A stretch of 64,000 nucleotides of DNA. Origin: Taibaiella koreensis. GTDB taxonomy: Bacteria > Bacteroidota > Bacteroidia > Chitinophagales > Chitinophagaceae. The position numbers and the translations under genes were made by a program. Position 1 is the first letter of the stretch, and every line of letters begins with the position of its first letter. The stretch covers positions 124,001 to 188,000 of the forward strand of contig NZ_QVNU01000003.1 of assembly GCF_003545715.1 (NCBI RefSeq). Direction: 5' to 3'. The notes under the pieces were generated by a model. The model did no database searches. It worked only from the letters and a program-made list of their open reading frames with translations, and was not told where the DNA came from. Shown one piece after another: positions 1 to 64,000 of this stretch.

Positions 1-1
1 G

Positions 2-832
2 AACCAATGGCGGACAAGCATTACGATAGCGCCTGAGGGACCTCCCGGAACAACGATCATATCTCATTATCGGTTTAAAGATACGGTCGTCGTGCTGGCT
101 GGTTACCAGTATCACTGGCTGGAATACGAAAATGGTGTATGGGTACGGGACGATACACAGGCACATAAGGTGTACATCAGGCCGCTGCCCGGACCCGGAC
201 CCACCCGCCTGGTTGCTACCGATACCCATGCATTTGTATACCTCGATTATAATCTCCGGGCGGGCGATACCCTTGCCATGCCTTATGTGGTTTCGCCGGC
301 GACGGCCGGCGATAGCCTCAGCTATCATGTGGTGCAATCTGTAGATTCGGTACTCATGAATGGCCTTTATCACAAGACCTTTCAAATGAGCGCTTATTTC
401 CCGAATGACTCCCGGCCGGCCCGTTACCAGGTGATAGAAGGCATCGGTAACGATACCGGGCCTATATTTATTCCCGATGGGCTGGGCGAATGGGATACCC
501 GCCTGGTCTGTTTTAAAAACCAGGATACTATACCACTTTCTGCCTACAGTGCCTGTTCGGATGCGAGCTCGGTGAGGAAGCTGGAAAACCATCGCGCCCG
601 CTTCGACATTATGCCTAACCCGGCGACCAGCTGGCTACATATTGTCTACAAAGGATATGGCGGCGCCCGGATGAATGCTGCTTTGCTTAGCCTTACGGGA
701 ACAAGCCTGGGAGAGATCAATTTCAGCAAAGATGGGCTTATTGACCTGGCCGGCCTTGCGCCGGGCCTTTACCTGCTGCAGGTAAGGGAGGATGGCGCAT
801 TACTGTTCGCGGAAAAGATAATGGTACAATAA
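2..832 (+). CDS. T9SS type A sorting domain protein, 3' part
   Basis: This is the C-terminal part of a secreted protein; the frame is open to the left edge without a stop, so the start lies outside the window. The GTG at position 92 is only an internal codon. The last 75 or so residues (about nt 600-829) form a typical type A T9SS C-terminal sorting domain: the FDIMPNPATS opening (consensus xYPNP), a short beta-sandwich, the LAGLAPGLYLLQV stretch and a final strand ending near KIMVQ. In this family the domain directs export through the Por secretion system and is removed at the cell surface. The preceding part is beta-rich and I recognise no domain in it. Function is unknown; it may be a surface or secreted protein. 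Confidence concerns the secretion class, not a role. Confidence 0.85.
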   Translation, partial: NQWRTSITIAPEGPPGTTIISHYRFKDTVVVLAGYQYHWLEYENGVWVRDDTQAHKVYIRPLPGPGPTRLVATDTHAFVYLDYNLRAGDTLAMPYVVSPATAGDSLSYHVVQSVDSVLMNGLYHKTFQMSAYFPNDSRPARYQVIEGIGNDTGPIFIPDGLGEWDTRLVCFKNQDTIPLSAYSACSDASSVRKLENHRARFDIMPNPATSWLHIVYKGYGGARMNAALLSLTGTSLGEINFSKDGLIDLAGLAPGLYLLQVREDGALLFAEKIMVQ

Positions 833-948
833 GCCCTTGTTTTAGGCAGGTTTTCCACGGGCTATCAACAATTTAATAATCTTTTGGTATATTTTCTTTC
901 TGTGGGAATAAGAGGTTTACTATCTTTCGTGCCAAAATCTGTACCCAT

Positions 949-1305
949 ATGGAAAACATCAACAAACCCTCCAGCGAGATCTTTAATAATCCCAGGCAAG
1001 AACTGCCCAATGCTACCGCTGTTCTTGTTCTTGGCATCATATCGATCGTAGGCTGTTTCTGCTACGGCATTGTCGGTACCATTTGCGGCATCATTGCCCT
1101 GGTAATGGCCGGTAAAGCCAAAAGGCTTTACCAATCCAACCCCGATCTGTATACACCATCGTCCTTCAAGAATATGAATGCCGGTCGTGTTTGTGCCATC
1201 GTAGGGGTGAGTCTCTCGGCGCTGTACATTCTGTTCCTTATCATTTGCCTCATTATCTATGGCGCTTCCCTGTCTACTATGCCCTGGGATATGTACCGTC
1301 ATTGA
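949..1305 (+). CDS. Small two-helix membrane protein (CCC-motif/DUF4190-like)
   Basis: A 118-residue protein with two strongly hydrophobic segments, about residues 22-56 (a hairpin rich in Gly, Ile and Cys, with the GCFCYGIVGTICGIIAL motif) and 82-106, separated by a polar loop containing KAKRLYQSNPDLY. This is the pattern of the small Bacteroidetes 'CCC motif membrane protein' group related to DUF4190. The family has no assigned function; it is presumed to sit in the inner membrane. The start is the ATG at 949, which follows a TATCTTTC promoter-like sequence near 927. A strong terminator at 1327-1354 ends the unit, so it is probably transcribed alone. Confidence 0.8.
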   Translation: MENINKPSSEIFNNPRQELPNATAVLVLGIISIVGCFCYGIVGTICGIIALVMAGKAKRLYQSNPDLYTPSSFKNMNAGRVCAIVGVSLSALYILFLIICLIIYGASLSTMPWDMYRH

Positions 1306-1326
1306 TCCTGAATACATAATTGCAAA

Positions 1327-1354
1327 CGCTATCCCGTCAGGGATAGCGTTTTTT
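1327..1354 (+). terminator. Rho-independent terminator
   Basis: A perfect 9-bp stem (CGCTATCCC / GGGATAGCG, 1327-1335 with 1340-1348), a 4-nt loop and a six-T run. It lies 22 bases after the stop codon of the small membrane gene and before the likely start of the DUF2752 gene. Confidence 0.9.
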
Positions 1355-1393
1355 GCTCCAGCGTCTTTATTTTCGTTAGCTCAATGCTTCATT

Positions 1394-1690
1394 ATGGCAG
1401 GGATCATTCATTGGCTGGAACATCATCTGCTGCCTTGTCCTTACAAGCGCCTTACCGGCATGGATTGTCCTGGATGCGGCATGCAGCGGGCCTTTGTCGC
1501 TTTGCTGCAAGGGCATTTTAAAGAAAGCTTTATGCTTTACCCGGCTTTGCTTCCCGTATTGTTTACCCTGGGTCTTACGGCTGTACACCTCAGGTTCCGG
1601 CTGACCAATGGAGCCGCTTATATAAAATACAGCTACCTGGCTACCACTGCATTGGTATTGATCAGTTATCTATGTAAGATGTTATTTTGA
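1394..1690 (+). CDS. DUF2752 membrane protein
   Basis: A 98-residue protein carrying the DUF2752 signature: LLPCPYKRLTGMDCPGCG followed by MQRAF and LLQGHF, then two hydrophobic helices (about residues 47-65 and 73-97). DUF2752 proteins are small membrane proteins of unknown function, often with a conserved CPxCGxxR motif that could bind metal. The frame is open further upstream to 1259, but that extension overlaps the previous gene and runs through the terminator at 1327-1354, so I chose the ATG at 1394, which places the protein at normal family length. A second strong terminator follows directly. Confidence 0.8.
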   Translation: MAGIIHWLEHHLLPCPYKRLTGMDCPGCGMQRAFVALLQGHFKESFMLYPALLPVLFTLGLTAVHLRFRLTNGAAYIKYSYLATTALVLISYLCKMLF

Positions 1691-1700
1691 AACGGAGCTG

Positions 1701-1740
1701 CAATAAAAATGGCCGGTCTTTTGACCGGCCATTTTTATTG
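1701..1740. terminator. Strong bidirectional terminator
   Basis: A perfect 18-bp inverted repeat (1701-1718 with 1723-1740) around a TTTT loop, with A-rich and T-rich arms flanking the GGCCGGTC/GACCGGCC core. It sits between the DUF2752 gene on the + strand and the converging ketoacid dehydrogenase gene, so it can stop transcription from both sides. Confidence 0.9.
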
Positions 1741-1880
1741 CACTGATTATTTTTTATTGACTATCCCGACATAGGAAACCAATTATTTCCGGTCTTTGAG
1801 CGTGTCGACAGAACAGCAATAAATTGGTATACTTCGAGAGACTCAGCAACCCTGAGGTATTACCGGCAGCCATTCAACCT

Positions 1881-4283
1881 TTATTCCGCCATCATTTCCT
1901 CGATCACCGCCGCGATATCCTCGGCATTGGGCTTGGAGAAGTAGTCGCCATCGGTAGCGTAGGCCGGGCGATGCGCTTTGGCCGCAATCGTACGTGGCGC
2001 TACATCGAGCCAGCGATAACCACCCTGCAGCTCCATTACCTGCTGGAACATATAAGCCGATGCGCCGCCGGGCACATCTTCATCGATGAACAGGATACGG
2101 TTCGTTTTCTTCAGCGATTCCACGATACGGTGTGTGGTATCGAAAGGCAGCAGGGTCTGCACATCGATCAGCTCGCAGCTGATGCCCTGCGGCGCCAGGT
2201 ACAGCTCCATGGCTTCCTGGATCACCCGTAGAGTAGAGCCGTAAGAAACGATGGTAATATCTTCACCTTCCTGCAGGATCTCCGGCACACCGAAGGGCAC
2301 TGTGAAATCAAACAGGTTATCGGGCATTTTTTCCTTCAGGCGGTAGCCGTTGAGGCATTCTACCACCACGGCGGGCTCATCGCTTTGCAGCAGGGTATTG
2401 TACATACCGGCGGCCTGCACCATATTGCGGGGCACACAGATATTAATGCCCCTGAGCGCATTGATGATCATGCCCATAGGGGAACCACTATGCCAGATAC
2501 CTTCCAGGCGATGACCGCGCGTACGGATGATGAGCGGGCACTTCTGACCGCCACGGGTACGGTAATACATCGTGGCCACATCGTCGCTCAGGGTCTGCAC
2601 GCCATACAGCAGGTAATCCAGGTACTGGATCTCGGTAATGGGGCGAAGACCGCGCATGGCCATACCCAGGCCCTGGCCTACAATAGTGGCTTCGCGGATA
2701 CCGGTGTCGGAAATGCGGAGCTCGCCATGTTTTTCCTGCAGGCCGGCAAAACCCTGATTCACATCGCCGATCTTACCCACATCCTCGCCGAAGGCAAATA
2801 CTGCGGGGTTGGTACTGAAAGTATGGTCAAAAAATTTATTAAGAATTTCGAAGCCGTTGAGCTGGGGGCTATCGGCCGAGTATTGCGGCGCTATTACCTT
2901 CACCTGGCTTACCGCACTGGCCGATGTGGAGTGCAGGCCCGAATTGAATTTGTCTACAGCATCGGCTTTCAGCTGCTCGTAATAGTTGCGGAGGCCACGT
3001 ACCGCCTGGCTATTGCCGTTGGCCAGCTTAAGTATGCGTTGCGCAGTGCGCAGCACATCTTTACGGATAGGCTCCTTAATGGCCGCCAGTTCCTGAACGA
3101 AGGAAGCGATCTGCTGGGCATTGCTGCCACCTTCGTATACGAGCTGCTGCGCCAGGGCGCTCAACTGTTGTATCTGCTCTTTAATGGGCAACAGGAATTT
3201 ATTCCAGGCATCCTGCTTGCAGGTGCGGGCGTAGTCTTTGGCCTTTTCTTCTACAGCTACCAGCTCTTCTTCATTGGCAATGGCATTTTCCAGGATAAAC
3301 TCGCGGAGCTTCTTCACGCAGTCCATTTCCTTTTCCCATTCCAGGCGCTCGCGGCTCTTGTAGCGTTCGTGCGAGCCCGAGGTAGAGTGTCCCTGGGGTT
3401 GCGTAACCTCCTGGACATGAAACAGCGCCGGAATATGGTGCTCACGTACCCGCGCGATGCCTTTCTGGAAGGTATCGACCAGGCTGGCATAATCCCATCC
3501 TTTTACACGGTAGATCTCTACGCCGCTGTCCAGCTTTTCGTCGTATTGCAGGCCCGAAAGGGCTTCCGATATCGAATTCTTGGTTGTTTGATAAGCGCGG
3601 GGTACGGATATACCGTAGCCGTCGTCCCATACGCAAACGGCAAGGGGCACTTTCAGTACGCCGGCCGCGTTCAGGGTTTCCCAGAAGGGCCCTTCGCTGG
3701 TAGAAGCATCGCCTATGGTGCAAAAGCTGACCTCGTTGCCGTTATGGGAAAACCGCTCGAAGCCTGTTTTCAGGTTGTCTGCATTCCGGTAGAGCTTAGA
3801 GGCATAAGCGATGCCCAGCGCACGTACCATTTGTCCCGCAGTAGGGGAAATATCGCTGGTAGAATGCGGTTGTGCGGTCAGGTCTTTCCAGTCGCCTTTC
3901 TCATCGAGCCAGCGGGTACCGTAATGCCCGTTCATCATGCGTCCGCCGGATGCCGGCTCCTGTTCAATATCGGGGTTGGCATACAGCTGTGCAAAAAACT
4001 GCTCTACATTGCTCATGCCGGTTGCAAACATCAATGTTTGATCGCGGTAGTATCCCGAGCGGATATCGCCCGGCTTAAAGGTTTTTGCCAGCGCTATTTG
4101 TGCCAGCTCCTTTCCGTCGCCAAAAATGCCAAACTTTGCTTTGCCGGTCAACACTTCTTTCCGGCCTATCAGGCTGGCTTCCCTGCTGGTCACCGCCAAT
4201 TCATAGTCCTTCAGCACTTCTTCCTTAAATTCCTCAAAAGACAGTTTTCCGTTAGCAACTACATTGTTTTGGGTAGCATCCAT
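1881..4283 (-). CDS. Fused alpha-ketoacid dehydrogenase E1 (alpha+beta)
   Basis: An 800-residue thiamine-diphosphate enzyme in which the E1 alpha and E1 beta subunits of a 2-oxoacid (branched-chain or pyruvate-type) dehydrogenase are fused. The N-terminal half holds the E1 alpha ThDP site, GDASTSEGPFWETLNAAG followed by a WDDGYGIS segment in place of the usual NNxYxxS. The C-terminal half is a transketolase-like pyrimidine-binding domain (FGEDVGKIGDVNQGF, then QGLGMAMRGLRPITEIQY) followed by the transketolase C-terminal domain. The middle, about residues 330-470, is lysine- and alanine-rich helix. Such fused E1 proteins are common in Bacteroidetes. E2 and E3 partners are not in the window. 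The ATG at 4283 (MDATQNN) was chosen; an upstream in-frame extension gives an atypical cysteine-rich leader. Which oxoacid is used cannot be decided from sequence alone. Confidence 0.92.
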   Translation of the reverse strand: MDATQNNVVANGKLSFEEFKEEVLKDYELAVTSREASLIGRKEVLTGKAKFGIFGDGKELAQIALAKTFKPGDIRSGYYRDQTLMFATGMSNVEQFFAQLYANPDIEQEPASGGRMMNGHYGTRWLDEKGDWKDLTAQPHSTSDISPTAGQMVRALGIAYASKLYRNADNLKTGFERFSHNGNEVSFCTIGDASTSEGPFWETLNAAGVLKVPLAVCVWDDGYGISVPRAYQTTKNSISEALSGLQYDEKLDSGVEIYRVKGWDYASLVDTFQKGIARVREHHIPALFHVQEVTQPQGHSTSGSHERYKSRERLEWEKEMDCVKKLREFILENAIANEEELVAVEEKAKDYARTCKQDAWNKFLLPIKEQIQQLSALAQQLVYEGGSNAQQIASFVQELAAIKEPIRKDVLRTAQRILKLANGNSQAVRGLRNYYEQLKADAVDKFNSGLHSTSASAVSQVKVIAPQYSADSPQLNGFEILNKFFDHTFSTNPAVFAFGEDVGKIGDVNQGFAGLQEKHGELRISDTGIREATIVGQGLGMAMRGLRPITEIQYLDYLLYGVQTLSDDVATMYYRTRGGQKCPLIIRTRGHRLEGIWHSGSPMGMIINALRGINICVPRNMVQAAGMYNTLLQSDEPAVVVECLNGYRLKEKMPDNLFDFTVPFGVPEILQEGEDITIVSYGSTLRVIQEAMELYLAPQGISCELIDVQTLLPFDTTHRIVESLKKTNRILFIDEDVPGGASAYMFQQVMELQGGYRWLDVAPRTIAAKAHRPAYATDGDYFSKPNAEDIAAVIEEMMAE

Positions 4284-4561
4284 ACATACATCATTTATTA
4301 AACAAAGGTAACATTTACAGGGCATAAGCCCAAATGCCGCCAGGGGCGGAGCAAAGTTCCGTTGTAAATCGGCGCCGGCAAAAGCCGGGTTGTTAATTAC
4401 TACAAAAATAAGCTGCGAACCCGGAGGTAAATACCTGGAAGATAGCCTTTGGAAGCGGCAGGAAACAAAAGCGTAACATTAATTGGTTTTCTTTGCAGTA
4501 AATCCGGGATTACCTCCCTGCCCATATAGCAACGCTTCTCCGGATGGACCAACATTTTTGT

Positions 4562-6193
4562 ATGAAAAAACTGTTTGCTTGCACCGCTGTGCTCCTGGCC
4601 ACCGGCCAGTTCTCTTTTGCGCAATCTGCCCAGCCCCTTAGCCGCCCGAAGCTGGTTGTAGGCGTGGTCGTGGACCAGATGCGCTGGGATTACCTTTATC
4701 GTTTCTACGACCGTTACGGAAACGGGGGATTCAAGCGGTTGATGAACGAGGGATTCAATTGCCAGAATACGAAGATCAGCTATCTGCCCTCGTTTACGGC
4801 GCCCGGCCATACCTGTATCTATACCGGCTCTGTGCCGGCCCTGCATGGTATCGTGGCCAACGATTGGGTCGATATCCGCAGCAACAGGGAGTGGTACTGC
4901 ACCGAAGACACGACGGTAACCAGCGTAGGCGGCGGTAAAGCCGGAATGATGAGCCCGAGGAACCTCCTGGCTTCCACCATTACCGATGAGCTGAGGCTGG
5001 CGACCAATTTCAGGTCACGCACCTTCGGCATTTCGATCAAAGACCGCGGTGCAATATTGCCGGCCGGGCATGCCGCCAACGCCGCCTACTGGTACGACGG
5101 CGAGAACGGAAGCTTTATCACCAGCAGCTTTTACATGCAGCAATTGCCGCAATGGGTGCAGGATTTTAATAAAAGGAATATCAGCGACAGCCTGATGAAG
5201 CTGGACTGGAATACCTTGTATCCTATAACTTCCTATGTACAAAGCACCGCCGACGACAATAATTATGAAGGCGCTACCAAGGGTGAAATCCGCCCGGTAT
5301 TTCCCCATAAGACCTCGCTGGCCATTGGCAAAAGCAAAGATGCAATCCGCTCTACGCCCTATGGCAATACGATCACCCGGCTGATGGCCCAGGCCTGTAT
5401 CGAAGGCGAGCGCCTGGGGCAGCAGGGAACCACCGACTTCCTTGCCGTCAGCTTTTCCAGTACTGACTATGTAGGGCATCAGTACGCGCCCAATTCTATC
5501 GAGATAGAAGATACCTACCTGCGTTTTGACCAGGACCTGGCCCAATTGATGAGCTACCTGGATGCCAAAGTGGGCAAAGGCAACTATACCCTGTTCCTCA
5601 CCGCCGATCATGGCGGCGCGCATAATCCCACCTTCCTCAACGACCATCATATGCCAGGCAAATCGCTGCCGCTGGCTGTGATCAATAAAGATCTGAACCG
5701 TTTCCTGGAAAAAAAATATGGGGACACCTCCCTGGTCAGTTCGCTTATGAACTACCAGGTATACCTTAATGAGCGGGCCATTGCCGCCCATCGCCTGGAT
5801 CGCGAAGCCGTAAGGGCTGAGATCATCAACTGGTTCCGGGTGCAGGATGGGGTTACCAATGTGATCGACCTGGAGCATCCCGACAAGAGCGTGGTGCCTG
5901 AGCCGGTGAAGAGCATGGTGACCAATGGCTATTATCCCAACCGCTGCGGTACCATACAGATCATCCTGGACCCGGCCTGGTTCAGCGGCTATGGCACTAC
6001 CGGCACCACACATGGTAGCTGGAACCCTTATGATGTGCACATTCCGCTGCTTTGGTATGGCTGGGGCATCAAAAAGGGGGAGACCTCCCGCACCACACAC
6101 ATGACCGATATTTCGGCTACCCTGGCCGCGCTGCTGCATATACAGGCGCCCAACGCTTGTGTGGGCGAGGTGATTGAAGAAATAAAACGTTAA
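4562..6193 (+). CDS. pafA: Periplasmic alkaline phosphatase, PafA type
   Basis: A 543-residue secreted phosphomonoesterase of the alkaline phosphatase superfamily, close in pattern to the calcium-activated PafA of flavobacteria. Residues 1-20 are a signal peptide ending at FSFA-Q. Active-site landmarks are visible: D39 in VVDQMRWD, the nucleophile Thr79 in FTAPGHT, the KDR triplet (K160, R162) in SIKDRGAILPAGH that marks monoesterases, the metal ligands in STDYVGHQY and TADHGG, and the late histidine in THGSWNPYD. The start chosen is ATG 4562 because the peptide begins MKKLF; an ATG six codons upstream would place extra residues before the signal. It would release phosphate from organic esters in the periplasm. 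Its stop overlaps that of the converging kinase gene by three bases. The gene symbol is by similarity of motifs. Confidence 0.88.
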   Translation: MKKLFACTAVLLATGQFSFAQSAQPLSRPKLVVGVVVDQMRWDYLYRFYDRYGNGGFKRLMNEGFNCQNTKISYLPSFTAPGHTCIYTGSVPALHGIVANDWVDIRSNREWYCTEDTTVTSVGGGKAGMMSPRNLLASTITDELRLATNFRSRTFGISIKDRGAILPAGHAANAAYWYDGENGSFITSSFYMQQLPQWVQDFNKRNISDSLMKLDWNTLYPITSYVQSTADDNNYEGATKGEIRPVFPHKTSLAIGKSKDAIRSTPYGNTITRLMAQACIEGERLGQQGTTDFLAVSFSSTDYVGHQYAPNSIEIEDTYLRFDQDLAQLMSYLDAKVGKGNYTLFLTADHGGAHNPTFLNDHHMPGKSLPLAVINKDLNRFLEKKYGDTSLVSSLMNYQVYLNERAIAAHRLDREAVRAEIINWFRVQDGVTNVIDLEHPDKSVVPEPVKSMVTNGYYPNRCGTIQIILDPAWFSGYGTTGTTHGSWNPYDVHIPLLWYGWGIKKGETSRTTHMTDISATLAALLHIQAPNACVGEVIEEIKR

Positions 6194-8157
6194 GTTACTG
6201 GTATCAGGGTTTGGATATCAAGGGTCACCGAAGTGCCGCTGCCGGGAGCGCTGTCGATCACAAGGTCGCCGCCGAGGCTCTGGGCGCGTCCCCTGATGCT
6301 GTCGAGCCCGAGGCCTTTGCGGAGCGTTACCGTGCGGGCATCGAAGCCTTTGCCATCGTCCTCGACCGTTATCGAAAGCAAGGCATCTCTGTAGGATAGC
6401 TGCACGAATATGGCGGTAGCGCCGGCATGTTTTTCGGCATTATGCACCAGCTCCTGTACAATACGGTAGGTGCTGAGCAGGTAGTATTCCGGTAGCAATG
6501 TGAAATCCCCAAAGGTCTGCACGTTTATCGTAAACGGCTTATTACGGCCTATATATTCGCAGAAAGTGGCCACCGCTTTGGGCAGGTCTTTTTCCATGAG
6601 CGCCCTGGGCATCATATTGTGTGCCGTGAACCTGAGGTCGGCGCTGATCTCGTCGAGCAGGCGCGTGGTGCTTTGCAATACCTGCGCCGACTCGGCATCC
6701 TGTTGCTTCAGCAGGCCCAGGTTGATGCGCGCGGTGGAGGTCATGGCGCCAAGGCCATCGTGCAGCTCCCGCGCGATGCGGATGCGCTCCTGCTCTTCGC
6801 CCTGTATGGTAGCCTTCAGGGTTTCGATCTGGGTGGTTTGTTCCAGATCGCGCAGACGGGCCCGGAGCAGCTTTTGCCTGGAAGTATAGCGGTGCCAGGC
6901 AAAGGCGGCCAGCAGCAGCAAAGTAACAATACCGCCGATGATCACGGTGAGCCAGGTATTCTGGGTCGCCAGCAATTTTTCCTGCCGGGCGATCTTCAGC
7001 TGTTTACCCACCAGGTCTTTTTCTTTTTCAGCAGAGCGGTATTGTATCTCCTGTTCATTAACGCTTTCGTAGATCGCCTGACCCGACAGCTTTTCGTTAA
7101 GGCGGATATAATCGCCCGCAAAGCGGCTGGCCTCGCGATAGCGGCCCAGCTTGTCTTCGAGCAGGAACATGTTATAATAGGCATCCCTGAGGCTGACGGT
7201 ATCTTTAGTATCGACGGCGTCCCGGTATTGTTCCCGGATCAGGGGATCTGCCTCCTGAGCCCTGCCGTTGAACAGGTAGGCCCTGCCCAGGGAACCTGCG
7301 AGCAATTTACGGGCAGCCAGAGGTATCGCCTGTTCCCCCGTCCGGGCCTGCTGCAGGTAGACAATGGCGCTATCGGGGCGGTCCCGTTCCAGCCACAGCA
7401 CACCGGTATTCATCAGCGCTATGTATTCAACCCTGAGGTCGCCCGAGGCGCGGCCCAGCTGTACCGCCCGCTGCAGGTAATACGCGCAGCTGTCCGGGGC
7501 TCTGGCAGCCAGGTAATTGTTGCCTTTATTCAGGCTTATAGCGCCCAAAAGCGGGTAATTCCGGAACCGGATAGCCAGCCGTTCGGCCTGGTCCATGTAG
7601 TACCTGATCACTTCCGGGCTCCGGTTCATCGCCGAGAATATTGCAGCGGTATTGTTGTAAATGTAGTCGACATTGATATCGGGGTAGAAATTCTGGGCCA
7701 GGTCGAGCGCTTTTAGCTGGTAATGCAAGCCCAGCTGTACATTACCCATATAATTATACGCATTGCCGATATAGCTGAGCAGCCTTGGGGTTTCCCTGGG
7801 CCCTTTTGCCGTTCGCTGCAACAGCTCCATCGCGTCATTAAAAAGCCTGATGCTTTCCGGGTATTGTCCTTTATCCTGCGCGAGCAGACCCAGATCCATC
7901 AACGACCAGCCGGCGCCGTAAGTATAACCCAAGATCCTGCTTTGCTCCAGGTTCCGGCTGGCGATCCTGAACGCACTGTCGGGATATAGGTGCATTACAT
8001 TCGGAGGAATGTACAGCCGACTGAATATCGCTGCGGTGTCGCCGGGCAGCAGCGGCCGTTCGGAGGCTTGTTGGGAAAAGCCCGGCAGGCAAACCAGGGT
8101 GCCCAGGAACGTGAGCAGACAACGTATGCTTCGTATGTTTAGGATTAAAACAGCCAT
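6190..8157 (-). CDS. TPR sensor histidine kinase (HisKA_3 type)
   Basis: A 655-residue membrane sensor kinase. A signal peptide or N-terminal anchor (LLTFLGTLVCLPGFS) leads into a periplasmic region of about 350 residues made of TPR-like helical repeats (for example DSAIVYLQQAR, SIRLFNDAMELL). A coiled coil (about 365-400), one transmembrane helix (about 402-422) and a HisKA_3 dimerisation domain follow, with the phosphoacceptor His466 in IARELHDGLGAMTS. The C-terminal HATPase carries N-box LVHNAEKHA, and VEDDGKGFD and GLGLDSIRGRA motifs. These are NarX/DesK-class features. The ATG at 8157 is preferred over the TTG at 8205. It lies 56 bases downstream of a second, highly similar kinase, so the two look co-transcribed. 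No response regulator gene is nearby, so its partner is unknown. Confidence 0.9.
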   Translation of the reverse strand: MAVLILNIRSIRCLLTFLGTLVCLPGFSQQASERPLLPGDTAAIFSRLYIPPNVMHLYPDSAFRIASRNLEQSRILGYTYGAGWSLMDLGLLAQDKGQYPESIRLFNDAMELLQRTAKGPRETPRLLSYIGNAYNYMGNVQLGLHYQLKALDLAQNFYPDINVDYIYNNTAAIFSAMNRSPEVIRYYMDQAERLAIRFRNYPLLGAISLNKGNNYLAARAPDSCAYYLQRAVQLGRASGDLRVEYIALMNTGVLWLERDRPDSAIVYLQQARTGEQAIPLAARKLLAGSLGRAYLFNGRAQEADPLIREQYRDAVDTKDTVSLRDAYYNMFLLEDKLGRYREASRFAGDYIRLNEKLSGQAIYESVNEQEIQYRSAEKEKDLVGKQLKIARQEKLLATQNTWLTVIIGGIVTLLLLAAFAWHRYTSRQKLLRARLRDLEQTTQIETLKATIQGEEQERIRIARELHDGLGAMTSTARINLGLLKQQDAESAQVLQSTTRLLDEISADLRFTAHNMMPRALMEKDLPKAVATFCEYIGRNKPFTINVQTFGDFTLLPEYYLLSTYRIVQELVHNAEKHAGATAIFVQLSYRDALLSITVEDDGKGFDARTVTLRKGLGLDSIRGRAQSLGGDLVIDSAPGSGTSVTLDIQTLIPVT

Positions 8158-8213
8158 AGTATTTCTTGCTACCTTATTACTACAATTACCGTACCGCTTT
8201 TTCAAGCCGCGGC

Positions 8214-10160
8214 CTAACGCTCTCCCGTTCGGATCTCAATGCAAATAGCAGTACCTTTTCCCGGCGTGCTGTCTACAGATAACGTGCCGCCGAGCCCTTT
8301 CACCCGGCTTCTGATGCTTTCCAGGCCCATGCCTTTGCGTTGAGGAGTGGCGCGCATATCGAAACCCTTACCGTCGTCCTCCACGGTGATCATCAACAGC
8401 CTGTCGCGGTAAGAGAGCTGGACCAATATGCTTGCGGCGTTGGCGTGCTTTTCCGCATTATGCACCAGTTCCTGCACCATGCGGTATGCGCTGAGGAGAT
8501 AGGCCTCCGGTAAGGCTTGGAACGATCCCAGTACCTGCACGGCTATCGTAAAGGGTTTGTTCCGGCCCACATATTCGCAAAAAGCCGCTACTGCTTTTGG
8601 AAGATCTTTTTCCATCAGCGCTTGGGGCATCATGTTGTGCGCCGTAAACCGGAGGTCGGCGCTGATCTCGTCGAGCAGCTGCGTAGTCGTATGCAGGATC
8701 TCTGCCGATGTGCCGCCATGCTCTTCACGCGTGAGCAGCCCCAGGTTGATGCGTGCGGCCGAGGTCATGGCGCCCAGCCCGTCGTGCAATTCCCGCGCTA
8801 TGCGTATGCGTTCCTGCGCTTCGCCTTGTATGGTTGCCTTCAGGTTCTCGATCTGTGCGATTTGCTCCATGTCGCGCAGGCGGGCCTGCAGCAGTCGCTG
8901 CCTTGAGCGGTAACGGCTCCGGAACAGCAATAACAGCAGGCAAAGCCCGGCTATGCCACCGATGAAGACCGCCAGCCAGGTATTGCGCGCAGCCAGGGAT
9001 TTCTCCTGCCGGACGATCATCAACTGTTTGCCCATCAGCTCCTTTTCTTTCTCTGCAGTACGGTAATCCAGCTCAAGCTGGTTGATATTGTCGAGGGTCT
9101 CGCGGCTTTCCAGCTTATGGTTGAGCAAGATATAATCCCAGGCATAGCCGTAGCCCTTTTTGAAATCGTTCAGATCTCCGTACAGGCGCGAAAGATCCTG
9201 GTAGGCGTTTTGGAGGCCTACGCTATCTTTTTTGGCCAGGGCGTTTTGATAGCTCTGCAAGACCAGGGGACGGGCCTTTTGCGGCCAGCCCATTTCCATA
9301 TAGGCCAGGGCCAATACTGTATTTAGCTTTTCCCTGACAGCTACAGGCACAAATGCGACTTTATCCCGGGCCTGATACAGGTATTGTAACGCGCTATCGG
9401 GCGTTCCGGTCTTGAGAAAATAATCGCCGATATTGATCAGCGCGACACACTCATTGTCGGTACGGCACGAAGACCGGCTGAACATAACCGCCCGCCGGAA
9501 ACAAAGCAGGCTGCTATCGTACTGGCCGGTTCCCGCGTAGCTTGTGCCTTTATTGTTCTCCAGGGTACTCATCAGATAAAAGTTCCGGTGCCGGAACGCC
9601 ATTTGCTCGGCAAGTTCCAGGTAATGCCGTATGCTGGCCGGCGGCCGGCGGATGATGGCCAATATCGCTGCGACATTGCTATAGATATAATCCACGTTCA
9701 TGTCGGGATAATCGCGTGTGGCGATATCCAGCGCTTTGAGCTGGAACTTAAGCCCTTCCTCATAGCGGCCCTTGTTCAGGTAGATATTACCGGTCTGGCT
9801 TAGCAGCCGGGGCATTTCCTGCTTTCCCTGCCCGGTTTTGTCAAATTCGGTCATGGCCGCTGCCAGCAGGCCGACCGCAGTGTCATAGTTGCCCATCCGG
9901 TTCAGGAAAAGGCCCTGGTACATCCTCGTTTTACCCAGGCCGTAAGAGAAGCTGAGTGCCCTGCTGCGGGCCTCATATTGCGCCAGTTGCGCCAGTCCGC
10001 TATCGGGGTTATTGACCGTTTCCAGCCATACGGTATCGAGCATGGCTGTGAGCGAAGCGGTATCCATGGCTGCGATATCCCGTTTTACCTGTGCGCCGGC
10101 CCTGGGCCGGCAAAAAAGAAATGACAGCAGGAACAATACTAGTATAGGGTAGTGCTTCAT
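8214..10160 (-). CDS. TPR sensor histidine kinase, paralogue of the downstream kinase
   Basis: A 648-residue kinase with the same layout as its downstream neighbour: signal peptide (MKHYPILVLFLLSFLF), TPR-rich periplasmic sensor, coiled coil with the shared EKEKELMGKQL motif, a transmembrane helix, HisKA_3 with the phosphoacceptor in RIARELHDGLGAMTS, and HATPase with LVHNAEKHA and VEDDGKGFD. The kinase core is nearly identical in the two proteins while the sensor half has diverged more, the pattern expected of a tandem duplication followed by change in input. The ATG at 10160 is chosen because it opens a clean signal peptide; the frame extends upstream to 10217 without one. No cognate regulator is visible. 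Confidence 0.9.
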   Translation of the reverse strand: MKHYPILVLFLLSFLFCRPRAGAQVKRDIAAMDTASLTAMLDTVWLETVNNPDSGLAQLAQYEARSRALSFSYGLGKTRMYQGLFLNRMGNYDTAVGLLAAAMTEFDKTGQGKQEMPRLLSQTGNIYLNKGRYEEGLKFQLKALDIATRDYPDMNVDYIYSNVAAILAIIRRPPASIRHYLELAEQMAFRHRNFYLMSTLENNKGTSYAGTGQYDSSLLCFRRAVMFSRSSCRTDNECVALINIGDYFLKTGTPDSALQYLYQARDKVAFVPVAVREKLNTVLALAYMEMGWPQKARPLVLQSYQNALAKKDSVGLQNAYQDLSRLYGDLNDFKKGYGYAWDYILLNHKLESRETLDNINQLELDYRTAEKEKELMGKQLMIVRQEKSLAARNTWLAVFIGGIAGLCLLLLLFRSRYRSRQRLLQARLRDMEQIAQIENLKATIQGEAQERIRIARELHDGLGAMTSAARINLGLLTREEHGGTSAEILHTTTQLLDEISADLRFTAHNMMPQALMEKDLPKAVAAFCEYVGRNKPFTIAVQVLGSFQALPEAYLLSAYRMVQELVHNAEKHANAASILVQLSYRDRLLMITVEDDGKGFDMRATPQRKGMGLESIRSRVKGLGGTLSVDSTPGKGTAICIEIRTGER

Positions 10161-10325
10161 CGTGCGATTTATTGGGATCGTATCGCTGCCCGTTTCCGGG
10201 AGGCAGCGGCAATGCAATAGGACAACAGTGTATATACTATACCCCTGTCTGTCCCCGTAGTACCAGGGTATGCGGTAGTATAAAAATACTCAATTCCGGC
10301 GTAGGCGCCATTTCTAATTAACAAC

Positions 10326-10357
10326 AAAGCGCCTGCCGGTTGCGGCAGACGCTTTTT
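10326..10357. terminator. Hairpin terminator downstream of uvrA
   Basis: An inverted repeat (AAAGCGCCTGCCG / CGGCAGACGCTTT, one mismatch) with a GTTG loop and A- and T-rich flanks on both sides. It lies just after the uvrA stop on the minus strand and upstream of the kinase pair. Confidence 0.75.
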
Positions 10358-10374
10358 GTTTCCTTTTCAGCTTT

Positions 10375-13200
10375 TTACAATTCCAGCTTCAGGTATTCGC
10401 CGGTATGACTGCCTTCGCAGCGCGCCACATCTTCCGGCGTACCCGTGCAGAGTATGGTGCCGCCGCCGCTGCCGCCTTCGGGGCCCAGGTCGATCACGTA
10501 ATCGGCCACTTTTACCATATCGAGGTTGTGCTCGATTACCAGTACGGTATTGCCGCGTTCGACGAGCCGGTCCAATACGGCCAGGAGGTGCTTGATGTCC
10601 TCGAAATGAAGACCGGTAGTGGGCTCGTCAAGGATATAGACCGTTTGGCCAGTGTCTTTCTTGGACAGCTCGGTGGCCAGCTTTACCCTTTGGGCTTCGC
10701 CACCGCTAAGGGTTACGGCGCTTTGGCCCAGGGTGATATAGCCAAGGCCCACTTCGTTCAGTGTCCTGACCTTCCGGTGCAGGGAAGGAATATTGATAAA
10801 GAATTCCGTCGCTTCTTCTACAGTCATATTCAGGATATCGGAGATCGATTTGCCTTTATAGCGGATCTCAAGCGTTTCCCGGTTGTAGCGGCGCCCGTTG
10901 CATTTTTCGCAGGGAACGTATACGTCGGGCAGAAAGTTCATTTCGATCACCTTCATGCCGCCGCCCTGGCAGGTCTCGCAGCGCCCGCCTTTTACATTAA
11001 AGGAAAAACGGCCGGCATTATAGCCCCTGATCTTGGCTTCGGGTACCTGTGCCATCAGCTGGCGGATATCGGTAAAGAAGCCGCAGTAGGTAGCCGGGTT
11101 GCTCCGGGGCGTACGGCCGATGGGGCTTTGGTCGATCTCGATCACTTTGTCGACATGCTCCAGGCCTTCGATCTTCTTATACGGCATGGGCTGCATCTTG
11201 GAAGCAGGGAAGCAATGCCGGGAAAGAATGGGGTACAAGGTCTCGTTAATGAGCGTGCTCTTACCGCTACCCGACACCCCGGTAATGCAGGTAAAAGTGC
11301 CGAGCGGCAAGGTAACGCTTACATTTTTCAGGTTGTTGCCCGTAGCGCCTTTCAGCACGATCTTTTTCCCGTTGCCTTTGCGGCGCTGCGGGGGAAGGGC
11401 AATACTGTCCTTATTGTTGAGGTAGCGTGCGGTAACGCTATCGCTTTTCAACACTTCTTTGGGTGTGCCTTCCGAAACGATGCGCCCGCCATGGTAACCT
11501 GCGGCCGGGCCCATATCGATCAGGTAGTCGGCCGCCAGCATAATGTCTTTATCGTGCTCTACCACCAATACGGAATTACCGCCATCGCGCAGGTTTTTCA
11601 GCGCATTGATCAGGCGGTGGTTGTCGCGCTGGTGCAGGCCTATCGAAGGCTCGTCGAGAATATAGGTAATACCTACCAGTTGGGAGCCGATCTGGGTGGC
11701 CAGGCGTATACGCTGGCTTTCGCCGCCGCTGAGCGTACGGGTAGGGCGGTTGAGGGAAAGGTAGTGCAACCCTACTTCGAGCAGGAAGCTGAGCCGGTCG
11801 CGTATCTCCACCAGTATGTCTTTGGCGATTACCTGCTGTTTTTTGCTCAGCTTCTTTTCTATATCCCGGAAAGCCTCCTGCAAGGCAGAAAGCGACAGCA
11901 TAGCGTACTCGGCAATATTGCGGCCGGCTACCTTGAACCATAGGCTTTCCTTTTTGAGCCGCGTACCCTGGCACTCGGGACAATTGTCCAGCACCATGAA
12001 CTGCTCGGCCCAGTCGCGTATATAATCAGAAGTTGACTCGGCAAACCAGCGCATCATCATGTTCAGCACGCCTTCAAATTCGGCGCCGTCGAGCAGATAG
12101 CTGTATTCAGCATTGTCGTCTTGCTGATAGGTGATGATGCCTTCGGCATTACCATACAAGAGCAGGTTGAGCTGCGACTCCGAAAGGTCTTTGATCGCTT
12201 TGTTCAGCGGGATCTTGTTCTTTTTCGCAAAAGCTTCGGCCTGCTGCCAGCTACCAGCCTCCCGCTTCTCTCCCAGTGGCGCGATACCGCCTTCTATGAT
12301 CGTTTTACTCTTATCGGGCAATACTTCTTCCATGCTGATACGATGCACCACCCCCAGGCCTTTGCAGGAAGGGCAGGCGCCGTAGGGCGAGTTGAAAGAG
12401 AAGGTATTGGGCGAGGGGTCTTCGTACGACAGGCCGCTTTCGGCATCCATCAGGTGCTTACTGTACTGGTGTAGCTTGCCACTATCGTGGTTCTGCACAA
12501 AGAGCAGTCCCTTGCCCAGCTGAAGGGCTTTCTGCAGGCTTTGGTTCAGCCGGGGCATGTCGGCGTCGTTTACCTCGAGACGATCGATCACCAGTTCTAT
12601 ATCGTGGATCTTGTAGCGATCGACCTGCATTTTTTCCTTCAGCTCCTCGATCTTTCCGTCGATACGGACACGCACATAGCCTTGCTTGCGCAGCTGTTCA
12701 AATAGTTCGCGGTAATGGCCCTTGCGGCCGCGGACGATGGGCGCCAGCAGCACGATCTTTTTCCCCTTCAGTGTTTCCCTGATGTGGGCCGCTATTTCCT
12801 CTTCGGAGAAACGCTCCATCTCTTTACCGCTTTCGTAGCTATAAGCGATACCTATGCGGGCGAAGAGCAAGCGCATGAAGTCGTACACCTCCGTAACGGT
12901 GCCTACGGTGGAACGGGGATTGCGGTTGGTGGTCTTTTGCTCGATGGAGATCACCGGCGACAAGCCCGTGATCTTGTCCACATCGGGCCTTTCCAGGTCG
13001 CCCATGAACTGCCGGGCATAGGCCGAGAAGCTTTCCATGTAGCGGCGCTGACCTTCGGCATATATAGTATCGAAAGCCAGGGACGACTTACCGCTGCCGC
13101 TGAGGCCGGTAATCACTACCAGCTTGTTTTTGGGTATATGGACGTCAATGTTTTTAAGGTTATGTACACGGGCGCCGTAAATTTCTATATTGTCGGACAT
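10375..13200 (-). CDS. uvrA: Excinuclease ABC subunit A
   Basis: A 941-residue UvrA, the damage-recognition ATPase of nucleotide excision repair, normal in length. The first ABC module has Walker [10 protein letters not shown] (about residues 32-40); the two ABC signatures are [13 protein letters not shown] and [13 protein letters not shown]; the second Walker A is [10 protein letters not shown]. Zinc-binding cysteine pairs are visible in CPSCKGLG and in CETCQGGG / CEKCNGRR. Both Walker B regions read [11 protein letters not shown] and [11 protein letters not shown]. The start at ATG 13200 (MSDNIEIYG) matches the family; the upstream in-frame extension is not conserved-looking. It is transcribed alone and ends at a hairpin. 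Confidence 0.97.
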
Positions 13201-13321
13201 AAAGGTTTCCTGGAGAAAGATGACGCAGTCTTTGCCACGTCGCATGATTAGGATTGCGAATTTACGCTATCTGCCGTGAATCTGCCCAATCCCGGGATAA
13301 TTGAAATTGATAATACGAGCC

Positions 13322-13624
13322 TCAGGAAATGATATTCAGCGAGAACAGCAATGCGGTAAGGAAAAGCAGGCCCAGGCCGCAGAGAAAGATGATGTCTGCA
13401 ACATTTTCCAGGCGCCGGCTTCGCTTCAGGCTGCCTCTTATCGACAGGAAGGAGAGGATGCAGCTGATCATAAACAGCAGGGTCGCGCCGCTGGTAAACT
13501 CGTCGATAAGTGTCCGTTGCGATACCCTTAGCAGCTTCAGCGAGGTTAATACGACAAAGCAGAGCCCCAGCAGGTTGGATGAAGCATTGAGTATATGCGG
13601 CGATTTTTGATTTTCTTCCACCAT
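13322..13624 (-). CDS. Small three-helix membrane protein
   Basis: A 100-residue protein with three hydrophobic segments (about residues 16-36, 44-62 and 76-98) and a basic loop GSLKRSRRLEN between the second and third. I recognise no named family; proteins of this kind are usually listed as conserved hypothetical membrane proteins. It starts at an ATG and lies between uvrA and the tandem secreted-protein array, in its own short unit on the minus strand. A frame on the opposite strand over the same bases has no membrane pattern and looks like a shadow. Confidence 0.65.
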   Translation of the reverse strand: MVEENQKSPHILNASSNLLGLCFVVLTSLKLLRVSQRTLIDEFTSGATLLFMISCILSFLSIRGSLKRSRRLENVADIIFLCGLGLLFLTALLFSLNIIS

Positions 13625-13784
13625 AATTTTGTTATATCCCTAAAATTATTGAAAGAATGCCCGCGGCGCCATAAAGGAACGCAAAATCACAATTCTTTAA
13701 ATGGTATCTATAAATATTTATTAGTATTCATGATAATCAATATGAAATTTGTATCTTGAAGGTCGACCAATAAATCAATCCATC

Positions 13785-15557
13785 ATGAAGCTCTTTTACA
13801 CGCTGCTCGTCCTGCTGCTGTCCTGTACCTATACGCTACATGCACAGTACAACATTCCTGAAAACAATATTTGGGCTATGGGCTTTCGCGCAGGTGTCAA
13901 TTTCAATACCACCCCCCCTTCTGCTATAGCGACAGCGATGTACACGGCAGAGGGCTGCGCTTCGGTGAGCAACGGCGAATTCGGTCTCCAGTTCTATACC
14001 AATGGAAAAATCGTATGGAATGCTTTTAACAATATTATGCCCAATGGCAGCGATATACTGGGTGCAGGGCACACAACCGCTTCCACAACACAGGCGGCGG
14101 TCATTGTGCCGGCGCCCGGAAGCGACCGCTATTACTACCTGTTCTCCCTTACAGATAACACCGCAACCCTTTTTTGTAATCGTGTCGATATGTCGCTGGC
14201 AGGCGGCCTGGGTGATATCGATACCGGATTCCCGTTAAGGCACATAGCCCTGAAGGGCGCGCTCTCGGAGAAAATGGTCGCCGCTCCCGGCTGCAACAAT
14301 AATGTCTGGTTACTTGTATTCGGCGCCGATGGAAAAGCATATGCTTATGAAATTACGACCGCCGGCGTCAACCTTACGCCCGTCGTCTCTTCTTTTGGTG
14401 AGGTGAAACCCAATGGTACCGGTTCAGTACGGGTATCGCCGAAGGCCGACAGGATCGTCGCTGGCAGAACACAAGTGGGTGCAGCTACAATGACCGCCCT
14501 GTTCAATTTTGATTACACCAATGGCACCCTTACTTTAAACCGCATAATCGACAGCGCCAGCTATGCCTATGGATGCGCTTTTTCACCGGACGGGACAAAG
14601 CTATATTCGTATAATCAACAACTGGATATCCTGCAGTATAATCTTGATGATCCTTATCCGGCGGCAACCGCCATAACCTTAGGTGAGGGAATGAACTTTG
14701 ATCTGAAGCTAGCTGTTGATGGCAAGATCTATTTCATTTCGTCTTACGGTAGCGGACAGTTCCTGGGGTGTATTGAGCATCCCGATGCATTAGGTATCGC
14801 TGCGGGCTTTCGTGACACGGTTATTAACCTGTCGCCGGGATTGTCGCCGCTTTGCTTACCCAACGATGTTGTGCTGGCCGGTAATATACCACCAGGCGGC
14901 ATTAACCGTGTCGTTATGGATACCGTGGTATGCGGCATGCCTTCGGCCGGCGTAAAACTCATTGCGGCGCCGGCTTCGGGAGGTTATATCTGGGATAATA
15001 ACAGTACAGCTGATATGCGCACCGTAACGCAGACCGGCACTTACTTTGTGCAGTATAATACAGTCTGCGGAACAAGAGTGGATACCTTCAAAGTAAAAGA
15101 TGGCTCTGTTCATACGACCTTGCAATTTTCCAATCCGGTATTGCGCACCGGAGATGGCTATGCACATTACTGGTGGTATAAAGGGAATACTTTACTGGCA
15201 GGCGCGACCGGGCATGAGCTTACGGTCACCAGCAACGGCTGGTATAGCGTGGTGGTGCAGAGCCAATGGGGCTGTCGTGATTCTGTGAGCATACAAGTAA
15301 CGGGTTATGTGGCCATTGATCCCGTTGAACAGCTGAGCCGCTCTATAACCGTACATCCCAATCCCGCATCGGATCATGTTTATATTAAGGCGCCGGTAGC
15401 CATAAGTTACAGGCTTTACGGCGCCGATGGAAGGGTATATCTGCAGGGAAAAGAAAACGCGGTCAATATAGCCAACCTGGCTCCCGGCTTGTATTTCCTT
15501 CAGGTGTGTGATCAAAAAGGGAATAGGATCAAAACAGAAAAAGTGTTGAAGCTATAG
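13785..15557 (+). CDS. Secreted beta-propeller T9SS substrate, array copy 1
   Basis: The first of six tandem paralogues (590 residues). A signal peptide (MKLFYTLLVLLLSCTYTLHA) is followed by the family N-terminus QYNIPENNIWAMGFRAGVNF, then a beta-propeller-like region with SEGCASVS-, FYTNGKIVWN-, FSPDGTKLYS- and LAVDGKIYFIS-type strands, an Ig-like pair (VVCGMPSAGVKLIAAPASGG and the WYSVVVQSQWGCRDSVS strand) and a type A T9SS sorting domain starting ITVHPNPASD. Such proteins are exported by the type IX system and released or anchored at the surface. The ATG at 13785 is chosen because the signal peptide follows directly; a TATCTTG promoter-like box lies at 13752. The role of the family is unknown. 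Confidence 0.88.
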   Translation: MKLFYTLLVLLLSCTYTLHAQYNIPENNIWAMGFRAGVNFNTTPPSAIATAMYTAEGCASVSNGEFGLQFYTNGKIVWNAFNNIMPNGSDILGAGHTTASTTQAAVIVPAPGSDRYYYLFSLTDNTATLFCNRVDMSLAGGLGDIDTGFPLRHIALKGALSEKMVAAPGCNNNVWLLVFGADGKAYAYEITTAGVNLTPVVSSFGEVKPNGTGSVRVSPKADRIVAGRTQVGAATMTALFNFDYTNGTLTLNRIIDSASYAYGCAFSPDGTKLYSYNQQLDILQYNLDDPYPAATAITLGEGMNFDLKLAVDGKIYFISSYGSGQFLGCIEHPDALGIAAGFRDTVINLSPGLSPLCLPNDVVLAGNIPPGGINRVVMDTVVCGMPSAGVKLIAAPASGGYIWDNNSTADMRTVTQTGTYFVQYNTVCGTRVDTFKVKDGSVHTTLQFSNPVLRTGDGYAHYWWYKGNTLLAGATGHELTVTSNGWYSVVVQSQWGCRDSVSIQVTGYVAIDPVEQLSRSITVHPNPASDHVYIKAPVAISYRLYGADGRVYLQGKENAVNIANLAPGLYFLQVCDQKGNRIKTEKVLKL

Positions 15558-15609
15558 CCGGCAATAGCGTTGGAAGAAAATGAGTAAAACCATGATAAAG
15601 ATCTTCGCT

Positions 15610-17406
15610 ATGAGATATGCTACCATTGTTCTCTTAATCCTGATCGCCTGTCTGCCTGCAGATGTGCAGGCCCAATACAATATTGCTGAGAACAGTATAT
15701 GGGCTATGGGAAGAAGCACCGGTATGGATTTCAATACCTATCCGCCTGCGGCCCTGTCGACAAGTATGGTCGCCCCGGAAGGTGGGGCATCGGTGAGTGG
15801 CGGTGAGTATGGACTCCGGTTCTATACCAATGGAAAAACCGTATGGAATGGCTTGGGCAATATCATGCCTAATGGTGACGATATCCTGGGCCCCGGTCAC
15901 TCTACCGAATCGACGACACAGGCCGCGGTTATTGTGCCCGCTCCCGGCAGTAGCCGCTACTACTATGTATTTTCACTTACCGACAATACGAATATCCTCT
16001 CCTGCAACCGTGTTGATATGACCCTGGATGGCAACCGGGGCGATATCGATACCGGATTTCCGCTATGGCATGTTGTCCTTGAAGATTCCCTTTCGGAGAA
16101 AATGGCTGCTGTACCAGGTTGCAACAACAATGTATGGCTGTTGGTGTGCAAGCATAACGGAACGATATTGGCCTATGAAATCACGGCAGCCGGGGTGAAT
16201 CTTACACCAGTAATTTCTACGTTTAATGTGCCGGTCTTTTTTTCAACCGGTATGATCAAAGTATCACCCAAAGCCGACAGGATAGCGGCTTGTAATACCC
16301 AGTTCCAGTTTGGAAATATTGGCTATACGACTTTGTTCCATTTCGATTATACCAGCGGGGTTGTTACCCTTGACCGGATCGTGGACAGCTTCGACAACTA
16401 TAGCTGCACCTTTTCGCCCGATGGTACCAAGCTGTACACCTTTACACCTCCGGGTACCGTGCGGAAGATCAAGCAGCTCGATCTTAATATACCTTATCCG
16501 GGTACGACAGGCGTAGAATTAGGAGAGGCGGTTCCTGCTGATCTGAAGCTGGCCATCGATGGTAAGATCTACTTCATCTCGTCAAATTTCAGCGCAGGAT
16601 TCGGCCATTTCCTGGGCCGGATCGAAAATCCCGATGCGCCGGGCCTTGCCGCCGGGTATCACGATACGGCAGTCAATCTGAGTCCAGGATGGATGGTGGC
16701 GGGCTTCCCGAACGAAGTTGTGCTGGCGGGAAATATTCCACCCGGCGGTATTAACAGAGTAGTGAAGGATACATCGATATGCGACATGCCTGCAGCCGGT
16801 GTTACACTCAAGGCTGCCCCTGCGGCAGGCGGCTATACCTGGGACAACAATAGCACCGGCAACACACGTACGGTAACCCAAGCTGGTATTTACTTTGTGC
16901 GGTATCCCACTGCATGCGGTACAAGAGTGGACACATTTAAAGTAATTGACCGTTCGATTAATGCCACACTGCAATTCACGAAACCATTGTTGCGTACCGA
17001 AAGCGGCTATACACAATACCGCTGGTACAAGGGAGATACTTTGCTTACAGGTGAGACTGGAGATGTACTGTCTATTCGTAGCAATAGCTGGTACAGTGTG
17101 GTGGTTGAAAACCAATGGGGCTGCCGCGACTCCGTAAGCATTCAGGTGACGGGTTACACGGCTATCAACCAGGTGGCGGAATTAAGCCGTCTTATTTCTG
17201 TGTACCCTAACCCGGCATCGGGTCATCTTTATATCAAAGCGCCGATAAGGGTAAGCTACAGGCTCTGTGGCGTCGACGGAAGAACATACCTGGAGGGAAA
17301 GGAGAACAGGGTTTATATAGCTAAACTGGCGCCCGGGTTATATTTTCTGAAGGTTTGTGATCGAAGCGGAAATAGCATTAAAATAGAAAAGGTATTGAAA
17401 TTATAG
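15610..17406 (+). CDS. Secreted beta-propeller T9SS substrate, array copy 2
   Basis: The second paralogue (598 residues from this start). The signal peptide is MRYATIVLLILIACLPADVQA. The propeller region is close to copy 1, with the marker PGCNNNVWLLV and FSPDGTKLYTF, followed by the Ig-like region and a sorting domain opening ISVYPNPASGH. Two ATGs further upstream (15580 and 15592) are possible; 15610 is preferred because the other copies start the same way, directly at the signal peptide. The gap from copy 1 is about 50 bases with no terminator, so the copies are probably one transcript. Its central segment (about nt 16720-17140) is nearly identical to the matching part of copy 6. Confidence 0.86.
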   Translation: MRYATIVLLILIACLPADVQAQYNIAENSIWAMGRSTGMDFNTYPPAALSTSMVAPEGGASVSGGEYGLRFYTNGKTVWNGLGNIMPNGDDILGPGHSTESTTQAAVIVPAPGSSRYYYVFSLTDNTNILSCNRVDMTLDGNRGDIDTGFPLWHVVLEDSLSEKMAAVPGCNNNVWLLVCKHNGTILAYEITAAGVNLTPVISTFNVPVFFSTGMIKVSPKADRIAACNTQFQFGNIGYTTLFHFDYTSGVVTLDRIVDSFDNYSCTFSPDGTKLYTFTPPGTVRKIKQLDLNIPYPGTTGVELGEAVPADLKLAIDGKIYFISSNFSAGFGHFLGRIENPDAPGLAAGYHDTAVNLSPGWMVAGFPNEVVLAGNIPPGGINRVVKDTSICDMPAAGVTLKAAPAAGGYTWDNNSTGNTRTVTQAGIYFVRYPTACGTRVDTFKVIDRSINATLQFTKPLLRTESGYTQYRWYKGDTLLTGETGDVLSIRSNSWYSVVVENQWGCRDSVSIQVTGYTAINQVAELSRLISVYPNPASGHLYIKAPIRVSYRLCGVDGRTYLEGKENRVYIAKLAPGLYFLKVCDRSGNSIKIEKVLKL

Positions 17407-17445
17407 CGAAGGGTTTAGCAAGTGCTTTATAAAATCAATTTTGCT

Positions 17446-19251
17446 ATGAAAAAATTTATCCTGGTTGCGTTGTTTTTGATAGGTGGGCTGCCGGCATCGG
17501 TGCGTGCCCAATATTACCGCCCGGAGAACCGGATATGGGCCATGGGCGATCATTCGGGCGTCGATGTCAGCAATGCCCTCGCCATACCATTAACCACGAG
17601 TATAGAGGCCATGGCGGGCTCTGCATCGGTATGCGACGAAGACGGCCGCCTGCTTTTCTACACCAATGGATCAAGCGTATGGAATGCAGCCGGTACGTTG
17701 ATGCCCCATGGTACGGATATTACCGGTAGCGGGCTTACCAGTTCGGCCGGAGTATCGCAGAGCGCCTTGATCGTGCCCGGTATGGAGCGATGTGGCGTCT
17801 ACTACTTGTTTTCCCTTGCCAGTACCAATTTTATCCAGAGCCTGTATTGCAGTAGGATAGACATGAACCTTGCCGGCGGCCAAGGTGATATTGATACCGC
17901 ATACAGCTTAAATAAAGTCCTTTTGAAAGGTGGTCTTTCCGATAAAATGGTCGCTGTAAAAGGAGCGAACAATAATGTGTGGATAATGACCCATGCGCAA
18001 CAGCAGACTCGGTTTTACGCCTACCACCTTTCTGCATCCGGTCTTGATACCGTCCCGGTGGTCTCAGATGCCGGTGCGGGCACGCTGTATAGCAGCGGCG
18101 TTATGAAGGCCAGCCCACAGGGAAACCTCCTGCTTGTCTGCAACAGTCCCCTGCTTGAGTTATTCGACTTTAATGCTGCTTCGGGTACCGTAAGCAATGC
18201 CCGTACGATCGATGTCATCGCCACCTATGGCGGTACTTTTTCTCCCGATGGCACCAAATTATACGTCCTTGATATCCCAAGCAAAATGGTTCAATACGAT
18301 CTGAATCAAATAAATCCTGCTCAGACTAAAGTTGTTTTAAGCACGCATGTGGCTTTAGCAGATGTAAAGCTCGCCTACAATCATAAAATATATTTCAAGA
18401 GCATATTCGGAGGCGGGATGGGCTATTCATTCCTCGGCAGTATCGAAGCACCCGACAGTGCCGGCCTCGCCTGTCATCTTAGGGATACAGTCAGCTCGAT
18501 GTTCGTTAGCGAGCCCTTCCTTAACGGACTACATATCGGGAACGGATTGCCCAATGAAGTGGTCGTAGGCGCCTCCCCTCCGCCACCGGGCAATCGTGTG
18601 GTCAGCGATCGCCGGCTGTGCAGTTTTCCTGCGGCAGGTATCAGCCTGCAGGCCGAAAGTGGCTTTAACAGTTACACCTGGGATAACGGGATCAATACAT
18701 ATTCGAGAACCATCTCCGATACGGGAACGTATTGGGTACGTTATACAACCTTCTGCGGGTCGCAAACGGATACCTTTAAAATAAGAAATACGGGTGGGTT
18801 GCCGCCGTTGAACATTAGCTACCATAGGCCCCTGCTGTCTGTCAACACCAGCTATACCAGCTACCAGTGGTACCTGGACGGCTCGCCTATAGCCGGCGCT
18901 ACCCAATCTGACTATACAGCTACCTCCGATGGCTGGTATTCGGTGCTGGTAAAGAAAGACACACTCTGTTCCGACTCGGCAGCTTATCATGTTACCGGAT
19001 TGACGGGTATCAATAACCCGTCACTTGAAAAAGCGGTAACGGTTTATCCCAACCCAGTAAGCGATGTGTTGTATATAAAGGCGCCGGAAAAAGTATCCTT
19101 ATCCCTGCTTGGCCCCGATGGGCGCTTGCTGCTGCATGCCCGGGCAACCAATAGTTTAGATATGAAGGGTCTTGGACGAGGTCTGTATTTCTTTCAGATA
19201 TATGACCTGAACGGCAACAAAATAAAGATGGAAAAGGTGTTAAAATGGTAA
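17446..19251 (+). CDS. Secreted beta-propeller T9SS substrate, array copy 3
   Basis: The third paralogue (601 residues). The signal peptide MKKFILVALFLIGGLPASVRA is followed by QYYRPENRIWAMGDHSGVDV, the opening that marks the second subgroup (copies 3 and 4). The propeller region contains VCDEDGRLLFYTNGSSVWN and FSPDGTKLYVLD; the Ig-like part carries RRLCSFPAAGISLQAESG and a YQWYLDGSPIAGATQ strand; the sorting domain opens VTVYPNPVSDVLY. The ATG at 17446 directly precedes the signal peptide; an upstream GTG at 17422 is in frame. The copy is clearly homologous to 1, 2, 5 and 6 but diverged over its whole length. Confidence 0.87.
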   Translation: MKKFILVALFLIGGLPASVRAQYYRPENRIWAMGDHSGVDVSNALAIPLTTSIEAMAGSASVCDEDGRLLFYTNGSSVWNAAGTLMPHGTDITGSGLTSSAGVSQSALIVPGMERCGVYYLFSLASTNFIQSLYCSRIDMNLAGGQGDIDTAYSLNKVLLKGGLSDKMVAVKGANNNVWIMTHAQQQTRFYAYHLSASGLDTVPVVSDAGAGTLYSSGVMKASPQGNLLLVCNSPLLELFDFNAASGTVSNARTIDVIATYGGTFSPDGTKLYVLDIPSKMVQYDLNQINPAQTKVVLSTHVALADVKLAYNHKIYFKSIFGGGMGYSFLGSIEAPDSAGLACHLRDTVSSMFVSEPFLNGLHIGNGLPNEVVVGASPPPPGNRVVSDRRLCSFPAAGISLQAESGFNSYTWDNGINTYSRTISDTGTYWVRYTTFCGSQTDTFKIRNTGGLPPLNISYHRPLLSVNTSYTSYQWYLDGSPIAGATQSDYTATSDGWYSVLVKKDTLCSDSAAYHVTGLTGINNPSLEKAVTVYPNPVSDVLYIKAPEKVSLSLLGPDGRLLLHARATNSLDMKGLGRGLYFFQIYDLNGNKIKMEKVLKW

Positions 19252-19291
19252 GTCACAACTACCTGTAGGAAAACAAATAAACGGTTTCACT

Positions 19292-21100
19292 ATGAGAAAT
19301 AATATCCTTATTTTTTTAATTATGATGGCGTGCCGGCCTGTCGGAATGCAGGCGCAATATTACCGCCCGGAAAATACAGTTTGGGCCATGGGCCACCTGT
19401 CGGGCCTTGATTTTTCCGGGCCAGAGCCGGTGCCCATAGTAACAGCTATGGCGGCAGGTGAAGGCTGTGCCTCCGTATGCGACGAGGCCGGTCGGCTGCT
19501 TTTCTATACCAATGGTTCGCGTATATGGAACGCCTCAGGTACCGTAATGCCCAACGGTTCGGATGTTACGGGATGCGGGCCGATGAGCTCTTTTTCTGCC
19601 ACGCAAGGAGCGTTGATCATACCGGCCATGGAGCAGTGCGGCCTCTACTATGTATTTTCCCTTGCTTCCAATGGTACCAGTATGGGCTTGTACTGCAGCC
19701 GGGTAAATATGAACCTGTCGAATGGACAGGGAGATGTCGACACAGCCTACAGCCTGGATCATGTTCGTTTGAATGCACCGCTTTCTGAAAAGATGATCGC
19801 CCTGAAGGGAAGGGAAAATGACATTTGGATATTAACCCATGCCGATACGCAACCCCGCTTTTATGCCTACCGTTTGTCCGTATCAGGTTTGGATACCGTG
19901 CCGGTGATCTCTGACGCCGGGGCCGGTAACAACTATCTTACAGGCGTCATGAAAGCTAATCTACAGGGAAACAAGCTATTTACCTACGGCCCTACCGCCA
20001 AGCTGACGTTGTATGATTTTAATGCTTCCGCAGGTGTTGTAACCAATGCACGCCTTATCGATACGATTATAGGATATGGCGGCGTTTTCTCTCCTGACGG
20101 CAGCAAGCTCTATATTCAATGCCTGCCTGCGCGCATACTGCAATACGATCTGAACGATCCGGATCCTGTTCAAACCAAAGTGGTCGTCGGACATGGCGTA
20201 GGCCTGACTGATCTGAAGCTGGCCGTTAATCACAAGATATATTTCAAGAGTGGGGTAGGTATGAGCTCGGGCAATGTCTATATGGGTTGTATCGAGTCGC
20301 CCGATGATGCTGGCATTGCTTGTCATTACCGGGATTCGGTTACGTCCTTACTTTTCACTCAGATTAATATAAACCAGACCCGCCTTAATCTCGGGCTTCC
20401 CAACGATGTCATTGTTGGTCTGTCGCCACCTCCAGCCGTCAATCGTGTCGTCAGCGACCGCAGGCTGTGCAGCTTTCCCGCTGGTGGTATAAGCCTGCAG
20501 GCCCGAAGCGGGTTTGACGGGTACGAATGGGACAATAGTGTCAGTGGCCCTTTAAGATCAATTTCCCAGCCAGGAACTTATTGGGTACGCTATAACACCT
20601 TCTGCGGACCGCAAACCGATACGTTCAAGATCAGGAATACAGGCGGATTACCACCTTTAAGCATCAGCTATAATCAACCCGTACTTTCTACCAACAATAC
20701 CTATACTAACTATCAGTGGTACCTGGACGGTACGGCTATCCCGGGAGCAACACAGGCGTCGTATACGGTTACAGCTGATGGTTGGTATTCTGTATCGGTA
20801 AAGAAGGACACGCTCTGCTCCGACTCGGCCGCTTATCATGTTACCGGATTTGTAGGTATCAATAGCCCCTCGCCTGACGAAGCAATTACGGTTTATCCCA
20901 ACCCGGTACGCGATGTGTTGTATGTAAAGGCTCGGGAAAAAGTATCCTTATCCCTGCTTGGTCCCGATGGGCGCTTGCTGCTGCATGCTCCCTCTGCAAA
21001 CAGCTTAGATATGAAAGGCCTCGGCGGTGGCTTATATTTCCTGCAGGTCTATGACAAAAAGGGCAACCGGATCAGGACGGAAAAAGTGCTGAAGCTATAA
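19292..21100 (+). CDS. Secreted beta-propeller T9SS substrate, array copy 4
   Basis: The fourth paralogue (602 residues), sister of copy 3. The signal peptide is MRNNILIFLIMMACRPVGMQA, then QYYRPENTVWAMGHLSGLDF. It shares with copy 3 the VSDRRLCSFPAGGISLQA and YQWYLDGTAIPGATQ segments and an almost identical C-terminal sorting domain (ITVYPNPVRDVLYVK, then SLSLLGPDGRLLLHA). Its C-terminal sequence is also the closest match to the decayed fragment at 24842-24943. Secreted by the type IX system by inference from the sorting domain; activity unknown. Confidence 0.88.
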   Translation: MRNNILIFLIMMACRPVGMQAQYYRPENTVWAMGHLSGLDFSGPEPVPIVTAMAAGEGCASVCDEAGRLLFYTNGSRIWNASGTVMPNGSDVTGCGPMSSFSATQGALIIPAMEQCGLYYVFSLASNGTSMGLYCSRVNMNLSNGQGDVDTAYSLDHVRLNAPLSEKMIALKGRENDIWILTHADTQPRFYAYRLSVSGLDTVPVISDAGAGNNYLTGVMKANLQGNKLFTYGPTAKLTLYDFNASAGVVTNARLIDTIIGYGGVFSPDGSKLYIQCLPARILQYDLNDPDPVQTKVVVGHGVGLTDLKLAVNHKIYFKSGVGMSSGNVYMGCIESPDDAGIACHYRDSVTSLLFTQININQTRLNLGLPNDVIVGLSPPPAVNRVVSDRRLCSFPAGGISLQARSGFDGYEWDNSVSGPLRSISQPGTYWVRYNTFCGPQTDTFKIRNTGGLPPLSISYNQPVLSTNNTYTNYQWYLDGTAIPGATQASYTVTADGWYSVSVKKDTLCSDSAAYHVTGFVGINSPSPDEAITVYPNPVRDVLYVKAREKVSLSLLGPDGRLLLHAPSANSLDMKGLGGGLYFLQVYDKKGNRIRTEKVLKL

Positions 21101-21164
21101 CGATTCAGACCCCCATTTTCAGAAATAGAATAAAAATCAATTGCCTTTAAATACATAACTAACT

Positions 21165-22952
21165 ATGAGATCATTATTCTTTTTAGCTTTCCTGTTCCTG
21201 CTGGGTATACCGGCCACACAGGCGCAGTACAACATTACAGAAAACAGTTACTGGGCTATGGGTACCGGCGCCGGAGTGAATTTCAATACTTCCCCGCCTA
21301 CGGCTGTATCGACTGCTATGAATACTATGGAGGGCTGTGCCTCGATCAGCGATGGCGAGCTTGGTCTCAAATTCTATACTAATGGAAAGATCGTATGGAA
21401 TACCTTGGGCAATGTAATGCCCAATGGCAGCGATATCCTGGGACCTGAGCATACTACATTCTCCACTACCCAGGCCGCAGTTATCGTACCGGCTCCCGGC
21501 AGCAACCGTTACTACTACTTATTCTCACTGACGGATAATACCAATAAACTTTTTTGCAACCGTATCGATATGACATTGGATGGCAACAGGGGAGACATCG
21601 ATACCGGGTTTCCGCTGCGGCATCTTGCGCTTCAGGATTCCCTTTCCGAAAAAATGGCTGCTGTGCCGGGTTGCAATAACAATGTCTGGTTACTCGTGTT
21701 CAAAGCCAACGGAAAAGTGCTTGCTTATGAAATTACCTCTGCGGGCGTCAACCTTACACCTGTAGTCTCTTCTTTGAGCCACCTGATGCGCTTCGGTTCC
21801 GGAGTGATTAAAGTATCGCCTAAAGCCGACAGGATCGCTGCCTGCAATGGGCAGGCCGGCCAAGCCCGGATACTGGCTTTGCTGAACTTTGATTATACCA
21901 ATGGTACCGTTACCTTTAACAAGGTAATAGACAGCAGTGCGAGCTATGGCTGTGCGTTTTCTCCCGACGGGACAAAGGTGTATTCCTTTAGTCAATTCGG
22001 GCTGCAGCCGAGGCTGGCGCAGTTTGATCTTAATGTTCCTTATCCGGGAGCTACCAGGGTCGCGATGGGAGATGCAATGCCACTGGATATAAAGCTGGCT
22101 GTTGATGGTAAGGTCTACTTCATCTCTTCAAATAGCAGCGCGGGAGTAGGCCATTTCCTGGGCTGTATCGAAAACCCCGATGCACTGGGGCTCGCCGCCG
22201 GGTACAACGATATGGCGGTCGACCTGGGTACAGGATGGGTGGTAGGAGGTCTTCCGAACGAAGTTGTGCTGGCGGGCAATATTCCACCCGGCGGTATTAA
22301 CCGGGTAGTGAAGGATACAGCCATATGCAGCATGCCTTCCAGTGGTGTGCAACTGATCGCATCGCCGGCTTCGGGGGGCTATACCTGGGACAACAACAGC
22401 ACAGCCTCTATGCGCACCGTGACTCAGACCGGTATTTATTTTGTGCGGTACAATACTGCCTGCGGAGCCAGGGTGGATACCTTTAAAGTAAACGACGGTT
22501 CAATTAATGCTACACTACAATTCACAAAGCCGCTATTGCGCACCGAAAGCGGCTATACACAATACCGCTGGTACAAAGGAGATACCCTGCTTACAGGCGA
22601 GACCGGAGAGGTGCTGTCTGTTCGTAGCAATGGCTGGTATAGCGTAGTGGTGCAAAACCAATGGGGCTGCCGCGATTCAGTTAGTATACAGGTGACCGGT
22701 TACACGGCTATAGACGAAACGGAGCAATTAAGCCGCCTGATTTCCATATATCCCAATCCCACGTCGGATTATCTCTATATCAAGACGCCCGTACCGGTAA
22801 GCTACCGGCTATGTGGCGTTGATGGAAGGATATACCTGAAGGGAAAGGAAAATACAGTTGATATAAGGCTCCTGGCCAAGGGGCTATATTTCCTGCAGTT
22901 GCATGATCAGAAAGGCGCCTGGATAAGGACGGAGAAAGTGTTGAAGCTATAA
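21165..22952 (+). CDS. Secreted beta-propeller T9SS substrate, array copy 5
   Basis: The fifth paralogue (595 residues), of the copy 1/2/6 subgroup. The signal peptide MRSLFFLAFLFLLGIPATQA leads to QYNITENSYWAMGTGAGVNF. The propeller region carries STTQAAVIVPAPGSNRYYY and CAFSPDGTKVYSF; the Ig-like region and sorting domain (LISIYPNPTSDYLYIKTPVP) follow. Its last 230 or so bases closely match copy 6, whereas its first half is nearer to copies 1 and 2. The start ATG is the only one fitting the signal peptide. No terminator separates it from copy 4 or copy 6. Confidence 0.88.
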   Translation: MRSLFFLAFLFLLGIPATQAQYNITENSYWAMGTGAGVNFNTSPPTAVSTAMNTMEGCASISDGELGLKFYTNGKIVWNTLGNVMPNGSDILGPEHTTFSTTQAAVIVPAPGSNRYYYLFSLTDNTNKLFCNRIDMTLDGNRGDIDTGFPLRHLALQDSLSEKMAAVPGCNNNVWLLVFKANGKVLAYEITSAGVNLTPVVSSLSHLMRFGSGVIKVSPKADRIAACNGQAGQARILALLNFDYTNGTVTFNKVIDSSASYGCAFSPDGTKVYSFSQFGLQPRLAQFDLNVPYPGATRVAMGDAMPLDIKLAVDGKVYFISSNSSAGVGHFLGCIENPDALGLAAGYNDMAVDLGTGWVVGGLPNEVVLAGNIPPGGINRVVKDTAICSMPSSGVQLIASPASGGYTWDNNSTASMRTVTQTGIYFVRYNTACGARVDTFKVNDGSINATLQFTKPLLRTESGYTQYRWYKGDTLLTGETGEVLSVRSNGWYSVVVQNQWGCRDSVSIQVTGYTAIDETEQLSRLISIYPNPTSDYLYIKTPVPVSYRLCGVDGRIYLKGKENTVDIRLLAKGLYFLQLHDQKGAWIRTEKVLKL

Positions 22953-22997
22953 TCAGCAGCAATAAGAAGATCAATAAAGCGGCAACAATCTTAAGCT

Positions 22998-24776
22998 ATG
23001 AAAAGGCATATCCTCACTTTTTTGATACTGTTAATTTGCCTGCCTATAGGTGTACAGGCGCAGTACAATATCCCCGAAAACAGCATTTGGGCCATGGGTG
23101 AGGGTGCCGGCCTTGACTTTAATGCGACTATACCCACGCCGGTCTCTACTGCAATATATGCGATTGAAGGTTGCGCCTCTGTGAGTAACGGCGAGTACGG
23201 CTTGCGGTTCTATACCAACGGTGAGACTATCTGGAATGCCCTTGGCTCAGTAATGCCTCATGGCGATGATGTTCTGGGGCCTGCATATTCCACGCTTTCT
23301 ACTACCCAGGGCGCCGTGATTGTACCGGCTCCGGGAAGCGATCGCTACTATTATACTTTTTCACTTGCTACAAATGGAATTCTTTTTTGTAACCGGATCG
23401 ATATGTCTCTGAATAATGGTTTGGGAGATGTGGATATCAGCTTTCCCCTTCGTTATCTGCCTATCGAAGATTCGCTTTCTGAAAAAATGATAGCGATACC
23501 GGGCTGTAACAACAATGTTTGGCTACTGGTATGCGGACTGAAGAGCAAAATTTATGCCTATGAGGTTACGGTAGCCGGTTTGAGCCTTACGCCGGTAATC
23601 TCTTTCGTAAATGATTTTCGCTTTGACGTGAGTGGTATGAAAGCGTCTCCGGGAGCCGATAGGATTGCCATCTGCAATACTGGTGTCGGAGGAGCGGGCA
23701 TGCTGGCGCTATTTGATTTTGACTATACTAACGGTAGGGTGGTATACGACCGTATTGTGGACAGCAGTGGCGGGGGCTATGGCTGTTCCTTTTCTCCCGA
23801 TGGCAGCAAACTCTATTCAACGCGTCAACAGACAGTGTTTCAATACAATCTTGATGATTACTATCCCGGAATCAGCAAGATCCCATTGGGTATGAGTGCA
23901 CTTTCAAGCGACTTTAAGCTGGGCGTCGATGGTAAAATCTACTTTATCTCGGGCAACGCTAATGTTGGTCCCGGAACCGCCCTTGGCCGTATTGAGCACC
24001 CCAATATTTTGGGTAGCGCAGCCCAATACCGTGATACGGTTATCGATCTCAGCCCTAACCGGATTATACTGGGGTTTCCAAACGAAGTTGTGCTGGCGGG
24101 TAATATTCCACCCGGCGGTATTAACCGGGTAGTGAAGGATACATCGATATGCACCATGCCATCAGGTGGTATTGTGTTCAACGCTGCTCCCGCCGCCGGG
24201 GGCTATACCTGGGACAACAATAGCACCGGCAACACACGCACGGTAACCCAGGCTGGCATTTACTTTGTGCGGTACAATACTGCCTGCGGTACAAGAGTAG
24301 ATACATTTAAAGTAATCGACCGTTCGATTAATGCCACCCTCCAATTCACGAAACCATTGTTGCGTACTGAAAGCGGCTATACACAATACCGCTGGTACAA
24401 GGGAGATACTTTGCTTACAGGTGAGACCGGAGAGATACTGTCTATTCGTAGCAATGGCTCGTACAGCGTGGTGGTGGAAAACCAATGGGGCTGTCGCGAT
24501 TCGGTTAGTATACAGGTGACGGGTTACGCGGCTATCGACGAAACGGAGCAATTAAGCCGGCTGATCTCCATATACCCCAATCCCACGTCGGATTACCTCT
24601 ATATCAAGACGCCTGTACCGGTAAGTTACCGGTTATGTGGCGTTGATGGAAGGGTATACCTGAAGGGAAAGGAAAATACGATTGATATAGCTGATCTGGC
24701 CAAGGGACTTTATTTCCTGCAATTGTATGATCGGAACGGCGCCAGGATAAGGACGGAGAAAGTGTTGAAGCTATAA
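22998..24776 (+). CDS. Secreted beta-propeller T9SS substrate, array copy 6
   Basis: The sixth and last intact paralogue (592 residues). The signal peptide MKRHILTFLILLICLPIGVQA is followed by QYNIPENSIWAMGEGAGLDF, the propeller region (CSFSPDGSKLYSTRQQ, LGVDGKIYFISGN), Ig-like strands and a type A sorting domain (LISIYPNPTSDYLYIKTPVP). The gene is a mosaic at the DNA level: from about 24190 to 24460 it matches copy 2 most closely, including a 58-base identical run, while from about 24530 on it matches copy 5. The propeller half is its own. A degenerate remnant of another copy follows immediately. Confidence 0.88.
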   Translation: MKRHILTFLILLICLPIGVQAQYNIPENSIWAMGEGAGLDFNATIPTPVSTAIYAIEGCASVSNGEYGLRFYTNGETIWNALGSVMPHGDDVLGPAYSTLSTTQGAVIVPAPGSDRYYYTFSLATNGILFCNRIDMSLNNGLGDVDISFPLRYLPIEDSLSEKMIAIPGCNNNVWLLVCGLKSKIYAYEVTVAGLSLTPVISFVNDFRFDVSGMKASPGADRIAICNTGVGGAGMLALFDFDYTNGRVVYDRIVDSSGGGYGCSFSPDGSKLYSTRQQTVFQYNLDDYYPGISKIPLGMSALSSDFKLGVDGKIYFISGNANVGPGTALGRIEHPNILGSAAQYRDTVIDLSPNRIILGFPNEVVLAGNIPPGGINRVVKDTSICTMPSGGIVFNAAPAAGGYTWDNNSTGNTRTVTQAGIYFVRYNTACGTRVDTFKVIDRSINATLQFTKPLLRTESGYTQYRWYKGDTLLTGETGEILSIRSNGSYSVVVENQWGCRDSVSIQVTGYAAIDETEQLSRLISIYPNPTSDYLYIKTPVPVSYRLCGVDGRVYLKGKENTIDIADLAKGLYFLQLYDRNGARIRTEKVLKL

Positions 24777-24841
24777 CGACTGAAGCATCAGAAAAATATC
24801 AGTAAACCAAGATAAGATCCCTGAACCATGAGAAACGGTTG

Positions 24842-24943
24842 CGGATATCGGAAGCCAGCCTGTCGCCCCCCAAAGTGATCGCCGTTTACCTCAACCCTGT
24901 AAGAGATGTATTCTGTACAGAAAAGATAGTAAAGCAGGAATAG
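24842..24943 (+). pseudogene. Decayed seventh copy of the T9SS array
   Basis: Just after copy 6 there is a short frame reading RISEASLSPPKVIAVYLNP and then VRDVFCTEKIVKQE before a TAG at 24941. It aligns with the opening of the sorting domain of copy 4 (SPSPDEAITVYPNPVRDVLY). A start-like MRNGCGYRKPACRP at 24828, in another frame, resembles the beginning of copy 4 (MRNN...ACRP). The fragment therefore looks like a copy that has lost almost all of its length and been frameshifted. It has no recognisable propeller, and the sorting domain stops after its first strands. Confidence 0.6.
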
Positions 24944-24945
24944 AT

Positions 24946-26781
24946 TTACCAGCCGCCACCACCTCCTCCGCCGCCGCCACTGCCGCTGGAGCCGCCACCG
25001 AAAGAGCTGCCCCCACCACTGGAGGATGAGGGTGGGGTGCTTGCCGATGATATTGCCCCGCTAAAGCCCGAGATGAAAGAAGATGCGGAGAAAGCATTGC
25101 CGGAAGCAAAGCTATTGCCATAGAACAATCCCGGGTGTGTGGCACCCTGCTGTATCGCCGTCTTGATAACCTGCTCAAACTTCCGGCCCCATTCAATATC
25201 GCAATCCAGGGCAATGGCAAAGGCCAGGTTCTTTTCAAAAAGATCAATCGTCTTTTCCGGCGGGTTGGTAAGGTTGAGGCGGTTTTCGTCCACCGTTTTC
25301 AGGTAACGGCGGTAGCCTTCGATCTTGTCCATCAGGGCTCTGCCTTCGGGTGTATAATTGGGCATCAGCCGGGCGAAGATCATCTGGGTCAGGATGCAAA
25401 GGATAAAGCCACCTACCAGCGGTACCAGAGGCCAGAAATTCAGATCAGCATCGGCGAGTACCAGGATCATCAGCGGGATAAAGAGCAGCACCGAGAGGAA
25501 GTATCCAAATAGCAGGAAGCGGGCATTCCGGATAAAATAAGCCGTCTTGTTCCTACTCGTCCGGCCTTCGTATGCCGCATCAAGCTTCTGCCGGACCTGC
25601 TTTTTGAGGCCGTCCAGCGTTTCGTTGTATGTGCCTTTGCTTACAATGGTACCCATCAGTTCCCTGGCCTCTTCCCTGAAGTCTTCGTAGCCGGCGGGAA
25701 TAAAGTCCTGGCTGGCGGGCCGGAAGATATACTCATTCTCTTTAAACACCATACCGGTTCGTCTCACTTCTATCCGGTACGCATTGCGGAGGGCCAGGTC
25801 GGTAATGGCCGCGGCCAGGAGCCTGTTGCGCATGCGCTGGAAATAGATATAGCCCAGTGCTGCAGGTGAAAAGCCTTCGGGTGGTCCGTACTGGACAATA
25901 ATAGTACCAGGGCGCAGGTCCCGCCCATGGCGCCACCATTTAAAAAGATTGTAGCACAGGATAACGAGCCATAGCAACGGCATACCCAAGGCACCAATAT
26001 TGTTCTTCAGCAACCACCACCACCGTTGTGCTGCCGTAGGCGGTGCAATAATGCCCTTTTCCCAGGAAGTAGCCACTGTCAGGCCTTCTCCCGGCTTCAA
26101 CGCCTGCGTACTGTGGAAAAGGATCGTATCCCGTTGGCCCGAAAAACGGCATAGGCCGGTATTGTAACCCTGAGGCCCGGTATAGCAGGCACTGGAATAA
26201 GCCGAATCGCTGCCGGCGATCACCATATGGCAAATGGCCGAGTCGATGTAGAAGGCCCAACCATTGCCTGTCACATTCCAGGCCAGCTCATCATAGTCTT
26301 TAAGAAATTTGACCTGGTGCTGCGTATGGTAACGGATCGTATAGGTAGAAAAACCAGTATCGAGCAGGCGCAGCGGGTCCCCGATCTTCAATGTGTAACC
26401 GTTGCGACCGAAGGTACCTTCCTGCATATATCGTACCGGCGTGCCATTGAGCAGTACTTCCTTTAGCTCGAAAGTGGTGTTTTGGAAAAGTTTCTGCTCA
26501 TTGACATATTTGGTGGGAAAGTTGCGAAGGATACCGTGGGTGATCTGGTCGTTGCCATTGCGATTGTAGACTGTGATCTCTTCGGTTACATCCAGCGCGC
26601 CTTCCGGCCTTACCACTACCCATGATTCAAAGCGGGCTATCCGGTCGCTCCGGTCATAAGGAACCGGCTCAGGCGCGGGAGCAGGAGGGGCGGTCTTATC
26701 GCTTGTCTTGTGATGCCTATGTCTGGCCATAGCGGCAGGGCAGCACAGCAGCAACAGGAGGATCGCAAGGCAATAGCGCAT
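24946..26781 (-). CDS. DUF2207 predicted membrane protein
   Basis: A 611-residue membrane protein. A signal peptide (YCLAILLLLLCCPAAMA) is followed by the extracytoplasmic DUF2207 domain, recognised by SWVVVRPEGALDVTEEITV and the DQITHGILRNFP stretch. Transmembrane helices lie at about 262-285 and as a pair near 425-475, with a cytoplasmic region between. The C-terminus is a low-complexity Ser/Gly tail ending in a run of glycines and a final Trp, a hallmark of many DUF2207 proteins. The family is widespread and its role is unknown, possibly in envelope function. The ATG at 26781 is chosen over the TTG two codons upstream. Its stop codon lies only two bases from the decayed fragment of the converging array. 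Confidence 0.85.
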   Translation of the reverse strand: MRYCLAILLLLLCCPAAMARHRHHKTSDKTAPPAPAPEPVPYDRSDRIARFESWVVVRPEGALDVTEEITVYNRNGNDQITHGILRNFPTKYVNEQKLFQNTTFELKEVLLNGTPVRYMQEGTFGRNGYTLKIGDPLRLLDTGFSTYTIRYHTQHQVKFLKDYDELAWNVTGNGWAFYIDSAICHMVIAGSDSAYSSACYTGPQGYNTGLCRFSGQRDTILFHSTQALKPGEGLTVATSWEKGIIAPPTAAQRWWWLLKNNIGALGMPLLWLVILCYNLFKWWRHGRDLRPGTIIVQYGPPEGFSPAALGYIYFQRMRNRLLAAAITDLALRNAYRIEVRRTGMVFKENEYIFRPASQDFIPAGYEDFREEARELMGTIVSKGTYNETLDGLKKQVRQKLDAAYEGRTSRNKTAYFIRNARFLLFGYFLSVLLFIPLMILVLADADLNFWPLVPLVGGFILCILTQMIFARLMPNYTPEGRALMDKIEGYRRYLKTVDENRLNLTNPPEKTIDLFEKNLAFAIALDCDIEWGRKFEQVIKTAIQQGATHPGLFYGNSFASGNAFSASSFISGFSGAISSASTPPSSSSGGGSSFGGGSSGSGGGGGGGGGW

Positions 26782-26882
26782 GGTCAATAGGTGTTAGGGT
26801 AGCTAAAACTAAGGAAAAATAATTTTCACAAGGCATTATGATGGCATTTGTCTCAGGGCGGTATATTAATTTTCAAAACCTT

Positions 26883-26889
26883 TACTTTG
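26883..26889 (+). promoter_or_regulatory. Promoter -7 box of the Gcr-type gene
   Basis: TACTTTG, a variant of the Bacteroidetes TAnnTTTG -7 element, ends only four bases before the ATG at 26894. A transcript starting the usual few bases downstream would have almost no 5' leader. No good -33 TTTG is found at normal spacing. Confidence 0.4.
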
Positions 26890-26893
26890 CAGC

Positions 26894-28930
26894 ATGACGT
26901 CTACGCTGAAGAAACAGAACCGGCGACATGATCTGCAGGCTCTGGTGCAGGAAATAAAAAGCTCTACCGATACCAACCGGTACAATACGCTATTTATTGA
27001 GCTGATAGCAACATTGCGTCCCGGCCGCCACCGGCCAGCTGCCGAAGGACTGGAGTCCCTGCTGGCATTGCTGGACCAGGACAAGCAGCTGACGCTGGCC
27101 TTGCAACAGATGTTTGTGTACCTGTTCAATACCCGCGACAGTCAAAGCATCTTTACCAATGTCGGTATTCTTTCTTCCGGAACATTTTTTTCAGCACTAT
27201 TCCGGCAGTTGCGCCATCGCATATTACCGCCCTTGCCGGAGAAACGTAGTATGAATTACCTGCTGGAACGGGCTTTTTATAGGAAGACCGATTATAAGTG
27301 GGTGCGGGAAATACCGGATGAGCGTTGGATACGCTTTTTCCAGATCGCTGCGGGAGGATTGGAAAAAGCGGATACGCCATTCCGGCAATACCTGGTCAAT
27401 ACCCTTACGATACTTTCTTACCGTGTTTCTTACCTGGGCCTGGAGGAGGAGTTGAGCCAGCAGCTGAAGTCACAAGAAGAAGTGATCACGCCTTTTATTG
27501 AACAGAATAAAAAGCTGCTTGCTTTCATACACCTGGTAAGGTCGGGGACCACTTCTGAAGCCTACCTGCAATCCAGCGCGCAGGATGTGATCGATCAGCT
27601 GAATGCCTGCGAGCTTATCATTAACGACATACGGTCTCAGACCGGAAAGTTCGGGACCAGCCTGGGACAATCGTACCTGCTGCTGCGTACAGCGCAGCAA
27701 TTGAAGCGTATGTTCATCCTGGTACGCTTTCTGACACCCGGGGCCTTGCCCGAACATACCTTACGTAATTCGGTAGTTTTGTTTGAAGATGTGATCGAAA
27801 GTGTCAATAAACGGTACAGCATTTCCGACCTGTACCGTAAGAACGCCGACATGCTCGCCTACCAGATCGCAGAGCACAAGAGCGCGTCCGGCGAGCATTA
27901 CATTACGACCACACGCACCGAGTATTCCGGGTTTTTCTTTTCGGCCGCGGCAGGTGGCGTTATCATTGCCTTCGCTGCATTGATCAAAGCCTTATTGCAT
28001 AAAGTGCACATGCCTTTATTCTGGCAATACTTCTGCTATGGTTTCAATTACGCTATCGCCTTTGTCGCTTTGTTTCTCACCGGCGCCTCACTGGCAACCA
28101 AGCAGCCCACCATGACGGCCTCGGCCCTGGCAAGTTCGCTCGACACGCGCAAAGGCGGCGTATCGTTCCAGGGCCTGGCGCTCACATTCGGTAAGGTCTG
28201 GCGCAGCCAGTTTGCCTCATTCGCGGGCAACCTGGTGGTCGTGTTCCCCCTGTCCTATTTACTGTCGGTAGCCTGGGAATACCTGACCGGGACACCATTG
28301 CTCCACGACAAGGGAGAGGCCTTGCAGTCTTTGCGCGATCAGAATCCGCTCACCAGCCTGGCCTGGTTATATGCAGGCATCACCGGCATATGCCTGTTCA
28401 CCAGCGGGATCATGTCGGGGTATGTGGACAATAAAGTGATCTATAGCAGCCTGGGGGCACGTATGAAGGAGCACCAGGGATTACGGCGGCTCTTTAAGGG
28501 AAGCACGCTGAGCAAGGTGTCAGATTTCCTGGTACGTAACCTGGGGGGTATTGTTGGTAATGTTTCGCTTGGTTTCATGCTGGGATTTGCCAAACTGATC
28601 GGTGAATTTTTTGGCGTTCCTTTCGATATACGGCATATTACTATTTCCACCGCTTATTTTGCTTTTGGTGTGGATGGTCTGGAAAACCATTTGGGCGCAT
28701 ACGACTGGATATGGACCACGATAGGTGTGATCGGCATCGGTTTCTTCAACTTTCTTATCAGCTTTTCGCTGGCCTTCTACGTTGCCGTACGCTCGCGGGG
28801 TGTAGCGCTCTCCCGCCTGCCGCTGGCGGGAAAGCTTATCTGGAAATACCTGGTGAAATTCCCGCAGGATTTTATTTATCCACCCAAAGGAGAGCGGAAG
28901 GAGAGCGACGTTTTTGAAAGCCAGCATTAA
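26894..28930 (+). CDS. Gcr/'site-specific recombinase' family membrane protein
   Basis: A 678-residue protein of the family named after the gonococcal 'site-specific recombinase' Gcr (Pfam SpecificRecomb). The first 330 residues are helical and soluble-looking; the C-terminal half holds about six or seven transmembrane helices (for example SAAAGGVIIAFAALIKAL, YGFNYAIAFVALFLTG, FAGNLVVVFPLSYLLSV, SFSLAFYVAVRSRG). No tyrosine or serine recombinase catalytic motif is present, so the family name is probably misleading and an envelope role is more likely. It stands alone between a DUF2207 gene and trpS. Confidence is in family membership, not activity. Confidence 0.8.
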   Translation: MTSTLKKQNRRHDLQALVQEIKSSTDTNRYNTLFIELIATLRPGRHRPAAEGLESLLALLDQDKQLTLALQQMFVYLFNTRDSQSIFTNVGILSSGTFFSALFRQLRHRILPPLPEKRSMNYLLERAFYRKTDYKWVREIPDERWIRFFQIAAGGLEKADTPFRQYLVNTLTILSYRVSYLGLEEELSQQLKSQEEVITPFIEQNKKLLAFIHLVRSGTTSEAYLQSSAQDVIDQLNACELIINDIRSQTGKFGTSLGQSYLLLRTAQQLKRMFILVRFLTPGALPEHTLRNSVVLFEDVIESVNKRYSISDLYRKNADMLAYQIAEHKSASGEHYITTTRTEYSGFFFSAAAGGVIIAFAALIKALLHKVHMPLFWQYFCYGFNYAIAFVALFLTGASLATKQPTMTASALASSLDTRKGGVSFQGLALTFGKVWRSQFASFAGNLVVVFPLSYLLSVAWEYLTGTPLLHDKGEALQSLRDQNPLTSLAWLYAGITGICLFTSGIMSGYVDNKVIYSSLGARMKEHQGLRRLFKGSTLSKVSDFLVRNLGGIVGNVSLGFMLGFAKLIGEFFGVPFDIRHITISTAYFAFGVDGLENHLGAYDWIWTTIGVIGIGFFNFLISFSLAFYVAVRSRGVALSRLPLAGKLIWKYLVKFPQDFIYPPKGERKESDVFESQH

Positions 28931-29044
28931 AGCCGATTCATCAGTGAGTGACTTGATTGTTTATCCGGGAGCTTTCAACCGCCAAAGCGATTACCGCTTT
29001 CGGATGCACTGCAGTCGACCGGGAGGAAATTGACAGGCATTCCG

Positions 29045-29052
29045 TAAATTTG
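29045..29052 (+). promoter_or_regulatory. Promoter -7 box of trpS
   Basis: TAAATTTG fits the Bacteroidetes TAnnTTTG consensus exactly and lies eight bases upstream of the trpS ATG (29060), so the mRNA may be leaderless or nearly so. No clear -33 element at the expected distance. Confidence 0.5.
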
Positions 29053-29059
29053 CTGCCTT

Positions 29060-30061
29060 ATGCAAAAGAAAGAGATCGTAGTCAGCGGTATCCGCTCTAC
29101 CGGCTATCTGCACCTGGGCAATTATTTCGGCGCTATTCACAATTATGTGAAGATGCAGGAAGATTACCAGTGCTATTTTTTCGTGGCAGATTATCATTCC
29201 CTCACTACCCATCCCGATCCGAAGGATCTTAAGGCCAACGTCTTTCGCGTAGCGGCCGAAAATATTGCCAGTGGCCTGGATCCCGATAAAGTTGCTTTAT
29301 ACGCGCAGAGCGACATACCGGAAATCCCTGAATTGTACCTGATGCTGAATATGCTCGCCTATAAAGGAGAGCTGGAAAAGGTACCTACCTTTAAAGATAA
29401 GGTGCGATTGAATCCCGATAACGTTAATGCCGGACTCCTGACTTACCCGGTATTGATGGCTGCCGATATCTTGATCCACAATGCCGTGAAAGTGCCGGTG
29501 GGTAAGGACCAGGAGCAGCACCTGGAAATGGCGCGCAATTTTGCACAACGCTTCAACAGCCGCTATGGCGAAGTATTTGCCGAGCCGCATGTATTCCGCT
29601 TTGATGAAAATACGGTAAAGATCATGAGCCTGGATGGTAATGGCAAGATGAGCAAGAGTGAAAATGTGAATGCTACCATCTACCTGAATGATGATGCAGA
29701 TACCATCGGTAAGAAGATCATGAAGGCGAAAACCGATTCCGGTCCTACCGAGCCCAACAGCGACATGCCGGACTATATCCGTAATATTTTTCAGTTGATG
29801 CAGCTGGTATCGGCCGCATCTACCTATGATACCTACCTGGGTGCTTATAACAATTGCTCGATCCGTTACGGCGATATGAAAAAGCAACTGGCCGAAGACA
29901 TGGCTGCCTTTGTACAACCCATCAGGGAGCGGGCTGCCGATTTACAACAGGATGAGGACCGGCTACGTAAAATATTAAAGGAAGGTGCTGAAAAAGCCCG
30001 CGAAAGCGCTTCAAAAACCATAGCAATGGCCAGGAAAGCGATAGGGATCCATTACTATTAA
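29060..30061 (+). CDS. trpS: Tryptophan-tRNA ligase
   Basis: A 333-residue class I aminoacyl-tRNA synthetase that charges tRNA-Trp. The HIGH-type motif is HLGN at about residues 18-21, in STGYLHLGNYFGAI, and the second class I motif is KMSKS at 196-200, in DGNGKMSKSENVN. Tryptophan- and ATP-binding strands such as YPVLMAADILIHNA and VGKDQEQHLEMARN are in their usual places, and the length is normal. It starts at ATG 29060, eight bases after an exact -7 promoter box. It converges with the dus gene across a long palindrome. Confidence 0.97.
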   Translation: MQKKEIVVSGIRSTGYLHLGNYFGAIHNYVKMQEDYQCYFFVADYHSLTTHPDPKDLKANVFRVAAENIASGLDPDKVALYAQSDIPEIPELYLMLNMLAYKGELEKVPTFKDKVRLNPDNVNAGLLTYPVLMAADILIHNAVKVPVGKDQEQHLEMARNFAQRFNSRYGEVFAEPHVFRFDENTVKIMSLDGNGKMSKSENVNATIYLNDDADTIGKKIMKAKTDSGPTEPNSDMPDYIRNIFQLMQLVSAASTYDTYLGAYNNCSIRYGDMKKQLAEDMAAFVQPIRERAADLQQDEDRLRKILKEGAEKARESASKTIAMARKAIGIHYY

Positions 30062-30073
30062 CGATTTCGCTTT

Positions 30074-30114
30074 TACAAACGCTTATAGGGTTCAAAACCC
30101 TATAAGCGTTTGTA
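30074..30114. terminator. Perfect 19-bp palindrome between trpS and dus
   Basis: TACAAACGCTTATAGGGTT (30074-30092) pairs perfectly with 30096-30114 around a three-base CAA loop. Its place between converging genes suggests a bidirectional transcription stop, but no T-run follows on either strand, so it may instead be an intergenic palindromic repeat. Confidence 0.6.
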
Positions 30115-30117
30115 GAT

Positions 30118-31104
30118 TTATAAGAGTTGTAATTGTTCCTCCAGCAGGCGTGTGAGGGTATCTTCTATCTCCGCCAGCGTATCACTATTCACCAGCTTCA
30201 TACGATATTCCTTTACATTGGGCAGTCCTTTAAGATAGGACGCATAGTGGCGGCGCATTTCCAGCAGGCCCAGCTTTTCTCCTTTCCATTCTACCGAACG
30301 CAGCAGGTGTCGACGGCAGATGTCGATCCGTTCTTCCACAGTAGGCGGGGGCAGATGCTCACCGGTTTGCATATAATGTTTGATTTCCCTGAAGATCCAG
30401 GGGTAGCCGATAGCGGCGCGGCCGATCATAATGCCGTCTACGCCATACCGGTTCTTATATTCGAGTGCTTTTTCGGGCGTATCAATATCGCCGTTACCAA
30501 AGATGGGAATATGAATGCGGGGGTTTTCTTTTACTTTGGCAATAAGCGTCCAGTCGGCTTCCCCCTTATACATTTGCACGCGGGTACGGCCATGTATAGA
30601 CAGGGCCTGTATGCCGATGTCCTGCAAGCGCTCTGCTACATCTTCGATGTTCTTCGAGTCCTCATCCCAGCCCAGGCGGGTTTTTACGGTTACCGGCAGG
30701 TTGGTGGCCTTCACCACCGCTTCGGTGAGCTTGATCATCTTGGGCACATCCTTCAGTATGCCGGCGCCGGCGCCCTTACACACCACTTTTTTCACCGGAC
30801 AGCCATAATTGATATCGATCAGGTCGGGTTGCGTGGCATCGACGATGCGGGCTGCCATTTCCATGGCTTCTTCATCGCCACCGAAGATCTGTATGCCAAT
30901 GGGGCGCTCGTAATCGAATATGTCCAGCTTCTGCCGGCTCTTGATCGCATCGCGGATCAAGCCTTCCGACGATATGAACTCGGTATACATAAGGTCCACG
31001 CCCTGCTCTTTGCATACTGCACGAAAGGGCGGATCGCTCACGTCTTCCATGGGCGCCAGCAGCAACGGGAATGCCGGTAATTCTATTTTTCCAATCTTCA
31101 CCAT
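30118..31104 (-). CDS. dusB: tRNA-dihydrouridine synthase
   Basis: A 328-residue flavoenzyme that reduces uridine to dihydrouridine in tRNA. It begins with the FMN-binding LLLAPMEDVSDPPFR, has the catalytic cysteine C102 in INYGCPVKKVV, followed by GAGAGILKD, and the FMN-phosphate region FGNGDIDTP and GVDGIMIGRAAIG. The barrel is followed by the helical C-terminal domain (EMRRHYASYLKGLP). Features and length fit the DusB group; the choice of DusB over another Dus is by overall resemblance. The start at 31104 is an ATG with the family N-terminus. Confidence 0.92.
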   Translation of the reverse strand: MVKIGKIELPAFPLLLAPMEDVSDPPFRAVCKEQGVDLMYTEFISSEGLIRDAIKSRQKLDIFDYERPIGIQIFGGDEEAMEMAARIVDATQPDLIDINYGCPVKKVVCKGAGAGILKDVPKMIKLTEAVVKATNLPVTVKTRLGWDEDSKNIEDVAERLQDIGIQALSIHGRTRVQMYKGEADWTLIAKVKENPRIHIPIFGNGDIDTPEKALEYKNRYGVDGIMIGRAAIGYPWIFREIKHYMQTGEHLPPPTVEERIDICRRHLLRSVEWKGEKLGLLEMRRHYASYLKGLPNVKEYRMKLVNSDTLAEIEDTLTRLLEEQLQLL

Positions 31105-31240
31105 ACCCTTAATTTGAGGGCTGCAAAGTTACGAATTAAAAAAATCAATTGAACTTGTCCTAAAGCTTAAGATACAGCTAATTGTAAATTAATCAATTGT
31201 GATGAGCAGACGATACTTTGTCCGGATTAAAATCCCGTTT

Positions 31241-32356
31241 TCAGCACGCTGTTTGCTCCCGGCCCAGCATCTTTAACGTATCCAGGTGTGCGCGTATCGC
31301 CTTAAGTATGGTGGGATAATAATGATAAGATAAGCCGCACTCTGCCGCCGTTTCCTTTATAATGCGAGCCAGCGGTACCCGGTGCATCTGCGAGATACGG
31401 GGGAATAAATGGTGCGCCACATGGATATTGAGCCCGCCCGATATCCAGGTGATCACTCTGCTTGAAGGACAAAAATCTGCGGTAGTGAGCAAAATGTGCT
31501 GCGCGAAGCTGGTCTTGATATTCCCTGTTGCATCGGGCTCGGGCCAGGTCGTATCCCTATGTAAGTGGGTGACCTGGAAAATGATACCCAACGCTATCCC
31601 GCTGATCATATGGCCCAGCAAAAAACCGGTAACGATCTGCCATGCCGGCGCGTCGATAAGGATCAAGGGTAGCACCAGGGTATAAGTGATCACCACGGCC
31701 TTAGTAAACAGCAGGTACAGAAATTGCGTTATGGGCCTTCGCTGAATAGAAATAAATCCGATCCTGGATCGCGAAAAGGAAAAGAAATCGAGAATAAAGA
31801 GTTTGAACAAGGTACTGAAGGCATACACGATAAAGATATACCGGTGCTGGTAACGGTGAAAACGGTAATAGGGCGCCCGTGGATGAAAGCGGAACAGGCT
31901 GAGCGAGAAAATGGCCGAATCGTAAACGGGCACATTGGGCGCTCTGTGGTGCGAATGAATATGATTGTATTCCCACATATCGGAATTGATGCCGATATAA
32001 TCGAATACGCCGGTAAAGAATTTATTGACCCAGCGCTTGTTGCTATAAGCATGATGAGTGCCGTCGTGGGCTATACCCACCGACATCAGGAACATATTAA
32101 AGTGCCAGGCAATTTGCAGCAGGATCAAAGACCAGCCCCGTATACCACTGCAAAGCATAAGCATATATAGCAGGATCCAAAGACTAAACAGGAGCAGGGT
32201 CTTGCCATGCATGCGACTATCTGCCAGCTTATGTTTCTTCTTATCGATAAAATACCGGTTCACCTTGTTGCGGCAGCGCTGGTAAAAAAGATCTTCTTTT
32301 CCGGTGTACCGAATCTGCGGAAGGAGCAGAATGTCCTTTTCTCGTACAAATGACAT
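31241..32356 (-). CDS. Membrane fatty acid desaturase
   Basis: A 371-residue di-iron membrane desaturase. The three histidine boxes are complete: HDGTHH at 97-102, HIHSHH at 132-137, and HVAHH at about 311-315 within GLNIHVAHHLFPRI. Hydrophobic spans around 52-95 and 185-270 supply the four transmembrane helices. The third box resembles that of front-end (linoleoyl-CoA-type) desaturases, which usually read QxxHH; here histidine takes the first place. No cytochrome b5 domain is attached. It would insert a double bond into membrane lipid acyl chains. It stands alone and is divergent from the gene that follows. Confidence 0.88.
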   Translation of the reverse strand: MSFVREKDILLLPQIRYTGKEDLFYQRCRNKVNRYFIDKKKHKLADSRMHGKTLLLFSLWILLYMLMLCSGIRGWSLILLQIAWHFNMFLMSVGIAHDGTHHAYSNKRWVNKFFTGVFDYIGINSDMWEYNHIHSHHRAPNVPVYDSAIFSLSLFRFHPRAPYYRFHRYQHRYIFIVYAFSTLFKLFILDFFSFSRSRIGFISIQRRPITQFLYLLFTKAVVITYTLVLPLILIDAPAWQIVTGFLLGHMISGIALGIIFQVTHLHRDTTWPEPDATGNIKTSFAQHILLTTADFCPSSRVITWISGGLNIHVAHHLFPRISQMHRVPLARIIKETAAECGLSYHYYPTILKAIRAHLDTLKMLGREQTAC

Positions 32357-32519
32357 GGTTCTGGTTGGTTTGGTTTAACAGGTACTCAAATATACATAAG
32401 GTAAATCATGATACTATAGGGGGAAATCCCCCTTTTTTCAATTACCGGCGCGAAAAGCAACTCCATTATTTCGATTTGTGCCTTCACGTATCTTGAGCGA
32501 TTTTTTATGTGCGATTATG

Positions 32520-32550
32520 TTTGAATTCATTATCGCTGTATTATATCTTG
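32520..32550 (+). promoter_or_regulatory. Promoter of the 32568 gene
   Basis: TTTG at 32520-32523 is followed after 20 bases by TATCTTG at 32544-32550, close to the Bacteroidetes -33/-7 arrangement. The ATG is 17 bases further on. Confidence 0.5.
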
Positions 32551-32567
32551 TTGGCAAATCATAACGA

Positions 32568-33284
32568 ATGGCCCGTCCTGTCACCCTTGTGCTATCGTTG
32601 TTGGTTTGCCCGTTTTTTTTATTTGCTCAAAAAGCACCGGCAAATCATGTCCCTCATAAAAAGTATCGCGGCGAGCGCTGGACCTTAAGCCACTGCGCCG
32701 CCCTCAAGCTAACGCCCTGCTCCTGGGCCGATCCCTATGGCGCGCTTTTTCCCGTGGGCTTCGAATACTACTTTGGCGAGCAATTCGGCATTGGTCTCGA
32801 CCTGGGTATTCCTATGTTCTATGTGCTGAACAATACCATTGGAGAGCAGCATAAGACCTTGAACAGCGACATCCGTTTCCGCATCGAGGTCAGACAATAC
32901 TTCCGCCAGAGAGCGCGATGCCGTTTATATTATGGCGCCGAAATCTTTTACCGTCACCAGGATATGGAGCTCGATCACGGCGATCTGCACTATGTAGATG
33001 GCGCCGTATACACCTACGATCATGTCAGGGGACGAAAATGGACCTGCGGCGCCGGCGTGTTCCTGGGCTATGCCCGCAAACTAACGGAGCATTTGCTATT
33101 GGAAGGTCATATTGGGCTGGGTTTGCGCACCCTACAAATGAGAACGGATATAGATACCAGGGCGATGGCGCCGCGTATGGAAGGTTCGTTTACGACATTG
33201 GTACCACCCAATGAGGATCGCGTAGGCGACAGGGACCTCAACCTGCACCTGCCTTTTGCGATTAAAATCGCTTATCTGTTTTAG
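32568..33284 (+). CDS. Secreted outer-membrane beta-barrel-like protein
   Basis: A 238-residue protein with a signal peptide (VTLVLSLLVCPFFLFA-Q). The body has alternating hydrophobic/aromatic strands such as PVGFEYYFGEQFGIGLDLGI, FRIEVRQYFRQRARCRLYYG and HLLLEGHIGLGLRTLQM, and ends in a short strand closing with LPFAIKIAYLF. This matches the small outer-membrane barrel pattern. I recognise no specific family. It has its own promoter and precedes fumC; a TATCTTTG box for fumC begins 12 bases after the stop, so the two are probably separate units. Confidence 0.65.
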   Translation: MARPVTLVLSLLVCPFFLFAQKAPANHVPHKKYRGERWTLSHCAALKLTPCSWADPYGALFPVGFEYYFGEQFGIGLDLGIPMFYVLNNTIGEQHKTLNSDIRFRIEVRQYFRQRARCRLYYGAEIFYRHQDMELDHGDLHYVDGAVYTYDHVRGRKWTCGAGVFLGYARKLTEHLLLEGHIGLGLRTLQMRTDIDTRAMAPRMEGSFTTLVPPNEDRVGDRDLNLHLPFAIKIAYLF

Positions 33285-33295
33285 CAAATCTTCAA

Positions 33296-33303
33296 TATCT
33301 TTG
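33296..33303 (+). promoter_or_regulatory. Promoter -7 box of fumC
   Basis: TATCTTTG, an exact TAnnTTTG match, 62 bases upstream of the fumC ATG. The leader it implies contains a GCCC-rich stretch but no recognised riboswitch. Confidence 0.5.
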
Positions 33304-33365
33304 CGCCCGAAATAGAAAACGGGCAGCCTACGTTTGCCCGTCAGCTAACCTCAAAATCTGATAAT

Positions 33366-34760
33366 ATGTCCTTTCGTATTGAAAAAGACACCATGGGCGA
33401 AGTGCAGGTTCCTGTGGATGCCTACTATGGCGCGCAAACACAGCGTTCAATCGACAACTTTAAGATCGCCCAGGACATCAACCGGATGCCCAAAGAGATC
33501 ATCCAGGCTTTTGCCTATCTGAAAAAGGCTGCGGCGCTTACCAATACCGACCTGGGCGTACTGCCTGCCGAGAAATCGGCCCTCATAGGTAAAGCCTGCG
33601 ACGAAATACTGGATCACAAGCTCGATAAGGAGTTTCCCCTGGTAGTATGGCAAACGGGCTCCGGCACCCAATCCAATATGAATGTGAATGAGGTAGTGGC
33701 CTATCGTGCACACGTGATCAACGGCGGCCAGCTTACCGATAAAGAAAAGTTCATCCATCCCAACGATGACGTGAACAAATCGCAGTCGTCCAACGATACT
33801 TTCCCTACTGCGATGCACATCGCTGCCTATAAAATGCTGGTTGAAACGACCATTCCGGGCATTAAAAAATTGCGCGATACGCTGGACGCCAAAGCCAAAG
33901 CCTATATGCATGTGGTGAAGATAGGCCGCACCCACTTTATGGATGCGACGCCGCTTACCCTGGGCCAGGAGATCAGCGGCTATGTATCCCAGCTGGATCA
34001 TGGTCTCAAAGCGATCCACAACGCACTGCCCCACCTGAGCGAGTTGGCCCTGGGTGGCACTGCCGTAGGTACCGGTATTAATACGCCTAAAGGATATTCT
34101 GAAGCAGTAGCCAAAAAGATCGCTGAACTTACCGGCCTGCCTTTTGTTACAGCAGAGAACAAATTCGAATCCCTGGCTGCCCATGATGCGATCGTTGAAG
34201 CACATGGCGCCCTGAAGACCGTAGCGGTTAGCCTGATGAAGATAGCCAACGACGTGCGTATGCTGAGCTCCGGTCCCCGTGCCGGTATTGGCGAGATTCA
34301 TATTCCCGACAATGAGCCGGGCTCTTCCATTATGCCGGGTAAGGTGAACCCTACCCAGTGTGAAGCGCTCACCATGATCGCAGCCCAGGTAATGGGCAAC
34401 GATGTGGCGATCAGCATCGGCGGGGCCAGCGGTCATTTCGAGCTGAATGTATTCAAGCCGGTAATGATCTACAATTTCCTGCACAGCGCTCGTCTTATCG
34501 GCGACGGCTGCGTGTCGTTTAACGATAAATGCGCTGTAGGCATTGAACCCATCGAGAAAAATATTGAAGCACATGTAAACAATTCACTGATGCTGGTAAC
34601 CGCCTTGAATACTAGGATCGGCTACTATAAAGCCGCCGAGATTGCCCAAACAGCGCACAAGCAAGGTAAGACCCTGAAGCAGACAGCTGTGGAATTGGGC
34701 TATCTGACCGCCGAAGAGTTCGATCAATGGGTGGTGCCGGCTGACATGGTAGGTATGTAA
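33366..34760 (+). CDS. fumC: Class II fumarate hydratase
   Basis: A 464-residue class II fumarase, which interconverts fumarate and malate in the citric acid cycle without an iron-sulfur cluster. The N-terminus reads [20 protein letters not shown], with [10 protein letters not shown] next; the superfamily signature [11 protein letters not shown] is near residue 318 and contains the catalytic serine loop. [12 protein letters not shown] and [14 protein letters not shown] supply other active-site residues. The length is normal. The ATG at 33366 follows an exact promoter box by about 60 bases. Fumarase and aspartase are related, but FRIEKDTMG and the [12 protein letters not shown] segment fit fumarase. 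Confidence 0.96.
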
Positions 34761-34782
34761 GATATTGCAGCGAAACCGCTGC

Positions 34783-34855
34783 CAGGAAGGATTTCCTGCT
34801 TTGATGGTTTTGATCAAAAAGACAAGCCGCTGCCGGCGGAAGGGGCTTTATTTTA
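34783..34855 (+). terminator. Possible terminator region after fumC
   Basis: Two weak hairpins: CAGGAA/TTCCTG (34783-34798) followed by CTTTGATGGTTTT, and AAGCC/GGCTT with an inner GC-rich loop (34824-34848) followed by TATTTT. Either may end fumC transcription before acpP. Confidence 0.35.
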
Positions 34856-34899
34856 TCCGTTACCCGCTAAAAAACATTTCTTTGTTTTACTAAAAAGTA

Positions 34900-34907
34900 T
34901 ATTTTTG
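34900..34907 (+). promoter_or_regulatory. Promoter -7 box of the acpP-fabF-rnc operon
   Basis: TATTTTTG fits TAnnTTTG and lies 26 bases upstream of the acpP ATG; a TTTG is present at 34881-34884, at somewhat short spacing (15 bases). The surrounding sequence is strongly A+T-rich. Confidence 0.5.
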
Positions 34908-34933
34908 CACCATTAACTTAAATTGCAAACATT

Positions 34934-35170
34934 ATGTCCGAAATTGCTAATCGCGTAAAGAAAATCATCGTTGACAAATTAGGTGTTGACGAATCAGAAG
35001 TAACTCCTGAAGCTAGTTTCACCAACGATCTTGGAGCGGATTCTTTGGATACAGTAGAGCTGATGATGGAATTCGAAAAAGAATTCAATATCTCTATTCC
35101 CGACGATCAGGCAGAAAATATCGGTAGCGTAGGTCAGGCTATTGCATATCTGGAAGAGCACGTGAAGTAA
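34934..35170 (+). CDS. acpP: Acyl carrier protein
   Basis: A 78-residue acidic protein with the phosphopantetheine attachment serine S37 in [18 protein letters not shown]. It carries growing acyl chains in fatty acid synthesis. It is the first gene of the acpP-fabF-rnc cluster, a grouping commonly conserved in bacteria, and is followed by fabF after 46 bases. The strong A+T-rich promoter region upstream fits its normally high expression. Confidence 0.97.
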
Positions 35171-35216
35171 TTGTTACCCCCCCAAAGTAAGCATCTCAGT
35201 AATCTAACTAGTTTAA

Positions 35217-36476
35217 ATGAACGTAACGTTAAAACGAGTAGTTGTAACGGGACTCGGCGCCCTAACTCCCATTGGTAACACAGTAAGTGAATACTGGAAC
35301 GCGCTCATCAATGGCGTTTCGGGCGCCGATTTCATTAAACAGTTTGATGCTGAAAAATTTAAGACCAAGTTTGCCTGCGAATTAAAAAATTTCAATGTGG
35401 ACAACCACATGGAAAAGAAAGAGTCTAAAAGGCTCGACCGTTTTTCGCAGATCGCCATGGTAGCTGCTACAGAAGCGATCCAGCAGGCAAAGCTGGACGA
35501 TCCTTCGCTGGATAGGGATCGTATTGGTGTAATCTGGTCATCCGGTATCGGTGGTATGATCACCTTTATCGAAGAAATGACCAATTATAATGCCGGCGAC
35601 GGTACACCGAGGTTCAATCCCTTCTTTATTCCGAAGCTGATCCTCGATATTGCCTCCGGTCACATTTCCATGAAGTACGGCTTTCGTGGCCCCAACTTTG
35701 CTACAGTAAGCGCCTGCGCTTCATCCACCCATGGTATGATCGATGCGCTTACCTATATCCGCCTGGGAAAGGCGGATGCTATTGTTGCCGGCGGATCGGA
35801 AGCTGTGGTAACGCAATCCGGTATCGGCGGCTTCAATGCCATGAAGGCGCTTTCTGAAAGAAATGATGATCCCAAAACAGCCAGCCGCCCCTTCGATCTC
35901 GAGCGGGATGGCTTTGTGCTGGGAGAAGGCGGCGGCTGCGTTATCCTGGAAGAATATGAATACGCCAAACGCCGCGGGGCCAACATCATTTGCGAAATTG
36001 TAGGCGGCGGCATGAGCGCCGATGCCTATCACCTTACTGCACCGCATCCCGAAGGGCTGGGCGTGATCAATGTAATGAACTATGCCCTGGAAGATGCACA
36101 GCTGAAGACGACCGATATCGACTACATCAATGTACACGGTACTTCTACGCCCATAGGCGATATTGCCGAGATCACCGCCATCCAGAAAGTATTTGGTGAG
36201 CATGCCTACAATATGAACATCAGCTCCACCAAATCGATGACCGGCCACCTTCTCGGTGCTGCCGGCGCTATTGAAGCGGTAGCAACCATTCTGGCAGTGA
36301 AGAATAATATCGTTCCTCCTACCATCAACCATTTCACCGACGATCCGGCATTTGATCCGAGATTGAATCTTACTTTTAGCAAGGCGCAACAGCGTACCGT
36401 AAATGCTGCGATCAGTAATACATTCGGTTTTGGCGGTCATAATGCGTCCGTGGTCTTCAAAAAAATCGAAGCCTAG
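35217..36476 (+). CDS. fabF: Beta-ketoacyl-ACP synthase II
   Basis: A 419-residue condensing enzyme that elongates acyl-ACP with malonyl-ACP. The nucleophile is C167 in TVSACASSTHGM, and the two catalytic histidines lie in INVHGTSTPIGD and STKSMTGHLLGAAG. The thiolase fold order and length are normal, with the closing FGFGGHNASVVF. It follows acpP directly and is followed by rnc with a five-base gap, so the three are probably one operon. Confidence 0.97.
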   Translation: MNVTLKRVVVTGLGALTPIGNTVSEYWNALINGVSGADFIKQFDAEKFKTKFACELKNFNVDNHMEKKESKRLDRFSQIAMVAATEAIQQAKLDDPSLDRDRIGVIWSSGIGGMITFIEEMTNYNAGDGTPRFNPFFIPKLILDIASGHISMKYGFRGPNFATVSACASSTHGMIDALTYIRLGKADAIVAGGSEAVVTQSGIGGFNAMKALSERNDDPKTASRPFDLERDGFVLGEGGGCVILEEYEYAKRRGANIICEIVGGGMSADAYHLTAPHPEGLGVINVMNYALEDAQLKTTDIDYINVHGTSTPIGDIAEITAIQKVFGEHAYNMNISSTKSMTGHLLGAAGAIEAVATILAVKNNIVPPTINHFTDDPAFDPRLNLTFSKAQQRTVNAAISNTFGFGGHNASVVFKKIEA

Positions 36477-36481
36477 CAGCA

Positions 36482-37216
36482 TTGAGCCTTTCGAAAAATA
36501 TTTTCACCCGTTTTTCAGAAGAAGACAAAGCGCTCCAGAAAGCGCTCAAGAATATTCTGGGCTTTAAGCCCGGATACCTGCAGTACTATATCTCCGCCAT
36601 TACGCACAGGTCCCAAAGCGATGTGGTCGCCAACAATAACGAACGCCTGGAGTATCTCGGCGATGCCTTTATCGGTTCTATCGTAGGCGAGTACCTCTTC
36701 AAAAAATATCCCACCCGGCACGAAGGTTACCTGACCGAAATGCGCTCCAAGATCGTAAGCCGTACCTCGCTTAACGAAATTGCGCTGCGCATGGGCCTTC
36801 AGAAGATCGTACGTTTCAATAAAAATGATAAGATGCTGCGCCGCAGCCATATCTTTGGCAATGCCCTGGAAGCATTGGTTGGCGCTATCTACCTTGATGT
36901 CGGCTTTGAAAAGACCCGCCGGTTCATTCTGAAGAGAATGCTGGCCACCTATATCGATATCGAAGAGCTGGAGATAACCGAGTATAACTTCAAGAATAAG
37001 CTTTACACCTGGGCGCAGCGCAGCGGTAAGCATCTCGACTTTGTAACCCTGAGCGAAAAGATAGAAGCCGGTCGCAAGGTATTTACCGTAGCCATCGAAG
37101 TTGATGGCGAATCCTTCATGACCGCCTCCGGGTATACCAAGAAGGAGGCCGGGCAGATGGCGGCGCAAAAGGCTATTGAAAAAGTAGAAGCGGAACAGCT
37201 GGATAAAGAACCTTAA
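36482..37216 (+). CDS. rnc: Ribonuclease III
   Basis: A 244-residue double-strand-specific endoribonuclease for rRNA and mRNA processing. The signature NERLEYLGDAFIGSIV is at about residues 53-68, and a second set of acidic residues is in IFGNALEALVGAIYLD. The C-terminal double-stranded-RNA-binding domain (about 165-235) ends with SGYTKKEAGQMAAQKAIEKV. The start appears to be TTG at 36482, five bases after the fabF stop; no ATG occurs before the catalytic region, so TTG is the best choice. Confidence 0.92.
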   Translation: MSLSKNIFTRFSEEDKALQKALKNILGFKPGYLQYYISAITHRSQSDVVANNNERLEYLGDAFIGSIVGEYLFKKYPTRHEGYLTEMRSKIVSRTSLNEIALRMGLQKIVRFNKNDKMLRRSHIFGNALEALVGAIYLDVGFEKTRRFILKRMLATYIDIEELEITEYNFKNKLYTWAQRSGKHLDFVTLSEKIEAGRKVFTVAIEVDGESFMTASGYTKKEAGQMAAQKAIEKVEAEQLDKEP

Positions 37217-37269
37217 GCCTCCCCTGCTATTGACGACCTGCTTTCATAAGAGAAATACGCCTCCGGTAT

Positions 37270-37785
37270 ATGCGTAATGCCTTGAAATATTCCCTTGCCC
37301 TCTTATTCGTATCATACCACGCGCTTGCACAGCCATGTGCTGACACACGACGAGGGAAGCTAAGAAATGGAAATGTGATCGAGTCGGTATTGTTTGTTTC
37401 CGAAAATTACTGGGGCTTATATTTTGGTAAGGAGACCAACCCATCAGACAAAAGCTTGCGCCCCCGCTATTACCTGGCCCTGAATTCACTGCCCAAAAGC
37501 AAGCTGGCTGATAGTTTAGTCGGTACCTACGGCGATTTTGAATTGCTGTTGACCAATGGGGTACATATCCTTTTTAAAGAAGCATTGGCAAATATAAACC
37601 CTGTTGCCAGCAATACCCCGCTTGGGTTCGGCCTGGAATTAAGCCCGGAGCAAATGCAACAGATCACGGCGCCGATAGAACGCGTCACGGTGTTCCACCT
37701 TTTGAGCACAAACTTTTCTCCATCCGAACAGCAAAAAATAGGAGCCTTGGTTCAATGTTTCAATGCCGGCGGGCCGCAGCACTAG
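37270..37785 (+). CDS. Secreted protein of unknown function
   Basis: A 171-residue protein beginning with a signal peptide (ALKYSLALLFVSYHALA-Q). The mature part has alternating beta strands (VIESVLFVSENYWGLYFG, GDFELLLTNGVHILF) and two cysteines, near the beginning of the mature protein and near the end (LVQCFNAGG), that could form a disulfide. No family is recognised. Its stop overlaps that of the converging prmA by four bases. It sits about 50 bases after rnc and may be read through from that operon, though its function is unlikely to be related. Confidence 0.65.
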   Translation: MRNALKYSLALLFVSYHALAQPCADTRRGKLRNGNVIESVLFVSENYWGLYFGKETNPSDKSLRPRYYLALNSLPKSKLADSLVGTYGDFELLLTNGVHILFKEALANINPVASNTPLGFGLELSPEQMQQITAPIERVTVFHLLSTNFSPSEQQKIGALVQCFNAGGPQH

Positions 37786-38612
37786 CTTTCCGCCTTTTGG
37801 GCAAACTGAAGACAGGCCCAGTTCCGTTCTATCCGTTCTTGCTGATAAATAAAGCCCACGCTCGCTGCTTCACTGCGGATCATCGCAATATCCTCCGGTA
37901 GTATTCCGCTCAGCAGCAGCGTACCGCCCGGTCGTAGCATTGCGGCCATACGATCCATATACGCCAATAAGATATGCCGGTTGATATTGGCCAGGACGAT
38001 ATCGAAAGTGCTCGCCGCCGGAAGATCGTCGGCAGTACCCATTTGCACAGTTACCTTTGTAGCGGCATTACGGGTGCAGTTTTCCTGTGCATTTTCAAAA
38101 GACCATTCATCATTGTCGATAGCCAGCACGCTTCGGGCGCCCAGCATTTCGGCCAGTATCGCCAGTATACCCGTTCCGGTGCCAAAGTCGAACACATCTT
38201 TATCCTGCAGATTTATTTCCCGCATAAAGGTCATCATTAACGCAGTCGTGGCATGGTGACCGGTTCCGAACGACATTTTGGGCGTGATCACAATATCGTA
38301 AGAAATGTTTTCGGGGCGGGGATGGAAATCGGCTCTTACACTGCAGAAGCCGTCAATGATTACCGGCTGGAAATGCTTTTCCCATTCTTCATTCCAGTTA
38401 CGTTGCGCAATTTGCCCGGTACTGAAACCAAGCTGTAGCCGGCCGGCGATCTCCTGTACGGCAGCCTCATCGTAACCCTGCTCATCGGCATAAGCGATCA
38501 GCATATCCTCCGTTTCTTCAAATCCGGTAAAATCGAGTGTGGAGAGCATGGCCATCAGGGTGTCTCTGCTGTCCTGGTCGGTTACGGGGAACGAGACTTT
38601 AATGTGATTCAT
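37782..38612 (-). CDS. prmA: Ribosomal protein L11 methyltransferase
   Basis: A 276-residue SAM-dependent methyltransferase. An N-terminal substrate-recognition domain of about 110 residues is followed by the methyltransferase fold: motif I in DFGTGTGILAILAEMLGA, the acidic end of strand 2 in SVLAIDNDEWSFENA, and the post-motif ANINRHILLAYM in place of the usual NIxxxxLxxL. The PKMSFGTGHHATT segment is characteristic of PrmA, which methylates L11. It starts at an ATG at 38612 and ends in overlap with the converging secreted-protein gene. Confidence 0.93.
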   Translation of the reverse strand: MNHIKVSFPVTDQDSRDTLMAMLSTLDFTGFEETEDMLIAYADEQGYDEAAVQEIAGRLQLGFSTGQIAQRNWNEEWEKHFQPVIIDGFCSVRADFHPRPENISYDIVITPKMSFGTGHHATTALMMTFMREINLQDKDVFDFGTGTGILAILAEMLGARSVLAIDNDEWSFENAQENCTRNAATKVTVQMGTADDLPAASTFDIVLANINRHILLAYMDRMAAMLRPGGTLLLSGILPEDIAMIRSEAASVGFIYQQERIERNWACLQFAQKAES

Positions 38613-38677
38613 GGCGCAAATGTAAGCATCGCAGTAAGGCTTTCCAACAATTGCTACGAGAAGAGGTACAGGGTGAA

Positions 38678-38712
38678 AATGAAAAGAGCGCCCTGTTTTA
38701 CAAGGCGCTCTT
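38678..38712 (-). terminator. Terminator of the OmpA/PorE-like gene
   Basis: On the minus strand AAGAGCGCCTTG pairs with CAGGGCGCTCTT around a TAAAA loop (one G-T pair) and is followed by a T-rich stretch. It begins 22 bases after the OmpA-family stop codon. Confidence 0.75.
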
Positions 38713-38734
38713 CACTATTGAGTTATTTTGTGAA

Positions 38735-40915
38735 TTAGTTCACGCGGCTTCCGGGATTGCCAAACTGCGAGTCGGAATCAGCCGGTTCTTGTTCATCGGT
38801 ACCTTCACCTTGTTGCAGGTTTTTCTCCTGTTGACCAATAGTACCAGGCTTGGTGCTGTCATAGATCGTACGAAGTGTAGGTACATCTGTCATGATGCGG
38901 AAGGTCGTGCGACGGTTTTGCTGGCGGCCTTCAGGATTGTCCTTTCCTTTGGGACCTGTATTGGATGCTACAGGATTCTTTTCACCCATACCCTGTGCAG
39001 AAAGCCTGCTGCGGTCGATACCGTTACGTACAAGGTAGTTGACTACAGATTCGGCTCTTTGCTGGGAAAGATTGAGGTTGTAAGCATCGGTACCTTTACT
39101 ATCGGTATAGGAGAAGATCTTCACATCAAGCGAAGGATTGTTCTTCATCAGCTCGGTCAGCTTTTCCAGTGATGCGGCAGACTCGGGACGAAGGGTCGCT
39201 TTATCATAATCGTACAAGATATTGGCCATTTCGTAGTCTTTGTCAATGGCGAAGCTGTCGACGTAGATCGTTACAAAAACGGTGTCGTCCGGATCCTGGC
39301 GCTTGATACCTTCTGTGCTTACGGTTGCTTTGGTAGAAAGATAACCGGCTTTATCGGCAGTCAGCACATAGTTATGTCCCCTGGCAGTAAGGAACTGGAA
39401 TTGACCGTCTTCAGAATTATAGGTTTTCAGATTACCGGCTTCGTCTACCATTTTCACTACGGATTGTGCTACAGGCCGTTGAGATTTTTGATCCAGCACC
39501 TTACCCATAGCATAGATCTTGGGTTCGTACTGAATACGCCAGATATCGTCGCAGCAGGTAGGATTTTTCAACGCGATAGAACCAATACGGTTGCTCACAA
39601 CATAGGCGTCGGGCTTACCTACAGGATCGTGGATGTAATACAGCTCGTCGGCAGAGGTATTGATGGGGTAACCCAGGTTGGTCAGATTGGTGTAACGGGA
39701 AGGGCCGCCGTCGGCAGAGTAAATATCGAAGCCTCCCATAGTCACCCAGCCGTCAGACGCGAAGTACAGTTTGTTTACACGGGTATCGTAGTAAGGAGAC
39801 GCCTCATTACCTTCTGTATTGATTTGCTTACCGGCATTTTGCGGACGACGGTAGCTCTTTTGACGGGGATCGTATACAGAGTACCAAATATCGAAGTTAC
39901 CACGGCTTTGCAATACCCGGTTAGAGGAGAAGAACAGTACTTCTTTTTTACCTACTTTGGCAATGTAGGGTTGTGTATTGGACGATTCGCCTTCATTGAT
40001 GCCGAAGGCCAGTAATACAGGCTCTCCCCACTTTTCTTTTTCAAAAGTTGAGCAGAAGATACGGCAGGTCATTTCATTCTTATCGTTTTCCATGCAGCGC
40101 GTAAAATAGAAGCGGTCGCCGCCGGGGCTGAAGCAGCCATTACCTGTATGGTACTTGGCATCGTTAAAGCGTCCATCGAGGAATGCCAGAGGCCATTGGA
40201 AGGTGTCGCGCTCTTCGGTGCGCTTAAATTTATGCGATATCATGAAGCGGGATACATAGTCGGCCCGCTTTTCCTTGCCTACTTCAACCTGGTTGTTTGA
40301 TTTCATGGTCGCAAACAACAAGGCGGTATCGCCCAGGGGATAAGGCGACAACTCCGTATAAGCAGTATTTACATTTGGTCCAAGGTTCTTTACAGTGGCG
40401 GGAATGGGATTGTTTACAGAATTCATCGCCATTTTGCAGCCATCGATCTCACGTTGTGCCCTTTTCTTCAGCTTTTTGAAAGATTTGGGATTGTCGGAAA
40501 TGAACTTCTGGAAGCGGCCGATCGCTTCTTGATATTTCCCCTGCATTTTCAGCATCTGAGCCTCTTTATAGATCGATTCGGGGTATAAGGCGGAAGCGGC
40601 AGAGTAAACAATACCGTAATAACGTGCTGCCGGTACATAATCACGCATGAACCACGCACATTCAGCAGCCTGATAATTCAGGTATGGATTACGCGGCTGC
40701 TCCTGGAGGAGCTGGGCATAATAATCTGCAGCATTGTAATAGCTGCCTGATTTAAACAGTCCGTCTGCCCAACGCAATTTTTTATCGTAACCCAACTTGG
40801 CTACAGGATCGTTTGCTTTATTGCGGTATTTATCTTTTTGCGCCAAAGCATCGTTCTGTACAACGGCTGCCAGGATAATGGCTGAAAATAGATAGAGTAA
40901 CGATTTGCGTCTCAT
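38735..40915 (-). CDS. OmpA-family protein with TPR and propeller (PorE-like)
   Basis: A 726-residue envelope protein with four parts. After a signal peptide (ending NDALA-Q) come TPR helices (about 40-165, e.g. AADYYAQLLQEQPRNPYL), a PD40-type beta-propeller (about 190-455, with SPGGDRFYFT and NKLYFASDGW strands), a carboxypeptidase-regulatory-like fold (about 470-545) and an OmpA C-terminal peptidoglycan-binding domain (about 580-690, IFSYTDSKGTDAYNLNLSQQRAESV). This order matches PorE, the T9SS protein thought to tie the machinery to peptidoglycan. Unlike PorE it has no clear lipobox cysteine. It follows the PorP/SprF gene, so a role in anchoring a surface system is likely; PorE itself is not proven. 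Confidence 0.82.
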   Translation of the reverse strand: MRRKSLLYLFSAIILAAVVQNDALAQKDKYRNKANDPVAKLGYDKKLRWADGLFKSGSYYNAADYYAQLLQEQPRNPYLNYQAAECAWFMRDYVPAARYYGIVYSAASALYPESIYKEAQMLKMQGKYQEAIGRFQKFISDNPKSFKKLKKRAQREIDGCKMAMNSVNNPIPATVKNLGPNVNTAYTELSPYPLGDTALLFATMKSNNQVEVGKEKRADYVSRFMISHKFKRTEERDTFQWPLAFLDGRFNDAKYHTGNGCFSPGGDRFYFTRCMENDKNEMTCRIFCSTFEKEKWGEPVLLAFGINEGESSNTQPYIAKVGKKEVLFFSSNRVLQSRGNFDIWYSVYDPRQKSYRRPQNAGKQINTEGNEASPYYDTRVNKLYFASDGWVTMGGFDIYSADGGPSRYTNLTNLGYPINTSADELYYIHDPVGKPDAYVVSNRIGSIALKNPTCCDDIWRIQYEPKIYAMGKVLDQKSQRPVAQSVVKMVDEAGNLKTYNSEDGQFQFLTARGHNYVLTADKAGYLSTKATVSTEGIKRQDPDDTVFVTIYVDSFAIDKDYEMANILYDYDKATLRPESAASLEKLTELMKNNPSLDVKIFSYTDSKGTDAYNLNLSQQRAESVVNYLVRNGIDRSRLSAQGMGEKNPVASNTGPKGKDNPEGRQQNRRTTFRIMTDVPTLRTIYDSTKPGTIGQQEKNLQQGEGTDEQEPADSDSQFGNPGSRVN

Positions 40916-40994
40916 GTGCGTGCAACGTTGATTAAATGATATTAAATTAGAAACTTGGGCTATAAAAGTAGAAATTGATTTATAAAAAACGAAG

Positions 40995-41031
40995 AACCTG
41001 CCAAATTTTTTTTAAAATTATCTGGCAGGCT
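40995..41031 (-). other. Intercistronic hairpin between the PorP and OmpA genes
   Basis: AACCTGCCA and TGGCAGGCT form a nine-base stem with one mismatch around an A/T-rich loop of about 20 bases, in the gap between two co-oriented genes. It may reduce readthrough or stabilise the upstream mRNA, but there is no clear T-run after it. Confidence 0.35.
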
Positions 41032-41111
41032 CCTTATGAATCAGTTATGTTCTGTTTTATCACCCAATTATGTAGGAAACAATAAAATTTAAGAGCCTTA
41101 CAGTATAAATC

Positions 41112-42167
41112 TTAGAAACGTCCGCAGGGGTAAAGGAGCTTGCGTGCAAAGGCCAGCGGACTGGGTGCTATGTAGCGCAGGGAAATCTCGAAACCACCGT
41201 TACCATTAGACGCATTCTTAAGATCTGAAGTATTGTAGTCATAACCCACACCTACGCGGAAACCTTTGAATTCAAGACCCGCAGTAACCATAATGGCATC
41301 ATCGTGACGGTACCATACACCGGCAAATACGGCTGGTGCAGTGGGAAGATCGTATTCGTTGCCTACTTTCAGATTGAATTCGTTACCGGCAATAATTTCC
41401 ATGGCCTTCTGCTGGGATTGCACCAGTACAGCGGGTTTCAGGGTAAACCGGTCGCCAACGCCAATGATCGCGCCGATCTGGCCGGTGTAGCGCATACCCA
41501 GACCTACATCGCTGGATGCCTCGCGGCGATCGAACGATTCCAGTGGCTGGTTGATATTGTTGACACCGGCGCCGATGGTGAAGGAGAACTTCTCGCTCAC
41601 CGCCTGCGCGTAGCTGATGCCGGCATTGATAACATAATTATTGGTTTTGGTCGTAAGCCAGCCAAATTCGGCAGAGGTACCCTGGTTGAGCGTCCCTTCC
41701 TGGAATTCGTCGCCGAAATACAACCGGCTCAGGTCAAGATTCTTTTGAGAATAGCCGCCTTGCAGGCCCACGGTCAGCACCTTCCTGCCATCCTGCCCCA
41801 GGAACTTGTGGTAGGCAACGGAAAGCAAAGCGGAGAAGTTGTTGAGATTACCATCGCCGGCCCGGTCATTGTAGACTGAGAGACCGCCTGCCAGATAATC
41901 GTCAACAGAAATATCACGGATGATAGGCATATCTACGGAAACGGCATAAGTTTTGAATGCAGCTGCGCCCACCACACTACGCCACTGATCGCGGTAAATG
42001 GCCGAAGCACGCACCTCGCCATTAAAGGCGCCGGTATTAGCAGGGTTCAGCAAAAGCGGCGAAGCATCGAATTGTGTAAAGTGGACATCCTGAGCTTGAG
42101 CGCTTCCTGTGTTGAGCATTGCTGCTGCAATCAGGCCAACGCCCGCAATCGTAATTCTACACTTCAT
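41112..42167 (-). CDS. PorP/SprF family outer-membrane protein
   Basis: A 351-residue beta-barrel of the PorP/SprF family. The signal peptide ends near GSAQA-QDVHFTQF, and the mature N-terminus DVHFTQFDASPLLLNPANTG is the family's hallmark, followed by GEVRASAIYRDQW. The remainder is barrel strands, ending GFEISLRYIAP. These proteins work with T9SS substrates bearing type B sorting domains, holding or passing them at the outer membrane. Here it lies just downstream of such a substrate, with an OmpA-family protein following, which supports one surface-assembly module. Confidence 0.92.
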   Translation of the reverse strand: MKCRITIAGVGLIAAAMLNTGSAQAQDVHFTQFDASPLLLNPANTGAFNGEVRASAIYRDQWRSVVGAAAFKTYAVSVDMPIIRDISVDDYLAGGLSVYNDRAGDGNLNNFSALLSVAYHKFLGQDGRKVLTVGLQGGYSQKNLDLSRLYFGDEFQEGTLNQGTSAEFGWLTTKTNNYVINAGISYAQAVSEKFSFTIGAGVNNINQPLESFDRREASSDVGLGMRYTGQIGAIIGVGDRFTLKPAVLVQSQQKAMEIIAGNEFNLKVGNEYDLPTAPAVFAGVWYRHDDAIMVTAGLEFKGFRVGVGYDYNTSDLKNASNGNGGFEISLRYIAPSPLAFARKLLYPCGRF

Positions 42168-42414
42168 AATTTGTTTGTTAAGCTGTTTATCAAAAGTTAT
42201 TTCCGCGAGATTTTCTTAATAGAAATTTTTGGGAGATAAAAGTGCAAAAAAAAATTGATTATCCATAAAATTATCAAAATATTTTTTTTATTACCCTCCA
42301 AATCACTTCATCGAACTCCGGTTATGTTTATAGTTTAATCGTAATGATCGCAGTATACGTTAAGCAGCCCTTGTCAGCAATGCTTTCAACGCTCCTTCTT
42401 CATGCTGTTACCGG

Positions 42415-45342
42415 CTACCGGATAAGCGTCACATTGCCATCTTTTCTAAAAGGCTTACCCGTGCTGGTGGTGGCATCTATACTGTAGATATACACACCCA
42501 GCGGCTGCTCTTTATCATTAAATCTGCCATTCCAGCCCTGATCGATATCAGACGTTTCAAAAACCTTGTTGCCCCAACGGTTGAATATACGGAAATATTT
42601 GAGATGGGCAATACCCCGCTTCACGATCTTGAAATCGCCGCTGGTAGGGGAGAAGGCATTGGGCACATTCAGCACAGATTCTGTATTGACCAGTACATCG
42701 ATAGAGTCTTTTATGAGACAGTCATGCTCGGTGCGGGCCGTTACAAAATAACGGGTTCTCACTTCAGGCTGGGCCACCGGATTAGAAATATTGACGGCGC
42801 TTAACCCCGACGGCGGGAACCACTGGTAGTAAAGACAGTTACCGGCCGGGTCGATCTGGTAGCTTTCACCGGGCCATAGCTGCACACTGTCAGGAAGGGT
42901 TATTGTTGCCTGCGGATATACATTCACCATCACCGTCTGGGTATCATAGCAGGTATGGCTGCTGTAGTCTTTAGCGCCAATGAGCGTGTACAGGGTAGGG
43001 CTTTCGGGAGTAGCCACAGGTTGGGCAATATCCGCATGATCCAACCCGTACCCGGGCGACCAGGTATAGGTGCTGGCGCCCTCGGCGAGGAGCTGCACAT
43101 TTGCCGGCGGACATACGCCCGTATCGGGCATCACCACCAGGAAGTCACCTGGAAATACGGTCATGGTCATCGTGTCGCTTCCGGTACAGCCCAGCGGTGT
43201 GGTCACCTTTACGGTAAGCTCCGGTACCGAAGCATCGCCGTTGAATACCGGCATTTGTATCGTAGAGTCCGTAAGGCCGGCGCCTGGTGTCCAGTCGTAA
43301 GTATAGCTGGGATAATTGATTGGCGTTACGGCAGCATACATCTGGATCGCATCGTAAGAGCAAATGATCTTGTCGGGGCCTATATGGACATCGGGAACCG
43401 GTTGTACCTCCACATAAAAGCTGTCGGGCATATCAATACAGCCCGGGAAAGAGGCGGTAAGGGTATAATACCCGCTGGTCATGGCATGAAGGGTGGTATT
43501 GGCCGCGAGGGGATCGACTACGTCCGGCTCGGGGGTCCAGTTATAGCTGAACGCCGTATCGCCGAGGACCCTTAATGGTATCAGGGTACCGGCACACACA
43601 GCCGTGTCCTCGTTCAGCACCGTAATATGATCGGGCAGCAGGCGTACCCTTATGGTATCGTAGCCATCACAGCCTACGGCCCCGGGGTTCACCTTTACCA
43701 TATAATCGATGGTTGCCGGGGGTACAGCAAGCGGGTTGCGGATCTCCGGATCGCTTAAGCCGGTTACCGGCGTCCAGGAAAACCGTTCGTCGGGATTCGG
43801 CGGCGACGTATTGGCATATAGCTGCACGGCATCGCCACAGGTGGCTTTATCAGCTCCCAGGTTCACTCTGGGCGTATCTTTTACATCGATCTTCACCTGG
43901 GCGGTGGAGGGAGCGCATCCCGATCCGCCTACCGGCAACGTTACGCTTACGGTATAGGTGGTAGGATCGGTTGGTGTTACCGTTACATTCTGCTCCAGCG
44001 GATTGCTTACCGTAGCTGCAGGACTCCATATAAAATCGAGCGCCGTATCGGCATCAACCTTCAGGTCTACCGATTTGCCGCGGCAGATCGCAGTATCTGG
44101 TGTCAGTATCTTTACATAGATCGAATCATAGATCATGATGGTATCGGCAGACAGCACGATCGGCTCATTGGTGCTGGCGCAGGTATAGGGCGACAGTATC
44201 TTGACCACCACAGACTTGGGCCCCACTGCGGGATTCATGGGAATGCCGTTCACAAACAGATTGACCACACTATCGCCGGGAGGCATCGTTACGCTGGTGG
44301 GCAGTGTATTATAGTCCACCCCGTTTACTGCGGTTCCCGAAATGCTGAGGGGAATCGTAATGGCTTGTCCCAGGCTACCGTTGCGGCTGATGCGTATGAG
44401 GCCGGGAGGGCAGCCGCGCACGGTGTTGGTAAAGGGTACTTCCAGGCCGCCACCGCCAAACGTCTTTACGAGGAGTGATGTCGAGCTGAGGCTCCCTGCT
44501 TTAAGAAACACACCCGAATCCAGGATATCGTCGTTGCCACCGGCCGAACCGTCGGCAATCGCCAGCTTCAGGTGATAGGTATCGCAGGCCGAGACCTGGG
44601 CTTTGGCTGTAAAAGGAGTAGTGAAACCACGGTACGTAATCGTTGCCCCTCCTACATTGTTTACGTAGTAAGCAGAGAAGGGCGAACCCGTGGCCATATT
44701 GGTACAGGGTGTACAATCGCCGCCGTTGCAGGGATTGACGCCGCCATTGGGAATAATGCTTGTAGTGGAATTGACACAGACAGGAACCGTGGTGCCGGGT
44801 ACCAGCGCCATATTATAAGGTGTGGTAAATCCGGGGCCGCTGATCAGGAAGGCAAACATATCGTTCCATTGGGAGCAGGAATAGACCTGGTATTCGGAGG
44901 AAGCGAAAACGTAATCAAATTTCACAGAATCGCCCGCAGGAACAAAGTCGAATTGCAATACACAGGCATTATTGCTTTGCAGGCCGGCCAGGATATTATT
45001 CAGATCCGGGTCTCCGGGTGCGCCATTTGCAAAATCGGGGCCGGGGCCGCCCGTATTGGGGCCGTTCACACCTATAGCGCCGCCAGGCACGGTCATGGCT
45101 CTTCCCGACGTAAGAATGATACCGCTGTCGATACCCAGGTTGCTGGTACCGGAAAATACCGCATTGGATAATCCGGGACAGGTAAGGGTTGGATTTAATA
45201 CGGTTACCCCCGAGCCTGTAAGCTTTTGTACCAGCTGCGTAGCCGTCTGGTTATCGGTAACCACAAGCTGTGCATAACTAGAAAAACCAGGGACCAGGAG
45301 CAAGCAAAGGAAAAGGATAATGCGTTGTAATGCTGTATACAT
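42415..45342 (-). CDS. T9SS type B adhesin-like protein, choice-of-anchor L
   Basis: A 975-residue secreted protein. After a signal peptide (IILFLCLLLVPGFSSYA) there is a choice-of-anchor L domain (about 25-270: LVQKLTGSGVTVLNPTLTCP, FDYVFASSEYQVYSCSQWND). A Calx-beta-like segment (about 305-400) leads into five or so repeated Ig/PKD-like units, each opening like ICRGKSVDLKVDADTAL or VCAGTLIPLRVLGDTAF. It ends in a CHU_C/type B sorting domain of about 85 residues (VPNAFSPTSGDFKI, YFRIFNRWGNKVFE, GVYIYSIDATT). The architecture fits a surface adhesin or filament. The ATG at 45342 is chosen for the signal peptide; the frame continues upstream. The following PorP/SprF gene is its likely export partner. 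Confidence 0.9.
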   Translation of the reverse strand: MYTALQRIILFLCLLLVPGFSSYAQLVVTDNQTATQLVQKLTGSGVTVLNPTLTCPGLSNAVFSGTSNLGIDSGIILTSGRAMTVPGGAIGVNGPNTGGPGPDFANGAPGDPDLNNILAGLQSNNACVLQFDFVPAGDSVKFDYVFASSEYQVYSCSQWNDMFAFLISGPGFTTPYNMALVPGTTVPVCVNSTTSIIPNGGVNPCNGGDCTPCTNMATGSPFSAYYVNNVGGATITYRGFTTPFTAKAQVSACDTYHLKLAIADGSAGGNDDILDSGVFLKAGSLSSTSLLVKTFGGGGLEVPFTNTVRGCPPGLIRISRNGSLGQAITIPLSISGTAVNGVDYNTLPTSVTMPPGDSVVNLFVNGIPMNPAVGPKSVVVKILSPYTCASTNEPIVLSADTIMIYDSIYVKILTPDTAICRGKSVDLKVDADTALDFIWSPAATVSNPLEQNVTVTPTDPTTYTVSVTLPVGGSGCAPSTAQVKIDVKDTPRVNLGADKATCGDAVQLYANTSPPNPDERFSWTPVTGLSDPEIRNPLAVPPATIDYMVKVNPGAVGCDGYDTIRVRLLPDHITVLNEDTAVCAGTLIPLRVLGDTAFSYNWTPEPDVVDPLAANTTLHAMTSGYYTLTASFPGCIDMPDSFYVEVQPVPDVHIGPDKIICSYDAIQMYAAVTPINYPSYTYDWTPGAGLTDSTIQMPVFNGDASVPELTVKVTTPLGCTGSDTMTMTVFPGDFLVVMPDTGVCPPANVQLLAEGASTYTWSPGYGLDHADIAQPVATPESPTLYTLIGAKDYSSHTCYDTQTVMVNVYPQATITLPDSVQLWPGESYQIDPAGNCLYYQWFPPSGLSAVNISNPVAQPEVRTRYFVTARTEHDCLIKDSIDVLVNTESVLNVPNAFSPTSGDFKIVKRGIAHLKYFRIFNRWGNKVFETSDIDQGWNGRFNDKEQPLGVYIYSIDATTSTGKPFRKDGNVTLIR

Positions 45343-45539
45343 AAATGGCTTTTTATGTTCGGTTGCGGTTTGGTTTACTGGAATATATACCCCGGTCGGC
45401 ACGACCGACACCCTACTCCAAGTCCAGAGACGACCCGATAACAGGCAAACGTTGGGGGAGAAGTATAATTTATATCATATACCTGTTCCCCGGGATATTT
45501 GGACCGGCTGCTATGGTGTTAAGGACGCCTATAGTGCTA

Positions 45540-45567
45540 CAAGATAGAGAAATATTTCGAGGAACAA
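45540..45567 (-). promoter_or_regulatory. Putative promoter of the adhesin operon
   Basis: On the minus strand TTG (45565-45567) is followed after 18 bases by TATCTTG (45540-45546). This would give a leader of roughly 190 bases before the adhesin ATG, containing a GTCGGTCG/CGACCG hairpin whose role is unknown. Confidence 0.4.
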
Positions 45568-45585
45568 TACAGGCGGGCTTTCCGT

Positions 45586-46356
45586 TCAGAATTTTTCAAT
45601 GACGCCCAGGCCAAATAGCGCATAGTCGTACCGCACAGGATCGGTGGGGTCGAGCTGGCGCAGGCCGGCTGTGAGCTCGAGGGCTGCTTCCCAGTCATCC
45701 TGTTTGCGGCTCAGCAGATGGAGCCGGCGGGCTACCCGGGCTACGTGCACATCCAGCGGGCATACAAGCTGTGCCGGATTGATCTTGCGCCAGATGCCAA
45801 AGTCGACGGCACTATTGCGACGCACCATCCAGCGAAGGAACATATTCAGCCGCTTGCAGGCCGATTGTTTAGCCGGAGTAGAGATATGCTTCCGGGTACG
45901 CTCTGGCGCCATGGACGCAGCAAATACATAGTCGTGAAAGCCGCTGATTGCCTGTGTAATATCGGGGGATAAGGGGTTGATAAATTGTGAAAAAGCCGTC
46001 TCCAGTGTGTCATGATTGTGGAAATGCTGCCGGAGAAAATGAAGGAGCCAGAACAGGTCCGTCGCGTTGAAGGTACGGTGGACAAAGGTGAGCAGGGGTT
46101 TTAGATCGGCTTCGGTATGGTTGCGCACAAAGTCGTAGGGCGCGTTATCCATCGACTGCAGCAAACGGTTGCAACTGTTAATAATCGAGGTCCGGTTGCC
46201 CCAGGCAAAAAGTGCAGCAAAGAAGCCCGATATCTCGATATCCTGGAGCCGGTTGAAGCGATGAGGAATGCTCACGGGATCCTTAGCTATGAAATCGGGC
46301 TGGTCGTATTCGGCTACTTTACGATCCAGCATTTGCTTCAGCACGGTGGTATTCAT
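45586..46356 (-). CDS. TIGR02757 family protein (DUF2400)
   Basis: A 256-residue protein of the TIGR02757/DUF2400 family, common in Bacteroidetes and without an assigned function. Family landmarks include PVSIPHRFNRLQDIEISGFF, AALFAWGNRTSIINSC, the RRNSAVDFGIWRKI segment and the closing DPVRYDYALFGLGV. The fold is helical. The start is ATG 46356 rather than an upstream in-frame ATG at 46371, which lies in the terminator of the neighbouring gene. It follows the cyclophilin gene in the same direction but across a terminator. Confidence 0.88.
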   Translation of the reverse strand: MNTTVLKQMLDRKVAEYDQPDFIAKDPVSIPHRFNRLQDIEISGFFAALFAWGNRTSIINSCNRLLQSMDNAPYDFVRNHTEADLKPLLTFVHRTFNATDLFWLLHFLRQHFHNHDTLETAFSQFINPLSPDITQAISGFHDYVFAASMAPERTRKHISTPAKQSACKRLNMFLRWMVRRNSAVDFGIWRKINPAQLVCPLDVHVARVARRLHLLSRKQDDWEAALELTAGLRQLDPTDPVRYDYALFGLGVIEKF

Positions 46357-46370
46357 CTCCCGAAGAAACA

Positions 46371-46406
46371 AAAAAACTTCCGGAGAATGCTCACCGGAAG
46401 TTTTTT
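46371..46406 (-). terminator. Terminator of the cyclophilin gene
   Basis: A perfect 13-bp stem AAAAAACTTCCGG / CCGGAAGTTTTTT (46371-46383 with 46394-46406), giving a T-run on the minus strand 16 bases after the cyclophilin stop. Confidence 0.85.
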
Positions 46407-46421
46407 GAACGCAGGCATTTT

Positions 46422-47084
46422 TTATATCCAGAAGAATAAAAACTTCTTTTTAACCCTGAGCTTCAGTATTTTCTGATCCTCTTTAGGGCGATCCATGCCA
46501 TCGCGGGGCTGTTTTACAATTTTGTCTACAATATCCATGCCGCTGGTTACTTCGCCATACACAGTATAATTGCCATCCAGGTGAGGCGTGCCGCCGATGG
46601 TGCGATAGAGTGCGCGTTGCTCCGGCGTATACTGTTGGCCGGTACGTTTGCTGATATTGTCCAGGTCGGCATCCGTAAATTTCTTACCCACGGTAATATA
46701 GAACTGGCACCCGGAAGACGATTTCTCGGGATTGTTATCGCGTGCTGCAGCCAGTACGCCGCGTTTATGGATATTCCCGGGTTTTATTTCTGCGGGAACC
46801 AGGTAACCTGTACTACCATTACCCAGCGGAGCGCCGGGCTTGGCCGTTTTGGAATCGGGATCACCGCCCTGGATCATAAAGTCGGGGATCACACGATGGA
46901 AAAGCGTACCGTCATAAAAATGACTTTTGGCCAGCTTGACAAAATTGTCCCTGTGCTTGGGTGTATTGTCGTAAAGAAATAATTCGATCTTGCCGTATGT
47001 AGTCGTAATTACAGCACGGTATTTCTGTGCAAAAGCGGTGCAGCACAGCAGCACCAGACAAAGGGAAAATAAAAGTTTCTTCAT
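46422..47084 (-). CDS. Cyclophilin-type peptidyl-prolyl isomerase
   Basis: A 220-residue exported cyclophilin that speeds cis-trans isomerisation of prolyl bonds. A signal peptide (LLFSLCLVLLCCTAFA-Q) is followed by the domain opening ITTTYGKIELFLYDNTPKHRDNF. The active-site arginine and glutamine are in FHRVIPDFMIQGGDP; SSGCQFYITVGK and NYTVYGEVTSGMDIVDKI follow. An insertion of about 30 residues (ADLDNISKRTGQQYTPEQRA) lies before the last part, as in several Bacteroidetes forms. It probably acts in the periplasm. The tssF gene ends 32 bases upstream. Confidence 0.92.
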   Translation of the reverse strand: MKKLLFSLCLVLLCCTAFAQKYRAVITTTYGKIELFLYDNTPKHRDNFVKLAKSHFYDGTLFHRVIPDFMIQGGDPDSKTAKPGAPLGNGSTGYLVPAEIKPGNIHKRGVLAAARDNNPEKSSSGCQFYITVGKKFTDADLDNISKRTGQQYTPEQRALYRTIGGTPHLDGNYTVYGEVTSGMDIVDKIVKQPRDGMDRPKEDQKILKLRVKKKFLFFWI

Positions 47085-47116
47085 CGGTTATCGGTAGTCC
47101 TTTTAAAATAGTGGCC

Positions 47117-48940
47117 TTATTGCAGCACCAACCGGAAAGGATATACCGGAGAGGCATGCAAGCTGAGATAATATTCCAGCTCCCGGCAAAGATAGCCGAC
47201 CTCGTCTTGCTCCGAATCGCTATGCCGGGGCGCTAATGTAAGAAAAATATCAATGGAGCGTTGAAATCCCTGGTTGGGGCCTACTCCTGGCTGCACGCCC
47301 TTCCGCACCGCTATTTTTTTGATCCTGTCGCCCAGCAACTGGTAGCTCAGCAGCTTTACATCCTCGGCACTTATGATCTTCCCTCCCGATGCCAGCTGTC
47401 GTTGAAGAATGTATTTTTTTTCTGCATCGGAGATCGTCGATTTTCCACCGGTAACATTGGTCAGCGTAAAGGCGCTGCGCGAAGGTGTGAGCGTATGATT
47501 GAATGCGGTAAGCGATGTGCCGGCCTTGACCACATGTGCTTCTGTACCGTTAGTGGTCCAGTAGCTTACCGTTATCGACTCTCCTGCAGCTTTAGGCTTC
47601 AGCAACAGGTAATGCAAGGCCTCCTTTTTATCACGGGCCACCTGCATCTGATCCTCAAGCCGCGCCAGTATGCGCGTAATTTCCCGCAGGCGCGCCAGCA
47701 CAAATTCATTACTCATACGGCTAAAGTAGGCGCTTTCATCCCGGATGGCCTCCGTTAGGCTGCCTATGATCTCGCGCACCTCCCGGGCGTTCGTTTTGCC
47801 TACGCCGCCATGGCGCACGATCGCTTCGCCTTCTTCCACCTGACGGCCGCCGGCCGAGCTGTTGATCCGGTATTTTCCGCCCGGGGAGCCGGTAACGTCC
47901 TGCAGGTCAAGGAAGCTGCCCTCTATGGGCATAGGTACTATATTAACCCGGCTGTCGGTACGGTGATGCAGGGTATTGAGCGACCGGTTGATCACCGGGA
48001 ACGCATTAATGCTGCAATGCAGCCTGTCAAGCGTCTCTTGCTGGAACATACGTCCCAGGACAATCCGGATAAAGACGAGGCCCTCGGCCTGGAGGCTTTG
48101 TAAAGTCTTTTCGGGCAGGCCGGTCCAGGCGCCGGGCATATCGCCCGGAACCGGTTGCAGGTCCCCGGCCAGGTTAACAAATTGGCGGGCATAAACGCCG
48201 GCTACCTGCCGGTGTACCTTACGGCTGTAGTGATAGCCGCCCGACAGCGCCTCTTCCAGGTTCAGCTCAAATTGGTATCCTTTATAATAACCGCTTTCCA
48301 GGCTAAGCGCCTGCTCCCCGGCATAAGCCTTTGCATGAAGCAGGCTGCTATAAAAAAGATCCGACTCGCTATGCCCTTTGAGATCAAAGAAAAGCTGCAG
48401 CCCTTTAAAGCTGTTTAATCCCTTCTCCGGCGTCAATGCCAGCCAAAGCTCGTTGGAAGCGCCGCTGTGGCCGGTATCACCGATCAGCTCTTTTTGACCG
48501 CTGGCTGTGAAGCGGTAAAATTTATGCCCGGCTTTCATATAGCCGAGATTGGTCTTAAGTAGCTGGAAGCTACCCACAGGCGTAAAATAGAAATCCCGGT
48601 TGTAGGCGGTCATGCCCGCCTGCTGAATACGCTGTGTGGTATAGAAGCGCGTGGTTTCATCAAGCATGGCCCTGGCTTCCACCGGCTGGGCCTGCATGAT
48701 GCAGGATCCCGGGTGGGCATTGATCATCGCTTCGGGCAGTATCAGTTCGGCCAGGCGATCGATGAGCCGGTTTTGCGTAGCGCTGATACCTGCGCCTATC
48801 TGCTCCAGCTCCCCGGCACAGGCCTCCAGTAGCAATAGGATCAGCGGATCAAAATTGGTCTCTATCTCTCCCTCCGGGATCTCCCAAAGCCTGGCAGCCG
48901 TTTTCAGCATGCGGTCCCTGATCTGTTCTTTTTTCAGCAT
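47117..48940 (-). CDS. tssF: Type VI secretion baseplate protein TssF
   Basis: A 607-residue baseplate subunit of the Bacteroidetes type VI secretion system (T6SS-iii class). The N-terminus has the TssF pattern: a helical opening (KKEQIRDRMLKTAARLW), a FDPLILLLLEACAGELEQI segment and RLIDRLAELILPEAM, followed by a long beta-rich body. In assembled systems TssF with TssE and TssG makes the wedge under the tail tube. The start is ATG 48940; an in-frame upstream extension to 49024 has no family likeness. It is directly preceded by tssE, but no tssG, sheath, Hcp, VgrG or membrane-complex gene is in the window. Confidence 0.75.
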   Translation of the reverse strand: MLKKEQIRDRMLKTAARLWEIPEGEIETNFDPLILLLLEACAGELEQIGAGISATQNRLIDRLAELILPEAMINAHPGSCIMQAQPVEARAMLDETTRFYTTQRIQQAGMTAYNRDFYFTPVGSFQLLKTNLGYMKAGHKFYRFTASGQKELIGDTGHSGASNELWLALTPEKGLNSFKGLQLFFDLKGHSESDLFYSSLLHAKAYAGEQALSLESGYYKGYQFELNLEEALSGGYHYSRKVHRQVAGVYARQFVNLAGDLQPVPGDMPGAWTGLPEKTLQSLQAEGLVFIRIVLGRMFQQETLDRLHCSINAFPVINRSLNTLHHRTDSRVNIVPMPIEGSFLDLQDVTGSPGGKYRINSSAGGRQVEEGEAIVRHGGVGKTNAREVREIIGSLTEAIRDESAYFSRMSNEFVLARLREITRILARLEDQMQVARDKKEALHYLLLKPKAAGESITVSYWTTNGTEAHVVKAGTSLTAFNHTLTPSRSAFTLTNVTGGKSTISDAEKKYILQRQLASGGKIISAEDVKLLSYQLLGDRIKKIAVRKGVQPGVGPNQGFQRSIDIFLTLAPRHSDSEQDEVGYLCRELEYYLSLHASPVYPFRLVLQ

Positions 48941-49016
48941 AACGGTTGAGCCTGTATTTTTGAAGTATTCGGAAAAATGAAATTCCCTGAAGGGAAAAGG
49001 AGGCCGGTCTGGTGCA

Positions 49017-49445
49017 TTAATCAAATGCCATAGGCCCTATAAAGAAGCCGGTGGCAAAACGGAAGGGCTCATTGCTACGGGCCAGGTTGCCCTGGACAAT
49101 GATCTCGATACGCCGACGGAGCCGTGTACCCACCGATTCGTTCACGGGGACCTGCTTTACATTAACCTCAACCACCACAGCCACCAGTCTTTTTTCATAA
49201 GCTGCAATCTGCCGTTGCAGCGAATCGATCACCATTTCTCTCCGGGCGTCGTTAGACAAATGAATGTCGTAATCGTGATCCCAGAATCCGGCGCCGTAAG
49301 CCGCGTCCTGCTTATGTTCTCCTGTTGTGGTCGTGATCAGCAGGTGCAGGTTACGGGCGATAGACTGCTGCGGGGTGCAGGTATCCAGTTTCCGCTTTTC
49401 GAAAAAGGGTTCGAATTTCAGGGGAAGCTTCAGGTATTCGGGCAT
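49017..49445 (-). CDS. tssE: Type VI secretion baseplate protein TssE (gp25-like)
   Basis: A 142-residue protein of the gp25/TssE family, a baseplate wedge component. Visible features are an N-terminal LKLPLKFEPFFE, the helix-rich QQSIARNLHLLITTTTGEHK, then the conserved GAGFWDHDYDIHLS, followed by the helix REMVIDSLQRQIAAYEKRL and a strand pair ending IEIIVQGNL. Its start is ATG 49445. It lies 76 bases upstream of tssF, and no other T6SS gene is seen around it, so this pair is separated from the rest of the system or the rest is absent. Confidence 0.75.
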   Translation of the reverse strand: MPEYLKLPLKFEPFFEKRKLDTCTPQQSIARNLHLLITTTTGEHKQDAAYGAGFWDHDYDIHLSNDARREMVIDSLQRQIAAYEKRLVAVVVEVNVKQVPVNESVGTRLRRRIEIIVQGNLARSNEPFRFATGFFIGPMAFD

Positions 49446-49544
49446 GGGAGGGGCTTTCGATACTACAAAGATAGCAGAAAGCCCGGCCGGCGGTATCGGT
49501 AAAAATACGTATTCTGTGTAGGCAGGCGCATGGCGGGCTCGAGC

Positions 49545-49586
49545 AACAAAAAGCCGCCTGGAAACGTCTTCCGGCGGCTTTTTGTT
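49545..49586. terminator. Terminator downstream of the 49604 gene
   Basis: A 14-bp stem AACAAAAAGCCGCC / GGCGGCTTTTTGTT (49545-49558 with 49573-49586) with T-rich tracts on both strands. It lies after the 49604-50266 gene and upstream of tssE. Confidence 0.85.
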
Positions 49587-49603
49587 TTGTAATCAAGAGG
49601 TTA

Positions 49604-50266
49604 TTAATCGTCTGTTTTGGCTTGCTTCATAAACTCGTCATTGGCTTCCTTGCCCCAGAAGGGCTTTGTGATATCGTCGTGTGATTCCTTTGCAAAAAGC
49701 CCTTCTGCTTTCTCAAAATATTCAAGCGATTTCTTTTTACCGCCGCCAAACATCTTGGGCGTGAAGAATACGCTGGTGGCTTTCAGGAAATAGATACGGG
49801 GGTTTTCCGCATTGTATTCCTTGGCCTTTTCCAGGTTGCTTTCAAATATCTTGCCGTATTTCTGCCAGCGCTTTTTGGGGTCCACACCCAGGCGGGCGTT
49901 GGCCAGCATAGCATTCAGTGCATACAACTCCGATTGCTGGCCTTTATCATTCTTGTCGGCCAGGGTGGTAGCCGTAGCCAGAAAGTCTTCGGCTTCATCC
50001 AGGTAGGCGTCCTTTTTGGCCTCGTCCTTTTCATCATAGTTGAGCATGATCTTGGACAATGCAGCATAGTAAGCGGCAGACCATTCGGTATTGAACTTTT
50101 TGGCAATCAGGCCCAGGCGGTTACTCTGGCCTATCTTTTCGGTCTGGTCCTTGCCATCGAAGAAAGCTTTAACGGAAGTACCCAGCGTTTGTTTGAATTC
50201 CTGGGCCGTCGCTGCGCCCGCAAACCCCATTACCAGTGCAAGAGAAAGTAAGAAACGTTTTGTCAT
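49604..50266 (-). CDS. Periplasmic TPR-like protein of unknown function
   Basis: A 220-residue protein with a signal peptide (MTKRFLLSLALVMGFAGAATA-Q) and a lysine- and glutamate-rich, almost wholly helical mature part that looks like TPR-type repeats (SAAYYAALSKIMLNYDEKDE, LEKAKEYNAENPRIYFLKAT, KKSLEYFEKAEGLFAKE). It is seen in Bacteroidetes as a conserved hypothetical. The start is ATG 50266. It has its own terminator and is divergent from the porin gene upstream. No specific function can be given. Confidence 0.65.
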   Translation of the reverse strand: MTKRFLLSLALVMGFAGAATAQEFKQTLGTSVKAFFDGKDQTEKIGQSNRLGLIAKKFNTEWSAAYYAALSKIMLNYDEKDEAKKDAYLDEAEDFLATATTLADKNDKGQQSELYALNAMLANARLGVDPKKRWQKYGKIFESNLEKAKEYNAENPRIYFLKATSVFFTPKMFGGGKKKSLEYFEKAEGLFAKESHDDITKPFWGKEANDEFMKQAKTDD

Positions 50267-50489
50267 TGTTTTGTTGTTTTTGAAATGATAAGGCAAAACT
50301 AAATGAAGCCGGGTTCACTTAGATATAATGTTTCGGTAAATACGGGGGAAACTTCGGCGAAACGGTTATGTGCTCAGGCGGGGTGCCGGCCGTTTTCTGC
50401 TTCCGATTTTGTAATAGTATTGTCATTTCTGTCAATACCGGCCGTTTTCTGGTGAAACTTTGTTTCCTTTGCGGCCGAAATTTTCTAAA

Positions 50490-51782
50490 ATGCCGAGGTC
50501 TACCTTAAAAAAAGCGCTGCTGGGAATAAGTCTCCTGCAGCTCAGTTTTGCCGCTACTGCACAACAAGATACAGAGCAGAAAGAGAAGATCAGGAGCGGC
50601 ATGACCCCGGCCCAGCAGCTGATCGCCAATACGGGAGAAGACCTGCTCACCGGCGGTAACGCCGATCATGCCCAGACCGTGATCTCAGGCTACGGCCAGG
50701 CTTCTTACCAGCGCAATTTCCAATATAAAACATCTACGGTAAACCTCGACAGGGTTGTCCTGTTCGTAGGCCATCAATTCAACAACCGCATCGCTTTCTT
50801 TTCCGAGCTGGAGATCGCCGATGCCCGCGTAGAGGGCGGGAAGCCCAAAGGCGAGATCGGGATGGAACAGGCGTATCTTAAGTTCAGCCTCAACCCCCGG
50901 CAATATATCGTAGCAGGCCTTTTTCTGCCGCGACTCGGTATCCTCAACGAGAATCACCTGCCCACCAACTTCAATGGGGTGGAGCGTCCGCTGGTGGAAC
51001 AGCTGGTGATCCCTTCCACCTGGCGGGAGCTGGGCGTGGGTTTTTACGGACAAATGAGCACCTTACCCATTGCTTACAGCATTGCCGTTGTGAATGGCCT
51101 CGATGCCTCCTCTTTTACCCACGGCACCGGGATCGCCGATGGTGAAGGTGGCGGGCAGCGCTCCAGCGGCAACAACCTGGCGGCAACAGCTTCGATAAAA
51201 GCATTTGTAGGTGACTTCCAGGTACAGGTGGCTGGCTATGCAGGCGGTACCATAGGTATCAGCAGCTATACGGCCGACAGCCTGCACATGACCTCGGGTA
51301 TGCTGGCCGCACCCATATACCTGGGTGAAGCCGACGTACAGTATTCGGCCCATGGCTTCAGCGCCAAAATACTCGGCAGCTATATTTCTTATCCTAAAGC
51401 AGGCGATATCAACCGCAGCTATGCCAACAATACGCCATCGGCGATGTACGGCGTCTATGCCGAGCTGGGCTATAATCTTTTTGAAACGATCAAAAGCGAA
51501 AAGTTCGAAAACAAGCAATTGATCGCTTTTGCCCGCTACGAGAAGCTGGATCTCAATGCCTCAATCCCGACCAATGGAATTTACGACGGCACCCTGAAGC
51601 AGTCGCACCTGATCGCGGGGCTCAACTTCATGCCCATTCCTAATATAACGGTTAAGGCCGATGTAAGGCTGACCAATACCGGTCCCTTCAATAAGGCCTT
51701 ATTGATCAATCCGCCGCCGGTCATCAGGCCTTATGCAGAGAACAATACTTTCCTGAATATCGGTATCGGTTATTCTTTTTAA
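50490..51782 (+). CDS. Outer-membrane porin-like protein
   Basis: A 430-residue beta-barrel protein. The signal peptide (LLGISLLQLSFAATA-Q) precedes a short soluble stretch and then a long series of amphipathic strands (VVLFVGHQFNNRIAFFSEL, QAYLKFSLNPRQYIVAGLF, MPIPNITVKADVRL), ending in F after LNIGIGYSF as outer-membrane barrels do. It resembles the porin family found with electron-transfer or phosphate-related genes, but the substrate cannot be named. It is the first gene of a probable operon with the Rieske, imelysin and di-haem genes, starting ten bases before the Rieske gene. The start is ATG 50490. Confidence 0.75.
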   Translation: MPRSTLKKALLGISLLQLSFAATAQQDTEQKEKIRSGMTPAQQLIANTGEDLLTGGNADHAQTVISGYGQASYQRNFQYKTSTVNLDRVVLFVGHQFNNRIAFFSELEIADARVEGGKPKGEIGMEQAYLKFSLNPRQYIVAGLFLPRLGILNENHLPTNFNGVERPLVEQLVIPSTWRELGVGFYGQMSTLPIAYSIAVVNGLDASSFTHGTGIADGEGGGQRSSGNNLAATASIKAFVGDFQVQVAGYAGGTIGISSYTADSLHMTSGMLAAPIYLGEADVQYSAHGFSAKILGSYISYPKAGDINRSYANNTPSAMYGVYAELGYNLFETIKSEKFENKQLIAFARYEKLDLNASIPTNGIYDGTLKQSHLIAGLNFMPIPNITVKADVRLTNTGPFNKALLINPPPVIRPYAENNTFLNIGIGYSF

Positions 51783-51792
51783 CGAAGTAGCT

Positions 51793-52227
51793 ATGAACCG
51801 GAGAAGCTTTCTGAAACAATCTTGCGGCGCCTGTGCAGCGATGAGCCTGGGCGCCCTGCTGGGCTCTTCCCTGCTGGAATCATGCGGAAGCACCGGTTTG
51901 GGTGTGCTGAAGGCTTCGCAGACCGATGGCAAAGTGAGCATACCGCTGACCCAGTTCGATGGGGGGCACAGCTTCCAGCTGCTGCGGGTCAGTAACTATA
52001 ATTACGATATCGCCGTACAGAAGAAGGATGATGGTACCTATTCAGCTATGCTGCTTATGTGTACGCATGCCAGGCACCCGCTCACCAAAGCCGGCAGCGG
52101 CTACTATTGCACCCTGCATGGCAGCAAATTCGCCGCCGATGGTAAAGTGGAGAAAGGGCCGGCTTCGAAGCCTATGGTACACCTGCCGGCAATAGTAGCG
52201 GGCGATCAGCTGGTAGTGACTTTATAA
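51793..52227 (+). CDS. Rieske [2Fe-2S] protein, small
   Basis: A 144-residue Rieske-type iron-sulfur protein. The cluster ligands are visible as C90-T-H92 and C106-T-L-H109 (MCTHARHP and YYCTLHGSKF). The N-terminus has a twin-arginine motif (NRRSFLKQ) and a hydrophobic segment with LLESC, so export by Tat and possibly lipid attachment are likely. It is shorter than cytochrome bc Rieske subunits and has no bc partner here; in this position it may pass electrons in the periplasm to or from the di-haem oxidoreductase. It starts ten bases after the porin stop. Confidence 0.88.
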   Translation: MNRRSFLKQSCGACAAMSLGALLGSSLLESCGSTGLGVLKASQTDGKVSIPLTQFDGGHSFQLLRVSNYNYDIAVQKKDDGTYSAMLLMCTHARHPLTKAGSGYYCTLHGSKFAADGKVEKGPASKPMVHLPAIVAGDQLVVTL

Positions 52228-52269
52228 GAATAACAAAGTATTTTTTTGAAACACCCATACACATTCCAG

Positions 52270-53388
52270 ATGATGAAAAAATATGTCCTGCTCGGCTTTG
52301 CCGGCGCTGCGCTGCTGACGGCAACCATGACGGGTTGTAAATCGGATTCCGATCCCCAGCCCGCTGAAGATTTTAACCAGCTGAAGAGCCTGGTGCTCTC
52401 CGACTTTGTCAATGTAGTTGGCAATCCGCTGTACGCCGATTTTAAGGCCAAAGCGACGGAGCTTGACAACGCGGTGAAGGCGCTGGCTGCCAATCCTACA
52501 CCGGCCAACCTGGAAGCGGCGCGTACCGCCTGGAAAGCTGTCCGCGTGATATGGGAACAAAGCGAAGGTTTCCTGATAGGACCTGTAGAAGACGATAATT
52601 ACGATCCGTACATGGATACCTGGCCTACCGATAAGACCCGCATGAACGATCTGCTGGCCGGTACCCAGGCGCTTACCGTGGAATACCTTGCCGGTCTCGA
52701 TAATCCCGATGAAGAAGCCGAGCTGACCCTGAGAGGCTTCCACCCCCTGGAATATATGCTGTGGGGAGCCGACGGCAACAAGCAGGCCGCTGCGCTTACT
52801 GCCAGGGAAAAAGAATATATGACTGCCCTGTCGGCCGATGTGCTTAATAACGTGAACAAGCTTCAGGCAAGCTGGTTGCCGGGTGCTACCTATTTCGGAA
52901 AAGAGTTGATGACCCCTGGCGCAGGCAGCCGCTACGAGAACAAGCGGGATGCCCTGGAAGCCCTGGCCAATGCCCTTATCGATATTTGCAGCGAAGTAGG
53001 TGAGAGCAAAATGGTAGAGCCTTTCCAGCCCAATAACCCTGCACAGGCCGATAGCACCATATCCGAGTCACCTTATTCGCACAACTCGATCACCGACTTC
53101 CGCAACAATATTATCGGCGCACGCAATGTATACCTTTGTACTTATGGCGCCAATGGCGGCAAGAGCCTCAGCGACCTGGTGAAAGCCAATAAGGCCGCGT
53201 TGGATCAAACGATCAGGCAGAAGTTCGAAGTGGCCATCAACTCTTTCGACGGCATTACCACCACCTTTGAGCAGGCGATCTATACACAGCGCAACCAGGT
53301 GCAAAATACACTCACAGCCCTGCAGTCGTTGAAAGAAACACTGGAAGGAGAGCTGGTGCCTTATATTACGCAGTATGTAACCGATTAG
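52270..53388 (+). CDS. Imelysin family lipoprotein
   Basis: A 372-residue lipoprotein: a signal with lipobox-like LTATMTGC (C23), followed by an imelysin-type helical protein. The GxHxxE motif typical of imelysins (G156-F-H158-P-L-E161, in LRGFHPLEYMLWG) is present, and the YENKRDALEALANALI part continues the fold. Imelysins are associated with iron uptake or insulin-binding-like proteins in other bacteria and commonly sit beside di-haem oxidoreductases, as here. The start is ATG 52270; 52273 is also possible. It is followed by a terminator-like hairpin before the next gene. Confidence 0.87.
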   Translation: MMKKYVLLGFAGAALLTATMTGCKSDSDPQPAEDFNQLKSLVLSDFVNVVGNPLYADFKAKATELDNAVKALAANPTPANLEAARTAWKAVRVIWEQSEGFLIGPVEDDNYDPYMDTWPTDKTRMNDLLAGTQALTVEYLAGLDNPDEEAELTLRGFHPLEYMLWGADGNKQAAALTAREKEYMTALSADVLNNVNKLQASWLPGATYFGKELMTPGAGSRYENKRDALEALANALIDICSEVGESKMVEPFQPNNPAQADSTISESPYSHNSITDFRNNIIGARNVYLCTYGANGGKSLSDLVKANKAALDQTIRQKFEVAINSFDGITTTFEQAIYTQRNQVQNTLTALQSLKETLEGELVPYITQYVTD

Positions 53389-53435
53389 TGCTTGCGTGTT
53401 CAACAGACCATATAGTTGTTGTTTTTTATAATCAT

Positions 53436-53470
53436 CCTGGCGGCACGCTTCCTGTGCTGCCGGGATTTTT
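53436..53470 (+). terminator. Terminator-like hairpin before the di-haem gene
   Basis: An 11-bp stem with two G-T pairs (53436-53446 with 53454-53464), a seven-base loop and a T5 run, ending nine bases before the di-haem oxidoreductase ATG. It could end imelysin transcription or act as an attenuator. Confidence 0.7.
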
Positions 53471-53479
53471 AGCTCAGAA

Positions 53480-54853
53480 ATGAAGAAGCTAAGTGTAGTG
53501 GGTATCCTTGTGCTGATGGTAATTACGGGTACCTTATGCCGTAAGGCAGAGGAGTTCCCCGAAGAGCAGTACGATCCCCGCCTGTCCGGTGGTGCAGCCA
53601 CTATATTCCTGTCCAATTCCCAGGCCTTCGGTTCGGCCATCCCCGGGCTTAGTGGTCGCGACGCGTTCATGCATGAGCTTGGCGATGCCTTGTTCAGCCA
53701 AACATTTGTTTCCGCGCCGGCGCCTATATTCTCGGGTCTGGGGCCGGTATACAACAATGTATCCTGTGTGAGCTGTCACCATAACGATGGAAAGGGAACG
53801 CCTACCATGGGCCTCATCACTTCTTCGTTACTGACGCGGCTTAGCGTACCGGGAGCCGACGCATTCGGCGGGCCGCTGGCGGTAGCCGGTTTTGGCGGAC
53901 AATTGCAGGATAAAGCCGTGAGCGGAAAAGTGGCGGAAGCAAAAATGAAGATCGACTACACGGAGGTACCCTTCACCTTTGCCGACGGTGAAAGTGTCTC
54001 GCTGCGCAAGCCGGTATACACTGTGAACAATCCCTACAAGGCTTTGCCGGCCGGTTGTATGTTCTCAGTACGTCTTGCGCCGCCGGTATTTGGCCTGGGG
54101 TTGCTGGAGCTGATACCCGATGAAACCCTTCTTTCCTTTGCCGACGAGAGCGATGCCAATGGCGACGGCATCAGCGGACGCCCCAATTATGTGCACGATC
54201 CCCTGAGCGGCAAGCGGGTGCTGGGCCGTTTCGGGCTGAAAGCCAACAACCCCAACCTGATGGTACAGGTAGCATCGGCTTTCCAGCAGGATATCGGCAT
54301 CACCAGTACGATCTTTCCCCGGGAATCGTCGTATGGACAAGAGCAGAACGATGATCTGGCCGACGACCCCGAGCTGGCCGACAGCATGCTGCAGGCCACA
54401 ACTTTCTATGTGCAAACCCTGGGTGTACCGGCGCGGCGCAATGTGACCGATGCTGACGCGCTTAGAGGCGAAAAGCTTTTCACACAGCTGAATTGTTCCG
54501 GTTGCCATATTCCCACAGTATATACCGGCATCGATGTACGTCAACCCGTGCTCAGTAACCAGCGCATTCATCCTTATACCGACTTGCTACTGCACGATCT
54601 TGGCGCCGATCTCGCCGACGGACGGCCGGACTATCTCGCCGACGGCAACGAATGGCGTACGCCGCCGCTGTGGGGTATCGGCCTTTTTACCAAAACAAAC
54701 GGTACGCCTTTTTACCTCCACGACGGCCGGGCCCGCACGCTTATCGAAGCGATCCTGTGGCATGGTGGTGAGGCGCAGCGTTCGAAAGAAGCCTTCGTTA
54801 AGCTTTCCAAGGCGGATCGCGATGCCGTGCTGAAATTTCTCCAATCCTTATAG
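53480..54853 (+). CDS. Di-haem oxidoreductase (COG3488 type)
   Basis: A 457-residue cytochrome c of the COG3488 di-haem oxidoreductase family. Two haem motifs are present: C96-VSC-H100 in NNVSCVSCHHNDGKG, and C339-SGC-H343 in QLNCSGCHIPTVYTG. The FGLKANNPNLMVQVASAFQQ and TPPLWGIGLFTKTNGTPFYL blocks are characteristic. An N-terminal hydrophobic stretch with a cysteine (VITGTLC) suggests export and perhaps anchoring, although it does not match a strict lipobox. These proteins, long described as 'thiol oxidoreductases', are often next to imelysins and are linked with iron handling; the electron partner here may be the Rieske protein. A strong terminator follows. Confidence 0.9.
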   Translation: MKKLSVVGILVLMVITGTLCRKAEEFPEEQYDPRLSGGAATIFLSNSQAFGSAIPGLSGRDAFMHELGDALFSQTFVSAPAPIFSGLGPVYNNVSCVSCHHNDGKGTPTMGLITSSLLTRLSVPGADAFGGPLAVAGFGGQLQDKAVSGKVAEAKMKIDYTEVPFTFADGESVSLRKPVYTVNNPYKALPAGCMFSVRLAPPVFGLGLLELIPDETLLSFADESDANGDGISGRPNYVHDPLSGKRVLGRFGLKANNPNLMVQVASAFQQDIGITSTIFPRESSYGQEQNDDLADDPELADSMLQATTFYVQTLGVPARRNVTDADALRGEKLFTQLNCSGCHIPTVYTGIDVRQPVLSNQRIHPYTDLLLHDLGADLADGRPDYLADGNEWRTPPLWGIGLFTKTNGTPFYLHDGRARTLIEAILWHGGEAQRSKEAFVKLSKADRDAVLKFLQSL

Positions 54854-54865
54854 CACTTATATAAT

Positions 54866-54921
54866 AATCCCGCCCTGCTGCCGGTCTTTAATAAGATCAG
54901 CGGCAGGGCGGGATTCTTTTT
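54866..54921. terminator. Terminator after the di-haem gene
   Basis: A 13-bp GC-rich stem (AATCCCGCCCTGC with GCAGGGCGGGATT) and a CTTTTTA tract on the + strand. The reverse orientation is weaker, but it may also serve the converging barrel gene. Confidence 0.85.
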
Positions 54922-54942
54922 ATCTTGATGATACCAGGCAGG

Positions 54943-55644
54943 TTAAAGCGCGATCTTAATACCCAACTCGAATCCGATATTGTAATTTCTTTGGGTGACG
55001 CTGGCATAAGGAATGCTTCCTTGTTTCACCATGTTACCGAACATGTAGCTAGCCGATGGGCCGCCGAAGAGGCTTACTTTGTCGCTCAGCTTATATTCGA
55101 GATGAAGTGCCGCCGTACCCCAAACCGAGATCCGGTTATATTGCGTACCGAATGCATCTCCGGTCAGGTTGTAAGTGCTTTTGTTATTGCCTTCCCACGT
55201 TTGTACCGTCGCGCCGGTATTATAAGTCGCCAGCACACCAAGCGTGGGTACCAGGCTTAACTTATTGCCCAGAGGCAAGGTATAGGCTACCTGTACCGGG
55301 ATTCCTATATGATGGAAAGTCACGCTTTGATCACCTGATGGGTTGACGACACCGGGAAGATTAGCCGGGTTGAAATCGTTGCCGAATATAAGGTCCCTCT
55401 TAAAGCCACTGGTAAGGTATTGTACTCCAGTCTGCAAGCGCCAGCGCTTCATTTGATAGCCTACCGTTATCCTGGCGCCATACTGGAACACAGCATGCTT
55501 GTCCCCCAGCGTGGGCCCTGGAATTTCAGACCGGGTAGCGTTCGAGATACCGGCGCCACCGGAAGCGGAGAGGTAAAAGCCATTCTGGGCGTAGGTTGCG
55601 GCTGGCAGAGATATTGCAGCCAGTAGATAAATAAGCTTATTCAT
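54943..55644 (-). CDS. Outer-membrane beta-barrel protein, copy a
   Basis: A 233-residue porin-like protein: a signal peptide (IYLLAAISLPAATYA-Q), then barrel strands such as GFYLSASGGAGISNA, ITVGYQMKRWRLQTGVQYLT and YNRISVWGTAALHLEYKL, ending near YNIGFELGIKIAL. It belongs to the small outer-membrane barrel type of Bacteroidetes. The upstream neighbour (55750-56484) is a paralogue, sharing the VAYxxPLGxxLxLxPxxGxL and FGGPSAxYM motifs; the two are adjacent and co-oriented. The start is ATG 55644. Confidence 0.75.
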   Translation of the reverse strand: MNKLIYLLAAISLPAATYAQNGFYLSASGGAGISNATRSEIPGPTLGDKHAVFQYGARITVGYQMKRWRLQTGVQYLTSGFKRDLIFGNDFNPANLPGVVNPSGDQSVTFHHIGIPVQVAYTLPLGNKLSLVPTLGVLATYNTGATVQTWEGNNKSTYNLTGDAFGTQYNRISVWGTAALHLEYKLSDKVSLFGGPSASYMFGNMVKQGSIPYASVTQRNYNIGFELGIKIAL

Positions 55645-55749
55645 GGTATCGTGATTTATAAGACAAAACGGACAAAGCGTTTTTATATTATGCGCTGCTT
55701 TTTTTAGAGCAAAGCCGGCATTCAAGCGGGTAAGATAGGGTTCCTGCCT

Positions 55750-56484
55750 TTAGCTCTTTTTAGAAGTCAGCCACCATAGGCTAAGGCTGGCGCCGATATC
55801 AAAGCTGGCGCAATAGCTCCTTTGCGCTCCTGTAAAGCTGATGGTATTATCGCTGCGTTTTTCCAGGTTGCTGATCATGTAACGGGCCGAAGGGCCACCG
55901 AAAAAGCTAAACTTGTCATTCAACCTGTATTCTATATAGAACGCAGCGGTACCCCACAACGAAATGCGGTTGTACTGCTTATCAAAATCGGGACCGGACA
56001 GGGTTTCATGGAATAAATCTGTTCCGTTCTCTTTCGTTAGTCTGACACTGGCCTCTGTATTATAAGTGGTCAGCAAGCCGGCAGCAGGAGCAAGCCTGAG
56101 CCGGTGGCCAAGCGGTATTTCATAAGCGACTTCCAGGGGCAGCGCCACATGCCTGTAGCTAAGCCGGTATTGGGCCGGCTCGGCCGCAGCAGGCTTATCC
56201 GGTTCAATGTCCCCGGCTGTCACGAGTGCTTTCAATTGATACCCGCTGTTGAAGGATTGAACACCCATCTGGAACCGCCAGTGTCCCGTCTGGTAGCCGG
56301 CTACCACCTTAAGATTGCGATGCGCTATGGTTGACTGGTCTTTGTCTTCGTTAGCCGGACCAAAATACCGGCTGTCGGCATTGGCCCTGCCCAGGCCACC
56401 CGATAAGGATACATAAATATCTTCCCGCGCGAAAACCGTGGTAGAGATTAATAATGCGAATAACAGATAGCACGCTGTTTTCAT
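55750..56484 (-). CDS. Outer-membrane beta-barrel protein, copy b
   Basis: A 244-residue paralogue of the next gene, with a signal peptide (YLLFALLISTTVFA) and barrel strands such as IYVSLSGGLGRANA, VVAGYQTGHWRFQMGVQ and YNRISLWGTAAFYIEYRL, with GGPSARYMISNLEK near the end. The two differ in the loops, as expected for surface-exposed regions. The start is ATG 56484. It is divergent from the NrtR-type regulator, and the 173-base gap between them contains the regulator's promoter and operator. Confidence 0.75.
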   Translation of the reverse strand: MKTACYLLFALLISTTVFAREDIYVSLSGGLGRANADSRYFGPANEDKDQSTIAHRNLKVVAGYQTGHWRFQMGVQSFNSGYQLKALVTAGDIEPDKPAAAEPAQYRLSYRHVALPLEVAYEIPLGHRLRLAPAAGLLTTYNTEASVRLTKENGTDLFHETLSGPDFDKQYNRISLWGTAAFYIEYRLNDKFSFFGGPSARYMISNLEKRSDNTISFTGAQRSYCASFDIGASLSLWWLTSKKS

Positions 56485-56601
56485 GGTGTTTGTATTGATG
56501 ATAGCACATCGTAATAACGCAGTCACGCTCTTCTTAGTATCCTGTACGGCGGTACTTTAAGCTCCAACCTCCGGGATCAATTTGTTAAAACATCAAATAA
56601 A

Positions 56602-56634
56602 TTTGGTTGCAATGCCACTTTTGTTTTTACTTTG
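56602..56634 (+). promoter_or_regulatory. Promoter of the NAD/ADP-ribose operon
   Basis: TTTG at 56602-56605 and TACTTTG at 56628-56634, 22 bases apart, form a -33/-7 pair of Bacteroidetes type. The ATG of the regulator is at 56658, so the leader would be short. The -7 box overlaps the left half of the palindrome described next. Confidence 0.5.
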
Positions 56635-56651
56635 CGTCATAATAACGCAAA
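56631..56651 (+). promoter_or_regulatory. Candidate operator, 21-bp near-palindrome
   Basis: TTTGCGT (56631-56637) and ACGCAAA (56645-56651) are exact inverted halves around CATAATA; only one pair and the centre fail to match over 21 bases. It lies on the -7 box and just upstream of the NrtR-type gene. NrtR-family regulators bind palindromes of about this length upstream of NAD genes, so autogenous repression of the operon is the likely role. This is inference from position and symmetry; the motif itself has not been compared with others. Confidence 0.6.
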
Positions 56652-56657
56652 CTAAAC

Positions 56658-57344
56658 ATGACAAAACAGTTCAGCAGCTATAAAAATCCTTCGCTTGCCG
56701 TGGACCTGGTGGTCTTCGGTTATCACCAGCGGGAACTATCGGTATTGCTGCTTAACCGTAAGGACGAACCCTTTAAAAACGGATGGACCTTGCCCGGTGG
56801 CTTTTTACAAATGGAAGAGTCTTTGCTTGAAGTGTGCTCCCGTATCCTGAAGACTAAGCTGGGCATCGATAAGCTTTACCTCGAGCAGCTCTATACCTTT
56901 GATGAGCCGGACCGAGATCCGAGGGGCAGGGTGATCTCTGTGGCCCACTATGCGCTCATTAACCCGAGGCAGCTGGCCGTTGTAGCCGGCAGCATGGCCA
57001 ACGATGTGCAATGGTTCCCGGTAAACGCGCTACCCCGGCTGGGCTTCGATCATAAGCGCATTTTCGGACAGTCATTACAACGGTTGAAGTCTAAGATACT
57101 GTACCATCCTGTAGGCTTCGAGCTGCTGAATGATACCTTTACCATAACAGAGCTGCACGATCTGTATGAAACGATATTAGGTATTGAGATCGACAGGCGG
57201 AACTTCAGACGGAAGATACTCGACTCGGAATACATTATCGCTACAGGCGCCAAAAGAGAGGGGCTGAAGAACCGACATCCCGATCTGTACCGCTTCAATA
57301 AACATCTGAAACAAAATAATTTTCAACTTAATATTCCATCCTGA
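56658..57344 (+). CDS. nrtR: NrtR-type NUDIX transcriptional regulator
   Basis: A 228-residue protein with an N-terminal NUDIX domain (about 10-140) and a C-terminal winged helix (about 150-228, TITELHDLYETILGIEIDRR with the basic NFRRKIL next). This is the NrtR layout: a repressor of NAD synthesis genes that senses ADP-ribose or related compounds. The NUDIX box (GGFLQMEESLLEVCSR, 47-62) keeps the Gly, E54 and R62 but lacks the catalytic RExxEE glutamates (I63, T66, K67), so it should bind a ligand and not hydrolyse it. The stop overlaps the nadV start in TGATG, implying coupled translation. A near-palindrome overlaps its promoter. A related group in Bacteroides controls sugar genes, so the NAD role rests on the neighbouring genes. 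Confidence 0.85.
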   Translation: MTKQFSSYKNPSLAVDLVVFGYHQRELSVLLLNRKDEPFKNGWTLPGGFLQMEESLLEVCSRILKTKLGIDKLYLEQLYTFDEPDRDPRGRVISVAHYALINPRQLAVVAGSMANDVQWFPVNALPRLGFDHKRIFGQSLQRLKSKILYHPVGFELLNDTFTITELHDLYETILGIEIDRRNFRRKILDSEYIIATGAKREGLKNRHPDLYRFNKHLKQNNFQLNIPS

Positions 57345-58849
57345 TGAAAACGATACTTCCCATACTGCTGAAAGACGGCTATAAAGTAGGTCACAAGTTC
57401 CAGTACCCCGAAGGCACTACCCTTGTGTATTCCAATATGACACCGCGCCATTCCCGTAACCCGGAGATACCGGAGATCGTTTTCTTCGGTCTGCAATATT
57501 TTATCAGGGAATATCTTGTGCGCCAGTTTAACGAGGCCTTTTTCGGACAGCCAAAAGAGGCCGTATTGAAAGCTTATGCCCGCCGTATGGATCATTACCT
57601 GGGCAAAGATGCTGTGGGCTATGAACATATCGCGGCCCTACACGATCTCGGTTACCTGCCTCTGGAGATAAAAGCGCTTCCGGAGGGTAGCCAGGTACCT
57701 ATGCGCGTGCCGGTGTTGACCATAAGAAACACCCTGCCGGAGTTCTTTTGGCTCACCAATATGCTGGAGACCCTCATGAGCGCGATCATATGGAAACCCT
57801 GTACCTCTGCTACCACAGCCTTCCGGTACCTGAAAACCTTTACGCGTTATGCGGCAGAAACAGTGGGCGCCGACCGCAGCTTCATTCCCTGGCAAGGGCA
57901 CGACTTTTCTTTCCGGGGCATGAGCGGTGTGGAAGATGCGCTGATGAGCGGCGCTGGTCACCTGCTTTCCTTTGCCGGCACCGATACCATACCCGCGATC
58001 GATTTCCTGGAGACGTATTATGGTGCAGATTGTGAAGCAGAGCTGATCGGTGGTTCCGTACCGGCTACCGAGCATAGCGTGATGTGTATGGGCAGCCAGG
58101 ATGGCGAGATCGAAACTTTCGAGCGACTGATCACAAAAGTATATCCGGCCGGTGTGGTCTCGATCGTAAGCGATACCTGGGATTTCTGGCAGGTGATCAC
58201 CGATTTCCTGCCCGCACTGAAAGATAAGATACTGGCACGCGATGGTAAAGTGGTGATCCGCCCCGATAGCGGCGACCCGGTGAAGATCATTGTTGGCGAT
58301 GAAGACGCTATACCAGGCAGCCCGGAATACAAAGGTGCCATCGTATGTCTTTGGGAGACTTTCGGCGGGAACTTTACGGAAAAAGGGTACAAGCTGCTGG
58401 ACTCGCATATAGGTCTTATCTACGGCGACAGCATCACTACAGAACGGCAGGAAGCCATATTGGAAGGGCTGAAGCGTAAAGGCTTTGCCAGCTATAATGT
58501 GGTCCTTGGTATCGGCTCCTACACTTACGAATACGTGACGAGAGACACTTTCGGTTTCGCGATGAAAGCCACTTACGGCGAAGTGAACGGTGAAGGGAGA
58601 GCTATTTTTAAAGACCCCAAAACAGACGACGGAACGAAAAAGTCTGCCAAAGGGTTGATGCAGGTCTATCGCAGCGAAGCGACGGGCCGCCTGGAGCTCA
58701 AAGACCAGTGCAGCTGGGAGGAAGAGCAACAGGGCGAACTGAAAACCGTGTTCCGGGATGGTAAGCTCTTGACAGAAGAAACCCTGGCCGGTATCAGGGA
58801 AAGAATAAAGCAACAATTACAACAACCGGCGATAGTACCTGTGCTATAG
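57344..58849 (+). CDS. nadV: Nicotinamide phosphoribosyltransferase
   Basis: A 501-residue enzyme of the NAMPT/NadV type, which converts nicotinamide and PRPP to NMN, the salvage entry to NAD. Seen landmarks are the N-terminal LKDGYKVGHKFQYPEGT, the phosphoribosyl-binding region HDFSFRGMSGVEDA, the catalytic-histidine motif SVPATEHSVM (H244) and IRPDSGDPVKI (R306-D311), all in the order of the human enzyme. The length is that of NAMPT and not of nicotinate phosphoribosyltransferases, so nicotinamide is the likely substrate. It follows nrtR by translational overlap and is the second gene of the NAD/ADP-ribose operon. The nicotinamide it uses could come from the NAD-consuming enzymes downstream. 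Confidence 0.93.
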   Translation: MKTILPILLKDGYKVGHKFQYPEGTTLVYSNMTPRHSRNPEIPEIVFFGLQYFIREYLVRQFNEAFFGQPKEAVLKAYARRMDHYLGKDAVGYEHIAALHDLGYLPLEIKALPEGSQVPMRVPVLTIRNTLPEFFWLTNMLETLMSAIIWKPCTSATTAFRYLKTFTRYAAETVGADRSFIPWQGHDFSFRGMSGVEDALMSGAGHLLSFAGTDTIPAIDFLETYYGADCEAELIGGSVPATEHSVMCMGSQDGEIETFERLITKVYPAGVVSIVSDTWDFWQVITDFLPALKDKILARDGKVVIRPDSGDPVKIIVGDEDAIPGSPEYKGAIVCLWETFGGNFTEKGYKLLDSHIGLIYGDSITTERQEAILEGLKRKGFASYNVVLGIGSYTYEYVTRDTFGFAMKATYGEVNGEGRAIFKDPKTDDGTKKSAKGLMQVYRSEATGRLELKDQCSWEEEQQGELKTVFRDGKLLTEETLAGIRERIKQQLQQPAIVPVL

Positions 58850-58869
58850 CGTCGGATAAACAGATCACC

Positions 58870-59730
58870 ATGAAAAGAGGTACAAGAGCAGAAAAAGCTC
58901 AGGAAACATTGAAAATAATAGAACAAGGCTACTACGAAACCGATGGCCGGCGGATGCTGCTGGATGAAGCCATCCGGTCATCGTTGCAGGGGAGCCGTTT
59001 ATACCGGCCGGATGATTTTGAAGCCTTGCAGAAAGCGGTAGAAGTGAAATGTAAAAACCTGGATCATCGGACAGAAATAAAAGTGGTGCAAGGCACCGTG
59101 CTGGAAGCGGCCGCGGCCATGACTGCTACCGGCGACCGGGTGGGTTGCCTCAACTTTGCCTCGGCCAAAAATCCCGGAGGCGGCTTCCTGGGTGGCGCCC
59201 AGGCGCAGGAAGAAAGCCTGGCCCTGTCTTCGGCCCTGTACCCGACCCTGATGCAGCACTTCGATATGCACGAATACAACAGGAGCCGTAGCACATATCT
59301 CTATTCCGATCATATGATCTATAGTCCTGCAGTCCCGGTATTCCGTAACGACGAGGGCGCCTTGCTTCCGGAGTCCTATACATTGGACTTCATCACTAGC
59401 CCGGCCGTTAATATCGGCGCGATGAAGAGTAACCGGCCGGAAGAGCTGGGGCAGGCGGAAGCCGTGATGTTGTCACGGATGGATAAAGTGCTTGGGCTTT
59501 TTGTTCAGCATGGAATCACGCACTTATTGCTTGGAGCCTGGGGCTGCGGCGTCTTTCAGAACGATCCCGGCAATATCGCGGCGTACTTCGGCCGCTACTT
59601 GCTGCAGAATGGAAAGTATAGCCGTTGCTTTCATTCGGTGGTCTTCGCCATCTACGACCGTAGCAAGGACGGCGCTAATATTGCCGCCTTTCATAAGGTA
59701 TTCCGGAAAGAGGAGGTGCAGGTGTCATGA
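58870..59730 (+). CDS. TIGR02452 family, PARG-like macrodomain protein
   Basis: A 286-residue protein of the TIGR02452/DUF2263 family, distant relatives of poly(ADP-ribose) glycohydrolase. It starts KRGTRAEKAQETLKI, then a beta strand with VGCLNFASAKNPGGG and the PARG-type catalytic loop: GGG at 103-105 and QEE at 113-115 in GGGFLGGAQAQEESLALSS. The later LLGAWGCGVFQNDP is also typical. In related PARGs this loop positions the glutamates that hydrolyse ADP-ribose linkages, so removal of ADP-ribose from a substrate is expected. It follows nadV by 20 bases and its stop overlaps the DUF4291 start as ATGA. Confidence 0.88.
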   Translation: MKRGTRAEKAQETLKIIEQGYYETDGRRMLLDEAIRSSLQGSRLYRPDDFEALQKAVEVKCKNLDHRTEIKVVQGTVLEAAAAMTATGDRVGCLNFASAKNPGGGFLGGAQAQEESLALSSALYPTLMQHFDMHEYNRSRSTYLYSDHMIYSPAVPVFRNDEGALLPESYTLDFITSPAVNIGAMKSNRPEELGQAEAVMLSRMDKVLGLFVQHGITHLLLGAWGCGVFQNDPGNIAAYFGRYLLQNGKYSRCFHSVVFAIYDRSKDGANIAAFHKVFRKEEVQVS

Positions 59731-60377
59731 CGATACATACAGATTCGTACAGCAGTGTATATGATAAACTTCCGCCTGTGGGCAAACATTTGATCGCCCA
59801 CCAGCAATCGGACCAGCTTGTCGTATACCAGGCCTATAAGCCTGCCATTGCCGATTTTGCAGTGCGTAACCAGTTCCTGGGCGGTGATGCTTTCAGCTAT
59901 GACCGTATGTCCTGGATCAAGCCAGGCTTTCTGTGGATGATGTACCGGAGTGGCTGGGCCGCGAAGGAGCACCAGGAGCGCATTCTGGCCCTATGGATAC
60001 GCAAGGATCATTTTCTGACCCTGCTGGCAGAGGCGGTTCCCACTACTTTCAGGCCCTGGCAATACGATAGCCATGAGGCCTGGCAGCAGGACATGAGGAC
60101 CAGGAAGGTGAGGGTGCAATGGGATCCCGATCATGACCCATCAGGCCATAAGCTGGAGCGGCGCACCATACAGCTGGGTCTGAGCGGTAATGCCCTGGCT
60201 GCTTTTGGAAAGAACTATATTGAAAAGATAGAAGATATTACCACTTTCGTTCACGAACAAAGAGCCTTATTGAAGCAAAAAGGTGCGGAGGCGTTGCAGA
60301 TACCGGTAGAAACGGTATGGATGCTTGAGGATGCGCAGCTGAAGTTTCGCTTAGGTATGCAAAAGCAGGAAGCATGA
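59727..60377 (+). CDS. DUF4291 protein
   Basis: A 216-residue protein of the DUF4291 family. The conserved opening VYQAYKPAIADFAVRNQFLG is followed by DRMSWIKPGFLWMMYRSGW, and the middle carries VRVQWDPDHDPSGHKLERRT and then IQLGLSG. The family has no proven activity; in comparative genomics it turns up near NAD and ADP-ribose genes. A link to ADP-ribosyl transfer is possible but cannot be confirmed from this sequence. Translational overlaps (ATGA) on both sides place it firmly in the operon. Confidence 0.8.
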   Translation: MTIHTDSYSSVYDKLPPVGKHLIAHQQSDQLVVYQAYKPAIADFAVRNQFLGGDAFSYDRMSWIKPGFLWMMYRSGWAAKEHQERILALWIRKDHFLTLLAEAVPTTFRPWQYDSHEAWQQDMRTRKVRVQWDPDHDPSGHKLERRTIQLGLSGNALAAFGKNYIEKIEDITTFVHEQRALLKQKGAEALQIPVETVWMLEDAQLKFRLGMQKQEA

Positions 60378-60772
60378 AGACAAGAACTTTATACCGGCCG
60401 GTAGGCATGAAAGAGCTCGAGCGTATCGCCGCCCTCGACTGGCGAGGCTTTCCACCACGGCTGTCGTGGCAGCCGATCTTCTACCCTGTGCTGAACCAGG
60501 CATACGCCGAGCAGATCGCTGAAGACTGGAATACAGAAGATAGCTTTTCCGGCTACTGCGGCGTCGTTACGCGCTTTGATGTAGACGCGCTTTACCTGGA
60601 GCAATATGCCGTGCATCATGTTGGCGGTGACGGACATGATGAGTTGTGGATCCCGGCAGAAGAGCTGGAGACATTCAACAGGCATATCACCGGCAGAATA
60701 GAAGTGGTGAAGGTATTTACAGGATCTCAATTTGTGTTGCCTGAAGATCAGGCGTTGAAGCAATATTTTTAA
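60374..60772 (+). CDS. Small 'ADP-ribosylation/crystallin J1'-like protein
   Basis: A 132-residue protein. The family pattern I recognise is LYRPVGMKELERIAALDW, RGFPPRLSWQPIFYPVLNQ, YAEQIAEDWN and, near the end, HDELWIPAEELETFNRHI followed by TGRIEVV. Proteins with this pattern are often listed as 'ADP-ribosylation/crystallin J1', a label that gives no activity. The start LYRPVGMKEL and the ELWIPAEEL block recall the first and last strands of small ADP-ribosyltransferase folds (compare YHGT in KptA), so a transferase or an ADP-ribose-binding role is conceivable; this is inference. It overlaps DUF4291 by four bases and precedes NADAR by two. Confidence 0.7.
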   Translation: MKTRTLYRPVGMKELERIAALDWRGFPPRLSWQPIFYPVLNQAYAEQIAEDWNTEDSFSGYCGVVTRFDVDALYLEQYAVHHVGGDGHDELWIPAEELETFNRHITGRIEVVKVFTGSQFVLPEDQALKQYF

Positions 60773-60774
60773 TC

Positions 60775-61320
60775 ATGGAACAATACAATAAAGCATGGCT
60801 TGTAGAGCAGTACCGGAAGCAGGAAAGACTGAAGTTCCTGTTCTTCTGGGGACACCGGCCATCAAAAGACGGAAGCGTTACAGCGAGCTGCTTCAGCCAA
60901 TGGTGGATCGCTCCTTTTGAAGCGGAAGGCCATCGCTATCCCAGTGCAGAGCATTGGATGATGGCTCAAAAGGCCCTGCTGTTCAACGATGCGCCGATGG
61001 CAGAACAAATAAGGAAGTCCGCTTCTCCTGCGGCGGCAAAAAAGCTGGGCCGGCAGGTGCAAAGCTTCAATACAGCCATATGGGATGATCACAAGTTTGA
61101 GATCGTCAGGCAGGGCAACGTGTACAAATTCACACAGCACCCGGAACTGGGGCAATTTCTCCAGGATACGGGTGCACGCGTGCTGGTAGAGGCCAGCCCG
61201 GTAGACCCGGTATGGGGTATCGGTATGGCAGCGGATGATCCGCGTGCCGGAAATCCTTTGCAGTGGAAAGGCATGAACCTGCTTGGGTTTGCGTTGATGG
61301 CGGTGAGGGACCAAATTTAG
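60775..61320 (+). CDS. NADAR (YbiA-like, DUF1768) protein
   Basis: A 181-residue NADAR domain protein. Conserved features are FFWGH (23-27), CFSQWW, YPSAEHWMMAQKA (E59-H60-W61) and LVEASPVDPVWGIG (137-150). In this superfamily the conserved acidic residues act on ADP-ribose derivatives; some members remove ADP-ribose from guanine in nucleic acid, and others act in riboflavin-related salvage. Its neighbours here favour an ADP-ribose substrate. The start is ATG 60775, two bases after the previous stop. A 51-base gap with no terminator leads to the first macro-domain gene. Confidence 0.9.
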   Translation: MEQYNKAWLVEQYRKQERLKFLFFWGHRPSKDGSVTASCFSQWWIAPFEAEGHRYPSAEHWMMAQKALLFNDAPMAEQIRKSASPAAAKKLGRQVQSFNTAIWDDHKFEIVRQGNVYKFTQHPELGQFLQDTGARVLVEASPVDPVWGIGMAADDPRAGNPLQWKGMNLLGFALMAVRDQI

Positions 61321-61371
61321 GAACACCAAGCGGGAAGTGATTCTTCGTCGCCGGGTAAAAGAGAAAAGCAA

Positions 61372-61845
61372 ATGAGTACGATTCAATATTTAAAAGGAGA
61401 TGCTACGGTTCCCCAGGCCAGCGGTACAAAGATCATTGCCCATATATGCAATGATATCGGCGGCTGGGGGAAAGGGTTTGTACTGGCTATTTCGAAGCGA
61501 TGGCAGGAACCAGAGGCTGCCTACCGGAAATGGCATAGAGAAAGGAATACAAATGATTTTAGTCTCGGCTGCATTCAGCTGGTGCAGGTAGGTCCGTACA
61601 TCCACATCGCAAACATGATTGGTCAACGGGGAACGAAGACAGGAAGTAAAGGCGTACCCATATGTTATGATGCTGTGGCAGCATGTTTACATGCCGTAGC
61701 GAAGCATGCTTCCCGTTTAAACGCCAGCGTTCATATGCCGAGGATCGGCTGCGGCCTTGCGGGCGGGTCCTGGGACCGGATAGAGCCGCTTATAGCCGCT
61801 GCGTTAATTGAAAAAGACATACCTGTTTTTGTATACGATTTTTAA
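61372..61845 (+). CDS. Macro domain protein, first (ALC1/TARG1-like)
   Basis: A 157-residue single macro domain, which binds or hydrolyses ADP-ribose compounds. The ligand-loop sequence is [20 protein letters not shown], followed by [15 protein letters not shown] and, near the C-terminus, [20 protein letters not shown]. The [10 protein letters not shown] form places it with the TARG1/ALC1-like macro proteins, which are different from the MacroD type encoded next. It may act on ADP-ribose 1''-phosphate or on ADP-ribosylated nucleic acid or protein. Its start is ATG 61372, 51 bases after NADAR. Confidence 0.88.
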
Positions 61846-61855
61846 AGACACAAAA

Positions 61856-62368
61856 ATGAAGCTGGAACTGATCAAAGGAGACATTACCACACTTGCAGTT
61901 GACGCCATTGTGAATGCAGCCAATAGCTCGCTTTTGGGCGGTGGCGGCGTAGATGGCGCCATCCACAGGAAAGGTGGTAAGGCGATCCTGGAGGCCTGTA
62001 TGGCTATCCGTGCCCGGCAAGGCGGCTGCGATACCGGCCAGGCGGTGATCACCACAGCCGGCAATTTGCCTGCACAATATGTGATCCATACGGTAGGGCC
62101 GGTTTGGAATGGTGGGAACAAACGGGAGGAAGCGCTGCTGCGCGATTGTTATAGCAATAGCCTGAAGCTGGCCGTGGACAATGGTTTACGGACAGTAGCG
62201 TTTCCCAATATCAGCACGGGCATCTACCATTTTCCAAAGAATCGTGCCGCCACGATAGCCATCGAGGCTGTGCTGGGATTTGAAGAGAGGGAAAAATTGG
62301 ATAAAGTGATCTTCGTGTGCTTTGATGAAGAGAATTATGTTTTATACCGGCAACATGGCAACTTCTGA
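61856..62368 (+). CDS. Macro domain protein, second (MacroD/YmdB type)
   Basis: A 170-residue MacroD/YmdB-type macro domain. The active loop [20 protein letters not shown] (18-37) is intact, as are [28 protein letters not shown] and [13 protein letters not shown]. Proteins of this group remove mono-ADP-ribose from acidic residues and hydrolyse O-acetyl-ADP-ribose. The start is ATG 61856; an upstream in-frame extension overlaps the previous gene and has no family likeness. Its stop overlaps the next gene by 14 bases. Confidence 0.93.
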
Positions 62369-63302
62369 TGATCGATTGAAATTAGCGGCACGTTCGCTTT
62401 CCGGCACCGCTATCGGCGATGCCTTCGGAGAGTGTTTCTTTGGTGCGCAGGAACAGATGCTTGATCACATACAGAACAAGCACTTACCCCTGGAGAGGCT
62501 GATGTTTACAGACGATACCATTATGGCGATCGCTTTGTTCCGTTCGCTGGAGGCTTTCGGAACCATCGATAAAGACTATGTTCTGGGCTGTTTTCTGCAA
62601 AACTATCAAATAGATACCCATAGAGGCTATGGGCCGTCCATGCATCATTTCTTTCGCGAAGTGGCGGCAGGTGCTGATGGGAAGAAAGTTGCAGCTGAGA
62701 AGTTTGAAGGTATGGGCTCGATGGGCAACGGAAGCGCCATGAGGGCGGCGCTTATCGGTGCTTATTTTTATGATAACCTGGCGTTGGTGAAGCTGCAGAC
62801 AGCTGCTTCTTCCATCATCACCCATACGAACATAGAAGCGGTGGCCGGGGCCATTGCCGTGGCTACAGCGGCTGCCCTGGCGACCCGGCAACAGGAAATG
62901 GGCGAACGATACAGCCGGAATACCTTTCTGAATGAGATCATCGAAGCGCTTCCGCAATCAGACACACGGTCACAGATCGGCAAGGCCCGCGCTATGGAAG
63001 GCAGCTACAGCATACCGACCCTTGTCGCTGCTCTGGGCAACGGAACACGGATGCTAGCCCAGGATACGGTGCCCCTGGCGCTATGGTGTGCTGCCAAACA
63101 TTTGAATGATTTTGAAGCCTGTCTTTGGGAATTGGTATCGGCCCTGGGTGACAGGGACACTTTATGTGCTATTGCCGGCGGCATCGTCGCCTTGTCGGCG
63201 CCCGAAACAACCATACCCCTATCCTGGCAGCACCAGGTGGAATCCTGGAAGGAAAGCGATTTTTATAAACAACCCTTAAGATCATGGAAACAAAACAACT
63301 AA
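62355..63302 (+). CDS. ADP-ribosylglycohydrolase (DraG/ARH family)
   Basis: A 315-residue member of the ARH/DraG family, which removes ADP-ribose from proteins or other acceptors. Metal-binding motifs are [10 protein letters not shown] (21-30), FTDDT (51-55) and [13 protein letters not shown] (265-277); [10 protein letters not shown] (123-132) is also typical. The protein is helical throughout. The start ATG at 62355 overlaps the previous macro gene; other in-frame ATGs upstream lie deep inside it. Its stop overlaps kptA by 19 bases. DraG-like enzymes in bacteria are often paired with a transferase, which may be the DUF4291 or the small 132-residue protein upstream. Confidence 0.93.
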
Positions 63303-63826
63303 AAACAATAAGCAAGTTCCTGAGCCTGGTGCTCAGGCATAGCCCCGAAACCATAGGCCTGCAGCTGGATGCAGAAGGATGGGCAAATGTGCAGGAGCTG
63401 ATCGGGAAAACAGCCCGTGGGCACCATCCGCTTACGCTGTCGCTGCTGGAGCAGATCGTTGCCGATAATGATAAGCAGCGCTTTGCTTTCAGCGACGACC
63501 GGCAGCTGATAAGGGCGAGCCAGGGTCATTCGGTAATGATAGATCTGAAGCTCGATCCACAGCCGCCGCCAGAGTATCTGTATCACGGTACGGTCGGGCA
63601 AAACCTTGAAGCGATCAGGGCCGGTGGATTGAATAAGATGAGTCGCCGGCATGTACACTTGAGCAGGGACAGAGAACTGGCACAGCAAGTAGGCGGCAGG
63701 CGCGGCAAGCCGGTGGTACTGAGGATAAGGGCCGGCCTCATGGACCAGGACGGCATCTCCTTTTATTTATCAGACAATGGCGTATGGTTGACCGATCATG
63801 TGCCGGTCCAATACATAGAATTTTAA
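63284..63826 (+). CDS. kptA: RNA 2'-phosphotransferase (Tpt1/KptA)
   Basis: A 180-residue enzyme that removes an internal 2'-phosphate from RNA by transferring it to NAD, releasing nicotinamide and forming ADP-ribose 1'',2''-cyclic phosphate. The N-terminal winged helix carries VLRHSPE (R18, H19), and IRASQGHS is at 76-83; the catalytic domain has YLYHGT with H101 and RRHVHLS at 121-127, ending QYIEF. All landmarks for the RNA phosphotransferase are present. In this operon the products are nicotinamide and ADP-ribose cyclic phosphate, which fit the NadV and macro-domain neighbours. It overlaps the previous gene by 19 bases. Confidence 0.93.
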   Translation: METKQLKTISKFLSLVLRHSPETIGLQLDAEGWANVQELIGKTARGHHPLTLSLLEQIVADNDKQRFAFSDDRQLIRASQGHSVMIDLKLDPQPPPEYLYHGTVGQNLEAIRAGGLNKMSRRHVHLSRDRELAQQVGGRRGKPVVLRIRAGLMDQDGISFYLSDNGVWLTDHVPVQYIEF

Positions 63827-63833
63827 AAGAGAA

Positions 63834-64000
63834 ATGAAGATGAGCTATATCAAAGAAACATCCGAGATCTATACCATAGATCAGTTCCTCAGCGAGGCGG
63901 AATGCGATCAGCTGATCGCGCAGGCGGAGACGACCGGTTTCCAGGAAGCGAAGGTCAATATCGACGGCGGCCAGAAGATGATGAAGATGATCCGCGACAA
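63834..64000 (+). CDS. 2OG-Fe(II) oxygenase (prolyl hydroxylase-like), 5' part
   Basis: The first 55 codons of a gene cut by the right edge. The visible sequence ETSEIYTIDQFLSEAECDQ, then LIAQAETTGFQEAKV and MMKMIRD, fits the N-terminus of the prolyl-4-hydroxylase-like 2OG-Fe(II) oxygenases, in which a similar IRNNDR follows. The catalytic HxD...H motif would lie beyond the edge and cannot be checked. It starts seven bases after kptA, so it belongs to the same operon. The role in an NAD/ADP-ribose cluster is unclear; related oxygenases act on nucleic acid or protein. Confidence 0.65.
   Translation, partial: MKMSYIKETSEIYTIDQFLSEAECDQLIAQAETTGFQEAKVNIDGGQKMMKMIRD

What the first reader, a model, noticed from the sequence alone, without database searches (positions are those of the whole stretch)
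56658..64000. Eleven-gene NAD/ADP-ribose operon linking NAD salvage to ADP-ribose erasers and RNA repair
Sequence shows closely packed genes: NrtR-type regulator, NAMPT/NadV, TIGR02452 PARG-like, DUF4291, a small crystallin-J1-like protein, NADAR, two different macro domains, DraG/ARH, KptA and a 2OG-Fe(II) oxygenase. Several stops overlap the next start. Established for the families: KptA consumes NAD and releases nicotinamide and ADP-ribose cyclic phosphate; NadV turns nicotinamide into NMN; macro, PARG, ARH and NADAR proteins process ADP-ribose compounds. Inference: the genes form one cycle in which NAD is spent in RNA 2'-phosphate removal and/or ADP-ribosylation, the products are cleared, and the nicotinamide is recycled, with the regulator sensing ADP-ribose. 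Pairs and small groups of these families have been linked before; a full set with its own salvage enzyme and regulator is worth defining. It may be an RNA-repair or defence response, and it continues past the window.
Basis: partly seen in the sequence, partly recalled or inferred. Interest (0 to 1): 0.85.

Follow-up and report, generated by a model that had tools for sequence, protein, structure and literature searches.

The report
Operon that recycles ADP-ribose into NAD
A block of fourteen bacterial genes appears to strip ADP-ribose tags from molecules, sense the freed ADP-ribose and turn it straight back into the coenzyme NAD, which would give a job to an enzyme pair so far known mainly as a phage counter-weapon.

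Summary
The operon is real and runs past the window: 14 co-directional genes, 56658 to about 66976. Three genes change meaning.

(1) The 'NadV' carries the Namat signature and pairs with a missed Prs-like gene, Adps: predicted NARP1 (ADP-ribose + nicotinamide -> NAD+), not NMN salvage. (2, 3) DUF4291 and the 132-aa 'crystallin-like' protein are predicted ADP-ribosyltransferase folds, both nearest the RNA-modifying toxin domain RhsP2.

Of 19 other Adps loci from 395 Bacteroidota genomes, 18 hold Namat, 17 NrtR and 16 erasers or KptA; 15 of the 19 come from one genus. A congener lost the cargo but keeps the core intact. A palindromic putative operator precedes NrtR.

The forecast RNA-repair genes lie to the right, convergent, with an independent distribution.

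Best reading: an ADP-ribose-sensing loop that rebuilds NAD+ from ADP-ribose freed by its own erasers. Biochemistry and trigger are inferred. No held paper contains both NARP1 and NrtR.

The parts
56631..56651 (+). Putative NrtR operator, perfect palindrome TTTGCGT-CATAATA-ACGCAAA ending 6 bp before the NrtR start
   Evidence: Only exact copy in the window and in the held genome. TTTGYGT-N7-ACRCAAA with at most 2 mismatches lies upstream of 31 of 56 NrtR-labelled ORFs (14 exact; one duplicate locus dropped) against 0.42% of 5700 shuffles.
56658..57344 (+). NrtR-family Nudix + winged-helix regulator; Nudix box has lost catalytic Glu residues here
   Evidence: Pfam NrtR_WHD 4e-23, NUDIX 3e-12; NCBIfam ADPR-responsive NtrR 147 bits, below its cut-off of 400; box compared.
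57344..58849 (+).
   Evidence: Best PDB hits 9W5X/9W5W, phage SPbetaL1 Namat, 586 bits; Nampt chains 2GVL, 2H3D and others 239 or less. GSYTYEYVTRD fits the published Namat motif. Tree. NCBIfam names it nicotinate phosphoribosyltransferase over its cut-off.
58870..59730 (+). Microbial PARG-type ADP-ribose glycohydrolase
   Evidence: PARG_cat_microb 1e-47; overlaps the DUF4291 start by 4 bp.
59727..60377 (+). DUF4291 protein, predicted ART fold nearest the RhsP2 toxin domain
   Evidence: AF2 pLDDT 92; Foldseek 7rt7 E 1e-5, TMt 0.71; ParT, exotoxin A domain III, Xre-RES and DarT follow with weak scores.
60374..60772 (+). 132-aa protein, predicted ART fold with an invariant R8-Y37-E90 set
   Evidence: AF2 pLDDT 95; Foldseek 7rt7 E 4e-3 prob 1.00, then Tpt1/KptA structures; residues invariant in 18 of 18 rows.
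60775..61320 (+). NADAR
   Evidence: Pfam NADAR 7e-55.
61372..61845 (+). DarG-like macro domain
   Evidence: PADLOC DarG 6e-9; NCBIfam antitoxin_DarG 1e-7, below cut-off.
61856..62368 (+). MacroD/YmdB-like macro domain
   Evidence: Pfam Macro 6e-49; NCBIfam NF001664 236.7 bits over a 200-bit cut-off.
62355..63302 (+). ADP-ribosylglycohydrolase (ARH/DraG) 1 (ATG start chosen by me)
   Evidence: ADP_ribosyl_GH 6e-45; 14-bp overlap with the gene before, 19-bp with KptA.
63284..63826 (+). KptA/Tpt1 RNA 2'-phosphotransferase
   Evidence: PTS_2-RNA 4e-51.
63834..64000 (+). 2OG-Fe(II) oxygenase, cut by the window end (whole gene L003:9835-10398). The operon goes on beyond the window with ARH2 (L003:10391-11362), calcineurin-like phosphatase MPP (L003:11359-12090) and Adps (L003:12132-12977, ATG start chosen by me), that is extrapolated window 64390-65361, 65358-66089 and 66131-66976
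   Evidence: 2OG-FeII_Oxy_3 7e-12; ADP_ribosyl_GH 3e-76; Metallophos 4e-17, the last resembling the phosphatase part of bacterial Pnkp, 1e-14 below cut-off. Adps: phrog_619 237 bits, the family that phage ICP1 NrsA also hits at 285 bits; 26% to the genome's own Prs over 193 aa; it also passes NCBIfam's general ribP_PPkin cut-off, 119 against 113 bits.

Best explanation
It is a chromosomal, NrtR-controlled ADP-ribose-to-NAD+ recycling operon. When NAD+ is spent on ADP-ribosylation, by the operon's own ART-fold proteins (KptA, perhaps DUF4291 and the 132-aa protein) or by foreign enzymes, nicotinamide and ADP-ribose adducts appear. PARG, NADAR, the two macro domains and the two ARH enzymes free ADP-ribose from different linkages; the phosphatase may open or dephosphorylate the cyclic-phosphate product of KptA. 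Free ADP-ribose lifts NrtR off its operator. Adps then pyrophosphorylates ADP-ribose and Namat joins it to nicotinamide, giving NAD+ directly. Shown by sequence: gene content, order, conservation, Namat signature and clade, Adps kinship, putative operator, loss of cargo with retention of the core in a congener. Inferred: all enzyme activities, ADP-ribose as the ligand, co-transcription, the role of the phosphatase and of the oxygenase, and the natural trigger.
For: Namat: best structure match is phage Namat; the published signature is present and an Arg aligns with the clamp-loop R40. In 59 NadV-family rows the strict signature occurs in 41 of 43 with Adps in the locus and 0 of 16 without; the tree splits 100/100 into 44 rows (43 with Adps plus H. 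ducreyi pNAD1) and 15 without. Adps is far from the genome's own Prs (26%, 64 bits) and nearer phage Adps (29-41%, 82-140 bits). Linkage: 20 of 395 Bacteroidota genomes have Adps at E<=1e-30. In stretches of up to 20 kb of the 19 besides the window's genome, Namat is in 18, NrtR in 17, NADAR in 15, KptA in 15, MPP in 12, and 16 have at least one eraser or KptA. The congener G001 keeps NrtR, Namat, MPP and Adps as intact frames (dN/dS 0.04-0.08, dS above 1), while NADAR, macroB and oxygenase are remnants and the other cargo is gone from the locus. Alternative chemistry: six related KptA loci without Adps carry PRPP-type NadV plus a Nudix protein with an NMN-adenylyltransferase-like part; 0 of 43 Adps loci match that part. 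Operator. Literature: bacterial NARP1 from Paenibacillus makes NAD+ from ADPR and NAM (PMC12774641, section 24 read); a phage ADPR-releasing glycosidase fuels NARP1 (PMC13232231, passages).
Against: No activity was tested. Namat also makes NMN from PRPP in vitro (PMC12774641, passages), so PRPP use is not excluded. NCBIfam names the two enzymes nicotinate phosphoribosyltransferase and ribose-phosphate diphosphokinase, both over cut-off. The trait is a minority one: 375 of 395 sampled genomes have no Adps at E<=1e-30; the 19 loci come from four genera, 15 of them from one. The NrtR family also holds an arabinose sensor in Bacteroides (PMC4666351, passages), so the ligand is uncertain. 25 of 56 NrtR-labelled upstreams lack the site at 2 mismatches (some of those ORFs are not regulators), the consensus was partly drawn from the same set, and loose matches in the genome are about as frequent as in a reversed-pattern control (20 against 17). 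Cargo also occurs without Adps and NadV in cis: 6 of 44 tabulated loci (L121, L123, L131, L216-L218), some stretches being cut. Three Adps-sampled loci have no eraser or KptA (L198, L213, L215). KptA and PARG often stand apart: 12 of 29 family KptA loci have a true NrtR nearby, and 21 of 80 PARG loci hold three or more of the families as labelled. The tree tool warned that the split joins long branches. L148 has an annotated NMN adenylyltransferase/Nudix neighbour beside Adps-Namat.
Confidence: 0.72

Rival explanations
1. One reading: nicotinamide from KptA goes through a NAMPT/NadV to NMN, and the operon is the NAD arm of an RNA 2'-phosphate repair system that includes the Hen1/Pnkp/ligase genes next door.
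For: KptA is present; Hen1, two Pnkp-like kinases/phosphatases, two ligases and RlaP proteins follow on the opposite strand. KptA is in 15 of 19 Adps-anchored loci. A Mycobacterium phage has Adps-Namat-polynucleotide kinase.
Against: Namat signature and Adps in the operon; no NMN-adenylyltransferase-like protein found in 43 Adps loci by my search, one annotated neighbour apart. Hen1 is in 4 of 117 family genomes and only the window's genome also has KptA; the congener keeps Hen1 and NARP1 but no KptA. DarG-like macro, ARH and NADAR have no known need in 2'-phosphate repair (recalled).
Confidence: 0.08
2. A stacked writer-eraser or toxin-antitoxin island: DUF4291 and the 132-aa protein are endogenous ARTs that modify RNA or other targets, held in check by the neighbouring PARG, macro and NADAR proteins, with NARP1 paying back the NAD+ that they spend. 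This adds to, more than it opposes, the best explanation.
For: Both fold like RhsP2; PARG is reported as the only hydrolase type that reverses RhsP2-type 2'-OH RNA modification (PMC11833690, abstract and passages). DUF4291-PARG are adjacent in 15 of 18 arrays that hold both (shuffled mean 3.5); 132-aa protein-macroB in 14 of 18 (4.7) and with NADAR in 13 of 21 (4.3). In two genomes of one genus the 132-aa domain is fused to PARG in one frame (L216, L217). R-Y-E set invariant in 18 of 18, as in RhsP2 (PMC12340436, passages).
Against: Arrays are related, so the shuffle counts overstate independence. DUF4291 lacks an evident R-Y-E set (Y34/Q35, W63, Q149 by position). 7 of 25 tabulated arrays with DUF4291 have no PARG. 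TM-scores of 0.48-0.53 by query length do not prove activity; active sites were not superposed.
Confidence: 0.35
3. A shield against foreign ADP-ribosylation (phage or rival-toxin ARTs) and NAD+ depletion, as proposed for ARG-centred host systems: erasers clean host molecules and NARP1 restores NAD+.
For: Iyer 2022 section 3.8 (read whole) describes ARG arrays with Nudix or WYL regulators, phosphatases, Macro and NADAR. Many eraser classes, and cargo that varies between related genomes, with SIR2 and other variable genes.
Against: Those systems were defined by the absence of coupled ARTs or sirtuins; here KptA and two ART-fold proteins are present. No infection data.
Confidence: 0.35
4. Unrelated genes that lie together by chance or as generic defence-island drift.
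For: KptA and PARG often stand alone elsewhere.
Against: Conserved composition, order of the ends and operator in several genera.
Confidence: 0.02

Closest known systems
NARP1 (Adps + Namat), phage and bacterial (Paenibacillus foliorum)
   Same: Prs-like Adps and Nampt-like Namat with the published signature; same predicted chemistry (PMC12774641; PMC11559045 for phage ICP1 NrsAB, passages).
   Different: Here under an NrtR-type regulator and packed with six ADP-ribose erasers, KptA and two ART-fold proteins. [quoted passage not shown]
ARG-centred host systems with Nudix/WYL regulators (Iyer et al. 2022, PMC9503650 section 3.8)
   Same: ADP-ribosylglycohydrolase, Nudix-HTH regulator, calcineurin-type phosphatase, Macro and NADAR.
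   Different: No NAD+ rebuilding pair is described in that section; chosen for lack of ARTs; the lineages named there are actinobacteria, planctomycetes and proteobacteria.
NrtR NAD regulons
   Same: NrtR-family regulator next to an NAD synthesis gene, palindromic site before the operon.
   Different: Known ones drive NMN-type or de novo synthesis (recalled; the 2008 source paper is not held); this one would control ADP-ribose reuse.
D. radiodurans ligase-PARG-kinase/phosphatase operon (PMC11833690, passages)
   Same: PARG linked with nucleic-acid end processing.
   Different: Three genes; no NARP1, NrtR, NADAR or macro gene named in the passages seen.
Hen1-Pnkp-Rnl RNA repair (PMC4411300, search listing only)
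   Same: Such genes lie immediately right of the operon in this genome.
   Different: Opposite strand, separate distribution.

Membership tests
NARP1 | Namat signature GS-aromatic-x-aromatic-x-aromatic-x-TRD plus clamp-loop stacking residue | tested here: met
   GSYTYEYVTRD; Arg aligned with SPbetaL1 R40.
NARP1 | Adps gene in the vicinity (PMC12774641 kept bacterial homologs with adps within 10 genes) | tested here: inconclusive
   Same strand and operon but 12 genes downstream in the window's genome; two genes after Namat, remnants aside, in the congener; same cluster in 18 of 19 sampled loci.
NARP1 | ADPR + ATP + nicotinamide -> NAD+ | not testable with these tools
   Needs enzymes in vitro.
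NrtR family | Nudix domain fused to NrtR winged helix; palindromic operator | tested here: met
   the NCBIfam score is under its equivalog cut-off and the operator is a prediction.
NrtR family | Response to ADP-ribose | not testable with these tools
   Family also has an arabinose-sensing member.
ARG-centred host system (Iyer 2022) | ARG with Nudix/WYL regulator and phosphatase | tested here: met
ARG-centred host system (Iyer 2022) | No coupled ART or sirtuin | tested here: not met
   KptA, two ART folds, SIR2-like proteins in 11 distinct related loci. Not filed there.
ART superfamily (132-aa protein) | ART fold with three motif residues | tested here: inconclusive
   Fold match prob 1.00 but E 4e-3; R8-Y37-E90 invariant, placed by position only.
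ART superfamily (DUF4291) | ART fold with three motif residues | tested here: inconclusive
   Fold E 1e-5; no plain R/H-S/Y-E set.
Hen1/Pnkp RNA repair | Conserved linkage with the operon | tested here: not met

The most novel reading that the evidence does not exclude
A self-contained ADP-ribose economy. DUF4291 and the 132-aa protein are new endogenous ART families that reversibly modify the cell's own RNA (or another target); PARG, macro and NADAR proteins next to them, in one genus fused to them, erase the marks; and the freed ADP-ribose is turned directly back into NAD+ by chromosomal NARP1 under an ADP-ribose sensor. NARP1 would then have its home in bacterial reversible ADP-ribosylation and have been taken up by phages.
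Probability: 0.33. Interest if true: 0.93.

Novelty: new variant of a known kind. Interest (0 to 1): 0.8.

Why it matters
NARP1 is known as a phage counter-defence; its role in bacteria is stated to be open (PMC12774641 section 24). This operon offers a concrete, testable role: reuse of ADP-ribose released by de-ADP-ribosylation. It also names two uncharacterised, conserved protein families as likely ART folds placed beside particular erasers, and gives natural controls (core-only operons, a congener with deleted cargo, and PRPP-type operons with an NMN-adenylyltransferase-like protein instead of Adps).

Tried and rejected
Rejected: RNA repair as the core theme (Hen1 does not track the operon); NMN salvage; chance clustering. 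The promoter/terminator scan found no more sites than shuffles (10 promoter-like against 12.0, 10 terminator-like against 10.6), so it says nothing. The DUF4291 model against viral predicted structures gave no match at E<=0.001. The NrtR Nudix box is degenerate in the window but intact in 26 of 63 rows by my pattern, and nearly so in many flavobacterial ones, so loss of catalysis is not a family trait. The loose pattern scan in the window gave 1 match against 3.4 expected at 3 mismatches: the site stands out by being exact and by position, not by number. The search with the 132-aa profile matched 14 of 395 genomes; in the fetched stretches of G388, G469 and G493 no other family was seen beside it, some being short contigs.

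Rows dropped before counts: short search loci of 1.7-3.9 kb; second copies of the same locus (L001, L002, L116, L118, L119); NadV pieces under 400 aa. L148 and L154 are near-copies, as are L199 and L203 (branch lengths); they were left in.


Full report
WHAT IS THERE. The window is C17:124001-188000 of a 5.94-Mb genome. Its family includes contigs whose lengths match named Taibaiella soli and Filimonas records, so it is taken as Chitinophagaceae. From 56658 rightward lie 14 genes on one strand: NrtR, Namat (reader: NAMPT/NadV), PARG, DUF4291, a 132-aa protein, NADAR, DarG-like macro, MacroD-like macro, ARH1, KptA, 2OG oxygenase, then beyond the window ARH2, calcineurin-like phosphatase (MPP) and a Prs-like gene (Adps) ending at extrapolated 66976. 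Seven of 13 junctions overlap and the largest gap is 51 bp, taking ATG starts for ARH1 and Adps (coordinates). After two small reverse-strand genes comes a reverse-strand RNA-repair island: PNKP, Pnkp-type ligase, Hen1, a second PNKP, RlaP-like proteins, an Rnl1-type ligase, RNase T and Band-7, and beyond it a RING protein and a divergent WYL regulator.

NAMAT, NOT NADV. The closest solved chain is the phage SPbetaL1 Namat (9W5X and 9W5W, 586 bits); 9ke8, titled nicotinamide phosphoribosyltransferase, scores 474, and the other Nampt chains 239 or less. The Namat paper (PMC12774641; abstract, passages, sections 20, 23 and 24 and part of the reference list seen) gives the signature GS-X-phi-X-phi-X-phi-TRD with aromatic X; the window has GSYTYEYVTRD, and an Arg aligns with the stacking R40. 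I compared 59 NadV-family proteins from operons, phages and plasmids. The strict signature is in 41 of 43 with Adps in the same locus and 0 of 16 without (Fisher 1.4e-12, not corrected for kinship); the two exceptions are phage proteins. The tree splits 100/100 into 15 rows without Adps and 44 rows, 43 with Adps plus H. ducreyi pNAD1, whose motif reads GAQTYQRNTRD. Several phage rows have long branches, and the tool warned that the two sides meet on long branches. NCBIfam names the protein nicotinate phosphoribosyltransferase (590.6 bits, cut-off 405), a name that does not tell Namat from Nampt.

ADPS. The Prs-like gene hits phrog_619 (237 bits), as does phage ICP1 NrsA (285 bits), whose pair restores NAD+ in infection (PMC11559045, passages). 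It is 39-72% identical to operon Adps elsewhere, 29-41% to phage Adps, and 26% to the genome's own Prs over 193 aa. That Prs lies on another contig and scores 352 bits to ribP_PPkin; the operon gene scores 118 there, just over the 113-bit cut-off. The operon Namat is the only PF04095 match in the genome.

CONSERVATION. A PARG-anchored scan of named genomes kept 80 of 318 relatives; 21 of the 80 loci hold three or more of the families as labelled. A KptA-anchored search found 29 of 117 family genomes; 13 fetched loci have an NrtR-labelled ORF, one of which (L122) is a Nudix-NMNAT protein, so 12 have a true NrtR. The fairest test anchors on Adps: 20 of 395 Bacteroidota genomes at E<=1e-30, in 5 of 171 genera. 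In the 19 other than the window's, 15 of them from one genus, stretches of up to 20 kb hold Namat in 18, NrtR in 17, NADAR 15, KptA 15, MPP 12, ARH2-labelled 11, macroB 9, DUF4291 6, ARH1-labelled 6, 132-aa protein 5, DarG-like macro 5, oxygenase 5, PARG 4; 16 of 19 have at least one eraser or KptA, and three are NrtR-Adps-(MPP)-Namat only. In the Flavobacteriaceae loci the usual order is NrtR-Adps-cargo-Namat; in Chitinophagaceae loci with full cargo NrtR-Namat-cargo-Adps. Against strict coupling, 6 of 44 tabulated loci have cargo without Adps and NadV. The trait is carried by a minority of the phylum.

A NATURAL DELETION. In the congener G001 the syntenic locus keeps NrtR, Namat, MPP and Adps as intact frames. 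NADAR, macroB and the oxygenase survive as fragments, and no match was found in the locus for PARG, DUF4291, the 132-aa protein, the DarG-like macro, either ARH gene or KptA. dN/dS between the two genomes is 0.043 (NrtR), 0.050 (Namat), 0.079 (MPP) and 0.073 (Adps), with dS above 1, so saturated. The core is maintained without the cargo.

TWO CHEMISTRIES. Six Chitinophagaceae KptA loci with PRPP-type NadV (five with NrtR seen, the sixth cut by its contig end) carry a Nudix protein whose N-terminal part resembles NMN adenylyltransferase (three were scanned; CTP_transf_like in one). Homologues of that part or of a NadR were found in 7 of 16 loci without Adps and 0 of 43 with Adps (the search would miss distant ones, and the neighbour in L148 is annotated as such). 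This fits NMN needing an adenylyltransferase, and Namat not needing one.

REGULATION. The exact palindrome TTTGCGT-N7-ACGCAAA at 56631-56651 is the only exact copy in the genome; copies with up to 2 mismatches are about as many as in the reversed-pattern control (20 against 17). The relaxed form is present with at most 2 mismatches before 31 of 56 NrtR-labelled ORFs (14 exact), at -9 to -31, against 0.42% of 5700 shuffles. Part of the 56 are Nudix proteins that are not regulators, several flavobacterial operons lack the site, and the consensus was drawn partly from these sequences. The ligand is inferred from NrtR of Shewanella and Synechocystis; Bacteroides relatives include arabinose-sensing AraR (PMC4666351, passages).

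ART FOLDS. DUF4291 (model pLDDT 92, 16-row alignment) matches RhsP2 (7rt7) best, E 1e-5, then ParT, exotoxin A domain III, Xre-RES and DarT with weak scores. The 132-aa protein (pLDDT 95, 18 rows) matches RhsP2 (E 4e-3, prob 1.00) and many Tpt1/KptA structures. It has R8, Y37 and E90 invariant in 18 of 18, spaced 29 and 53 against 34 and 52 in RhsP2's R1490-Y1524-E1576 (PMC12340436, passages); this match is by position only. DUF4291 has no plain equivalent. In arrays holding both, DUF4291 and PARG are adjacent in 15 of 18 (shuffled mean 3.5), the 132-aa protein and macroB in 14 of 18 (4.7), with NADAR in 13 of 21 (4.3), KptA and oxygenase in 12 of 17 (3.0) (kinship inflates significance). In L216 and L217, two genomes of one genus, the 132-aa domain and PARG form one frame. 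PARG enzymes are reported as the only hydrolase type that reversed RhsP2-type RNA modification (PMC11833690, abstract and passages). 7 of 25 arrays with DUF4291 lack PARG.

RNA REPAIR. I treat it as a neighbour.

PRIOR WORK. Closest are bacterial NARP1 (PMC12774641), the ARG-centred systems of Iyer 2022 (PMC9503650; abstract, passages, section 3.8 and figure legends) and NrtR regulons. No held paper contains both NARP1 and NrtR. Among the six listed that hold at least three of NAD+ reconstitution, ADP-ribose pyrophosphate, NARP1, macrodomain, NADAR and operon, none has NARP1 together with macrodomain or NADAR by its term counts; a paper with only two of these terms would not show there. Papers outside the library, among them Osterman 2024, Tesson 2024, de Souza 2012, Burroughs 2016 and Rodionov 2008, were not seen (or recalled only), so novelty is relative to what was held.

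VERDICT. A real, conserved operon whose centre is predicted NAD+ rebuilding from ADP-ribose. Parts are known; the combination, its regulator and the two ART-fold partners look new and directly testable.

Noticed in passing
L003:13889-20000 and L114:29-9865 (window about 67888 to 82865): Reverse-strand RNA-repair island right of the operon: PNKP, Pnkp ligase, Hen1, second PNKP, RlaP-like genes, Rnl1, RNase T, Band-7; then a RING protein (SCO0854-like) and a divergent WYL regulator.
   Followed up: partly
L199, L203, L204, L206-L210, L212, L214, L216, L217 and others: Further recurring cargo by sequence clustering, one representative of each scanned: SIR2 in 11 distinct loci, nucleoside deoxyribosyltransferase-like in 11, a trio in 11 of an adenylosuccinate-synthetase-like protein, a 286-aa protein without Pfam hit that looks vWA-like by eye and a 111-aa protein, a metallo-beta-lactamase fold in 7, DUF6939 in 2 (L103 dropped as a copy of L214).
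   Followed up: partly
L216:10018-11256 and L217:10059-11291: In two genomes of one genus the 132-aa ART-fold domain is fused in one frame to PARG. Frames of about 375-445 aa with the domain also occur in L086, L199 and L218, partner not identified.
   Followed up: partly
L122, L124, L125, L127, L129, L132: A second operon type: Nudix protein with an NMN-adenylyltransferase-like part, PRPP-type NadV and KptA, with NrtR in five and NadR in L132.
   Followed up: partly
L153 (plasmid pNAD1): H. ducreyi NadV falls inside the Namat clade without Adps and with a changed clamp motif, as if it had gone back to PRPP use.
   Followed up: no
L145:1105-4456 and L146:1-3683: Phage NARP1 pairs lie beside a polynucleotide kinase (Mycobacterium phage CELFI) or near an RNA ligase (Pseudomonas phage ZGC).
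   Followed up: no
L220 (G412): A two-gene pair of the 132-aa family and a macro domain with no other of the families in the 20-kb stretch, reminiscent of a DarT-DarG pair.
   Followed up: no
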